Below, piece after piece: positions 1-40,484 of a stretch of 40,484 nucleotides of DNA (positions are counted from its first letter, which is position 1; each line of letters begins with the position of its first letter). The notes beneath the pieces were generated by a model. The model did not search any database. It worked only from the letters and a program-made list of their open reading frames with translations, and was not told the origin of the DNA. The stretch lies in assembly GCA_021824125.1 (NCBI GenBank), contig JAKALO010000009.1, positions 1 through 40,484 on the forward strand, written 5' to 3'. Both the position numbers and the translations under genes were made by a program. This DNA is from Deltaproteobacteria bacterium. Its GTDB lineage: Bacteria; Desulfobacterota; Deferrimicrobia; Deferrimicrobiales; Deferrimicrobiaceae.

Positions 1-1
1 G

Positions 2-52
2 CTACAATTGACGGACCTCCGACGCGGCGATCACAGGCCGGTGTTCTTATGA
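2..52 (+). CDS. 3' end of an upstream gene (partial)
   Basis: A reading frame open from the left edge ends in TGA at 50-52, overlapping the ATG of the next gene by 4 nt (ATGA). This is the same coupling seen through most of the downstream operon. Only about 16 residues are visible, ending in RRGDHRPVFL, so no family can be assigned. The overlap suggests that the operon starts outside the window. Confidence 0.35.
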   Translation, partial: LQLTDLRRGDHRPVFL

Positions 53-468
53 CAGAAGCCATCTCTCCGGACGTGGTCGTCTACCTCTGCACCAACTGTA
101 TTCCGCAGGGGGCGAATTTGCCGCGTCAATGGGATCAGGACGGCTCCCGGATCGTCGTGCGGGAAGTCCCTTGCAGCGGCAAGACGGATGGGCAGTATCT
201 GCTGCATGCGATGGAAGGCGGGGCCCGGGGTCTTTGCGTGGTGACGTGTCCAAGGGGTGACTGTCATTTTTCTCAAGGCAATTACCGGGCGGAGATCCGC
301 GTCCGCACGGTCCGGCGACTGCTGGCCGAAATCGGACTTCCGCCGGAACGGGCCCAGCTGGTGCACTTCTCCCAGGTCGATCCGCCCCGGCAATTGGAAC
401 AGCTCGTCCGAAGCACGGTCGAGCGCATCTGTGCCTTGGGGGAAAACCCACTTCGAGCGGCAAGGTAG
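49..468 (+). CDS. mvhD: MvhD/FlpD-like iron-sulfur electron-transfer subunit (first copy)
   Basis: This 139-residue protein resembles the delta subunit of methyl-viologen-reducing hydrogenase. In that family the protein carries a [2Fe-2S] cluster and passes electrons between HdrA and a partner enzyme. Visible signature residues are C14 and C17, C42 in a CSGK motif, and C67/C72 in CPRGDCHF followed by the family's GNYRAE. The length fits stand-alone MvhD. No hydrogenase subunits (MvhA, MvhG) are nearby; metF follows after 6 nt and hdrC/hdrB/hdrA lie downstream, as in MetFV-HdrABC-MvhD sets of acetogens. The start overlaps an upstream stop and has no strong ribosome-binding site, which suggests translational coupling. 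I infer that it is a cytoplasmic electron connector. A second copy lies at 14464-14946. Confidence 0.88.
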   Translation: MTEAISPDVVVYLCTNCIPQGANLPRQWDQDGSRIVVREVPCSGKTDGQYLLHAMEGGARGLCVVTCPRGDCHFSQGNYRAEIRVRTVRRLLAEIGLPPERAQLVHFSQVDPPRQLEQLVRSTVERICALGENPLRAAR

Positions 469-474
469 AAACGC

Positions 475-1386
475 ATGAGCCCACAGGCAACCGGCTTACA
501 GGAACGAATTGCATCCGGAAAAACGATTCTGCTGGCGGAGGTCCACCCACCGAGAGGCGGGGATCCGGCGCCGTTGCGGGAGGCCGCACGACTGTACGCC
601 GGGAAGGTTCACGCCGTGGGCGTCAGCGACAACCGGGACCGGGTCGCCATGTCGGCGCTGGCGGCGGCCTCCCTGTTGAAGGCCGAGGGCCTGGAGCCGA
701 TTCTCCACGTGACCACGCGGGACCGGAACCGCATCGCCCTTGTGTCCGAGGCGCTGGGCGCGCAGGCCTTGGGGATCCGCAACCTCCTTTGCACCAGCGG
801 CAACCACCAGACGCTGGGCAACTTCCGGGCTGCAAGGAACGTCTACGACATCGACGCCGTGCAGCTGCTGCAGACATACGCTAACCTTGCGACCGATGGG
901 GGCCTTTTGGGCGAAAACGGATTGGAGGGAGCCGGACCGTTCTGCCTGGGCGCCGTGGCGTCCCCGGATGCCGATCCGCCCGCCCTGCAATGGCTGCGGC
1001 TCGACAAGAAGACGCGGGCCGGGGCGAAATTCCTGGTCACGCAGCCGGTCTACGACCTGGAGCGTTTCGAAACGTGGTGGAGAGAAGTCGTTTCGCGCGG
1101 CCTTCACGAGCGGGCCGCCATCCTGGCGGGAATCCATCCGCTATCCGACAGCCACTTCGCGCATGCGGGGCCGCGCGCGCAGCAGGCGATTCCCGACCCG
1201 CTGGCGGCCCGGCTGGCGTCCCTGACCGATCCGGGCGCCTGGCGCGACGCCGCCATCCGGATCGCGCTGGAAACCATCCACCGGCTGTCGAATCTCCGCG
1301 GAATTCGGGGGTTTTGCATCTCCGCCGACGGCGACCACGATGCCGCCCTGCAGATCATCGATGAATCCGGGTTGGCGAGCGACTGA
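475..1386 (+). CDS. metF: Methylenetetrahydrofolate reductase, MetF
   Basis: This 303-residue TIM-barrel flavoprotein belongs to the MetF family, which reduces 5,10-methylene-THF to 5-methyl-THF. The N-terminal LLAEVHPPRGG corresponds to the FEVxPP motif of MetF, making E22 the likely catalytic glutamate. The stretch from GVSDNRDR through ILHVTTRDRNR and the CTSGNH segment near residue 110 match the flavin/folate pocket. It is the compact form lacking a regulatory domain, as found with MetV in acetogens and related anaerobes. It sits between mvhD and glutamate-synthase-like genes, while its usual partner metV is the last gene of the operon, about 13.5 kb away. The electron donor is probably the Hdr/Nuo module rather than NADH directly. 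Family assignment is firm; complex membership is inferred. Confidence 0.93.
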   Translation: MSPQATGLQERIASGKTILLAEVHPPRGGDPAPLREAARLYAGKVHAVGVSDNRDRVAMSALAAASLLKAEGLEPILHVTTRDRNRIALVSEALGAQALGIRNLLCTSGNHQTLGNFRAARNVYDIDAVQLLQTYANLATDGGLLGENGLEGAGPFCLGAVASPDADPPALQWLRLDKKTRAGAKFLVTQPVYDLERFETWWREVVSRGLHERAAILAGIHPLSDSHFAHAGPRAQQAIPDPLAARLASLTDPGAWRDAAIRIALETIHRLSNLRGIRGFCISADGDHDAALQIIDESGLASD

Positions 1387-1388
1387 TC

Positions 1389-2780
1389 GTGCCCCCCAAG
1401 TATGTCATACACCACACGACGGCCAAGCCTCGGTTCCGCCCCGTAGGCAAGCTGGGAATCGTCGACTGGAGAGAAGACTGCTCCAGTTGCCACAACTGCG
1501 TGAAGCGGGGCTGCGTATACCGGTTGTATCGCGACGAGGCCGACACCCTGCGCGACGAGGTGGGCTACCTGGACTACATCTACCAGTGCAAAGGCTGCCT
1601 GAACTGCGTCCAGAACTGCACGAAAAACATCCTCACCCGGGTGGTCAACCCCGAGTACCGCCGGCTGGGCGACAGCCATTACACGCCGGACCTAATACTG
1701 TCCACGTGGTATCAGGCGGAGACGGGGAAAATCCCGGTTTCGGGATCTGGATACGGCGGTCCGTTCAGCGGTCCCGGCTTCGATTCGATGTGGACGGACA
1801 TGTCCGAGATCGTGCGGCCCACACGCGACGGGATTCACGGTCGAGAGTATATCAGCACCAGCGTGGACATCGGCCGCAAGCTTCCGCACCTGGCGTTTGC
1901 GGAGGGGCGGTTGAAGGTCGATCCGCCGCCGCTCATGGAAACGCCTCTGCCCGTGATCTTCGATCAAATTCCCCGTCACTGGAATCGCGGGGAGGTGGTA
2001 ACAGCCGTCACGACCGCGGCGGCGGAGATCGGCACGCTGACCGTCCTTTGCGAGGCGGACTTCCGTGAGACCGAGGCCTCCATTCGCGGCCACGGGATCC
2101 CTCTGCTTGCGACTCCGGGTGCATCGGCGACGCAGCCGGGCGGGTCGGCGCCGCTCGTGATGGTCCCGGACGGCCCCGACGTGATGGCGGCGCAGGCGGT
2201 GCTGAAAGCGGACCACCCGGCCAGGATCGTGGCGATCCGAATTCCGGCCGCCCCGAGCGTAGCCGGACGCGTGGCGGACCTGGTCCGGGAGGGGGCTGAT
2301 GTGATCCACCTGGCCTTCGACAGCCACGGGCGGGAACGGGATTCGGCCCAGCCACGCCATATGCGCGACGTTTTGCGGGACACGCACACCACGCTCGTCA
2401 GGCAGGGCAACCGGGACGAGGTGACTCTGATCGCCTCGGGCGGGATCGCCGCCGCGGAGCACGTGGCCAAAGCCATCATCTGCGGCGCCGACCTGGTGGC
2501 GATCGACGTCCCCCTTATGCTGGCCCTGGAGTGCCGGCTCTGCGGGGAGTGCGAACGCGGGCAGCTCTGCCCGATCGCCCTGGAGGAGATCGACGCGGAG
2601 TTCGGCGTCCGGCGCATCGTGAACCTGATGTCCGCCTGGCATTCCCAGCTGCTCGAAATGCTGGGCGCGATGGGGATCCGCGAGGTCCGCCGCCTGCGCG
2701 GCGAGACCGGCCGCTGCATGTTCTTCGAAGACCTCGAGCGCGATACCTTCGGCCGTTTATTCGGAAAGCGGAAGAGCTGA
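1389..2780 (+). CDS. Ferredoxin-fused glutamate-synthase-like protein, degenerate synthase domain
   Basis: The 463-residue protein starts at GTG, 3 nt after metF. Residues 31-42 and 67-77 hold two four-cysteine clusters (C31, C34, C37, C42; C67, C70, C73, C77), an N-terminal ferredoxin domain. The rest aligns by eye with the archaeal-type glutamate synthase FMN domain of the next gene: both share the segment around residue 97 (HYTPDLILSTW versus RWTPDLLMSTW), an ASGG...VAKAI flavin-phosphate segment, and a C-terminal cysteine cluster (CRLCGECERGQLC). It lacks the GGMSFGS and GGTGAAP loops that the next protein keeps, and the middle is shorter and divergent. I infer a structural or electron-transfer partner that has lost glutamate synthase catalysis. 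Another redox role is possible. Confidence 0.7.
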   Translation: MPPKYVIHHTTAKPRFRPVGKLGIVDWREDCSSCHNCVKRGCVYRLYRDEADTLRDEVGYLDYIYQCKGCLNCVQNCTKNILTRVVNPEYRRLGDSHYTPDLILSTWYQAETGKIPVSGSGYGGPFSGPGFDSMWTDMSEIVRPTRDGIHGREYISTSVDIGRKLPHLAFAEGRLKVDPPPLMETPLPVIFDQIPRHWNRGEVVTAVTTAAAEIGTLTVLCEADFRETEASIRGHGIPLLATPGASATQPGGSAPLVMVPDGPDVMAAQAVLKADHPARIVAIRIPAAPSVAGRVADLVREGADVIHLAFDSHGRERDSAQPRHMRDVLRDTHTTLVRQGNRDEVTLIASGGIAAAEHVAKAIICGADLVAIDVPLMLALECRLCGECERGQLCPIALEEIDAEFGVRRIVNLMSAWHSQLLEMLGAMGIREVRRLRGETGRCMFFEDLERDTFGRLFGKRKS

Positions 2781-2783
2781 CGC

Positions 2784-4343
2784 ATGAGCACCATGCCATC
2801 AGGATTCCAGCGAGCCGAACCCCAAACCCCGGGCGCCTTCCTGTCGCGGCCCGAATATGCCGAGGTGAGCCGCGAGGTGCGGCCGGCGCCGCCCCGCTAC
2901 CGCAACGAGATCGGAAAGTACAGCGTTCACCGCGCGTCCCATTGCGCGTCATGCGGCCGGTGCGTGGAAACCTGCCGGTTCGGCGTCTACGTTCGTCCCG
3001 ATGGTTATCTTCACGTCATGCGGCCGTTCGACTACCGGTGCATAGGCTTCGGCTGCAAGGACACGGGAAGCTACTGCATCGACGCCTGCCCCAATGGCGC
3101 GCTGAAGCTCTCCGTAAATCCGGCAGCCGAGACGATGGGCGACCACCGCTGGACGCCGGATCTTCTCATGAGCACCTGGGCGATGGCCGAAACCGGCCGG
3201 CCGCCCGGAAAACACCTGGAATGCGAAGTGGGGGGCTCGGGCGGGGGCTTCGACCGCCTGCGGTTCCGCTTCCCGGACTCCCCTCCCCCCGGCCTCCGGC
3301 GGGAAGACATCTCGACCCGGCTGCCGCTCAATCGCCGCGGCGATTCGCGTCCCGGAATCACGATCGACGTCCCCTGGTACGGCGGCGGCATGTCCTTCGG
3401 CTCGACCAACATACGCGCCCTGCTGGGCAAGGCGCGGGTGGCAAAGGCGTTCAACGGGTTCACGTGCACGGGCGAAGGGGGCTATCCGGAACGCTTCATT
3501 CCCTACAAGGACCACGTGATCACCCAGGTGGCCACCGGGTTGTTCGGCGTCCGCGAGGAGACGATCCAGCGCGCGCCGATCGTGGAATTCAAGTACGCCC
3601 AGGGAGCCAAGCCAGGGCTTGGCGGCCACCTGCTGGGAGACAAGAACACGCCGAGCGTCGCCGCGATGCGCGAGACCGTCCAGGGCGTCTCCCTGTTCTC
3701 CCCGTTTCCGTTCCACAGCGTCTACTCGGTGGAGGACCACAAGAAGCACCTCGATTGGATCGCGCACGTAAATCCCCGGGCGCTGCTCTCGGCCAAGGTG
3801 TCGACGCCCGTCGACGTGGACATGGTGGCCGTCGGGATCTACTACGCCGGGGGCCATATCGTGCACCTGGACGGCAGCTACGGCGGCACGGGAGCCGCTC
3901 CGAACGTCGCCAAGAAGAACATCGCCATGCCGATCGAATACGCGATCGGGCGCGTGCACCAGTTCCTGGCCGACGAGGGGATCCGCGACCAGGTCACGGT
4001 GATCGCCAGCGGCGGCGTCCGGACCCCTTCCGACGTCGCCAAGGCCATCGCCCTGGGCGCCGACGGATGCGTGATCGGGACGGCGGAACTGGTGGCCCTG
4101 GGATGCATCCGGTGCACCGCCTGCGAGAGCGGACGCGGCTGCGCGCGCGGGATCGCGACGACCGACGATGAATTGCTGGAGATGGTCCGCATCGACTGGG
4201 CCACGCAGCGGCTGGTCAACCTGTACACCGCCTGGCAGCGGATGCTGGTGGACCTGCTGTATCGCCTGGGACTCGACTCCGTGAGCGCCTTGCGAGGCCG
4301 CACCGATCTGCTGACCCATCTGGATTACGAAAATGAACCGTAA
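2784..4343 (+). CDS. Glutamate synthase FMN-binding (GltB2-type) subunit with N-terminal ferredoxin domain
   Basis: This 519-residue protein is an archaeal-type glutamate synthase central subunit, which reductively transfers ammonia to 2-oxoglutarate on FMN. The N-terminus carries cysteine clusters at 54-64 and 86-102, resembling two [4Fe-4S] sites. The synthase domain keeps GGMSFGS near residue 200, a GEGGYPE segment, DGSYGGTGAAP near 363 and an ASGGVRTPSDVAKAI flavin-phosphate loop. A C-terminal cluster from residue 441 (GCIRCTACESGRGC, then ARGIAT) corresponds to the iron-sulfur site of GltS. Ammonia would come from the amidotransferase encoded next, whose start overlaps this gene by 11 nt. 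Electrons probably arrive through the ferredoxin domain. It could also act as a ferredoxin-dependent enzyme on a different 2-oxoacid, but the motifs favour glutamate synthase. Confidence 0.85.
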   Translation: MSTMPSGFQRAEPQTPGAFLSRPEYAEVSREVRPAPPRYRNEIGKYSVHRASHCASCGRCVETCRFGVYVRPDGYLHVMRPFDYRCIGFGCKDTGSYCIDACPNGALKLSVNPAAETMGDHRWTPDLLMSTWAMAETGRPPGKHLECEVGGSGGGFDRLRFRFPDSPPPGLRREDISTRLPLNRRGDSRPGITIDVPWYGGGMSFGSTNIRALLGKARVAKAFNGFTCTGEGGYPERFIPYKDHVITQVATGLFGVREETIQRAPIVEFKYAQGAKPGLGGHLLGDKNTPSVAAMRETVQGVSLFSPFPFHSVYSVEDHKKHLDWIAHVNPRALLSAKVSTPVDVDMVAVGIYYAGGHIVHLDGSYGGTGAAPNVAKKNIAMPIEYAIGRVHQFLADEGIRDQVTVIASGGVRTPSDVAKAIALGADGCVIGTAELVALGCIRCTACESGRGCARGIATTDDELLEMVRIDWATQRLVNLYTAWQRMLVDLLYRLGLDSVSALRGRTDLLTHLDYENEP

Positions 4344-6999
4344 CGGAAACGGACGGTCCGCAGTCGGCGGGCGCGGTGATGTCGACGTACGCCGGGTGCA
4401 GTCCCTGCTCCGCGCCCGCGCGCACCTGCGGCCCACCGAACCCTGGTCGCTCCGCTCGCCGGAAGCGGAGGGCGGGTGCGGCGTCACCGGGTTCGCCTGC
4501 ACGATTCCCGTGGGCGGGAAACACATCTACGAGCCTTCCATCCAGATGCGCAACCGCGGCAACGGCAAGGGCGGCGGGATCGCCGCCTGCGGTCTGGTCC
4601 CGGAAGAACTGGGCGTTTCGCGCCGGATGCTGGACGAAGACTATATCCTCCAGGTCGCCCTGTTGGACCCGAATGCCCGGGGCGAGGTGGAAAAAGCCTT
4701 CATCGAGCCCTTCTTCGACATCGACCACGGGGGTCTGATCCCCACCGTGGATGATTTCCGCGACGTGCCGCTTCTCGAAGTTCGCCCCCCGGACGTGGCC
4801 CGCTACTTCGTCCGGCTCAAGCCTTCCGTCCTCGCGCGGTTTGCCGAGGAGAAGAAACTGGGCGCGGCCGGTCTTTCCGGGCGGGAAGTGGAGGACGAGT
4901 TCGTCTTCCAGAACTCGATCGCGCTGAACAACCGGTTCTACGCGTCGCTGGGCGACAAGCGGGCGTTCGTGATGTCCCACGCAAGGAATCTCATCATCCT
5001 AAAGATCGTCGGTTTCGCCGAGGCCGCCGTGCAGTATTACCGCATGCCCGACATGCGCGCGCACGTCTGGATCGCCCACCAGCGGTTTCCGACGAAGGGG
5101 CGCGTTTGGCATCCGGGCGGAGCGCATCCGTTCATCGGGATGAACGAGGCCCTGGTGCACAACGGCGACTTCGCCAATTACCACTCCGTGTGCGAGTACC
5201 TGGCCGGCCGCAACATATTCCCGCAATTCCTGACCGACACGGAGGTCTCGGTACTTCTGTTCGATCTGTGGAACCGGGTGTACCGGTATCCGGTGGAGTA
5301 CATCATCGAGGCACTGGCCCCGACGACGGAACTGGATTTCGACCGCCTCCCGTCGGAGAAACAGCGGATCTACCGCCAGATCCAGGCGGCGCACATCCAC
5401 GCCTCGCCCGACGGCCCCTGGTTCTTCATCATCGCCCGCAGCCTTGCCGAGACCGGGGAGTTCCAGTTGATGGGGATCACCGATACCGCCATGCTGCGGC
5501 CGCAGGTGTTCGCGCTGCAGGAGGGGGAGGTTTCCATCGGGCTGATCTGCTCGGAGAAGCAGGCCATCGACGCGACCCTGGCCAGCATGTCAAGCGAGGA
5601 CCCGCGGTTCACGCCCGTCGCCGACCTGTACTGGAACGCCCGCGGCGGAAGCTACACCGACGGGGGTGCCTTCCTGCTGACGGTCTCCCCGGAGAACGGC
5701 CACTATGGCATGCGCGTGACCAACAAGTTCGGCGCGGCGGTCTCGACCGTGTCCGACCAGGTCCGCTGCGACCTTTCCGTTCCGCCGGTTGCGCCCGCGC
5801 AGGCGGACGAAGACACGACGGCCATCGAACGATGCGTGCGCGATGGGGATTCCGAGGGGTTCTTTTCCCATCTTCTCGAACGGCTGCCCGCGATGGACTT
5901 CGACTCCTTCCGCTGGTTCGTCGACCGCTTTGCCGGACGGACGGCCGCGGAGGCCCCGGCGTTGGGCATCGAGGCCCTGACGCAATGCATGGATCGCCGC
6001 TATTCCACCGGGGAAAAGAAGCGCAGCTCCCTGCAGACGATCCTCCGTGGCGGCCTGGAGCGGATCTTCGAGCGGCAGCCGCTGTGCGACGACGAGCGGA
6101 CCGGCACCCACGTACGCGTCACCTGGGAAACCCGGGACCGCCTGCGCGGTCCGCGTCCCGGCGAGACGACGCTATTGATCGACGCCCGCGGTTTCTCGCC
6201 CGAAGGCGAGAACTGCGATGCGGTGCTGGCGGTCAAGGCCTTCCACCTCGGGTGGCGGAATCTGATCCATTACAACACGCGGGGGACGCGATTCCACGGC
6301 GTGGGGCTGGGTCCCGCCACCGCGGGACTGCGGATCGACTGCTACGACAACCCTGGCGACTATCTCGGCTCCGGCATCGACGGCCTGGAGATCTTCGTCC
6401 ACGGCAACGCCCAGGACCAGCTCTGCCAGATCAGCAAGCAGGGCAAACTGGTCGTCTACGGGGACGTGGGGCAAACGTTTCTCTACGGCGCCAAGGGCGG
6501 CGAGGTGTACGTGCTGGGCAACGCCGCCGGCCGGCCGATGATCAACGCCGTCGGATCGCCGCGCGTGGTGATCAACGGCACCGCCCTGGACTTCCTTGCC
6601 GAGTCGTTCATGGCCGGCGATCCTCTCAACGGCGGCGGCTTCGCCATCGTCAACGGCCTTACCTACGATCAATACGGAAAACTGCACCCGCTGGAACTCC
6701 CGTACCCCGGCGGGAATCTGCTTTCGCTGGCCTCCGGCGGGGCGATCTACATCCGCGATCCTCATCGCACGCTGGTCGAAGAGCAGCTCAACGGCGGGGT
6801 GTACAGGACCCTCTCCTCAGCCGACTGGAGGCTCATCCGGCCGTACCTGGAGGAGAACGAGCGTTTGTTCGGCATACGCATCGATCGCGATCTGCTGACC
6901 GTCGACGGAATCCTTAAATCCCCGCAGGCGGTATACCGCAAAGTCATGCCTCGCGGCGACGCCGCAGTCGAGGAAGAAATGGAGGGGCTAGGCGGATGA
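4333..6999 (+). CDS. Class II glutamine amidotransferase fused to GXGXG domain (GltB1+GltB3-like)
   Basis: In 888 residues this protein combines the two glutamate synthase parts missing from the FMN subunit. The N-terminal Ntn amidotransferase has GGCGVTGF with C49 as the expected catalytic N-terminal cysteine, implying removal of a 48-residue propeptide. It also has AHQRFPTKG near 253, HNGDFANY near 275 and a TDTEV segment, all typical of active glutaminases. The C-terminal part has the repeated GKLVVYGDVGQTF and GGEVYVLGNAAGRP pattern of the GXGXG beta-helix. The central FMN synthase domain of ordinary GltB is absent and is supplied in trans by the two preceding genes. An insertion and long linker (about residues 480-590) are not recognised. 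Glutamine hydrolysis with ammonia channelling is the likely role. The stop overlaps hdrC by 4 nt. Confidence 0.85.
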   Translation: MNRNGNGRSAVGGRGDVDVRRVQSLLRARAHLRPTEPWSLRSPEAEGGCGVTGFACTIPVGGKHIYEPSIQMRNRGNGKGGGIAACGLVPEELGVSRRMLDEDYILQVALLDPNARGEVEKAFIEPFFDIDHGGLIPTVDDFRDVPLLEVRPPDVARYFVRLKPSVLARFAEEKKLGAAGLSGREVEDEFVFQNSIALNNRFYASLGDKRAFVMSHARNLIILKIVGFAEAAVQYYRMPDMRAHVWIAHQRFPTKGRVWHPGGAHPFIGMNEALVHNGDFANYHSVCEYLAGRNIFPQFLTDTEVSVLLFDLWNRVYRYPVEYIIEALAPTTELDFDRLPSEKQRIYRQIQAAHIHASPDGPWFFIIARSLAETGEFQLMGITDTAMLRPQVFALQEGEVSIGLICSEKQAIDATLASMSSEDPRFTPVADLYWNARGGSYTDGGAFLLTVSPENGHYGMRVTNKFGAAVSTVSDQVRCDLSVPPVAPAQADEDTTAIERCVRDGDSEGFFSHLLERLPAMDFDSFRWFVDRFAGRTAAEAPALGIEALTQCMDRRYSTGEKKRSSLQTILRGGLERIFERQPLCDDERTGTHVRVTWETRDRLRGPRPGETTLLIDARGFSPEGENCDAVLAVKAFHLGWRNLIHYNTRGTRFHGVGLGPATAGLRIDCYDNPGDYLGSGIDGLEIFVHGNAQDQLCQISKQGKLVVYGDVGQTFLYGAKGGEVYVLGNAAGRPMINAVGSPRVVINGTALDFLAESFMAGDPLNGGGFAIVNGLTYDQYGKLHPLELPYPGGNLLSLASGGAIYIRDPHRTLVEEQLNGGVYRTLSSADWRLIRPYLEENERLFGIRIDRDLLTVDGILKSPQAVYRKVMPRGDAAVEEEMEGLGG

Positions 7000-7556
7000 C
7001 CAACCCGATCCCATGGAGCGGCAGCGGCCTGCTGGAGGAAGTCCGGCAGCGCAGCGGCACCGAGGTCAGCGCGTGCTTTCAATGCCACAAGTGCAGCACG
7101 GGCTGTCCCATCGGCCCCGAAATGGATTTTCTCCCCAGCCAGATCATGCGGCTGGTGCATCTGGGCGCGGAAAACGAAGTGCTCGGCTCGCAAGCGATCT
7201 GGCTCTGCGCCTCGTGCGAGGCCTGCACCACGCGCTGCCCCATGGCGATCGACATCGCCGGCGTGATGGACGCCCTGCGGATCATGGCCATCGACCGCCA
7301 GACCGTCCTGCCGGACGCCCACGGCAAACAGTTCCATCGCAGTTTCCTGGGAAGTGTTCGCCGTCACGGCCGCGTCTATGAAATGGGAATGATGGCCACC
7401 TACAAGCTGCGCACCTTCGACCTGCTCTCCGACGTGGAAAAAATTCCGCAAATGCTGGCCCAGGGCAAACTTTCGCTTCTGCCCAACCGGAGCGGCGGCA
7501 TCAAGGGAGTGCGCGAGATCTTCCGCCGGGCGGAAGAGGAGGACCGGAAACCTTGA
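6996..7556 (+). CDS. hdrC: Heterodisulfide reductase subunit C-like iron-sulfur protein
   Basis: This 186-residue HdrC homologue has two [4Fe-4S] motifs, C27/C30/C33/C37 (CFQCHKCSTGCP) and C71/C74/C77/C81 (CASCEACTTRCP). HdrC relays electrons between HdrA and HdrB; outside methanogens HdrBC often serves an unknown disulfide or a methylene-THF reductase. No membrane segment is seen, so it should be cytoplasmic, as in soluble HdrABC. Its start overlaps the amidotransferase stop (ATGA), and its stop overlaps the hdrB start (TTGA), so translation is probably coupled. The residues after about 100 are typical of HdrC helices. Confidence 0.92.
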   Translation: MTNPIPWSGSGLLEEVRQRSGTEVSACFQCHKCSTGCPIGPEMDFLPSQIMRLVHLGAENEVLGSQAIWLCASCEACTTRCPMAIDIAGVMDALRIMAIDRQTVLPDAHGKQFHRSFLGSVRRHGRVYEMGMMATYKLRTFDLLSDVEKIPQMLAQGKLSLLPNRSGGIKGVREIFRRAEEEDRKP

Positions 7557-8449
7557 AATATGCGTTTTTTCCAGGCTGCAGTCTCGAGTCCACGGCGCGG
7601 TCGTTCGACATCTCCACGCGGGCGGTCTGCCGCACCCTGGGGATCGCGCTGGTCGATATCCCGGACTGGACCTGCTGCGGCTCGACGCCGGCGCATGCCA
7701 CCAGCGATTCCCTGGCCGTGGCGCTGCCGGTGCTCAATCTGCAGAAGGCGCGAAGCCTTGGCCTTCCGGTGATGGTCGCCTGCGCTTCCTGCTACGCGCG
7801 GTTGCGGACCGCCAACCACCGGGTCAGCAACGATCCGGAAGACCTGCGGCGCGCCGGGCGGATCACCGGGCGGCCCTACGACGGCGGGGTCGAAGTACGG
7901 CACGTACTGGACGTGCTGGTGAACCATTTGGGCCTGGACGCGATCCGCGCGAAGGTGAGTCGGCCGTTGGCCGGGCTGCAGGTGGCCTGCTACTACGGCT
8001 GCCTGCTGACGCGTCCTCCGGAGGTTGTAGCCTTCGACGATGCGGAGCACCCCACGTGCATGGACGAACTGGTGGCCGCTGCGGGTGCGGAAAGCCTGGA
8101 TTGGCCCTTCAAGACGGAATGCTGCGGGGCCAGCCTGTCGATGACGCATTCCGAGGTCGCGAGCCGCTTGTCCCACAAGCTCCTGAGCATGGCAAGGACA
8201 GCCGGCGCCGATTGCCTGGCGGTCGCGTGCCCCTTGTGTCAGGTCAACCTCGACTTGCGGCAGGCCGACGCGGCAAAAGCCCACGGCGCTTTCCGGCCCA
8301 CACCGGTCCTGTACATCACGCAGCTACTGGGCCTAGCGTTGGGGATTTCCTTCAAGAATCTGGGGCTCGACGCCTTGACGGTCGGTGCAAAAAATCTGTT
8401 TGCGAAACGCGATTCCGGCGCGGTCGGTTTCGCCGGAGGGAAACCATGA
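7553..8449 (+). CDS. hdrB: Heterodisulfide reductase subunit B-like protein (two CCG domains)
   Basis: This 298-residue HdrB homologue starts at TTG, overlapping the hdrC stop by 4 nt. Both CCG domains are complete: C9, C41-C42-G, C77/C80 in the first and C146/C150, C190-C191-G, C226/C229 in the second. In methanogen HdrB these cysteines hold two noncubane [4Fe-4S] clusters that cleave CoM-S-S-CoB. Here the heterodisulfide is not expected, so the true electron acceptor is unknown; it may simply hand electrons to the MetFV or GltS partner. All ligands are conserved, so it is likely to be catalytically competent. The order hdrC-hdrB-hdrA is normal for soluble complexes. Confidence 0.92.
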   Translation: MKYAFFPGCSLESTARSFDISTRAVCRTLGIALVDIPDWTCCGSTPAHATSDSLAVALPVLNLQKARSLGLPVMVACASCYARLRTANHRVSNDPEDLRRAGRITGRPYDGGVEVRHVLDVLVNHLGLDAIRAKVSRPLAGLQVACYYGCLLTRPPEVVAFDDAEHPTCMDELVAAAGAESLDWPFKTECCGASLSMTHSEVASRLSHKLLSMARTAGADCLAVACPLCQVNLDLRQADAAKAHGAFRPTPVLYITQLLGLALGISFKNLGLDALTVGAKNLFAKRDSGAVGFAGGKP

Positions 8450-9333
8450 CGCCGGGCGACGGCAGCGGCAGCGCTCCCATAGGGTCGGTGCTGGTGTTAG
8501 GCGGCGGGATTGCAGGCATCCAGGCCTCGCTGGATCTCTCGGCGGCCGGTTATCGCGTCTTCCTGGTCGAAGAAAGCCCGACGATCGGCGGCGGCATGGC
8601 CCGCCTCGACAAAACCTTTCCCACCGGGGACTGCGCCACATGCATCATTTCGCCGAAACTGGTGGGGGCCATGCGGGACTACAACATCGATGTCCTTACG
8701 ATGGCCGACGTGACCTCTCTTTCCGGCGAGGCGGGCCGGTTCGTGGCGGAAGTGCGCATGCGGCCGCGGGGGGTGATTTCTTCCAAGTGCACCGGCTGCG
8801 GCGACTGCTGGACGATTTGCCCGGTGCGCAACAATGCCGAGCCGCCGCCGCCTTTTCGGCCGGACAAACCGTTGTCGGAAGCGGACGCGGCCAGGCTGGG
8901 CGGGATTCTCGCCCGGCACGAAGGCCAACCCGGCAACATCCTGCCCGTCCTGCAGGAGATCCAGGAGAGCTACGGCTATCTCCCGCGCTTCCTCCTGGAA
9001 CACATGGCCTGCTTGTGGGGACTGCGGCCGGCGGAGTTGCTGCGCGTGGGGAGCTTCTACGACCGATTCCACTTCGAGCCGTACGGACGCCACCTCGTCG
9101 AGATCTGCGCGGGAACGTCGTGCCACGCACGCGGTTCAGGGAAGCTGCTGGAAAAACTCGAGAAAGAGATCGGCGTCGGGGCCGGCGAGACCGACAAGTC
9201 GAGGCGCTTCACGCTGCGGACGGTTCGTTGCCTCGGCCTGTGTGCGCTGTCGCCGGCGATGAAGATAAACGGTCAGCCGTTCGGCAGGGTCGACCTGGAC
9301 CGGGTTCCGGAAATCCTGGAGAAATTCGCATGA
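8446..9333 (+). CDS. HdrA N-terminal half fused to NuoE-like [2Fe-2S] domain
   Basis: The 295-residue product starts at ATG 8446 (ATGA overlap with hdrB). Residues 14-125 are the start of an HdrA FAD domain: GGGIAG near 19-24, the EESPTIGGGMARLDKTFPTGDC segment with C63 and C66, then C115/C118/C121/C125 (CTGCGDCWTIC), the first cluster of HdrA's inserted ferredoxin. The HdrA sequence stops just after CPVRNN. From about 135 to the end it is NuoE, the thioredoxin-fold subunit of NADH dehydrogenases, with ligands C221, C226, C262 and C266. The rest of this HdrA appears in the gene at 11123. I read it as half of a split flavoprotein carrying a diaphorase subunit. No frameshift explains it, because each piece is joined to another intact domain. 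Confidence 0.88.
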   Translation: MTPGDGSGSAPIGSVLVLGGGIAGIQASLDLSAAGYRVFLVEESPTIGGGMARLDKTFPTGDCATCIISPKLVGAMRDYNIDVLTMADVTSLSGEAGRFVAEVRMRPRGVISSKCTGCGDCWTICPVRNNAEPPPPFRPDKPLSEADAARLGGILARHEGQPGNILPVLQEIQESYGYLPRFLLEHMACLWGLRPAELLRVGSFYDRFHFEPYGRHLVEICAGTSCHARGSGKLLEKLEKEIGVGAGETDKSRRFTLRTVRCLGLCALSPAMKINGQPFGRVDLDRVPEILEKFA

Positions 9334-11126
9334 GCGGGGCCCTGCGCAACGTCGCCGATTTCGACCGGGCCGCGGCCGCCGGATTGCGGACGCTATACCC
9401 CCAGCGACTAAAGATCCTGGTCGGCTCGGCCAGTTGTGGCGTGTCGTTGGGCGCCCCTGACATCGAAGCCGCCGCCCGCCGCGCCATCGAGGAATTCCGG
9501 CTGGATGCCTGTGTCTGCCGGACGGGCTGCATCGGGTTCTGTGCGAAGGAACCGCTGCTGGACCTCGTGCTCCCGAACGGGCCGCGGATCAGTTATTGCC
9601 ATATGACCCCGCAGAAGACGCGTGCGTTGCTCGAAGCGTATTCCAAAGACTGCCTCAAACTGGAACTGGCCCTTTGCCGCTTCGCCGGCGAAGAGATCGT
9701 TTCGACCGGGGAAGTCCATTCGTATCCGTCTTCTCCCGGACCGCTGCAGTTGATACCGGAGCGGTCCAAACTGGATTTCTATCGACGCCAGAAGAAGGTC
9801 ATCCTCCGCAACTGCGGCTCGATCGACCCGCGGGCACTCGACGAGACGATCGCCCGGGGCACCTATCGCGGTGCGTTACGTGCGATGACCCGGATGACGC
9901 CCGAGGCGGTAATTGACGAGGTGTCCGTGGCCGGGCTGCGCGGCCGGGGCGGGGCGGCCTTTCCGACCGGGCAAAAATGGCGGCTGGCCCGGGAGGCTTC
10001 GGCGGACGTCAAGTACGTGGTCTGCAATGCGGATGAAGGCGAGCCCGGCGCGTACATGGATCGGACCGTCCTTGAAGGAGATCCCCATGCAGTTATCGAA
10101 GGGATGCTCATCGGCTCCTTTGCGATCGGCGCTGCCGAGGGGTTCATCTACGTGCGCAGCGAGTATCCCCTGGCCATCGAGATCCTGGAACACGCAATAG
10201 ATCAGGCCGAGAAGCGCGGACTGTTGGGCAAGGATATCTTCGGCACCGGCTGGTCGTTCCACGTGACCGTGCGACGTGGAGCGGGAGCCTACATCTGCGG
10301 CGAAGAGACCGCATTGATAGAGTCCCTCGAAGGACATTCCGGCGAGCCGCGGACCCGTCCTCCATATCCGGTCACCAACGGCCTGTGGGGCAAGCCGACC
10401 GTGGTAAACAACGTGAAGACCTGGGCAAGCGTGCCCCCGATCATCACGCGGGGCCCCGCCTGGTACGCCGGGATGGGCACTCGACGCACGCCGGGAACCA
10501 CGATCTTCTCGCTGGAGGGAGCCGTCAAGAACGCCGGGTTGGTTGAGGTCCCGTTCGGGATCTCGGTCAGAGATCTGGTTTACGAGATCGGCGGCGGGTT
10601 GATAGGGGATCGACCGCTCAAGGGGTTGCAGGCGGGAGGCGCTTCGCGTGGCTGCCTCTCCCCTTCCGTTTTGGACCTGGCCATCGACACGGAAGATCGG
10701 GAAAATGCGACGATCCTGATGGGTACAGGCGGGATCATCGTGTTGGACGACAGCGCCTGTATGGTCGACATGGCCCGCTTCCTTGTCGGCTTCTTCCTGG
10801 AAGAGTCGTGCGGCAAATGCGTGCCTTGTCGAGAAGGAACCGGGCAGATGTTCCGCATCCTGAGCCGGATTTGCGAAGGGCACGGAACTATGGCGGACCT
10901 GGCGCTCCTGGAACGGCTGGCCAAGTCCGTGAAATCGGCGGCGGTGTGCGGAATGGGCGGCATGGCGCCCGGCGCCGTACTGACGACGCTCTCACATTTT
11001 CGCGGTGAGTTCGAGACGCACATTCAAGAAAAACGCTGCTCCGCCGGCGTGTGCCGCGGACTGGTGGCGCCCGGTGCGTTCGATGGGAAGTTCGGCCGCC
11101 ATGCGGCCAAGAAAGCAAAGGGGTGA
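9330..11126 (+). CDS. nuoF: NuoF/HydB-like NADH-oxidising flavoprotein subunit
   Basis: The 598-residue protein is a NuoF-type FMN/NADH subunit with an N-terminal thioredoxin-like [2Fe-2S] domain (C36 and cysteines near 58-70, TGCIGFC), as in HydB of bifurcating hydrogenases. FMN-binding GRGGAAFPTG lies near 205, followed by CNADEGEPGAYMDR and the NADH-binding GAGAYICGEETALIESLEG. C494/C497/C500 (ESCGKCVPC) and C540 hold the N3-type [4Fe-4S] cluster. It should oxidise NADH and feed the iron-sulfur chain of the NuoG-like domain encoded next. HydB proteins often end in a two-cluster ferredoxin; here only a short tail with two cysteines (CSAGVC) remains. The start overlaps the previous stop by 4 nt. 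NADPH as substrate cannot be excluded. Confidence 0.92.
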   Translation: MSGALRNVADFDRAAAAGLRTLYPQRLKILVGSASCGVSLGAPDIEAAARRAIEEFRLDACVCRTGCIGFCAKEPLLDLVLPNGPRISYCHMTPQKTRALLEAYSKDCLKLELALCRFAGEEIVSTGEVHSYPSSPGPLQLIPERSKLDFYRRQKKVILRNCGSIDPRALDETIARGTYRGALRAMTRMTPEAVIDEVSVAGLRGRGGAAFPTGQKWRLAREASADVKYVVCNADEGEPGAYMDRTVLEGDPHAVIEGMLIGSFAIGAAEGFIYVRSEYPLAIEILEHAIDQAEKRGLLGKDIFGTGWSFHVTVRRGAGAYICGEETALIESLEGHSGEPRTRPPYPVTNGLWGKPTVVNNVKTWASVPPIITRGPAWYAGMGTRRTPGTTIFSLEGAVKNAGLVEVPFGISVRDLVYEIGGGLIGDRPLKGLQAGGASRGCLSPSVLDLAIDTEDRENATILMGTGGIIVLDDSACMVDMARFLVGFFLEESCGKCVPCREGTGQMFRILSRICEGHGTMADLALLERLAKSVKSAAVCGMGGMAPGAVLTTLSHFRGEFETHIQEKRCSAGVCRGLVAPGAFDGKFGRHAAKKAKG

Positions 11127-14100
11127 AGGTGAGCGCTTCCGCAACCGATCGAGTCAAGGTGATCGTGGACGGCCGCACGGCGGAAGTTCCTTGTGGCACG
11201 ACGGTCCTGCAGGCCGCGCGGCAGATGGGCGTTGCAATACCTACGCTTTGCGACTACCGCGGTCTCTCGCCTTACGGCGCCTGCCGCGTATGCCTGGTGG
11301 AGATCGAAACGCCGCGCGGCCGACAGATGGTGGCGTCGTGCAGCCACCTCATAGAAAACGACCTTGTCGTCCACACGGAAACGGAGAACGTAATGGAATC
11401 GCGGCGGACAGTGCTCGAGCTGCTGCTGGCCCAGGCACCCGATTCGCGAGATCTGGCCGAGTTCGCCGCCGGGCTGGGCGTCGCGTCCACCCCGTTTCAG
11501 CCGGCGGCCGAAGGAAAGTGCGTCCTATGCGGCCTTTGCGCCCGTATATGCGGCGAGATGATGGGCCGCGGCGCCGTCAGCCTTTACGGTCGCGGAACGT
11601 CGCGGGAAGTTCGTACGGCCTTCGACGAGCGGACCGACCAGTGCCAGGCATGCGGGGCCTGCGCGTTCGTCTGTCCCACGGGGGCAGTCGATCTGGCCAC
11701 CATAACCGAACGCCGGATGCGGCCCCATATAACGGATTTCGACAAGCGCTTGAGCGCCCGGCCGTGCATCGATCTGGCCCATCCCCAGGCCTCGCCCCGC
11801 GTGCCGGTGATCGACCGCGAGAACTGCATACATTTCCAGACGGGCGAGTGCGGGCTGTGTTCCAAGGTCTGCCAGGCCGGCGCCATCGATTACGACCAGC
11901 CGGAGGAAACCGTCCACCTGGACGTCGGGGCCGTGGTTCTCACGCCCGGGTTCGAGGCGTTCGATGCGAAGCGGCGGGGCGAGTTCGGTTTCGGCTTCGC
12001 GCCCAACGTGCTCACGAACGTGCAGTTCGAACGGTTGCTCTCGGCCTCCGGCCCGACGTTGGGGCACGTCCTGCGGCCCAGCGATGGACGGCCTCCCAAG
12101 CGGTTGGCATTCGTCCAGTGCGTCGGGTCGCGCGATACGGGCTGCGACAACGACTACTGCTCCTCGGTATGCTGCATGGCCGCGACCAAGGAGGCGATCC
12201 TGGCAAAGGAGCACGTGCCGGGCCTGGACGTGACCGTGTTCTTCCTCGACCTGCGCGCCTTCGGCAAGGATTTCGACCGCTATTACGAGCGGGCGCGGAC
12301 ACAGTTGGGCGTGCGATATCTTCGCTCATTCATTTCGCGAACCTACGAGATGCCGGGGACGAGGAACCTGCGCGTTATCTACACGAGTCCCGGGATGAAA
12401 CCGACCGAAGAGGAATTCGACATGATCGTGCTCTCTCTCGGTCTGGAGCCCAGCGCGTCGTTGCAGGAACAGGCCGAGCGGATGCAGGTCGTGCGGAACC
12501 GGTGGGGCTTCGCCCAAACCGCCGAGCTTCAGCCGCTGGACACGTCCCGGCCGGGGGTTTTCGTGGGCGGCGCGTTCCAGGAGCCCAAGGACATCCCCGA
12601 CACGGTGATGCAGGCAAGCGCGGCGGCCTCCCGGGCCATGGCCCTGTTGGCGCCGGTACGGGGCACGCGCGTGCGGACCAAGACCTATCCGCCGGAACGC
12701 GACATCGCCGACGAACCACCGCGCGTGGGTGTATTCATCTGTCATTGCGGCAGCAACATCGCCTCGGTGGTCGATGTCGAGCGGGTGGTCAAGCGGGCGC
12801 GCGAGTTGCCGAATGTGATCCTCGCCGAAAACAACACGTACACGTGCGCAGACGACACGCAAAAGCAGATCAAGGAGCGGATTGCGGAGCACCGGTTGAA
12901 CCGCGTGGTCGTGGCCTCGTGCACCCCGCGGACCCACGAGCCGATTTTCCGCGAAACGCTGCGCGATGCGGCCTTGAATCCCTATTTGCTGGAAATGGCG
13001 AACATCCGCGACCAGTGCTCCTGGGTCCACTCCGGACAGCCCGGAAAGGCGACGGACAAAGCGGTCGACCTGGTCCGCATGGCGGTGGCCCGCGCGTCGC
13101 GGTTGCAGCCGCTGGAAGAGGATTCCGTGCCGGTGAACAACGCGTCGCTGGTGGTGGGGGGGGGAATCGCCGGCATGACGGCCGCACTGGCCCTGGCCGA
13201 CCAGGGGTTTCCCGTGCATCTTGTCGAGAAGACCGGCGAACTCGGCGGCACGGCCCGCCTGCTGCACCGCACGCTGGACGGCCAGGACGTGCAGAAGTTC
13301 CTGGCCGGGACGTTCGATCGGGTGCGCAGTCACAAATGGATCAAGTTATACCTCAATGCCCGCGTGGACAAGGTCGGCGGGCATGTCGGCGATTTCACTT
13401 CGACGCTTACGACCGAACGCGGTCCCGAGAGCATACGGCACGGGGTGGTCGTGTTGGCCACCGGCGCCACGGAACGGAAACCTCAAACGTATGGGTTCGG
13501 CCAAAGCGGCCGGATCCTGACGCAACTGGAACTCGCGGACCGCCTTGGACGCGGAGAGATCGCCCTGCCGGAAAAAGCCACGATCGCGATGATTCAGTGC
13601 GTGGAGCAGCGAACCGAGGAGCGGCCCTACTGCAGCCGCGTGTGTTGCACCACCGCGGTAAAGAATGCGTTGCACCTCAAGGAACGGCATCCCGATGCGC
13701 GGATCGTTGTCCTCTATCGCGACATGCGGACATACGGTTTCCGCGAGGCGGCCTATCGGGAGGCCCGGGAAAAAGGGATTCTGTTCGTCCGCTACGACAC
13801 GACGCTCCCGCCGCAGCTTACGGTCGGTGAATGCCTTCGATTGCAGGTGCGGGAACCGTCTCTGGGACGAGACCTGCAAATATCGCCGGACCTGGTGGTG
13901 CTGGCCGCTCCCATGATCCCGCGCGCGGACCGGCAGGAGCTGTCCGAACTGCTGCGCGTGCCCCTGAACGCCGACGGCTTCTTCCTGGAAGCCCACATGA
14001 AGCTTCGCCCGGTGGATTTCGCCAGCGAGGGGCTTTTTCTCTGCGGCACGGCCCACGCTCCGAAGTTCCTCGGCGAGGCGATCGCCCAGGCCCATGCGGT

Positions 14101-14467
14101 GGCGGGCCGGGCGGCGTCCATCCTCTCACGGAAGAAGATGCCGGTGAGCGGCCAGGTCGCCTGGGTCGATCCGGACAAATGCATTTCCTGCATGACGTGC
14201 GTGCACGTCTGCCCGTACATGGCTCCGCGCATCAACGAGTTCAACAAAGCCGAGGTGCAAGGTACGACGTGCATGGGCTGCGGCAGTTGCACCGCGGAAT
14301 GTCCGGCCGTGGCCATCACGCTCCGGCACTATGTGGGCCACCAGGTTCTGGCCGCCATCGGCGGCCTGCTGGGCGTGGGAACCGCTGCAGCGCCCTGGGA
14401 TCCCCTGTACCCGGAGCAGGTGGGAGTCGCCACACCGCGCTGGGGCAAGAACCGGGGGGAAGAATGA
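11123..14467 (+). CDS. hdrA: NuoG-type Fe-S domain fused to HdrA C-terminal half and a second HdrA
   Basis: This 1114-residue fusion starts at GTG 11123 (GTGA overlap); GTG 11129 behind AAGGGG is an alternative. Order: a [2Fe-2S] domain (C43, C54, C57, C73), then two [4Fe-4S] motifs (C133-C143, C174-C184), as in NuoG/HydA. From about 210 it resumes HdrA exactly where the protein at 8446 stopped: PCIDLAHPQASP, the second ferredoxin cluster near 235-250 (CGLCSKVCQAGAID), VQCVGSRD and YCSSVCC. At about 538 a second HdrA begins with GVFICHCGSN, its FAD motif GGGIAG at 679-684 and no inserted ferredoxin. It ends with clusters at C1020-C1030 and C1050-C1060. It probably forms the core of a bifurcating complex, joining NADH oxidation to two HdrA flavin sites. 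Domain calls are firm; bifurcation is inferred. Confidence 0.9.
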   Translation: MKVSASATDRVKVIVDGRTAEVPCGTTVLQAARQMGVAIPTLCDYRGLSPYGACRVCLVEIETPRGRQMVASCSHLIENDLVVHTETENVMESRRTVLELLLAQAPDSRDLAEFAAGLGVASTPFQPAAEGKCVLCGLCARICGEMMGRGAVSLYGRGTSREVRTAFDERTDQCQACGACAFVCPTGAVDLATITERRMRPHITDFDKRLSARPCIDLAHPQASPRVPVIDRENCIHFQTGECGLCSKVCQAGAIDYDQPEETVHLDVGAVVLTPGFEAFDAKRRGEFGFGFAPNVLTNVQFERLLSASGPTLGHVLRPSDGRPPKRLAFVQCVGSRDTGCDNDYCSSVCCMAATKEAILAKEHVPGLDVTVFFLDLRAFGKDFDRYYERARTQLGVRYLRSFISRTYEMPGTRNLRVIYTSPGMKPTEEEFDMIVLSLGLEPSASLQEQAERMQVVRNRWGFAQTAELQPLDTSRPGVFVGGAFQEPKDIPDTVMQASAAASRAMALLAPVRGTRVRTKTYPPERDIADEPPRVGVFICHCGSNIASVVDVERVVKRARELPNVILAENNTYTCADDTQKQIKERIAEHRLNRVVVASCTPRTHEPIFRETLRDAALNPYLLEMANIRDQCSWVHSGQPGKATDKAVDLVRMAVARASRLQPLEEDSVPVNNASLVVGGGIAGMTAALALADQGFPVHLVEKTGELGGTARLLHRTLDGQDVQKFLAGTFDRVRSHKWIKLYLNARVDKVGGHVGDFTSTLTTERGPESIRHGVVVLATGATERKPQTYGFGQSGRILTQLELADRLGRGEIALPEKATIAMIQCVEQRTEERPYCSRVCCTTAVKNALHLKERHPDARIVVLYRDMRTYGFREAAYREAREKGILFVRYDTTLPPQLTVGECLRLQVREPSLGRDLQISPDLVVLAAPMIPRADRQELSELLRVPLNADGFFLEAHMKLRPVDFASEGLFLCGTAHAPKFLGEAIAQAHAVAGRAASILSRKKMPVSGQVAWVDPDKCISCMTCVHVCPYMAPRINEFNKAEVQGTTCMGCGSCTAECPAVAITLRHYVGHQVLAAIGGLLGVGTAAAPWDPLYPEQVGVATPRWGKNRGEE

Positions 14468-14946
14468 ACGACGAACCGGTGATACTGGCGTTCTGCTGCC
14501 ACTACTGCGCCTACGCCGCGGCGGACCTGGCCGGTTCGATGCGCCTGCAATATCCGGGCAACGTCCGCGTGCTGCGGTTGCCTTGCACCGGCAAGCTGGA
14601 GGTGAACTTCGTGCTGGCCGCGTTTGAGCGCGGCGTCGACGGGGTCATCGTGGCGGGGTGCCTGGAGGGGGGCTGCCATTACCTGGAAGGAAACCTGCGG
14701 GCCCGGCGGCGGGTCGAGCGGGCCCGGCAATTGCTCGTGGAGATCGGCCTGGAGCCGGAACGTCTGGAGATGTTCAACCTATCGTCTGCCGAGGGCACAC
14801 GGTTCGCCGAAATAGCAACGACCATGGTGGAACGCGTGAAACGGTTGGGCAGGAGCCCGTTGCGGCCGGATACGAAACGCACCGAACACGGAATACAGGA
14901 AATCGGCCGGCAGGCGGAAGCGATGCTGGCGGGAGAGAAGCGATGA
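14464..14946 (+). CDS. mvhD: MvhD/FlpD-like iron-sulfur electron-transfer subunit (second copy)
   Basis: This 160-residue protein is a better match to canonical MvhD than the copy at 49-468: CCHYCAYAAAD at the N-terminus, LPCTGK, then VAGCLEGGCHYLEGN. These cysteines bind a [2Fe-2S] cluster in MvhD. The C-terminal tail of about 30 residues beyond the usual fold is charged. It lies directly between the HdrA fusion and metV with 4-nt overlaps on both sides, the usual place for the subunit that docks on HdrA's C-terminal ferredoxin. The two copies may serve two different partners, for example MetFV and the glutamate synthase. Confidence 0.9.
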   Translation: MNDEPVILAFCCHYCAYAAADLAGSMRLQYPGNVRVLRLPCTGKLEVNFVLAAFERGVDGVIVAGCLEGGCHYLEGNLRARRRVERARQLLVEIGLEPERLEMFNLSSAEGTRFAEIATTMVERVKRLGRSPLRPDTKRTEHGIQEIGRQAEAMLAGEKR

Positions 14947-15635
14947 TCGTTGCCGACCGCAAGAAGATCCCGGAAATCAGAGACATGATAAAGAACCACC
15001 GCCGCGTGCTGCTTGTGGGTTGCGGCACCTGCGTAACCGTCTGCCTGGCTGGCGGGGAACGCGAAGCGGGCATTATCGGCTCGGCGTTGCGCATGGCCTT
15101 GCGGCTCCAGAACCGCGGCGACGTTGTGGTCGACGAGTGCACCATCGAGCGGCAGTGCGAGGACGCGTTCATAGACCTCCTCGCCCCGCGCGTTTCGGAC
15201 TACGACGCGATCTGTTCGTTGGGCTGTGGGGCGGGCGTCCAGGCGTTGGCCGAGCGGTTTCCAAAGATGCCCCTCTATCCGGGGCTTAACACACAATTCA
15301 TGGGGATCCTGGAATCGCAGGGCGTCTGGACGGAGAAGTGTTCCGGTTGCGGCAATTGCCGTCTCGGCGAGTTCGCGGGGATCTGCCCGATCACGCGTTG
15401 CGCCAAGCGCCTGTTCAACGGTCCGTGCGGCGGATCGCGGGACGGGAAATGCGAGGTGCACCCCGACCTGGGTTGCGGCTGGCAATTGATCTACGACCGT
15501 GCGGTCAACCTGGGGATACTCGGTCGATTCGAACGGATCGTGCCTCCGCACGACTGGTCTACCGGTCTCGACGGCGCTCCCCGCAAAGTGGTCCGGGAAG
15601 ATCAGTGCATCGCCGGCCTTTGCTCCCGCACCTGA
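14943..15635 (+). CDS. metV: Methylenetetrahydrofolate reductase partner protein, MetV
   Basis: The 230-residue product is a MetV homologue (MTHFR_C-type zinc/iron-sulfur protein), the required partner of MetF in Wood-Ljungdahl organisms. The N-terminus has the typical LLVGCGTCVTVCLAGG. The C-terminal half has the cysteine-rich signature EKCSGCGNCRLGEFAGICP, then RCAKRLFNGPCGG and GKCEV. MetV bridges MetF to its electron-donating partner. It is the last gene of the operon, after mvhD. Only 20 nt separate it from the stop of a convergent cytochrome gene, and I see no clear factor-independent terminator there. Confidence 0.92.
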   Translation: MIVADRKKIPEIRDMIKNHRRVLLVGCGTCVTVCLAGGEREAGIIGSALRMALRLQNRGDVVVDECTIERQCEDAFIDLLAPRVSDYDAICSLGCGAGVQALAERFPKMPLYPGLNTQFMGILESQGVWTEKCSGCGNCRLGEFAGICPITRCAKRLFNGPCGGSRDGKCEVHPDLGCGWQLIYDRAVNLGILGRFERIVPPHDWSTGLDGAPRKVVREDQCIAGLCSRT

Positions 15636-15655
15636 CGGCGCGCCTTCAGAAAGGG

Positions 15656-16033
15656 TTACGGCCCGGCGTGGGCCAGGGAAGGATGTTCCCCCGTATGGCA
15701 CTGGCTGCACTTCCTGGGGCCCTTGCTCAACCTGCTGTGGCATCCCAGGCACTGCCTGTGGAAGGCCTGTCTAAGGCAAACCTTGGTGATTTCATCGCTG
15801 GGTCCGTGGCAGCCCGAACATTTCTGCCCGACGATGGCGGCGTCCCTGTGGTGGCACGTCCTGCATTCGTTTACGGTCTCCATGTGCCCTTTGTGGCTGA
15901 ACCCTACCGGGAGTTTCGTGCCGTCGATGCCACGTATGGAGAGGAGGACCGATTCGGGGGGAGAAGCCGCCGCAATACCCGCGCCAAGGAGAAAGACGAG
16001 GGTCGAGGCTTTCAGGTAGAATCGGCTCTTCAT
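15656..16033 (-). CDS. Small tetrahaem cytochrome c (class III / cytochrome c7-like)
   Basis: The 125-residue secreted protein has a signal peptide (about residues 1-24, hydrophobic core LVFLLGAGIAAAS) and four CXXCH motifs: CRTCH, CSGCH, CLGCH and CSQCH. Histidines upstream (FSHKGH) can be axial ligands, the bis-His pattern of class III cytochromes. It should be a periplasmic electron carrier. It is convergent with the large operon and divergent from nadK, across a 151-bp intergenic region. Whether it receives electrons from the neighbouring complex is unknown; that complex is cytoplasmic, so direct contact is unlikely. Confidence 0.88.
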   Translation of the reverse strand: MKSRFYLKASTLVFLLGAGIAAASPPESVLLSIRGIDGTKLPVGFSHKGHMETVNECRTCHHRDAAIVGQKCSGCHGPSDEITKVCLRQAFHRQCLGCHSRLSKGPRKCSQCHTGEHPSLAHAGP

Positions 16034-16165
16034 CGATGACGACCCGCCGGACCGGTTTTCGGTTTATCGGAAATTCTATGCGCTTATTTGCGGATAGGCA
16101 AGAACATGACCAAAAACCCTTTATTAGGTAAGGTTTTACATCACCGCTTTCTCTTTCCCGGCCGA

Positions 16166-16173
16166 TATATTAT
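16166..16173 (+). promoter_or_regulatory. Possible -10 element of nadK, near-leaderless
   Basis: TATATTAT lies 11 nt before the nadK ATG, in an AT-rich pocket of otherwise GC-rich DNA. No convincing -35 hexamer sits 16-18 nt upstream and no Shine-Dalgarno precedes the ATG. Transcription from here would give a leader of only a few bases. Confidence 0.3.
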
Positions 16174-16184
16174 CCTGATCCACG

Positions 16185-17039
16185 ATGAAATGCGCCGGGA
16201 TCATCGCCAAGCACACCGACCCCAGGGCGGAAAAGATAGTAACCGGGCTATGCGACTGGCTGTCCGCCCGCGGCCGGAGGGTGGTCCTCGACCGTGAGAC
16301 CGCCGCGGTCGTTCGACGCGGCGAGGCCGTCGTACGTTCCAAGCTCCCCGAGAAATGCGACTTCCTGATTGTCCTCGGAGGGGACGGCACGCTGCTCTCC
16401 GCCGCCAGGGTCGTGGGGACCACCGGGAAGCCGATCCTGGGTGTGAACCTCGGCGCGCTCGGGTTCCTGACGGCCATCGCCCTGGAAGAGCTCTACCCCG
16501 TCCTGGAGAAGATCTTCTCATACGACTTCGACTACGACGAGCGGATGATGCTGGTCGCCCACGTCCACCGGATGGGGGAGCGGGTCGCCAACTACACGGT
16601 CCTGAACGACGTGGTGATCAACAAGGGCGCGCTGGCGAGGATCATCGACATCGAGACGACCGTCGGCGAGATGTACCTGTCGACGTTCAAGGCCGACGGC
16701 CTCATCATTTCCACCCCGACCGGGTCCACCGGCTATTCGCTCTCCGCGCAGGGACCCATCGTATACCCGATGCTCCGCAGCATCCTGATCACGCCGATCT
16801 GCCCGCACACCCTCACCAACCGGCCGCTCGTCATCCCGGAAGACCTGGTCGTCCGGGCGGAGCTCCGCTCCAAGGAGGCCGACGTGTTCCTGACTCTCGA
16901 CGGCCAGGTGGGGTTCGGGCTGCGTGAGGGCGACGTGGTCGAGGTGAAGAAGGCGGACGCACCCCTGCGGTTTTTCCGCTCCCCCTACAAGGATTACTTC
17001 GCCGTCCTGCGCACCAAGCTCAAGTGGGGAGAACGGTGA
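16185..17039 (+). CDS. nadK: NAD kinase
   Basis: The 284-residue protein is ATP-dependent NAD kinase, which phosphorylates NAD to NADP in the cytoplasm. The N-terminus MKCAGIIAKHTDP is characteristic, GGDGT at about 65-69 is the nucleotide-binding motif, and the stretch from LGALGFLT through LNDVVINKG and TPTGSTGYSLSAQGP contains the NAD-binding and catalytic residues. Length is normal. It is the first gene of a co-directional run (nadK, recN, GNAT, tldE, HAD, rng). No ribosome-binding site is visible before the ATG, but the conserved N-terminus fixes this start. Confidence 0.97.
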   Translation: MKCAGIIAKHTDPRAEKIVTGLCDWLSARGRRVVLDRETAAVVRRGEAVVRSKLPEKCDFLIVLGGDGTLLSAARVVGTTGKPILGVNLGALGFLTAIALEELYPVLEKIFSYDFDYDERMMLVAHVHRMGERVANYTVLNDVVINKGALARIIDIETTVGEMYLSTFKADGLIISTPTGSTGYSLSAQGPIVYPMLRSILITPICPHTLTNRPLVIPEDLVVRAELRSKEADVFLTLDGQVGFGLREGDVVEVKKADAPLRFFRSPYKDYFAVLRTKLKWGER

Positions 17040-17052
17040 TCCTCATTTCCCG

Positions 17053-18732
17053 ATGCTGATCGAGCTGTCCGTCCGCAACCTCGCCATCTTCGAAGATGTA
17101 CGCGTCCCGTTCGCCCCGGGGCTGAACGTGGTCACCGGGGAAACGGGCTCCGGGAAGTCGATCCTCGTGGAGGCGATACGACTCGCCCTGGGCGAGAAGG
17201 CGGACCCGGTCGCGGTCCGGACGGGGGAGGCGGAGGCCGAGGTCACGGCGCTGTTCGACCTTTCACGACGCGTTGAACTGCGGGAATCGTGGGAGGAGGC
17301 CGGGTTCCCGTGGGAGGATGAGCTCGTTCTGCGCAGGGTGATCCCCGCATCGGGTCGGGCCCGCGCGTATTTCAACGGCCGCCCGGTCGCCCAGTCGGCG
17401 CTGGCGGAGCTTGCGCCGCAGCTGGTGGAGATGGTGAGCCAGCACGGCGTCCCATTCCTGCTCTCCCGCGCGGCCGCTCTCGCGGTGATAGACGAGTTCT
17501 CGGGGACCGTGCCCCAGGCCCAGGAAGCGCGCCGGGCGTACCGCCGCGTCGGCGCGTTGCGCCGCCAGGCCGATGAGGCCGCGGCGCGCGGGGGGAGCGC
17601 CCGGGCGCAGATCGAGTCCCTCGACTACCGGATAGCTGAGCTCTCGCGAGCCGCACTTGTCCCGGGGGAGGAGGAGGAGCTGGCCGCGGCACACGCCGTT
17701 CTCCGGAACGCGTCCAAGGTGCAGGCAGCGCTTCGGGACGCCGAAGAGGCGTTGTCATCCTCCGAGCACTCCGCGGCGTCCACGCTGTCGTACGCCGTCA
17801 CGCGGGCGCGCGAGGCGTCTGGGGTGGATCCGCGTCTCGGCGAGCTGGTGGAGCGCCTGCGCTCGCTCCATAGCGAGCTGCAGGAGCTGGCCCGCGACCT
17901 GGTTTCCCGGGCGGCCAGGGTGACCGTGGAGGCCGACCGTCGCGAGCAGATAGAGGAGCGGCTGAGCGAGATCCGTCGCCTGAAGAGAAAGTACGCCAAG
18001 GAGACCCCGGAGCTGATCGCCCACCTGGACGAGCTCCGGGCGGAGCGAGGATCGCTGGACGCGGCCCTGGAGGAGGAGCGCAGGGTCCGGGATGCGCTGC
18101 GCGTCGAGGAGGAGGGGTGCCTCGCCGGGGCAGTGGCCCTTTGCGAACGCAGGAAGAAAGGGGCGGAAAAAATGGCCGCGGCCGTGGAAAAGGAGCTGTC
18201 GCGCGTCGCGCTCGCCGGCGCGAGGTTCCGAGCCGTGGTCGAGTCCCGCGCGCCCGCGGCCGATTCGCTGTCCGCGTCGGGGCTCGACGAGGCCGAGCTC
18301 CTGTTCTGCGCCAACCCCGGGCAGGACCTGAGGCCGCTCTCCCAGACCGCTTCGGGTGGGGAGCTGTCGCGCGTGATGCTGGCGTTGCGGAACGCCTCCT
18401 CGCGCGGCCGGACCGGGCGGACGATGGTATTCGACGAGATCGACACCGGCATAGGGGGGCGGGTGGCGGAGAGGGTGGGCGCGCGGCTCAAGGACCTGGG
18501 AGGGTCGGCGCAGGTGGTCTGCGTGACCCACCTGCCGCAGGTCGCGGCTTTCGCGGACAGCCACCTTCTGGTCGCCAAGGCCACGGGGAAGGGAATCGTG
18601 ACCACCAGCGTGAAACCGCTGTCGAAACAGGATAGGATAGTGGAACTGGCGCGCATGATCTCGGGGACCGAAGTGACCGGGGAGGCGCGCGCGCACGCCA
18701 GAGAGTTGATCGAGAGGGCCGCGGGGGGATGA
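17053..18732 (+). CDS. recN: DNA repair protein RecN
   Basis: RecN (559 residues) is an SMC-like ATPase that acts at double-strand breaks. The Walker A motif GETGSGKS is at 29-36. A long charged coiled-coil middle (roughly 150-375) is followed by the ABC signature ASGGELSR, Walker B VFDEIDTGIGG and the CVTHLPQVAAFAD segment. It follows nadK after 13 nt, a pairing seen in many bacteria. The stop overlaps the next start by 4 nt. All catalytic motifs are intact. Confidence 0.97.
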   Translation: MLIELSVRNLAIFEDVRVPFAPGLNVVTGETGSGKSILVEAIRLALGEKADPVAVRTGEAEAEVTALFDLSRRVELRESWEEAGFPWEDELVLRRVIPASGRARAYFNGRPVAQSALAELAPQLVEMVSQHGVPFLLSRAAALAVIDEFSGTVPQAQEARRAYRRVGALRRQADEAAARGGSARAQIESLDYRIAELSRAALVPGEEEELAAAHAVLRNASKVQAALRDAEEALSSSEHSAASTLSYAVTRAREASGVDPRLGELVERLRSLHSELQELARDLVSRAARVTVEADRREQIEERLSEIRRLKRKYAKETPELIAHLDELRAERGSLDAALEEERRVRDALRVEEEGCLAGAVALCERRKKGAEKMAAAVEKELSRVALAGARFRAVVESRAPAADSLSASGLDEAELLFCANPGQDLRPLSQTASGGELSRVMLALRNASSRGRTGRTMVFDEIDTGIGGRVAERVGARLKDLGGSAQVVCVTHLPQVAAFADSHLLVAKATGKGIVTTSVKPLSKQDRIVELARMISGTEVTGEARAHARELIERAAGG

Positions 18733-19199
18733 TCCGCAAGGCGAGGATGAGGGACGTCAAGACGATCCAGAAACTTATCTCCGAGTACGCCCGGAAGGGG
18801 GACATGCTTCCGCGGTCGCTCAGCGAGATCTACGAGAACCTGCGCGACTACTTCGTTTTCGAGGAGGACGGCGGCGAGGTGATCGGGTCGGCCGCCGTCC
18901 ACATAATGTGGGAGGACCTGGCCGAGGTCCGATCGCTCGCCGTGCGCGAGGACAGCATGCGCCGCGGGGTCGGGACGCGTCTGGTCGAGGCGTGCGTCTC
19001 CGAAGCGATCGTCCTGGGAATCACGCGGGTGTTCGCGCTCACGTACAAGCCCGGGTTCTTTGAAAAGCTCGGGTTCAGGCAGGTGGACAAGTCCGAGCTG
19101 CCGCAAAAGATCTGGTCCGATTGCCTCAAGTGCTCCAAGTTCCCGGATTGCGACGAAGTCGCGCTGGTGGCCGATTTGACGGGGAAGCGGAATGCCTGA
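18729..19199 (+). CDS. GNAT N-acetyltransferase, ArgA-like
   Basis: The 156-residue GNAT-fold protein has the acetyl-CoA-binding region at about 67-93 (VRSLAVREDSMRRGVGTRL). The tail GFFEKLGFRQVDKSELPQKIW and a CLKCSKFPDCDE segment are typical of short, stand-alone N-acetylglutamate synthase-like proteins. Members of that group start arginine biosynthesis, but the substrate cannot be proven from sequence. The two cysteine pairs near the end might bind metal. Start and recN stop overlap by 4 nt. Confidence 0.85.
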   Translation: MIRKARMRDVKTIQKLISEYARKGDMLPRSLSEIYENLRDYFVFEEDGGEVIGSAAVHIMWEDLAEVRSLAVREDSMRRGVGTRLVEACVSEAIVLGITRVFALTYKPGFFEKLGFRQVDKSELPQKIWSDCLKCSKFPDCDEVALVADLTGKRNA

Positions 19200-20526
19200 G
19201 GCCCTCTTCGGCCTCGTCGAGAGGGAAGTGGCGCGGCGCGGCGGGGGGCAGTCCGAGCTGTACCTCTCGCGGGAGCGGGCTCGACGGTACGACGCGCGCG
19301 GGGGAGGTATCGACTCCATCTCCTTTTCCGACTCCCTCTCCCTCGGCGTTCGCGTCTTCCGGAACGGCAGGATGGGGTTCTCCTACGGATTTCGCGAAGA
19401 CGGGGAGGAGATAGCCCGTATGGTCGACGCGGCCGTTTTCTGCGCCGACTCCTCCGACCCGGATCCCGCCTACGGTCTGCCGGACGCCGGCGCGGGACTC
19501 TCCGGGACCAACCTGTTCGACCCCGCCTGGGAGAGCGTGGACGACCGGGAGAAGGCGGAGTTCGCCTCCTTCCTGGAGAGCGCGACCCTCGCATTCGACC
19601 CCCGGATGAAGCGGGTGCGGTCCGCCTCACTGAAGGAGACGGTCGAGGAAATCCGGTTCTGGAATTCCTCGGGCCGGTCCGGGCTCTGTCGCGCTTCGCG
19701 TTACTTCGCCAGCGTTGATTCGGTGGCGGAGCAGGGGGACGAGTCCCAGACCGGTTACGGGTTCGGATTCGCGCGGCGGTTCGCAGACCTTCGGGCCCGC
19801 GCAATCGCGGAGGAAGCGGGGCGAAGGGCCGTTCGGATGTTGGGCGCCCGGCGCCTCCCGACGGGGCGCCGGCCGGCGATCCTCGAGAACGGGGCGGCCG
19901 CCGAGCTCATAGAGGTGATGATCCCCTCCTTTCTCGCCTCCCAGGTGGCCAAGGGGAAGTCGATGCTTGCGGGAAAAACGGGAAAGGCGGTCGCCTCGGA
20001 AAACGTACGGATAGCCGACGATCCCCTGGACCCGGCGGGCAGCGGCGCCGCGTCCTTCGACGGGGAGGGGACGCCATCGCGCCTTAACGTCCTCGTGGCC
20101 GGGGGAGTGCTCAAGGGGTTCCTCTCCGATTCCTTCTGGGGCCGCAAGCTCGGGACCGGTTCGACCGGGAGCTGCCGCCGCCCGGGATCGAAGACGCCCC
20201 CGACGCCCGGGATCTCCAACCTGCTCGTTTCCCCGGGGGACATGACGCCGGAGGATATGCGAAGGAGGCTGGGGGCCGGGATCCTGCTGACGGAGTTCCT
20301 GGGGATCCACACTGCCGACCCCGTTTCCGGCGACTTTTCGGTCGGGGCGGCCGGGATCCGGTTCGAGGGGGGAGAAGAGAGGGAGCCGGTGCGCGGATTT
20401 GCCGTCTCCGGGAACGTCCTGTCCCTGCTGTCGCAGGTGGCGGAGGCGGGATCCGACTTCCGTTGGTTCGGCAACGTCGGGTCCCCGTCCCTGGCGATTC
20501 CGGAGATTTCGGTGGGAGGGGAATAG
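19192..20526 (+). CDS. TldE/PmbA-family metalloprotease-like protein
   Basis: The 444-residue protein belongs to the TldD/TldE (PmbA) family. In characterised pairs TldD holds the zinc site and TldE is the non-metal partner; together they cleave modified peptides such as microcins. The sequence shows the family's C-terminal block (GDFSVGAAGIRFEGGE, then RGFAVSGNVLSLL and SPSLAIPEISVGG) and no HExxxH motif, so TldE/PmbA is the better call. No tldD is present in the window. It overlaps the acetyltransferase gene by 8 nt. Confidence 0.87.
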   Translation: MPEALFGLVEREVARRGGGQSELYLSRERARRYDARGGGIDSISFSDSLSLGVRVFRNGRMGFSYGFREDGEEIARMVDAAVFCADSSDPDPAYGLPDAGAGLSGTNLFDPAWESVDDREKAEFASFLESATLAFDPRMKRVRSASLKETVEEIRFWNSSGRSGLCRASRYFASVDSVAEQGDESQTGYGFGFARRFADLRARAIAEEAGRRAVRMLGARRLPTGRRPAILENGAAAELIEVMIPSFLASQVAKGKSMLAGKTGKAVASENVRIADDPLDPAGSGAASFDGEGTPSRLNVLVAGGVLKGFLSDSFWGRKLGTGSTGSCRRPGSKTPPTPGISNLLVSPGDMTPEDMRRRLGAGILLTEFLGIHTADPVSGDFSVGAAGIRFEGGEEREPVRGFAVSGNVLSLLSQVAEAGSDFRWFGNVGSPSLAIPEISVGGE

Positions 20527-20528
20527 TG

Positions 20529-21194
20529 ATGGCGGCGGAGCCGCTTTTCATATTCGACCTCGACAACACGCTTTACCCGCCGGAGGTGACCCTCTGGCGG
20601 ATCGTGGACGCGCGGATCGAGCGGTATGTCCAGGAGCGGCTCGGAGTGGACCCGGAATCGGCACGCCGGATCCGCAAGGAGTTCCTGCGGGAGTTCGGGA
20701 CCACGCTTCGGGGCCTGATGAACTATCACGGCGTCCCCCCGGGGGAGTACCTCGATTTCGTCCACGACGTGCCGATACACGAGATCGTCCCTCCTCGCCC
20801 CGAACTCCACCGGATGCTCTCCGGGCTTCCGGGCAGGCGGGTGGTGTTCACGAACGGATCGGAGGCGTACGCGCGGAGGGTCCTCGCGGCCCTCGGCGTT
20901 TCGGACCTGATGGAAGGGATTTACGGGATCGAGTTCATGGAGTACATCGCCAAGCCGTCGCCATACCCGTACGCCAAGCTCCTGCAGGCGACGGGGGCGC
21001 GCGCCTGGGAGTCCCTTTTCTGCGAGGACGTCCGCGAGAACCTGCTCCCGGCCCGCGAGCTGGGGATGTTCACCGTCTGGGTGGGGGGGAAGGAAGAAAC
21101 CTCCCCGGCCCATGCGGTCGTGAAAGACGTGTGCGATCTTCCGGGAATTCTCCACAGGTTCCTGGAGCCCGATATTTCAGGAGGAAGTCGATGA
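20529..21194 (+). CDS. HAD-family hydrolase, pyrimidine 5'-nucleotidase-like
   Basis: The 221-residue phosphatase starts at ATG 20529, preceded by a G-rich Shine-Dalgarno (GGGAGGGG). HAD motif I is FDLDNTLYP with nucleophile D10 and acid D12; motif II is FTNGS, the conserved lysine is in AKPSPYPY and motif III is CEDVREN. Cap features resemble the SDT1/pyrimidine 5'-nucleotidase subgroup (DNTLYP). A role in nucleotide or cofactor dephosphorylation is plausible but unproven. It is coupled to the next gene by an ATGA overlap. Confidence 0.88.
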   Translation: MAAEPLFIFDLDNTLYPPEVTLWRIVDARIERYVQERLGVDPESARRIRKEFLREFGTTLRGLMNYHGVPPGEYLDFVHDVPIHEIVPPRPELHRMLSGLPGRRVVFTNGSEAYARRVLAALGVSDLMEGIYGIEFMEYIAKPSPYPYAKLLQATGARAWESLFCEDVRENLLPARELGMFTVWVGGKEETSPAHAVVKDVCDLPGILHRFLEPDISGGSR

Positions 21195-23425
21195 CGGAGA
21201 AGAAAGCAAAGCGCAGGTACTGGAGAAGGCCCTCCCGCCGCAAGGAAGGGGAGGAGGCGCCCGGGGCCGTGCAATCGGACCTGCAGCAAGGCGACGAAGG
21301 CGAACCGCGCGTCGAAGAGGCCCCTCCATCGCCGGGAGGAGATACTTCATTCCGCGAGGAGGCAGGCGGGCAGCCGGAAGCCGCAAGTACGGAGGAGGGG
21401 GGCCACGCCGCTTCAGGGGCGACTCCGGGTGCGTTGTCCGAGCCGGAAGTCCTCGAGCTGGAGAAGGCGGTTACCGGCGACGCCGCGCCGGAGAAGGGGC
21501 GGAGACGTCCCAGGAGGCGTAGAGGGAAGGGCGGGGCGGCCGCCAAGGCGGGGACGCCGCCCGAGGATTCCCCGTCCCGGCCGGATCTCCCGGTGGTCGA
21601 AGAGGAGGTCCATGCCGGCCGGGAGGAACCGCCTGCCGCGGAGGAGCCGGAATCCACCGCTGAAAGCGCGTTCGAGGGGGAAGGAGCCCAGGCGGCCGAA
21701 ACGGGCGGCGAGCCGAGGAAGGGACGCAGGCGGAACAGGCGCCGGGGGTCCCGCCGTCGCAAGGGGAAGGGCGCGCCCGGCGCGGCCGAGGGCGAGACGG
21801 CCCCCGGCGTTTCCTCGGCGGCCGGAGAGATCGCCGGGGGGGCGGAAGGGACCAGCTCCGAAGAGACGGCGCCGGCCCTGGACGAGGAGGCGCAGTTCGT
21901 GCAAGAGGAGGAGGAAAGCGGGGAGGAGCCTGCCGGGGAGCACGGCAAGGGGCCCAGGAAGATGATGCTGATCGATGGAATCCACCCCGAGGAGATCCGG
22001 GTGGCCTTCGTCAGCGACGGGAACCTCGACTATTTCGAGGTGGAAAACCAGCACAGGAAGCAGTTCAAGGGAAACATCTACAAGGCCAAGGTTGTAAACG
22101 TGGCCCACGCCATCGAGGCGGCCTTCGTCGAATTCGGCGGAGGACGGCATGGATTCCTCCCGCTGAACGAATACTGCGGCGGCGCGCTGATAGACCAGCT
22201 GGGATCCTGGAACGAGGGGGACAAGCGCCCCCACCTGAGAACCGGGACCGAGATCCTTGTTCAGGTGACCAAGGAGGGATCGTCCATCAAGGGCGCCGCG
22301 GTCACCTCCTACATCAGCATCGCGGGCAGGTACCTCGTGATGATGCTGGGAATGAAGCGCTACGGGATCTCCAAGAAGATCACCGGCGAGAAGGAGCGGG
22401 AGCGCATCCGCAAGAACATGGAGAAGCTCGCGTACCCCGAGCACCTCGGGTTCATCGTCCGGACGGTGGGGGCCGGCCAGCCGCTGAAGGACCTGAAGGC
22501 GGACATGGAGAACCTTCTCAAGCTCTGGGACCGGACGGTCGAGGGGGCGCGGACGCAGAAGGCCCCGGCCCTGCTCTACGAGGAGCAGGACATCGTCGTC
22601 AGGACGCTGCGTGACAACTACGCGTCCGACGTCGCGGAGGTGTTGATCAACTCGCCTGACTCGTACCGCAAGGCGCAGGAGTTCTTCGACGTCTACTACC
22701 CGAAGCAGAAGCAGAAGCTCAACCTGTACCAGCAGAAGCGCCCCCTGTTCTCCAAGTTCAACCTGGACGAGCAGCTGGAGAAGGCGTGCGCCCGCAAGGT
22801 GGCGCTCCCCTCCGGGGGCCACATCGTGATCGACCGGACCGAGGCGTTGTGGTCGATCGACGTGAACTCCGGCCGCTCGTCCAAGGATAGGGACATCGAG
22901 GACACGGCCTACCGGACCAACAAGGAGGCGGCGTCGGAAGTGGCCCGCCAGCTCCGGATCCGCGACATGGGGGGGCTGATCGTCGTCGACTTCATCGACA
23001 TGGAGAACCGGAACCACAACAAGGACGTCGAGAAGACGCTCAAGGACGCGCTGAAGCGCGACAAGGCGAAGAGCGACGTATCGAGCCTGGGGAAGTTCGG
23101 GCTGGTCGGCATCAGCCGGCAGCGGATGGGGATATCCTTCTACGAAGTGCTCCTGAAGGAGTGCGAGCAGTGCGCCGGCACGGGCACGCTCGCGACGATG
23201 GACTCGGTGGTGGTGCGCCTCTTCCGCGAGGCGCACAACGAGATGTCCAGGGGGCTGCCCAAGGACGTGACGGTCCGCGTCTCGCCGCAGCTCCTCGAGA
23301 CGCTGGTGAACCAGAAGCGCGACGCGATCGCCCTCCTGGAAAAGAAGTGCGGGGGACGGATACTCTTCGTGTCCGATCTTTCCCTTCCCCCGGCCTCCTT
23401 CTCCGTCGGGGACAAGGCGACCTGA
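21191..23425 (+). CDS. rng: Ribonuclease E/G family protein with long basic N-terminal extension
   Basis: This 744-residue RNase E/G starts at ATG 21191. The catalytic part begins near residue 257 with MMLIDGIHPEEIRVAF. It includes an S1-like RNA-binding region (GNIYKAKVVNVAHAIEAAFV), the DNase I-like core with acidic residues in IDVNSG and VDFIDM, and the zinc-link CEQCAGTG. The first roughly 255 residues are low complexity, alternating acidic stretches with arginine-rich patches (GRRRPRRRRGKGG and KGRRRNRRRGSRRR). These probably bind RNA or scaffold partners, like the C-terminal disordered tail of E. coli RNase E but at the opposite end. The enzyme should process rRNA and decay mRNA. Confidence 0.93.
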   Translation: MTEKKAKRRYWRRPSRRKEGEEAPGAVQSDLQQGDEGEPRVEEAPPSPGGDTSFREEAGGQPEAASTEEGGHAASGATPGALSEPEVLELEKAVTGDAAPEKGRRRPRRRRGKGGAAAKAGTPPEDSPSRPDLPVVEEEVHAGREEPPAAEEPESTAESAFEGEGAQAAETGGEPRKGRRRNRRRGSRRRKGKGAPGAAEGETAPGVSSAAGEIAGGAEGTSSEETAPALDEEAQFVQEEEESGEEPAGEHGKGPRKMMLIDGIHPEEIRVAFVSDGNLDYFEVENQHRKQFKGNIYKAKVVNVAHAIEAAFVEFGGGRHGFLPLNEYCGGALIDQLGSWNEGDKRPHLRTGTEILVQVTKEGSSIKGAAVTSYISIAGRYLVMMLGMKRYGISKKITGEKERERIRKNMEKLAYPEHLGFIVRTVGAGQPLKDLKADMENLLKLWDRTVEGARTQKAPALLYEEQDIVVRTLRDNYASDVAEVLINSPDSYRKAQEFFDVYYPKQKQKLNLYQQKRPLFSKFNLDEQLEKACARKVALPSGGHIVIDRTEALWSIDVNSGRSSKDRDIEDTAYRTNKEAASEVARQLRIRDMGGLIVVDFIDMENRNHNKDVEKTLKDALKRDKAKSDVSSLGKFGLVGISRQRMGISFYEVLLKECEQCAGTGTLATMDSVVVRLFREAHNEMSRGLPKDVTVRVSPQLLETLVNQKRDAIALLEKKCGGRILFVSDLSLPPASFSVGDKAT

Positions 23426-23426
23426 G

Positions 23427-23873
23427 TTGGTAGATCCTTCCGTCCAGGACCGCCCAACGCAGGACCGGCTGTCCCGCCTCTGCAGGAGGTACATCCGCGT
23501 CGCCTTCTTCTGTCTCGCCCTGGGGCTCCTGCTGGGGACGGCGATGCTTCTCTTCGGGAACGACAACTTCCTTTTCGTCCACGTACACCTGCTGCTCGTC
23601 GGTTTCGTCCTGTTCCTGATCTACGGGATCGGGTACAAGCTGATCCCCACGATGTTCTTCGGCCTGCCCCGGGTCGTTCACATCGGGTTGGCGGAGGCGC
23701 AGTTCTGGATGGCGGTCGTCGGGCTGGCGGGCATGCTGGTCGGCGCAGTGATGCCGGTGGGCCTTGGCCTGGACCGGATCTCCTTCTTCTTCGGCGTCGT
23801 CGAGGCGGCCGCCGGGATCCTCTTCGCCGTCCTTATGGGCAAAACGATAGGACAAAAACAGGGACGTTCTTAA
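23427..23873 (+). CDS. Small four-helix membrane protein, haem-copper-oxidase-like
   Basis: The 148-residue product starts at TTG one base after the rng stop. It has four hydrophobic segments at about 25-45, 51-76, 92-116 and 119-141. Segment two, HVHLLLVGFVLFLIYGIGYKLIP, resembles a helix of cytochrome oxidase or nitric-oxide reductase subunit I, where such histidines bind haem; this likeness is by eye only. The last seven codons, ending QGRS, fall inside the palindromic repeat at 23854-24009, so the C-terminus was written or replaced by the repeat. Function unknown. Confidence 0.65.
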   Translation: MVDPSVQDRPTQDRLSRLCRRYIRVAFFCLALGLLLGTAMLLFGNDNFLFVHVHLLLVGFVLFLIYGIGYKLIPTMFFGLPRVVHIGLAEAQFWMAVVGLAGMLVGAVMPVGLGLDRISFFFGVVEAAAGILFAVLMGKTIGQKQGRS

Positions 23874-24009
23874 AAACTCTAAAAACTCCCCTTAAAAACA
23901 GGGACGTTCTTAAAAACTCAAAAAAAGCGACATTCAAATCGAGTTTTTAAGAACGTCCCTGTTTTTAACCCTGTTTTTAGGGGGAGTTTTTAAGAACGTC
24001 CCTGTTTTT
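23854..24009. repeat. REP-like palindromic repeat cluster (four 26-bp copies, two per strand)
   Basis: A 26-bp sequence with core CAGGGACGTTCTTAAAAACT occurs at 23854-23879 and 23894-23919. Its exact reverse complement occurs at 23941-23966 and 23984-24009. The block can fold into a long hairpin with a 21-nt central loop. Copy 1 covers the 3' end of the membrane-protein gene, and copy 4 reaches into the stop codon of the convergent lpxH-like gene. Its position suits bidirectional termination. The arrangement is like REP/RAYT elements, but no transposase is nearby. Confidence 0.85.
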
Positions 24010-24778
24010 AAGGCACGAGCGGCCCGGCGGCGTCGTAGGCGCGGAAGCCGAAATCCCCCGAGGAGGTCAGGTAGAAGTACCGCCAATCCTCCCGCCACGA
24101 GGGAAGCACCGCCAGCACCCTGGTCGGCTGGTCCTTCTCAAACCGCAGGAGCCGTTCCGAGTGGAAGTGCCCCAGGATAACGAAGTCCGTCCCGGCCGCG
24201 AACTCCCGCAACGCGAACTCCCGGCACTCCTTTTCCGGGAAAGTCCCCCGGAAGTGCTTGTTAGTGCGCTTCAGTTTCCTTTCCATGCGGTCCGCGAGAG
24301 CCAGCACGATCGTGGGGGGGAGGACGGATACGGTCCCGAAGGCCAGCCGGTTCTTAGAGATCGCCTTCCAGAAACGGTAGGCGACGTCGGCGCGATTGAC
24401 CGTGTCGCCGTGGGAAAGGAAGACCCGTTTCTCACCGACGGCCGCCCGCATCTCCGCTTCGGCCACCGAGTCGAAGGTGTGTCCCTCGTGGTTCTTTTTA
24501 AGATAGAAATCCCGGTTTCCCTCCACGTAATATAGCCGTAGGCCTTCGCGTCGCAGTTCCCGCAGGCGCGAGACGACCGGTTTCTGGAAGCCGAATGTGA
24601 GGTTCGGGTCGCCGAACCAAAGGTCGAAAATGTCCCCGAGCAGGAACAGGGCGACATTTTCGGCGGCGGCTTTTTCGGCGAGAGCGATGAACGTCCTGGA
24701 GTGGACGTCGTCCTGGTTCAGGTGGGCGTCGGACAGGAAGACCGCCCGGTCCGGGGAAATCGGGAACCCTTTTTCCAT
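24008..24778 (-). CDS. lpxH: UDP-2,3-diacylglucosamine diphosphatase-like metallophosphoesterase
   Basis: The 256-residue protein starts at ATG 24778. Calcineurin-type metal motifs are in order: DAHL at the N-terminus, LLGDIFDLWFGD, GNRDFYL, LSHGD and LGHFH. The DAH and GDIFDLWFGD forms are typical of LpxH, which hydrolyses UDP-2,3-diacylglucosamine to lipid X in lipid A synthesis at the inner membrane. The stop codon overlaps the palindromic repeat. Start regions of this gene and the CaiB-like gene are back-to-back (48 bp). A different sugar-nucleotide phosphatase is possible but less likely. Confidence 0.85.
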   Translation of the reverse strand: MEKGFPISPDRAVFLSDAHLNQDDVHSRTFIALAEKAAAENVALFLLGDIFDLWFGDPNLTFGFQKPVVSRLRELRREGLRLYYVEGNRDFYLKKNHEGHTFDSVAEAEMRAAVGEKRVFLSHGDTVNRADVAYRFWKAISKNRLAFGTVSVLPPTIVLALADRMERKLKRTNKHFRGTFPEKECREFALREFAAGTDFVILGHFHSERLLRFEKDQPTRVLAVLPSWREDWRYFYLTSSGDFGFRAYDAAGPLVP

Positions 24779-24825
24779 TGCCTGAATACGATAACACAAG
24801 ATCCGCCGGGAGGGAGGCATTACGG

Positions 24826-26007
24826 ATGACGATGCTCGCCGGGATACGCGTCCTGGACCTGTCGCTTCAACTGCCGGGACCGTTCTGCACGATGATGATG
24901 GCCGACCACGGATCGGATGTTATCAAGGTGGACGAGCCCGAGCCGCGGGTCCGCAACCCCTTCGCGGGAGAGGAGCCGGGGCTCTCGCCTGCCGACCGGT
25001 ACCTGAACCGCGGGAAACGAAGCCTGACGCTCAACCTGAAAACCGGCGAGGGCAGGGAGATATTCCGCAAGCTCGCCGCCACGGCTGACGTGGTCATCGA
25101 GGGGTTCCGGCCAGGCGTCGCCTCGCGGATCGGCGTGGACTACGCGACACTCTCCGCGCTGAATCCCGGGCTCGTGTATTGCTCGATCTCCGGCTACGGC
25201 CAGGACGGCCCGATGCGGAACGTCGCCGGCCACGACATAAACTACATCTCCTACGCGGGGGTCCTCGGGCTTTGCGGCCCCAGGGACTCCGCTCCGACGC
25301 TTCCCCCCGTCCAGATCGGCGACCTCTTCGGGGGGGCGATGATGGCTCTCTCCGGTATCCTGATGGCGCTGCACGCGCGGCAATCCACCGGCACGGGCCG
25401 CTGGCTGGACCTCTCCATGACCGACGGCGCGATGGCGATGCTCTCGATCCACGCCGCGTCGTTCCTTGCGGGAGGAGAGCCCCCCGAGCGTGGAGAAATG
25501 ATCCTTACCGGCAAGTTCCCTTGCTACGAGACGTACCGCTGCGCCGACGGGAACTACGTGAGCGCCGGACCGCTTGAGGGCTGGTTCTGGGAGAGGATGC
25601 TCAAGGCTCTCGGGCGCGAGGACCTGCTGGGCTCCCAGTACCCCGATGGGGAGGAAGCCGGGCGCGTGCGCGGGGAGCTGGGGAAGGTCTTCTCAACGAA
25701 GAGCCGGGACGAATGGGTGGCCTTCTTCAGGGACCACGACGTCTGCCTATCCCCTGTGCTCTCCCTGCCGGAGGCGCTCTCCCACCCGAACGCGAAGGCC
25801 CGCAGGATGGTGATCGAAGTGGAGTCTCCCCTCGGGGGGAAGGATCGGCAGCTTGGGCTGCCGGTCAAGGTCGTCGGTGAAGAGGAGGGCAGGCCCGGCC
25901 GCCCGCCCCGGCTGGGCGAGCACGACGACGAGATCCTGGCCGGCCTCGGGTACACGGATGCGCAGGTCGCGGGGCTCAGGGCAAAAGGCGTGATCCGGGG
26001 ATCGTGA
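24826..26007 (+). CDS. CaiB/BaiF-family protein, alpha-methylacyl-CoA racemase-like
   Basis: This 393-residue class III CoA-transferase fold protein starts at ATG 24826, with GGGAGGGAGG 8 nt upstream. The AGHDINYISYAGVL segment and the later IGDLFGG match the histidine and aspartate of the alpha-methylacyl-CoA racemase catalytic pair. This favours epimerisation of 2-methylacyl-CoA esters over CoA transfer. NPGLVYCSISGYGQDGP is typical of the whole family. It stands alone between divergent lpxH and convergent DUF134 genes, so context does not reveal the substrate. Confidence 0.85.
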   Translation: MTMLAGIRVLDLSLQLPGPFCTMMMADHGSDVIKVDEPEPRVRNPFAGEEPGLSPADRYLNRGKRSLTLNLKTGEGREIFRKLAATADVVIEGFRPGVASRIGVDYATLSALNPGLVYCSISGYGQDGPMRNVAGHDINYISYAGVLGLCGPRDSAPTLPPVQIGDLFGGAMMALSGILMALHARQSTGTGRWLDLSMTDGAMAMLSIHAASFLAGGEPPERGEMILTGKFPCYETYRCADGNYVSAGPLEGWFWERMLKALGREDLLGSQYPDGEEAGRVRGELGKVFSTKSRDEWVAFFRDHDVCLSPVLSLPEALSHPNAKARRMVIEVESPLGGKDRQLGLPVKVVGEEEGRPGRPPRLGEHDDEILAGLGYTDAQVAGLRAKGVIRGS

Positions 26008-26130
26008 GGACTGAATGAGTACAGTCCACGACGGCCGATGGCCTCCTGCTGACACGCCCCTGTGATGCGTTCGGCGGCCCGATTGACGGAGGGGATGTTG
26101 CGACCACCGTCGACGGTTTGTTGCCGCGTG

Positions 26131-26619
26131 TTATTGTTCCTGAACGCCGGGTGGACCGCAGCGACCTCTGCCATGCCTCTCCCGATTCGGCCCGCAATCT
26201 CCCCTGCCTCCTCCGGAGCGCCTAATATTCCTGTTTCTGCACGAGGGACATTCGGGTGGCCTACCGGTTCCAAAAGGAACCTCCCATGTGTGCTCGCAGT
26301 CGTAACACTTGAATTGCCTCGCGGAAGCTTTCATCTCGACGTTACCTCCTTCGATTTTCAGCGCTTTCCCGCCAAGTAGCGCATCCGCCACTTTTCTTCT
26401 TGCGGATTCCACGATCCTGCCGAAGGTCTGACGGGATACGTTCATCCTTGCCGCCGCGTCCTCCTGGTACAAACCATCGAGATCAGCCAGCCTTATCGCT
26501 TCCAACTCGTCGACTGTCACCTCGACTTCCTCGAGAAGGGAAACCGGTATCCCTCTCGGTTTGAAGTAGACGGCCTCAGGGGAACACCCGACATGTCTGC
26601 ATATTTTCGGCCTCGCCAC
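26131..26619 (-). CDS. DUF134 family DNA-binding regulator
   Basis: The 162-residue protein is read from GTG 26619, chosen because GGAGG sits 7 nt upstream and the family starts ARPKICR. The N-terminal half is the DUF134 sigma-factor-like helix-turn-helix (VDELEAIRLADLDGL, then QEDAAARMNVSRQTFGRIV). The C-terminal half has a zinc-ribbon pattern (CYDCEHTW and CPSCRNR) and a glycine/arginine-rich tail with two more cysteines. DUF134 genes often lie by iron-molybdenum cofactor/NifX-like genes; none is visible here. A 29-bp palindrome over its promoter suggests autoregulation. Confidence 0.88.
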   Translation of the reverse strand: MARPKICRHVGCSPEAVYFKPRGIPVSLLEEVEVTVDELEAIRLADLDGLYQEDAAARMNVSRQTFGRIVESARRKVADALLGGKALKIEGGNVEMKASARQFKCYDCEHTWEVPFGTGRPPECPSCRNRNIRRSGGGRGDCGPNRERHGRGRCGPPGVQEQ

Positions 26620-26646
26620 TGTCAAGCCTCCGGGTTGTGTTATTGG

Positions 26647-26690
26647 CATACGCCTATAAACAATATGGGCATATGATCATAATCTGTCAA
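26647..26690 (-). promoter_or_regulatory. DUF134 promoter with 29-bp palindromic operator
   Basis: On the minus strand TTGACA (26685-26690) is followed after 17 nt by CATATT (26662-26667), a good sigma-70 pair. An imperfect palindrome at 26647-26675 covers the -10 element: left arm CATACGCCTATA, 5-nt spacer, right arm TATGGGCATATG. The arms are complementary at 10 of 12 positions. The site is well placed for repression by the gene's own HTH product. Confidence 0.6.
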
Positions 26691-26832
26691 GAGAATAATT
26701 GTCCCGCATCCCACTTCGGTCCTCGAATCCCTAACTTGTTCTACAGGGGCACGCGCTCAACACCTTGTTCGCCTCGCGCATCGCCAGGTCCGTTCCGCCG
26801 GAATGAATACTTCCCGTAAGCCCCTCATCGGA

Positions 26833-26838
26833 TAAAAT
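26833..26838 (+). promoter_or_regulatory. Possible -10 of the aldehyde dehydrogenase operon
   Basis: TAAAAT lies 73 bp before the ATG at 26911, with a weak -35 candidate (TTCCCG, 26811-26816). The region 26691-26910 holds no gene that I can support. A strong ribosome-binding site (AAGGAGGAG) precedes 26911. Confidence 0.3.
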
Positions 26839-26910
26839 AGAGACGCCGAGCATATTCCGAAGCGGAGGCAGGAGTGGAAATTATGAACGGAATAATACAA
26901 GGAGGAGACC

Positions 26911-28350
26911 ATGGCTGAGAACGTCGTGGCAAAGTCTTACCGGCTGCTGGTCGACGGGAAATGGGTGGATGCCATGGAGAAGATGCCGGTCATCGACAAG
27001 TACACAGGCGAGATTATCGGGACCGTACCCGTGGCATCCCGGGAGATGGTGGGCCAGGCCATAGGCGCCGCGCACGCCGCCTTCCCCGAATGGTCGCGCA
27101 CTCCGGCGCACCGGCGGTTCCGGATCCTCGAGAAGGCGAGCCAGCTTATCGCTAGGCGCCAGGAAGAGATCGCCGCGATCATCTGCAGGGAGGCGGGCAA
27201 GGCCTGGAAATATTCCGTGGGAGAGGTCGCGCGGGCCGTCGAGACGTTCCAGTTCTCCGCGGAAGAGGCGAAGAGGATACACGGCGAGACGGTGCCGATG
27301 GATGCGAGCACGGCGGGCGAAGGGCGGATCGGGTTCTACACGCGTACCCCCGTGGGGGTCGTGGCGGCGATCTCGCCGTTCAACTTTCCCCTGAACCTCG
27401 TCGCCCACAAGGTGGGACCGGCGCTGGCTGTGGGGAACACGCTGGTGCTCAAGCCGGCGTCCACGACGCCTCTGACCGCCGTTCTCCTCGCGGAGATCCT
27501 CGAGGAGGCCGGCGTGCCGCCGGGGGTCTTCAACGTCGTCGTCGGCTCCGGGGGGACGGTCGGGGAGTGGCTGACGGTCGACCCGAGGGTGGCCAAGATC
27601 TCCTTCACGGGGAGCCCGCCGGTGGGCGAGGCGATCATCCGGAAGGCGGGCTTGAAAAAGATCACGATGGAGCTCGGTAACAACTCGGGGACGATCGTCG
27701 AGCCGGACGCCCGGCTGGACGACGCGGTCCCCCGGTGCGTCCTCTCCGCTTTCGCCAACTCCGGCCAGGTATGCATCTCCCTGCAGCGGCTCTACGTCCA
27801 CCGGTCCGTCGCGAAGGAGTTCACCGCGCGTTTCGTCGACGCCACGTTGAAACTCAAGGTCGGGAACCCCCTGGAGAAGGACTGCGACGTCGGTCCGATG
27901 ATCGACGAAGGGGAGGCGAAGCGGGCGGAGGAGTGGATAAGGGAGGCCGTCGCGGAGGGCGCGAAGGTCCTGGCCGGAGGGAAACGGGAAGGAAGGGTTG
28001 TTTATCCGACGGTGTTGACCGACGTAGGGCCCGGGATGAAGGTGATGTGCCAGGAGGTGTTCGCCCCGCTCGTCTCGATCTGCAGGTACGACTCGTTCGA
28101 AGAGGCTGTACGCCTGCTCGACGACTCGCCGTACGGGCTCCAGGCGGGAGTCTACACGAACGACATACGGAAGGCGATGTACGCGGTGGACCGGATCAAC
28201 GCGGGCGGCGTGATGATCAACGACACCTCTATATTCCGGGTCGACCACATGCCCTACGGCGGAAACAAGATGAGCGGCCTGGGGCGGGAGGGGGTCCGGT
28301 TCGCCTGCGAGGAGATGACGAACATCAAGATGGTGGTCATAAAGCCGTAG
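26911..28350 (+). CDS. NAD(P)-dependent aldehyde dehydrogenase
   Basis: This 479-residue protein of the ALDH superfamily has the Rossmann segment SPFNFPLNL and VLKPAS, the FTGS coenzyme motif, general base E254 in MELGNNSG and nucleophile C288 in NSGQVCIS. The usual ELGGK/ELGGN is changed to ELGNN, but the glutamate is kept. It oxidises an aldehyde to the acid; substrate specificity is not readable. It heads a run with a complete 2-oxoacid/acetoin-type dehydrogenase complex. In acetoin operons an acetaldehyde dehydrogenase occupies a similar place. Confidence 0.93.
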   Translation: MAENVVAKSYRLLVDGKWVDAMEKMPVIDKYTGEIIGTVPVASREMVGQAIGAAHAAFPEWSRTPAHRRFRILEKASQLIARRQEEIAAIICREAGKAWKYSVGEVARAVETFQFSAEEAKRIHGETVPMDASTAGEGRIGFYTRTPVGVVAAISPFNFPLNLVAHKVGPALAVGNTLVLKPASTTPLTAVLLAEILEEAGVPPGVFNVVVGSGGTVGEWLTVDPRVAKISFTGSPPVGEAIIRKAGLKKITMELGNNSGTIVEPDARLDDAVPRCVLSAFANSGQVCISLQRLYVHRSVAKEFTARFVDATLKLKVGNPLEKDCDVGPMIDEGEAKRAEEWIREAVAEGAKVLAGGKREGRVVYPTVLTDVGPGMKVMCQEVFAPLVSICRYDSFEEAVRLLDDSPYGLQAGVYTNDIRKAMYAVDRINAGGVMINDTSIFRVDHMPYGGNKMSGLGREGVRFACEEMTNIKMVVIKP

Positions 28351-28420
28351 GGTTCCGGCTATGATGTAATGAACGATGTGGTCCGGCGGATCGGGACGCC
28401 GGCGATCGTGCGAGGAGCCG

Positions 28421-29791
28421 ATGAAGCAATTCGACCTGGTGGTGATCGGCGCGGGGCCGGGAGGATACGTCGCGGCGATCCGGGGCGCCCAGTTGGGCAT
28501 GCGTGTCGCGGTCGTCGAGCGCGGCAGGCCGGGAGGCGTCTGCGTCAACTGGGGGTGCATCCCCTCCAAGGCGATTCTGGGCTGCGCGGGCCTGTACGAG
28601 GAGATGAGGAATGCGGCCGCCTACGGCATCTCCTGCCAGGGGCTCTCCGTCGACTTCCCCGAGGTCATCCGGCGGAGCCGGAAGATCGCCGACCGGATGT
28701 CGCGCGGGGTGACCTACCTTTTCAGGAAGAACGGCATAGAGCTGATCGCCGGGGACGCGAAGATCGCCTCGCCCGGCAAGGTCAGGGCGGGAGACGTGGA
28801 GATTTCCGCGACCCATATCCTCGTGGCCACCGGCACGGCGGTGCGCGGCCTTCCCGGGATAGAGCCGGACGGGAAAACCGTCCTGACGAGCGACGACGCG
28901 CTGGCGCTGGAGACTCTTCCCCGCTCGGTCGCCGTTCTGGGCGGCGGGGCGGTCGGCGTCGAGTTCGCCTACGTCTACCGCGCATTCGGGGCGGAAGTGA
29001 CGGTCGTCGAGATGATGGACCAGCTTCTCCCCCGGGTGGACAAGGAGGTTGCGGAGGAGCTCGCGAAGTCGTTCCGCAAGCAGGGGATCCGGGTTATGAC
29101 CTCGGCTTCGGCCAAGGGGTTGGACAAGGCGACGGGGACGCTCACGGTCTCCTCCGCCGGGAAGGACGAAGCGCTCGCCGCCGAAAAGGTGCTGGTCGCG
29201 GTGGGCCGCAAGCCCCTCGCAGCCGGGATGGGGCTGGAGGAATGCGGGGTCCAGCTGGAACGCGGGTTCATCAAGGTGGACGAGCGGTTCCGGACGTCCT
29301 GCGAGGGAATCTACGCGGTCGGCGACGTCATAGGCGGTATGCTCCTGGCGCACGAGGCTTCGGCGGAAGGCGTTGCGGCGGTGGAGATGATGGCGGGGAT
29401 CGCGACACGCCGCCCGGATCCCGACAGGATGCCGGCCTGCATCTACTGCCGGCCCGAAGTCGCGACTATCGGGCTCTCCGAGGAGGAGGCGCGCCGGCGG
29501 GGGATCCCCGTTAAGGTGTCGAAGTTCCCGTTCGCGGCGCTCGGACGGGCGGTGGCGACGGGGCACACCGAGGGGTTCGTGAAAATGGTGGCGGAGGATA
29601 AGCACGGGGAGGTGATCGGCTGCCACATCATCGGCCACGGGGCGCCGGACCTCATATCCGAGCTTTCGCTCGCCCGGACGGTCGAGGCCACGTTCCGCGA
29701 GATCGGCAGGACCGTCCACCCCCACCCGACCCTGCCGGAGGCGATCCGGGAAGCGGCGTTAATGCTGGGTGGCGAGGCGATCGACATCTGA
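28421..29791 (+). CDS. lpdA: Dihydrolipoamide dehydrogenase (E3)
   Basis: The 456-residue flavoprotein starts at ATG 28421 behind AGGAG. It reoxidises dihydrolipoyl-E2 with NAD+. FAD-binding GAGPGGY is at the N-terminus and the redox-active disulfide is C41/C46 in GGVCVNWGCIPSK. The NAD-binding GGGAVGVEFA lies mid-protein, and the C-terminal HPHPTLPEA contains the active-site histidine. It is placed first in the order E3-E1alpha-E1beta-E2, unlike the more usual E1-E2-E3. Confidence 0.95.
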   Translation: MKQFDLVVIGAGPGGYVAAIRGAQLGMRVAVVERGRPGGVCVNWGCIPSKAILGCAGLYEEMRNAAAYGISCQGLSVDFPEVIRRSRKIADRMSRGVTYLFRKNGIELIAGDAKIASPGKVRAGDVEISATHILVATGTAVRGLPGIEPDGKTVLTSDDALALETLPRSVAVLGGGAVGVEFAYVYRAFGAEVTVVEMMDQLLPRVDKEVAEELAKSFRKQGIRVMTSASAKGLDKATGTLTVSSAGKDEALAAEKVLVAVGRKPLAAGMGLEECGVQLERGFIKVDERFRTSCEGIYAVGDVIGGMLLAHEASAEGVAAVEMMAGIATRRPDPDRMPACIYCRPEVATIGLSEEEARRRGIPVKVSKFPFAALGRAVATGHTEGFVKMVAEDKHGEVIGCHIIGHGAPDLISELSLARTVEATFREIGRTVHPHPTLPEAIREAALMLGGEAIDI

Positions 29792-29806
29792 AGCGGCGGA
29801 GGGGGT

Positions 29807-30778
29807 ATGGACGAGCGGAAGGAGCGGGAACTCTATTTCTGGCTTCGCCTGATCCGGGAGTTCGAGGACCGTGTCTCCGCGCTGGACAAGCAGGGGAAGG
29901 TCCAGGGCGGCGTCTACTCGGGGAAGGGGCAGGAGGCGGTGACGGTCGGGGTCTGCCACGACCTGCGGGCCGACGACTGGGTCTTCCCGCTGCACCGTGA
30001 CCTCGGCGCGTTCCTCGTGAAGGGGGCCGACCCCGGCCGGCTGATGGCGCAGATCCTGGGGAAAAGGGACGGCTTCGCGAAGGGCAAGGACTCCTTCCTG
30101 CACGGCGGGGATTTTTCCCACGGCATCTTCGGGGCGACGTCGATGCTGGGAGCGACCCTGCCGGTCGCGGTCGGCTCCGCCTACAAGTTCAAGGTCCGGA
30201 AGGAGGACCGGGTCGCGATCGCCTTCTTCGGGGAGGGGGCGAGCTCCCGGGGCGACGTGCACGAGGCGATGAACTTCGCCGGGGTCCACAAGCTGCCCGT
30301 CGTCTTCGTCTGCGAGAACAACTTCTACGCCTATTCCACGCCGAACGAACTGCAGTTCGCGGTCGAGGACGTCGCGAGCCGGGCGCAGGGGTACGGCTTC
30401 AAGGGGGAGGTCTGCTCGGGTAACGACCTCCACGCGGTGATGAAGGCGGCGGGGAAGGCGATTCACCGCGCGCGCGGCGGGGAGGGCCCGACGTTCCTGG
30501 AGTGCAAGACGTACCGGTACCACGGCCACTCGGAGCACGACCGGGCCACCTACCGGACGGAAGAGGAGCTGGTCACGTGGGAGAGCCGGGACCCCGTCGA
30601 GCGGTGGGAGACCTACCTCGGGAAGCGCAAGTACGACATCGCTTCCATAAAGACGGAAACGACGGAGCGGGTGAGGAAGATCGTCGACGACGCGCTGGCG
30701 TTCGCGGAAGGTTCCCCGCTGCCGGAAGGGCCGGAGGCGATGGAAGATCTCTACGCCACGCCGGTCACGGAGGGATAG
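29807..30778 (+). CDS. Thiamine-diphosphate dehydrogenase E1 component, alpha subunit
   Basis: This 323-residue E1 alpha subunit of a heterotetrameric 2-oxoacid (PDH/acetoin type) dehydrogenase has the thiamine diphosphate motif running from FGEGASSRGDVHEAM to CENN. The usual GDG is GEG here. The HGHSEHD segment near the C-terminus and the GGDFSHGIFGATSMLG region fit the fold. It decarboxylates the substrate and passes the acyl group to lipoyl-E2 with the beta subunit. Pyruvate, branched-chain oxoacids and acetoin are all possible substrates. A strong GGAGGGGG-type ribosome-binding site precedes it. Confidence 0.92.
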   Translation: MDERKERELYFWLRLIREFEDRVSALDKQGKVQGGVYSGKGQEAVTVGVCHDLRADDWVFPLHRDLGAFLVKGADPGRLMAQILGKRDGFAKGKDSFLHGGDFSHGIFGATSMLGATLPVAVGSAYKFKVRKEDRVAIAFFGEGASSRGDVHEAMNFAGVHKLPVVFVCENNFYAYSTPNELQFAVEDVASRAQGYGFKGEVCSGNDLHAVMKAAGKAIHRARGGEGPTFLECKTYRYHGHSEHDRATYRTEEELVTWESRDPVERWETYLGKRKYDIASIKTETTERVRKIVDDALAFAEGSPLPEGPEAMEDLYATPVTEG

Positions 30779-31753
30779 ATGCTGGTCACCTACATCCAGG
30801 CGATCAACCAGGCGATGCACGAGGAGATGGCGCGCGACGACAACGTTTTCCTGCTCGGCGAGGACGTCGGCGTCCTCGGGGGCGCCTTCAAGGCCACGGA
30901 CGGGATGCTGGCCAGGTTCGGCAACGAAAGGGTCGTCGACACCCCGATCTCGGAATCGCTCATCGTGGGCGCGGGCGTCGGGATGTCCATACAGGGGATG
31001 CGGCCGATCCTGGAGATGCAGTTCATCGATTTCATTTCGTGCGGGTTCGACCAGATCGTGAACATGGCTGCGACGCTCCGGTACCGGCACGGGGGGCAGA
31101 CCGCCTGCCCGATCGTCGTCCGGGGGCCCTGCGGCGGGGGGGTGCACGGGGGGCTGTACCACTCCCAGAACCCGGAGGCCTGGTTCTTCCACGTGCCCGG
31201 CCTGAAAGTCGTGGCCCCGGCAACCGCCTACGACGCGAAGGGGCTTCTGAAAAGCGCGATCCGGGACGACGACCCGGTGATCTACCTGGAGCACAAGTTC
31301 CTCTATCGACGCATCAAGGAGGATATCCCCGAATCCGAGTTCGTGGTCCCCATCGGGAAGGCGGCCCTGCGCAAGGAGGGGAGGGACCTGACGGTGATCG
31401 CCTACGGCTCCCCCGTCCACGCCGTGATGAAGGCCGCAAAGGACATGGCGAAGGAGGTCGACATCGAGGTGATCGACCTCCGGACACTGCTTCCACTCGA
31501 CTGGAAGACGATCCGCGCCTCGGTGGGCAAGACGGGGAAGGTCCTGATAGTCCACGAGGCGCGGCGCACCGGCGGGATCGGCGGGGAGATCGCCGCCCGC
31601 ATCGCGGAGGAGCTGTTCGAATCACTGGACGGACCCGTGATGCGGGTCGCCGCCAGGGACACGCACAACGCCTTTTCGGCGCCGCTCGAGGAGTACATAC
31701 TGCCGAACCAGGAGAAGATCACGGAAGCGATCCGGAAACTTGCTTCGTATTAG
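30779..31753 (+). CDS. Thiamine-diphosphate dehydrogenase E1 component, beta subunit
   Basis: The 324-residue E1 beta starts directly after the alpha stop. Characteristic segments are LLGEDVGVLGGAFKAT, DTPISESLIVGAGVGM, the MQFIDFISCGFDQIVN helix, the VRGPCGGGVHGGLYHSQNPE loop with active-site histidines and the C-terminal VIDLRTLLPLDW. It pairs with the alpha subunit to bind thiamine diphosphate. It is intact and of normal length, and its direct abutment indicates coupled translation. Confidence 0.95.
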   Translation: MLVTYIQAINQAMHEEMARDDNVFLLGEDVGVLGGAFKATDGMLARFGNERVVDTPISESLIVGAGVGMSIQGMRPILEMQFIDFISCGFDQIVNMAATLRYRHGGQTACPIVVRGPCGGGVHGGLYHSQNPEAWFFHVPGLKVVAPATAYDAKGLLKSAIRDDDPVIYLEHKFLYRRIKEDIPESEFVVPIGKAALRKEGRDLTVIAYGSPVHAVMKAAKDMAKEVDIEVIDLRTLLPLDWKTIRASVGKTGKVLIVHEARRTGGIGGEIAARIAEELFESLDGPVMRVAARDTHNAFSAPLEEYILPNQEKITEAIRKLASY

Positions 31754-31773
31754 ATGGGAAAGGGGATCGTGAT

Positions 31774-33126
31774 ATGCGCATCGACGTCGTGATGCCCCAG
31801 CTGGGGGAAAGCGTGATCGAAGGGGTGGTGGCCAAGTGGCTCGTCAAGGCGGGCGACGCCGTGGCGAAGGACCAGCCGCTGGTGGAGATCTCCTCCGACA
31901 AGGTGGACGCCGAGATCCCCTCTCCCGCGGCCGGGGTGGTCGTGGAGATCCTGGCGAAGGAGGGGGATACGGTCCCCGTGCTCGCACCGATCGCCCGGAT
32001 CGAGACGGAGAAGACGGCGGCCGCACCGCCCCCGGAGGCGGCTCCCCCGAAAGCCCCCTGGGACGAGGAGACAGAGGGATTTCCCGGCGCGATGGCCCGC
32101 CGGACCGGCCCCCCGCTTCCAGCGCCGCCCCGGGTGGAGCCCGTCGCCCCGCCCTCTCCTCCGGAACCCTCCCCGGAGGGGCCCAGGATACGGGTAACGC
32201 CCGTGGTCGCCCGGATGGCGCTCGAGCATTCGCTCGACCTCTCGAAGATCCCCGGGACCGGGATCGACGGGCGCGTCAGCAAGAGGGACGTAGAGGATTT
32301 CCTCGCCCGCGGCAAGACGGCGGCTGCGGCTCCGGCCGCACCACCCAGACCTCCCCCCGCGGCGGCCCCTTCCCCTCCGCCACCGGTACCTCCCCCACGT
32401 CCGGTCGGGGACTTGTCCGCCGAAGCGGCGACCGCCGCCAAGGAGGACCAGGTGATCCCCTTTACCCCGATCCGGAAACGGATCGCGGAACATATGGTGA
32501 TGAGCAAGCGTACATCCCCGCACGTCCACACGTTCGCCGAGGTGGACATGCGCGAGGTGGCGGCGTACCGCGAAGCGAAAAAGAGGGAAGGGATCTCGCT
32601 GACCTACCTCCCGTTTGTCCTCCTCGCGACGGTCCGCGCGATCCGGGAGTTCCCCATGATGAACGCCACCGTGGTCGGCGAGTCGACCGTCATCAAGAAG
32701 GCGATTAACATCGGCGTGGCGGTGGACACCTCCAGGGGGCTCATCGTGCCCGTCATCCGGGATGCCGACAAGATGACGCTCCGGGAAATCTCCGGGGCCG
32801 TGGAGGATTTCGCGTCCAGGGCCGCCACGCACAGGATAATGCCGGACGAGCTCGCGGGGGGGACGTTCACCATCTCGAACCCGGGCCCCAAGGGAAACCT
32901 GTTCGGGACGCCGATCCTCAACCAGCCCCAGGTAGGAATATTGAGAATGGGACAGGTCGTGAAGAGGCCGGTCGTGGCGAAGCTGGACGGCGAGGACGCC
33001 ATCGTCATCCGGCCGATGATGTACCTCGGGCTGGGGTACGACCACCGCGTCGTCGACGGGGTAGCGGGGAACGGCTTCCTCTTCAGGATCCGTGAGATAC
33101 TGGAGGGGTGGGAGTTTTCCGAATAG
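31774..33126 (+). CDS. Dihydrolipoamide acyltransferase (E2)
   Basis: The 450-residue E2 core protein starts at ATG 31774. It has one lipoyl domain with the modified lysine K43 (SSDKVDAEI), a proline/alanine-rich linker, a peripheral subunit-binding domain at about 139-175 (TPVVARMALEHSLDLS through GRVSKRDVEDFL), a second Pro-rich linker and the catalytic domain ending with HRVVDG (H424, D428). It transfers the acyl group to CoA. A single lipoyl domain is common in branched-chain and acetoin complexes as well as many bacterial PDHs. lipB overlaps or follows directly. Confidence 0.95.
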   Translation: MRIDVVMPQLGESVIEGVVAKWLVKAGDAVAKDQPLVEISSDKVDAEIPSPAAGVVVEILAKEGDTVPVLAPIARIETEKTAAAPPPEAAPPKAPWDEETEGFPGAMARRTGPPLPAPPRVEPVAPPSPPEPSPEGPRIRVTPVVARMALEHSLDLSKIPGTGIDGRVSKRDVEDFLARGKTAAAAPAAPPRPPPAAAPSPPPPVPPPRPVGDLSAEAATAAKEDQVIPFTPIRKRIAEHMVMSKRTSPHVHTFAEVDMREVAAYREAKKREGISLTYLPFVLLATVRAIREFPMMNATVVGESTVIKKAINIGVAVDTSRGLIVPVIRDADKMTLREISGAVEDFASRAATHRIMPDELAGGTFTISNPGPKGNLFGTPILNQPQVGILRMGQVVKRPVVAKLDGEDAIVIRPMMYLGLGYDHRVVDGVAGNGFLFRIREILEGWEFSE

Positions 33127-33131
33127 GGGGA

Positions 33132-33764
33132 ATGCGCTTGGATGCCACCTGGCTCGGCCACGTCGAGTACAAGCGGGCGCTGGAGCTCCAGCTGCGGTAC
33201 CTCGATCGCCGGGTGGCGGGCGAGGTCCCGGACACGCTCCTGCTGCTCACGCACCCGCACGTCTACACGATCGGCCGGATGGGCGACGAGGCGAACCTGC
33301 TGGTCCCCGAGGAGTTGCTGGCCGGCGAGGGGATCAGCGTGGAACGGGTCTCCCGGGGCGGCGACATCACCTACCACGGTCCGGGGCAGCTCGTCGGGTA
33401 TCCGATAGTTCTTCTCGCCAGGCCGGACGTCCACCGGTTCGTCCGTTCCGTCGAGGGCGCCCTCATCGCTTCGCTTGCGGAGTTCGGCGTCTCCGCCGAT
33501 CGCATCGACGGGCTCACCGGCGTGTGGGCGGCGCGGAAAAAGATCGCGTCGATCGGCATCGGGGTGCGGAGGTGGGTCACGTACCACGGGTTTGCGCTCA
33601 ACGTGAGCACCGACCTTTCCTATTTCAGGCGGATACACCTGTGCGGCCTCCCGGGCAGGGAGGCCACCTCCGTCGCGGAGGCCTGCGGGCGGGAGATCCC
33701 GATGGACGACGTGCGGGAAGCGGTGGCGCTGCATTGCGACAGGCGCCTGCGGGGGTTCTCGTGA
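33132..33764 (+). CDS. lipB: Octanoyltransferase LipB
   Basis: LipB (210 residues from ATG 33132) transfers the octanoyl group from acyl carrier protein to lipoyl domains such as the E2 next door. Motifs are THPHVYTIGR, SRGGDITYHGPGQLVGYP, the lysine in KKIASIGIG and nucleophile C171 in HLCGLPGREATS. The start is uncertain: GTG 33108 lies inside the E2 gene, ATG 33132 has AGGGGGA touching it, and TTG 33138 has the best-spaced ribosome-binding site. Confidence 0.95.
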   Translation: MRLDATWLGHVEYKRALELQLRYLDRRVAGEVPDTLLLLTHPHVYTIGRMGDEANLLVPEELLAGEGISVERVSRGGDITYHGPGQLVGYPIVLLARPDVHRFVRSVEGALIASLAEFGVSADRIDGLTGVWAARKKIASIGIGVRRWVTYHGFALNVSTDLSYFRRIHLCGLPGREATSVAEACGREIPMDDVREAVALHCDRRLRGFS

Positions 33765-34618
33765 GGCCCATCCCCCCTCCCGTCCGGCCGCCCTGGCTCA
33801 AGGTGCGGGCCCCCTCGGGCGAAAACGTCGAGAAAGTGACGGAGGTGCTTCGCCGGTACGGCCTGCGGACGGTGTGCCGCGACGCGCGGTGCCCCAACAT
33901 GGGGGAGTGCTGGGAGGAGGGGACCGCGACCGTGCTCATCCTGGGGGACACCTGCACCCGAGGCTGCGCGTTCTGCAGCGTCGGGGCGGGTACGCCCCGC
34001 CCGCCCGATCCGTACGAGCCCACACGTGTCGCCTGGGCGGCGGTGGAGCTGGGGTGGAAGCACGTCGTCGTGACCTCGGTCACCCGGGACGACCTTCCGG
34101 ACGGGGGCGCCTTGCAGTTCGTCCAGGTGGTGAAGGAGATCCGGAAGCGGACCGGCAATACTTCCGTCGAGCTCCTCGTGCCGGACTTCGGGGGCAACTG
34201 GGGAGCCCTGCGGAAGGTGGTGGCCGCGCTGCCGGACGTCCTCGCCCACAACGTGGAGACGGTCCCACGCCTCTATCCGGAGTTCAGGAACAAGGCCGTC
34301 TACATGCGGTCGCTGGAGCTGCTGGCGCGCGCGCACGCTTATGGTCCCCGGATCGAGCTCAAATCCGGGCTCATGGTGGGCCTGGGGGAGACCCGCGACG
34401 AAGTGGTTTCCGTGCTGGAGGACCTTTTCTCCGCGGGCGTCCGGTCGGTCACGATGGGGCAATACCTCGCCCCTTCCCGCAGTCACCCGCCGGCCAGGGA
34501 ATACCTCCCGGTGGAGGCGTTTTCCTCCCTCGCGGACACGGCCAGGGAAATCGGGTTCGCGCGGGTCGTCGCGGGTCCCCTGGTCCGAAGCTCCTACAGG
34601 GCCGGAACCGATATGTAG
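33761..34618 (+). CDS. lipA: Lipoyl synthase LipA
   Basis: The 285-residue radical-SAM enzyme inserts two sulfurs into octanoyl-E2. It starts at GTG 33761, overlapping the lipB stop by 4 nt. The auxiliary cluster cysteines are in CRDARCPNMGEC, the radical-SAM cluster in CTRGCAFC, followed by PDPYEP, VVTSVTRDDLPDGG, and the C-terminal RSSYRAG conserved in LipA. It completes a cassette that both makes and lipoylates the E2. Confidence 0.97.
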   Translation: MRPIPPPVRPPWLKVRAPSGENVEKVTEVLRRYGLRTVCRDARCPNMGECWEEGTATVLILGDTCTRGCAFCSVGAGTPRPPDPYEPTRVAWAAVELGWKHVVVTSVTRDDLPDGGALQFVQVVKEIRKRTGNTSVELLVPDFGGNWGALRKVVAALPDVLAHNVETVPRLYPEFRNKAVYMRSLELLARAHAYGPRIELKSGLMVGLGETRDEVVSVLEDLFSAGVRSVTMGQYLAPSRSHPPAREYLPVEAFSSLADTAREIGFARVVAGPLVRSSYRAGTDM

Positions 34619-34634
34619 GGGTGGCGTCCCCCCG

Positions 34635-36455
34635 TTATTTCCCCCGGAACCCGTGGCATTTCGTGCAGGCGTCGCGGTCCTTGTTGTGATCCTTCATGTC
34701 GCTGTGGCATTCGAGGCAAAGGTCGCGCCCCTTGACGGCCCAGGAGTGCGGCTTGTGGCATTCGGTGCACGCCGAATCGGGGTGGCCTCCCTTCAGGTGC
34801 AGGCCGGGGAGGCCTTCGTGGCACTCCTTGCAATCGGCGACGGGGAGCGCCTCCTGGCCCTTCAGGTGGCAGTCGTCGCACTTCATCGACGACATCATCG
34901 GCGCGGACGTGTCTATCTTGTGGCACTCCGCGCAGTCCGACGGGGGGCGGTACCCCGCCGAGTGGCACCGGCTGCACAAGATCTTGCCGTGCTTCCCGGA
35001 GAGTTCCATCGGGTGCCATGCCATGCCGCTTTTGGACGCAAAGGTCCCGAGAGGCATCAAGGGCGAGCGCACCGGGAACGTGTGGCAGTCCGCGCATTCC
35101 ATGCTCAGGACCTTTCCCGTCCCGGAGACATGCCGGCCGTCGTGGCACCGGAAGCAGCCAGGCCAGTTCCGGTGCCCGATGTTGGAGGGGTAAGTCTTCC
35201 AGTTCACCTTCATCTCGGGGAAGACGCTGCGGTCGTAAATGGCGATCGCGTTCACGATGGCGTTTTCCACGTCGGCCGCCCGGTCCTTGAAGACCCCCGG
35301 GTACCGCTTCTTGTAGAAGCTCGAGATCTCTTCCCGCATCCCCTCGTGGGCTTTCTCCCGGGTGGCGTACTCACGGACAATGGCATCCACGACCACCTTT
35401 TTGACCCACGGCAGCGTGCGTGAGATGACACCGGTCGACATCGCCTGGTCCACCGCCCCTTCCGGAGGGTTGAAGGTGTGGGTCGGCCGGTTGTGGCAGT
35501 CCATGCAGTCCATCTCGTCCTTCGGCAGCGAGGCCAGCTGCTCTTTCGTGCCCTTGAAATCGAGACTCGTGTACTCGTCCACGCGTCCGTCCGCGTGCCG
35601 CACCTCGAACCACGGAATCTCGAGCTTCTGACGGTCCACGGCGACGTACTGGACCTTGTTCCGGATGATCATGTGCCAGTGGATGCCCGCGCTTCCGCCC
35701 AGGGCTGCGCTTCCCCCCCCGGTCTTGACGCCGATGCTGATCTGCTCGGGGGTGTTCTTCTCGTTGTACCGGAAGTGGGGGATCTGCATCAGCTGGGTGC
35801 CGAAGAACTTCTCCGGCCAATGGCATTCCTCGCAAGTCTCGCGGGCGGGGCGAAGGTTCTCGATGGGCGTCGGGATTGGCGTCGGGTAGCTATTGAAGAG
35901 CACCGCCAGGACCTGCCGGGCCCCCGAGACCTTGGCCTTGACGTACCAGGATGCGCCGTGGCCGACGTGGCAATCCACGCAGCTGACCCGCGCGTGGGGG
36001 GAAGCCCTGTAGGCCTCGTATTCGGGCTTCATAACCGTGTGGCACAGGGTCCCGCAGAAGGAGACGGACTCGGAGTACAGGAAGGCGTTGTAAGTGACGA
36101 ACGTCATCAGGATGGCGAGGGCCGTCCCGCCGAGGACGATGTAGCTGAACCACTTCCGCTGCGCGGGTTCGTTGAGGTCGACACGGGGATAGGGAAGCGC
36201 ATCCTCGGAATCCGCCCGCCGGCGCCTCAAGCTCTCGCGCCGCATCCCGTAGAGGAACAGGACGGCCCCTACGCCGAAGAAAGTCGGGAAGACCATGTAA
36301 GTGAAGATACCGATGTACGGGCTGGTGCGCTTGAGGCTGAAACTCAGGGCAATGGAAAATACGATGAGCAGGATGCTGCCTATCGAGACGAGCGCCCCGA
36401 AGTAGCTTACCCAGTTTCGATAAAGCCCGGTCTGCTTGCCGCCTTCGTTAGCCAT
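34635..36455 (-). CDS. NapC/NirT-type membrane-anchored multihaem cytochrome c (thirteen haem motifs)
   Basis: The 606-residue protein has three N-terminal hydrophobic segments (about 11-38, 45-70, 102-125) and a long periplasmic region. I count twelve CXXCH motifs plus one CX3CH (CGTLCH) just after the third helix: CVDCH, CEECH, CMDCH, CFRCH, CADCH, CSRCH, CAECH, CDDCH, CKECH, CTECH, CLECH, CTKCH. The first part resembles the NapC/NirT quinol dehydrogenase; the last eight haems are closely spaced. It probably takes electrons from menaquinol to periplasmic acceptors or cytochromes, perhaps extracellular metals. The gene is convergent with lipA, 16 nt away. Confidence 0.9.
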
Positions 36456-36518
36456 GCGTGCCCCCCCCCGGGGAAAGATTATCTTATGAAGGATAAAGCG
36501 ATCCGGGGAATATGGGAA

Positions 36519-36572
36519 GTCGATAGTCAGTCGATTGTCGCGATAGTCGCGTTGTTGTCGATAGTCGCGCCG
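36519..36572. repeat. Short degenerate repeats of GTCGATAGTC
   Basis: The sequence GTCGATAGTC and near copies (GTCGATTGTC, CGCGATAGTCGCG) recur about four times in roughly 54 bp between the cytochrome gene and the tRNA promoter. The unit is partly self-complementary. The rest of 36456-36594 shows nothing else that I can support. Confidence 0.5.
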
Positions 36573-36594
36573 TCCGGGCCCGATTCAGGCCCTC

Positions 36595-36623
36595 TTGATT
36601 TTCGGATGCCGTGCCGATACTAT
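36595..36623 (+). promoter_or_regulatory. Promoter of tRNA-Leu
   Basis: TTGATT (36595-36600) and TACTAT (36618-36623) are separated by 17 nt, and the mature tRNA begins 15 nt downstream. Confidence 0.5.
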
Positions 36624-36638
36624 GGTTTTTCCTCGCGT

Positions 36639-36724
<86 letters not shown>

Positions 36725-36737
36725 TGATGAAACTCAC

Positions 36738-36769
36738 AGGAGCCTCGGAGAAATCCTTGGCTCCTTTTT
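36738..36769 (+). terminator. Factor-independent terminator after tRNA-Leu
   Basis: AGGAGCC (36738-36744) pairs with GGCTCCT (36759-36765), with an inner GGA-GAAA-TCC hairpin, followed by a run of five T. Confidence 0.8.
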
Positions 36770-36785
36770 CGTTTCATCTCAGGCC

Positions 36786-37073
36786 GAAGGGGGGCGAGAA
36801 CGGGCGAGGGACGCCGAGCGAGCAGCGAGGAAGAGCGCGACTTTAGGAGCGCGGAAGTCCCAAGCCCTGCCGCAATGGCCGATCGCGTGATCGCGGAGGC
36901 TCAGGCGGTCGAGTCCCCCCTCATGGCAACATCACCTGGAAACGCGAGCCCGCCGCCGAGCGAGCAGCGAGGATAAGCCCGACCTTGCGGAGGGCGAAAG
37001 GCGGGCGAGCCGGCCGAGGGGGCGCAGGCGTGATCGCCGGAGCCTGAACGGTCGAGTCCCCCCTTCGGCACCA
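36786..37073 (+). repeat. Tandem 143-bp GC-rich repeat ending in tRNA 3'-end copies
   Basis: Two units follow each other at about 36786-36928 and 36929-37073. Both contain GCCGAGCGAGCAGCGAGGA (36813-36831, 36955-36973), GCGTGATCGC (36885-36894, 37029-37038) and CGGTCGAGTCCCCCC (36906-36920, 37049-37063), at offsets of 142-144 bp. The second ends with 22 bp identical to the tRNA-Leu 3' end including CCA; the first has a decayed version. No coding potential is convincing. This accounts for most of the gene-free stretch 36725-37379. Confidence 0.75.
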
Positions 37074-37083
37074 TCGCAAATCC

Positions 37084-37121
37084 AAAAGGGAATTTGGCTT
37101 CGCGCCAAGTTCCCTTTTTTT
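37084..37121 (+). terminator. Factor-independent terminator after the tRNA-tail copy
   Basis: AAAAGGGAA (37084-37092) pairs with TTCCCTTTT (37110-37118), with inner TTGGC/GCCAA around a TTCGC loop, followed by a T run to 37121. It follows a tRNA 3'-end fragment at the distance typical of a real tRNA gene. Confidence 0.75.
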
Positions 37122-37289
37122 GTAATATCGGCCCGACTGGCTAAAAACTGGCTCGTGGGAGAGTGATTGAGAGGCACGAACAGTGATTTCAACATCCATC
37201 CCGGCAGGCATCTGGTCATAAGTGGATGCGATCAGACGATGAAACGATGACCGATTTTTTCACTGGAATAATTCCCTGAAAATTTTTCC

Positions 37290-37334
37290 TTGACCTCATT
37301 GCAGCTTATTGGTATAAATGAGCAGTCGTTTCAC
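37290..37334 (+). promoter_or_regulatory. arsR promoter with ArsR-type operator 1
   Basis: TTGACC (37290-37295) and TATAAA (37313-37318) are separated by 17 nt. ATGAGCAGTCGTTTCAC (37318-37334) overlaps the -10 and start point. It matches the reverse complement of a site before the next gene at 14 of 17 positions. This is the expected layout for autorepression by an ArsR/SmtB protein. Between 37122 and 37289 I see only AT-richer spacer. Confidence 0.65.
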
Positions 37335-37379
37335 AATTGGGGAAAAGGGCCGTTGTAAGCAAAGGGGATAGAAGACACC

Positions 37380-37727
37380 TTGTCGAAGGCGAAGGTTACG
37401 TACATTGACCCGAAAAGCGTTCGGGAAGCCCGGGCGATTATGCCGGGAGACAGGATGGTCCGGGCGCTGGCGGAAACCTTTGGGGCATTGAGCGACCCCA
37501 CACGCGTCAGGATCATCTTCGCCCTGTCCGAACAGGAACTATGCGTCTTTGACCTCGCCCGGCTCCTGGGATTGACCGGATCGGCGGTGTCTCATCAACT
37601 CCGCCTTCTTCGGGGCCAGCGCCTCGTCCGGTATCGGAAGGAAGGGAAGGTCGCGTTCTATTCCCTGGACGATGACCATATCCGGAACCTCATGGAAGAG
37701 TGCGTGAAGCACGTCTCGGTGGATTGA
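37380..37727 (+). CDS. ArsR/SmtB-family metal-sensing repressor
   Basis: The 115-residue winged-helix protein starts at TTG 37380 with only a weak ribosome-binding site (GAAG). FGALSDPTRVRIIFAL and LGLTGSAVSHQLRLLR are the family's dimer and DNA-recognition segments. A likely alpha-5 metal site is present: D98 and H100, then H111 with the 11-residue spacing of CzrA/SmtB, and D115 in place of the fourth histidine. The alpha-3 motif ELCVFD keeps one of the two cysteines of CadC/ArsR. This favours Zn, Co or Ni over arsenite or Cd. It likely represses itself and the genes downstream; metal identity is inferred. Confidence 0.88.
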   Translation: MSKAKVTYIDPKSVREARAIMPGDRMVRALAETFGALSDPTRVRIIFALSEQELCVFDLARLLGLTGSAVSHQLRLLRGQRLVRYRKEGKVAFYSLDDDHIRNLMEECVKHVSVD

Positions 37728-37746
37728 TATTTTTTTCTGAAATAGA

Positions 37747-37763
37747 TGAAACAAGTGCTCATC
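37747..37763 (-). promoter_or_regulatory. ArsR-type operator 2
   Basis: ATGAAACAAGTGCTCAT (boundary uncertain by a base) is, on the reverse strand, nearly identical to operator 1. Flanking bases extend it to an AGATGA/TCATCT dyad. It lies between arsR and the ribosome-binding site (AAGGAGG) of the next gene, so expression of the porin cluster may be controlled separately from arsR itself. Confidence 0.55.
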
Positions 37764-37785
37764 TGTAGGCAATAAGGAGGGGCAA

Positions 37786-38139
37786 GTGGAAAGCGCACAG
37801 GTTGCATTGAACCAGCGGGACATAGAATCCGGGAACGGAGACATTGGACATAAGGAGCTACCCGAGGATCTCCCCATTGGCGAGTATCTCGACCGGATGG
37901 CTGAGGAGCTTCAGGAACGCGTCCGGCATCAGCAAGCCGTCCTGAAGAATATCCTTTGCGAGGGGGCGGGGAGGGAAAAGATCCCTTATTGCCCGCTTGT
38001 AAATTGTTCCCGGATCGAGAGGCTTCGTTTCGCCATTCAGGAGACCATCGGGGTTCTCGAGGAAACGAGGAATGCGTTCAAGTCGAAACGACTGGAGGTG
38101 ATGCGCAAGAAGCTCATCGAAATCCTCGCGGAATCCTGA
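37786..38139 (+). CDS. Unknown protein, predicted helical
   Basis: I do not recognise this 117-residue protein. It starts at GTG behind a near-perfect AAGGAGG. It is hydrophilic without signal peptide or membrane segment. Most of it looks helical and charged (YLDRMAEELQERVRHQQAV and RLRFAIQETIGVLEETRNAF), with a central segment IPYCPLVNCSRI and an earlier cysteine (ILCEGAG), giving three cysteines that might bind metal. It follows an ArsR operator and precedes a porin, so a role in metal handling is possible but unproven. Confidence 0.7.
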   Translation: MESAQVALNQRDIESGNGDIGHKELPEDLPIGEYLDRMAEELQERVRHQQAVLKNILCEGAGREKIPYCPLVNCSRIERLRFAIQETIGVLEETRNAFKSKRLEVMRKKLIEILAES

Positions 38140-38220
38140 AAGGCAAGGGGCGTATTACGGTACGGATGCGGGGGCAGTCTATGCCGACCGCTGGGCCGCA
38201 CGGTGAAGACGCAACTTCGG

Positions 38221-38238
38221 GGCGCACGAGAGTGCGCC
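38221..38238 (+). other. Perfect 7-bp hairpin with GAGA tetraloop in the porin leader
   Basis: GGCGCAC-GAGA-GTGCGCC lies in the 151-bp gap between the unknown protein and the porin. No T run follows, so it is not a terminator. A second small hairpin (TTCC-TTCG-GGAA-like) sits next to the porin ribosome-binding site. It may affect mRNA stability or translation. I see nothing else in 38140-38290. Confidence 0.4.
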
Positions 38239-38290
38239 ATGGCTTCACGAGTTGTTTCTTCATTTCCTTCGGAAGAAAGGAGCGTGCGGC

Positions 38291-39595
38291 ATGTCCCAGA
38301 AATCGCATTACACTGGTGTTTCAAGATCGGCTCTCTGGTTTCGATTCCTTCCCGTTTTCCTGATCGCTTGTCTTCTTGGCTTACCGGTTGCGTCCTCACC
38401 CGCAAGTGCCAAGGAGCCGTCGGAATCCTCTTTGAGTACGGAAGACAAAATTCTTGAGCTGGAGCGGTCACTCGAAGCCCTTAGCGGGAAGGTCGAGGAG
38501 CTGAAAAAGGTGCAAGCTCCTGAAATCCCCTCCTGGGTAAACCGGTTCACCCTCGGGGGATACGGGGAAATGCACGCCAACTTCGGCGAGGGGGATGCGG
38601 CCGACCAATTCGACATCCACCGCCTTGTTGCCTACGTCGGGTATACCTTCAATGACTGGATCCGGTTCCACTCAGAAACCGAGATCGAGCACGCCTTCGT
38701 CTCGAGCGAGAGCGATGGGGAGATCTCCATCGAGCAGGCATACTTGGACCTTCTCCTCTCGGACCCGGTGAACGTCCGGTTCGGGAGGATCCTCACTCCG
38801 ATCGGGATCCTCAACCGGAAGCACGAGCCGCCCACCTTCTACGGCGTCGAGCGTCCGTTTGTCGACCAGGTGATCATCCCGACGACATGGTCCTCCGACG
38901 GGATCGGCATCTTCGGGGGGATCGTCCCCTCCCTCAAGTACGAACTGTACGTGGTGAGCGGGCTGGACGGGAGTGCCTTCAACGCAACGAACGGAATCCG
39001 GGGCGGACGGATCAAGGAACGGCCGAGCCTCCATGAGCCCGCAGTGACCGGGCGGCTGGACTTCTTCCCGTTTGTCGCATGGCCTTCCGGTTACGGGTCG
39101 TTCCTTAGGCTTGGCGCCTCGGCCTACTACGGCGGACTGGACAACGGGAACCGGGGGCAGAACCCGGGAATCGACGCCGACCTGCGAGTCCTGTCGGCCG
39201 ACTTCGAGTACAGCGTGGGCCAGATCGACTTCCGGGGTGTGTTCGCCCACGAAAACATCGACGGGGCGACACGGATCGGCAATAACGTGGCCGAGGAGAT
39301 CGTCGGCTGGTACCTGGAGGGGGCCTGGCGTTTCTTTCCGGACTCCTGGAAGAAGGGAAAGCTCGCCCGGTCGGACGCGGCGGTCTTCGTCCGCTACGAG
39401 GACTTTGACACGCAATACAGGATGCCCGCGGGGGTGGCGGAAAACCCGGCGGGGGACCGGACCGCCTGGACGCTCGGCGCAAGCTTCTACCTGACTCCAT
39501 CGCTTGTTGCGAAGGCCGACTACCAGGTCCGGGACGATGCCACGGGACGGGACCTTCCGGATCTGGTGAACCTCGGGATCGGCTGGCAATTCTAA
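38291..39595 (+). CDS. Outer-membrane porin, phosphate-selective porin (OprO/OprP)-like
   Basis: The 434-residue protein starts at ATG 38291 with AAAGGAG upstream. A signal peptide with hydrophobic core FLPVFLIACLLGLPV ends near ASA-KE. A short coiled coil (DKILELERSLEALSGKVEEL) precedes a beta-barrel rich in alternating hydrophobic strands, and the chain ends with aromatic F, the usual outer-membrane signal. HRLVAYVGYTFNDWIRFHSE and LLLSDPVNVRFGRILTPIG resemble the OprP/porin O family. The solute is unknown. It follows metal-sensor regulation, so metal or anion uptake is possible. Confidence 0.85.
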   Translation: MSQKSHYTGVSRSALWFRFLPVFLIACLLGLPVASSPASAKEPSESSLSTEDKILELERSLEALSGKVEELKKVQAPEIPSWVNRFTLGGYGEMHANFGEGDAADQFDIHRLVAYVGYTFNDWIRFHSETEIEHAFVSSESDGEISIEQAYLDLLLSDPVNVRFGRILTPIGILNRKHEPPTFYGVERPFVDQVIIPTTWSSDGIGIFGGIVPSLKYELYVVSGLDGSAFNATNGIRGGRIKERPSLHEPAVTGRLDFFPFVAWPSGYGSFLRLGASAYYGGLDNGNRGQNPGIDADLRVLSADFEYSVGQIDFRGVFAHENIDGATRIGNNVAEEIVGWYLEGAWRFFPDSWKKGKLARSDAAVFVRYEDFDTQYRMPAGVAENPAGDRTAWTLGASFYLTPSLVAKADYQVRDDATGRDLPDLVNLGIGWQF

Positions 39596-39603
39596 AGTAC
39601 CCA

Positions 39604-39639
39604 GCCTGGGGCGAGGCGCGTTCGGGCGCCCCCCCAGGC
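39604..39639 (+). other. Strong intercistronic hairpin between porin and cytochrome genes
   Basis: GCCTGGGG (39604-39611) pairs with CCCCAGGC (39632-39639), and an inner GGCGC/GCGCC stem surrounds a GTTCGG loop. No T run follows and a good ribosome-binding site (GGGAAGGGAG) comes next, so it more likely protects or sets relative mRNA levels than terminates. Confidence 0.55.
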
Positions 39640-39657
39640 CGGGAAGGGAGATATACG

Positions 39658-40017
39658 ATGAATCCATGGAGCGGGAATCGTGTTACCGGATGGATCCTTG
39701 CTTTCGCTCTCGCTTTTTTGGCTGGGATCGCAGGGTGTGCGGTGGGGAGAACGTCTGTCCCCACCGCGGAGGATCTTTCCGTTGCGGGAGTGCTTTCGGG
39801 GAAAACGAACGTTGAAGCCGTCCGGAGGGGACGCGTCATCTTCGTGACGGAGTGCGGGGCCTGCCACAAACTGTACCTGCCGGGGGAGTATTCCCCGCAG
39901 GAGTGGCGGCCGATCGTGAAGCGGATGGCGGACAGGGCTTCCCTGGGGACGGAACAAGCCCTTGATCTCGATATGTATCTGACCGCAGCAAGCCTGGCTG
40001 CCAGGCAAATGAGATGA
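39658..40017 (+). CDS. Monohaem lipoprotein cytochrome c
   Basis: The 119-residue protein has a lipoprotein signal peptide with lipobox LAGIAGC (C27) and a single haem motif CGACH (C66, C69, H70). The following KLYLPGEYSPQEWRPIVKRM is typical of small class I-like cytochromes, with the methionine a candidate distal ligand. It should be anchored in the periplasm. It lies directly downstream of the porin and just before a DUF2325 gene, so it is part of the same cluster. A redox role in the uptake or conversion of whatever the porin admits is speculation. Confidence 0.87.
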   Translation: MNPWSGNRVTGWILAFALAFLAGIAGCAVGRTSVPTAEDLSVAGVLSGKTNVEAVRRGRVIFVTECGACHKLYLPGEYSPQEWRPIVKRMADRASLGTEQALDLDMYLTAASLAARQMR

Positions 40018-40020
40018 CCC

Positions 40021-40317
40021 ATGTGCGTCGGATTGATCGGAGGGATGGACAGGCTCGGTAAGCACTACGCGGCAGAAGCGAAACAACGGGGGATCCTGCT
40101 TAAGGTCTTCAACGTGCCGGAAGCCTCTATGGCCGCAAAGATCCGGGGCGTGGACGCTCTTGTGATCTTCACAAACAAGGTGTCACACCGGGCAAGGCGG
40201 GAGGCCGTTCACGTTGCCCGGTCGCGAAAGATCCCGGTCTTTCTCCACCATTCCTGTGGAGTGTGCACGTTTCGCAGATGTCTCGATTGCCTCAAGATCC
40301 GAGTCGAGAAGGGATAA
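40021..40317 (+). CDS. DUF2325 family protein
   Basis: The 98-residue protein matches DUF2325: start MCVGLIGGMDRLGKHY, core ALVIFTNKVSHRARREA and end PVFLHHSCGVCTFRRC. It has a Rossmann-like half-fold look without an enzymatic motif that I can name. The C-terminal HHSCGVC, then CLDC, gives four clustered cysteines with two histidines, suggesting metal binding. Small DUF2325 proteins are often near metal-transport or iron-related genes. It is the last gene of the cluster, 3 nt after the cytochrome. Confidence 0.85.
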   Translation: MCVGLIGGMDRLGKHYAAEAKQRGILLKVFNVPEASMAAKIRGVDALVIFTNKVSHRARREAVHVARSRKIPVFLHHSCGVCTFRRCLDCLKIRVEKG

Positions 40318-40344
40318 AATGCCTGAATGCGAAAGACTTAATTC

Positions 40345-40387
<43 letters not shown>

Positions 40388-40415
40388 CAACCAATCTTTA
40401 CCCCACAGCGATTGC

Positions 40416-40484
40416 CGTCCAAGGGGACTCGAACCGGCGAGGAGCGCCGACCGGGTAGGGAGGAAAAGCCCGACCTTGCGGAGG
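40416..40484 (+). repeat. Start of a third GC-rich repeat module (runs off the window)
   Basis: AAGCCCGACCTTGCGGAGG at 40466-40484 is identical to 36975-36993 in the second tandem unit, and the preceding CGGCGAGGAGCGCCGA resembles the unit start. By analogy another tRNA 3'-end copy should lie just beyond the window. Confidence 0.55.

Follow-up and report, generated by a model that had tools for sequence, protein, structure and literature searches.

The window analysed here is a stretch of 40,484 nucleotides from a deltaproteobacterial genome of the family Deferrimicrobiaceae. Toward its right-hand end lies a tRNA-Leu(GAG) gene that is followed by two tandem non-coding units and, beyond a 3.6-kb insert, by the beginning of a third. 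The parts of these units are best named from the plan shared by every complete tRNA-linked copy that we found: a tRNA with its end X, a spacer, X', a core, and X again. X is the host tRNA's own end, from the T-loop to the CCA, and X' is an inverted copy of that end. The core comprises about 105 conserved nucleotides, and the whole element about 140-190 bp. The features of the locus are as follows.

36639-36724, + strand: host tRNA-Leu(GAG) gene (ARAGORN; Rfam tRNA, 46.9 bits)
36703-36724, + strand: X of the host tRNA-Leu(GAG), T-loop to CCA
36725-36782, + strand: spacer of unit 1, a palindrome with a hairpin and T-run, terminator-like (sequence, fold)
36783-36801, + strand: X' of unit 1, the inverted tRNA end, GCCGAAGGGGGG followed by a decayed T-arm complement (inverted repeat)
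36802-36908, + strand: core of unit 1, a branched conserved fold (covariance model match 36791-36918, 121.6 bits)
36909-36931, + strand: X of unit 1, a decayed tRNA-Leu end that reads TCGAGTCCCCCCTCATGGCAACA (sequence, direct repeat)
36932-37051, + strand: left part (its X' decayed away) and core of unit 2 (covariance model match 36932-37061, 100.6 bits)
37052-37073, + strand: X of unit 2, a perfect 22-bp copy of the tRNA-Leu end (match spans 37050-37073)
37074-37150, + strand: native downstream block of tRNA-Leu(GAG), a terminator and GGCCCGACTGGCT (comparison with empty copies in other genomes)
40345-40387, + strand: 43-bp exact copy of the tRNA-Leu 3' half, an island-type duplication (direct repeat)
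40412-40484, + strand: third unit, X' (AAGGGGACTCGAACC, 40421-40435) and the start of the core (direct and inverted repeats; cut by the contig end)

Direct repeats set the units apart by start-to-start distances of 142 bp (36799/36941) and 143 bp (36885/37028). The start of the third unit recurs as the repeat 40432-40477, and base 40484 is the end of contig C26. The initial annotation of this DNA, which had described two tandem units of about 143 bp and a cut third, thus placed all of them correctly. Its statement that the units finish in the T-arm and acceptor end of tRNA-Leu is exact for unit 2; in unit 1 this end has decayed. The terminator that it noted after the second copy is present, as a hairpin with arms at 37084-37098 and 37104-37118 followed by a T-run. 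Two features had been overlooked: the T-run hairpin between the tRNA and unit 1, and the inverted tRNA end to the left of unit 1, in which 36783-36794 is an exact 12-nt complement of the tRNA-Leu tail. A complement search against the tRNA end revealed no X' longer than 6 nt in unit 2. Ahead of the third unit, 40345-40387 reproduces 36682-36724 with 100% identity. Between the tRNA-Leu gene and its 43-bp copy lies the 3.6-kb insert (window 37380-40317), which encodes an ArsR-family regulator, an unnamed protein and a porin O/P and also gives matches to DUF2325 and, weakly, to a dihaem cytochrome c; an integrase was not found in it.

The units are not confined to this locus. In the same genome, BLAST matches to them have E-values from 1e-46 to 1e-10, far beyond chance, and BLAST together with a covariance model built from nine copies (R1) yielded 14 copies at E<=1e-4. 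Every copy clear of contig ends lies 3' of a tRNA gene, and those that are cut terminate in the tail of a tRNA or tmRNA. With R1, the element was detected in 20 of the 24 genomes of the host's taxonomic family, with up to 21 matches per genome; the same model had no match in 35 genomes from other families. A broader model from 27 diverse copies (R2), run over 395 genomes of the phylum, located the element in at least 31 of them, belonging to at least 11 families. These counts are lower bounds, given that eight candidates per genome were scored. The host genes encode Leu, Ser, Arg, Ala, Glu, Gln, Lys, Asn, Pro, Thr, Gly and SeC tRNAs, as well as tmRNA. Among the best 16 loci beyond the host's own family, 13 are 3' of a tRNA predicted by ARAGORN; the others follow a tRNA 3' end recognized by eye (L332, L334) or a tmRNA-like end (L338). 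The T-arm-like ends contained in the models could bias them toward tRNA tails, but in several BLAST matches in the host genome the core was all that aligned, and copies remote from tRNAs are picked up by the same model as well. The initial annotation had asked whether copies cluster after tRNA genes; they do so in the genome, the taxonomic family and the phylum, and the outcome that it had named as refuting its reading (no other copies, or none linked to a tRNA) did not occur for the main form of the element.

The carriers that bear names are deltaproteobacterial metagenome-assembled genomes (MAGs), e.g. WY2.bin79 and GWA2_55_10. A pattern scan of genome contigs returned mostly chance matches in GC-rich genomes, and the matches upheld by the model came exclusively from deltaproteobacterial MAGs (one is labelled Actinomycetota and is identical to G019). 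A phage or plasmid vehicle was rejected, as a search of 50,697 phage and 72,556 plasmid records gave no match. One pattern match in a viral contig (L196) was rejected as a chance match in coding-like DNA, and Rfam sX4 matches near tRNA-Ser loci cover mainly the tRNA itself. Within genera, the presence of the element is patchy; the Ser(CGA) and Leu(GAG) loci bear copies in many genera.

The ends of the element are specific to the host gene. X agrees with its own tRNA at a mean of 0.89, without a single mismatch over 20 nt in 40 of 68 copies; against foreign tRNAs the agreement reaches 0.60, with no perfect match among the 68. The T-arm part of X' likewise scores 0.90 with its own tRNA versus 0.74 with foreign ones. 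Both junctions fall in the T-loop (...TTCGAAC-core-G(T)TCGA...), the spacer measures 19-68 nt within the family, and copies are always on the strand of the tRNA. In most copies from the host's genus, X' pairs with the acceptor tip and the T-arm, with 4-6 mismatched bases between (e.g. CGGAG-ATTA-TGGGATTCG); at Ser(CGA) in genus g2 it is fully complementary, without the mismatched gap. We considered whether an encoded CCA could distinguish an origin at the RNA level from one at the DNA level, and found this test uninformative because all 70 host tRNA genes encode the CCA. At one locus (L295, G009:C91), X' occurs without a core (GGGGATTCGAACCGGCTGCCC...) after each of two tRNA-Ser(GCT) genes (4510-4602 and 4993-5085); these are perhaps remnants of lost units, and the neighbouring tRNA-Ser pair is itself duplicated.

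The fold of the element is strongly conserved. RNAalifold on nine copies gave a closing stem of X' and X around a branched core, in which 15 of 35 pairs show a change of both partners in one copy or more. Over 46 distinct sequences, 93.4% of cells pair and both partners vary in 29 of the 35 pairs. The score for covariation is 0.410, compared with 0.121 +- 0.008 after shuffling and at most 0.073 with the partner slid; it leans upward because the alignment was fitted to the model, and the gap is nonetheless very large. The core also holds conserved unpaired bases. These repeats therefore form a phylum-wide family of structured elements with host-specific tRNA ends, and the finding is much larger than first described. 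The initial description of a small non-coding element carrying a tRNA tail was right. Its idea of a tRNA-derived repeat applies to the ends, both of which copy the host tRNA (the left one inverted), and not to the core.

Several observations bear on whether the element moves. One genome (G198) contains eight copies with cores that are 81-97% identical, each equipped with the X and X' of its own host. Seven of them directly follow genes for six tRNA species (one each for Glu, Arg and Ser, two loci each for Gln and Pro), and the eighth is in tandem. In another (G008), the cores at Leu(gag), Leu(cag) and Arg(tcg) are 91-93% identical. Further, filled and empty sites can be compared. At empty tRNA-Leu(GAG) 3' ends (G004, G006, G012, G020), a terminator block directly follows X, and the same block follows the last X at filled ends (G004, G012, the window). 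Therefore, the insert consists of spacer, X', core and X, placed at the CCA end. Some cores group by genome and others by tRNA, so that the trees fit neither vertical descent alone nor recent spread alone. A copy after tRNA-Arg(TCT) in G216 (L357) is a chimera with an X' of the Arg type and an X of the Pro type; exchange between copies must thus occur as well. In the same genome, two tRNA-Pro(GGG) 3' ends 49 kb apart (L343/L328, C1:1863671 and 1912363) each carry an element; the two are almost the same along some 240 bp, as though the duplicated tRNA end plus element had flanked a large island.

Two minor forms occur away from tRNAs. About a dozen type B copies (L199-L202, L206-L214; G014, G019, G022) have the ends CGGACGCAGGGCGCAG...CGTATGAGCCCGGAGTCCG. 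This form is derived from an Arg(TCG)-like version, to which its core is closest, and has spread within a single genus (g9). In type C copies (L215, L217, L219, L271, L273-L276), the core sits inside GGAGCGAGAACCC...GGGTTCGAGCTCC ends.

We propose that the units are a small, non-coding, non-autonomous mobile element, structured and targeting the 3' ends of tRNA and tmRNA genes, and give this reading a probability of roughly 0.6. A new copy would land at the CCA end of the tRNA, ahead of the sequence that natively follows it, and duplication of this end would leave the tRNA intact. The element could be moved, and its host-specific ends written, by a recombinase acting in trans or by a template switch at the palindrome of the T-arm. 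Tandem units would arise from further insertion or when X copies undergo unequal exchange, and copies would also travel with genomic islands that integrate at these tRNAs. Some units may also be cut from read-through transcripts as small RNAs, by analogy with the rtT repeats of E. coli. We infer that insertion at tRNA ends is the main reason for the spread of the element. We know of no simple mechanism by which one end of an insert would become an inverted copy of its target, and this counts against mobility. Copies in many genera at Ser(CGA) and Leu(GAG) also fit long retention by selection, and the perfect X of copies with diverged cores suggests constraint or gene conversion rather than recent insertion only. 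More tentatively, and at somewhat less than even odds, the element could represent a new mobile class in which every insertion copies both ends afresh from the target tRNA gene, one of them inverted; this class would span 11 or more families within a single phylum and include the rtT repeats of E. coli as a distant or convergent member.

Another possibility is that the units are functional RNAs under selection, co-transcribed with the tRNA and freed as small RNAs by processing enzymes that treat X as a tRNA end, with mobility being secondary. The very strong covariation, the conserved unpaired core bases, the constant orientation and the occurrence at Ser(CGA) in many genera are all consistent with this idea, as is the X'-core-X plan held in common with the E. 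coli rtT repeats, which have an annotated ncRNA (rttR). Read-through from the tRNA is also possible at the 36 of 61 loci whose spacers lack a T-run. However, the remaining 25 spacers have one, and the longer spacers at Leu(GAG), of about 60 nt, place terminator-like hairpins between tRNA and unit. The patchy presence inside genera and the type B and C copies away from tRNAs likewise speak against selection as the main cause, and a conserved structure by itself would fit equally well a DNA hairpin needed for movement. We therefore regard a primarily RNA-level role as rather unlikely. A related notion, which we consider improbable, is a switch in tRNA maturation: X' would either trap the tRNA end by pairing with it or leave it free by pairing with the downstream X, the choice being made by the core. 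P1 is a closing stem, as in riboswitches, and when tRNA and unit were folded together, X' was predicted on the tRNA's own end at 54 of 61 loci and on the downstream X at 3, in a calculation that leaves out tRNA tertiary structure and folding during transcription. Such pairing with the tRNA end would disturb the tRNA if both were transcribed together. In this type of calculation, however, pairing goes almost trivially to the nearest complement, and at some loci a terminator lies ahead of the unit.

The initial annotation had offered the debris of repeated integrations as an explanation. In that case, the units would be attachment-site remnants left at tRNA-Leu(GAG), and there are loci that look the part: the third unit follows the 43-bp tRNA copy that closes the 3.6-kb insert, four 45-bp 3'-half copies and a truncated one accompany the intact tRNA-Leu(GAG) within 13 kb in G004, some of them with a unit, and in G216 a unit marks each of the two distant tRNA-Pro ends. 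Most copies, however (at Ser, Ala, Arg, Glu, Thr and other tRNAs), adjoin an intact tRNA with no island between. X starts in the T-loop, whereas island duplications start in the anticodon or variable arm, and remnants would not show covariation across a phylum. Debris is thus an apt description of the 43-bp copy at 40345-40387 and the insert before it only; for the unit itself, a conserved structured element, we deem it very improbable.

The nearest parallel to the proposed mobile element is the rtT repeat of the E. coli tyrT locus (RF00391, rttR). In E. coli, rtT RNA arises by processing and has a link to the stringent response. As in the window, its tandem units directly follow a tRNA gene, and each ends in a copy of the host tRNA, in this case the last 19 bp of tRNA-Tyr including the CCA. 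Further, an exact 10-nt inverted tRNA end (GGGGAAGGAT), a match reached in 5 of 5000 shuffles, closes a branched fold, which is the X'-core-X plan described above. The E. coli unit, in contrast, is longer (178 bp), has a different core sequence and is known at one tRNA species, whereas our element occurs at many. tRNA-Tyr is absent among the hosts of 70 nonredundant copies from the family of the window's genome. The Rfam RtT model, which gave four matches of 133-138 bits in an E. coli tyrT control, had no match in the window (E<=5) or in 11 other carriers (E<=0.5), and we therefore do not claim RtT membership. In the reverse direction, R2 matches the E. coli repeats at an E-value of about 1 only; these weak matches fall exactly on all three repeats.

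Other systems share fewer traits. REP/REPIN sequences, moved by RAYT (Y1) transposases, are likewise short, palindromic, dispersed, non-coding and non-autonomous; unlike our element, they have neither tRNA anchoring nor target-derived ends. A Y1/RAYT transposase was rejected as the mover, its presence not tracking the element: it is absent from the carriers G001, G006, G011, G013, G014, G016, G019 and G022 (genus g2 included) and single-copy elsewhere. MITEs were also rejected, as the inverted-repeat ends of the main form (type A) are not common to all copies and vary with the host tRNA, and the duplicated target is a tRNA end of about 22 bp. A tRNA-derived SINE does not fit either, with no tRNA detected in the core by ARAGORN or Rfam and the 3' end alone shared. 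Islands that target tRNAs also duplicate the tRNA 3' end, leave the tRNA whole and use the same loci (the 43-45-bp copies); they differ in having genes and an integrase, and in lacking an inverted tRNA end and a conserved fold, whereas our unit is only about 150 bp. A tRNA 3' end at the far end of a gene-carrying insert was seen at 40345-40387 and at the G004 and G216 loci, and is not a feature of the units at most tRNAs. In G004 (L289, C58:4800-19500), the tRNA copies separate cassette-like segments, the first of which (834 bp) holds a Gp49-like gene (PF05973) and an HTH_3 gene, resembling a toxin-antitoxin pair; no integrase was seen by eye between these tRNA copies.

A literature search on rtT/tyrT, tRNA-tail repeats and SINE-like bacterial repeats produced nothing on point in the library covered. 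Multicopy sequences of Geobacter and Pelobacter (PMC2996986, PMC3543383) are, in the portions of these reports consulted, palindromic, intergenic and deltaproteobacterial, as is our element; those portions state no link to tRNAs, in which they differ from it. Some of these sequences may, on that partial account, be the same thing.

The E. coli tyrT repeats were long an oddity of a single locus. We now see the same plan throughout a phylum, beside tmRNA and the genes of over a dozen tRNA species; its covariation can be measured, filled sites can be set against empty ones, and there are signs that it spread recently. The role of rtT-type repeats has thereby become testable, as has the question of how an element comes to bear host-specific copies of its target at both ends. 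The results also bear on the annotation of tRNA genes and on the pile-up of islands at these tRNAs.

In several genomes (L011, L204, L205, L216, L223, L229, L247), a second insert (CTCCCGGACnnnATACGCTCCCTGGGGTACCCC...) occupies about the same spot within the core's last hairpin, as though this hairpin were favoured by a further small mobile element.
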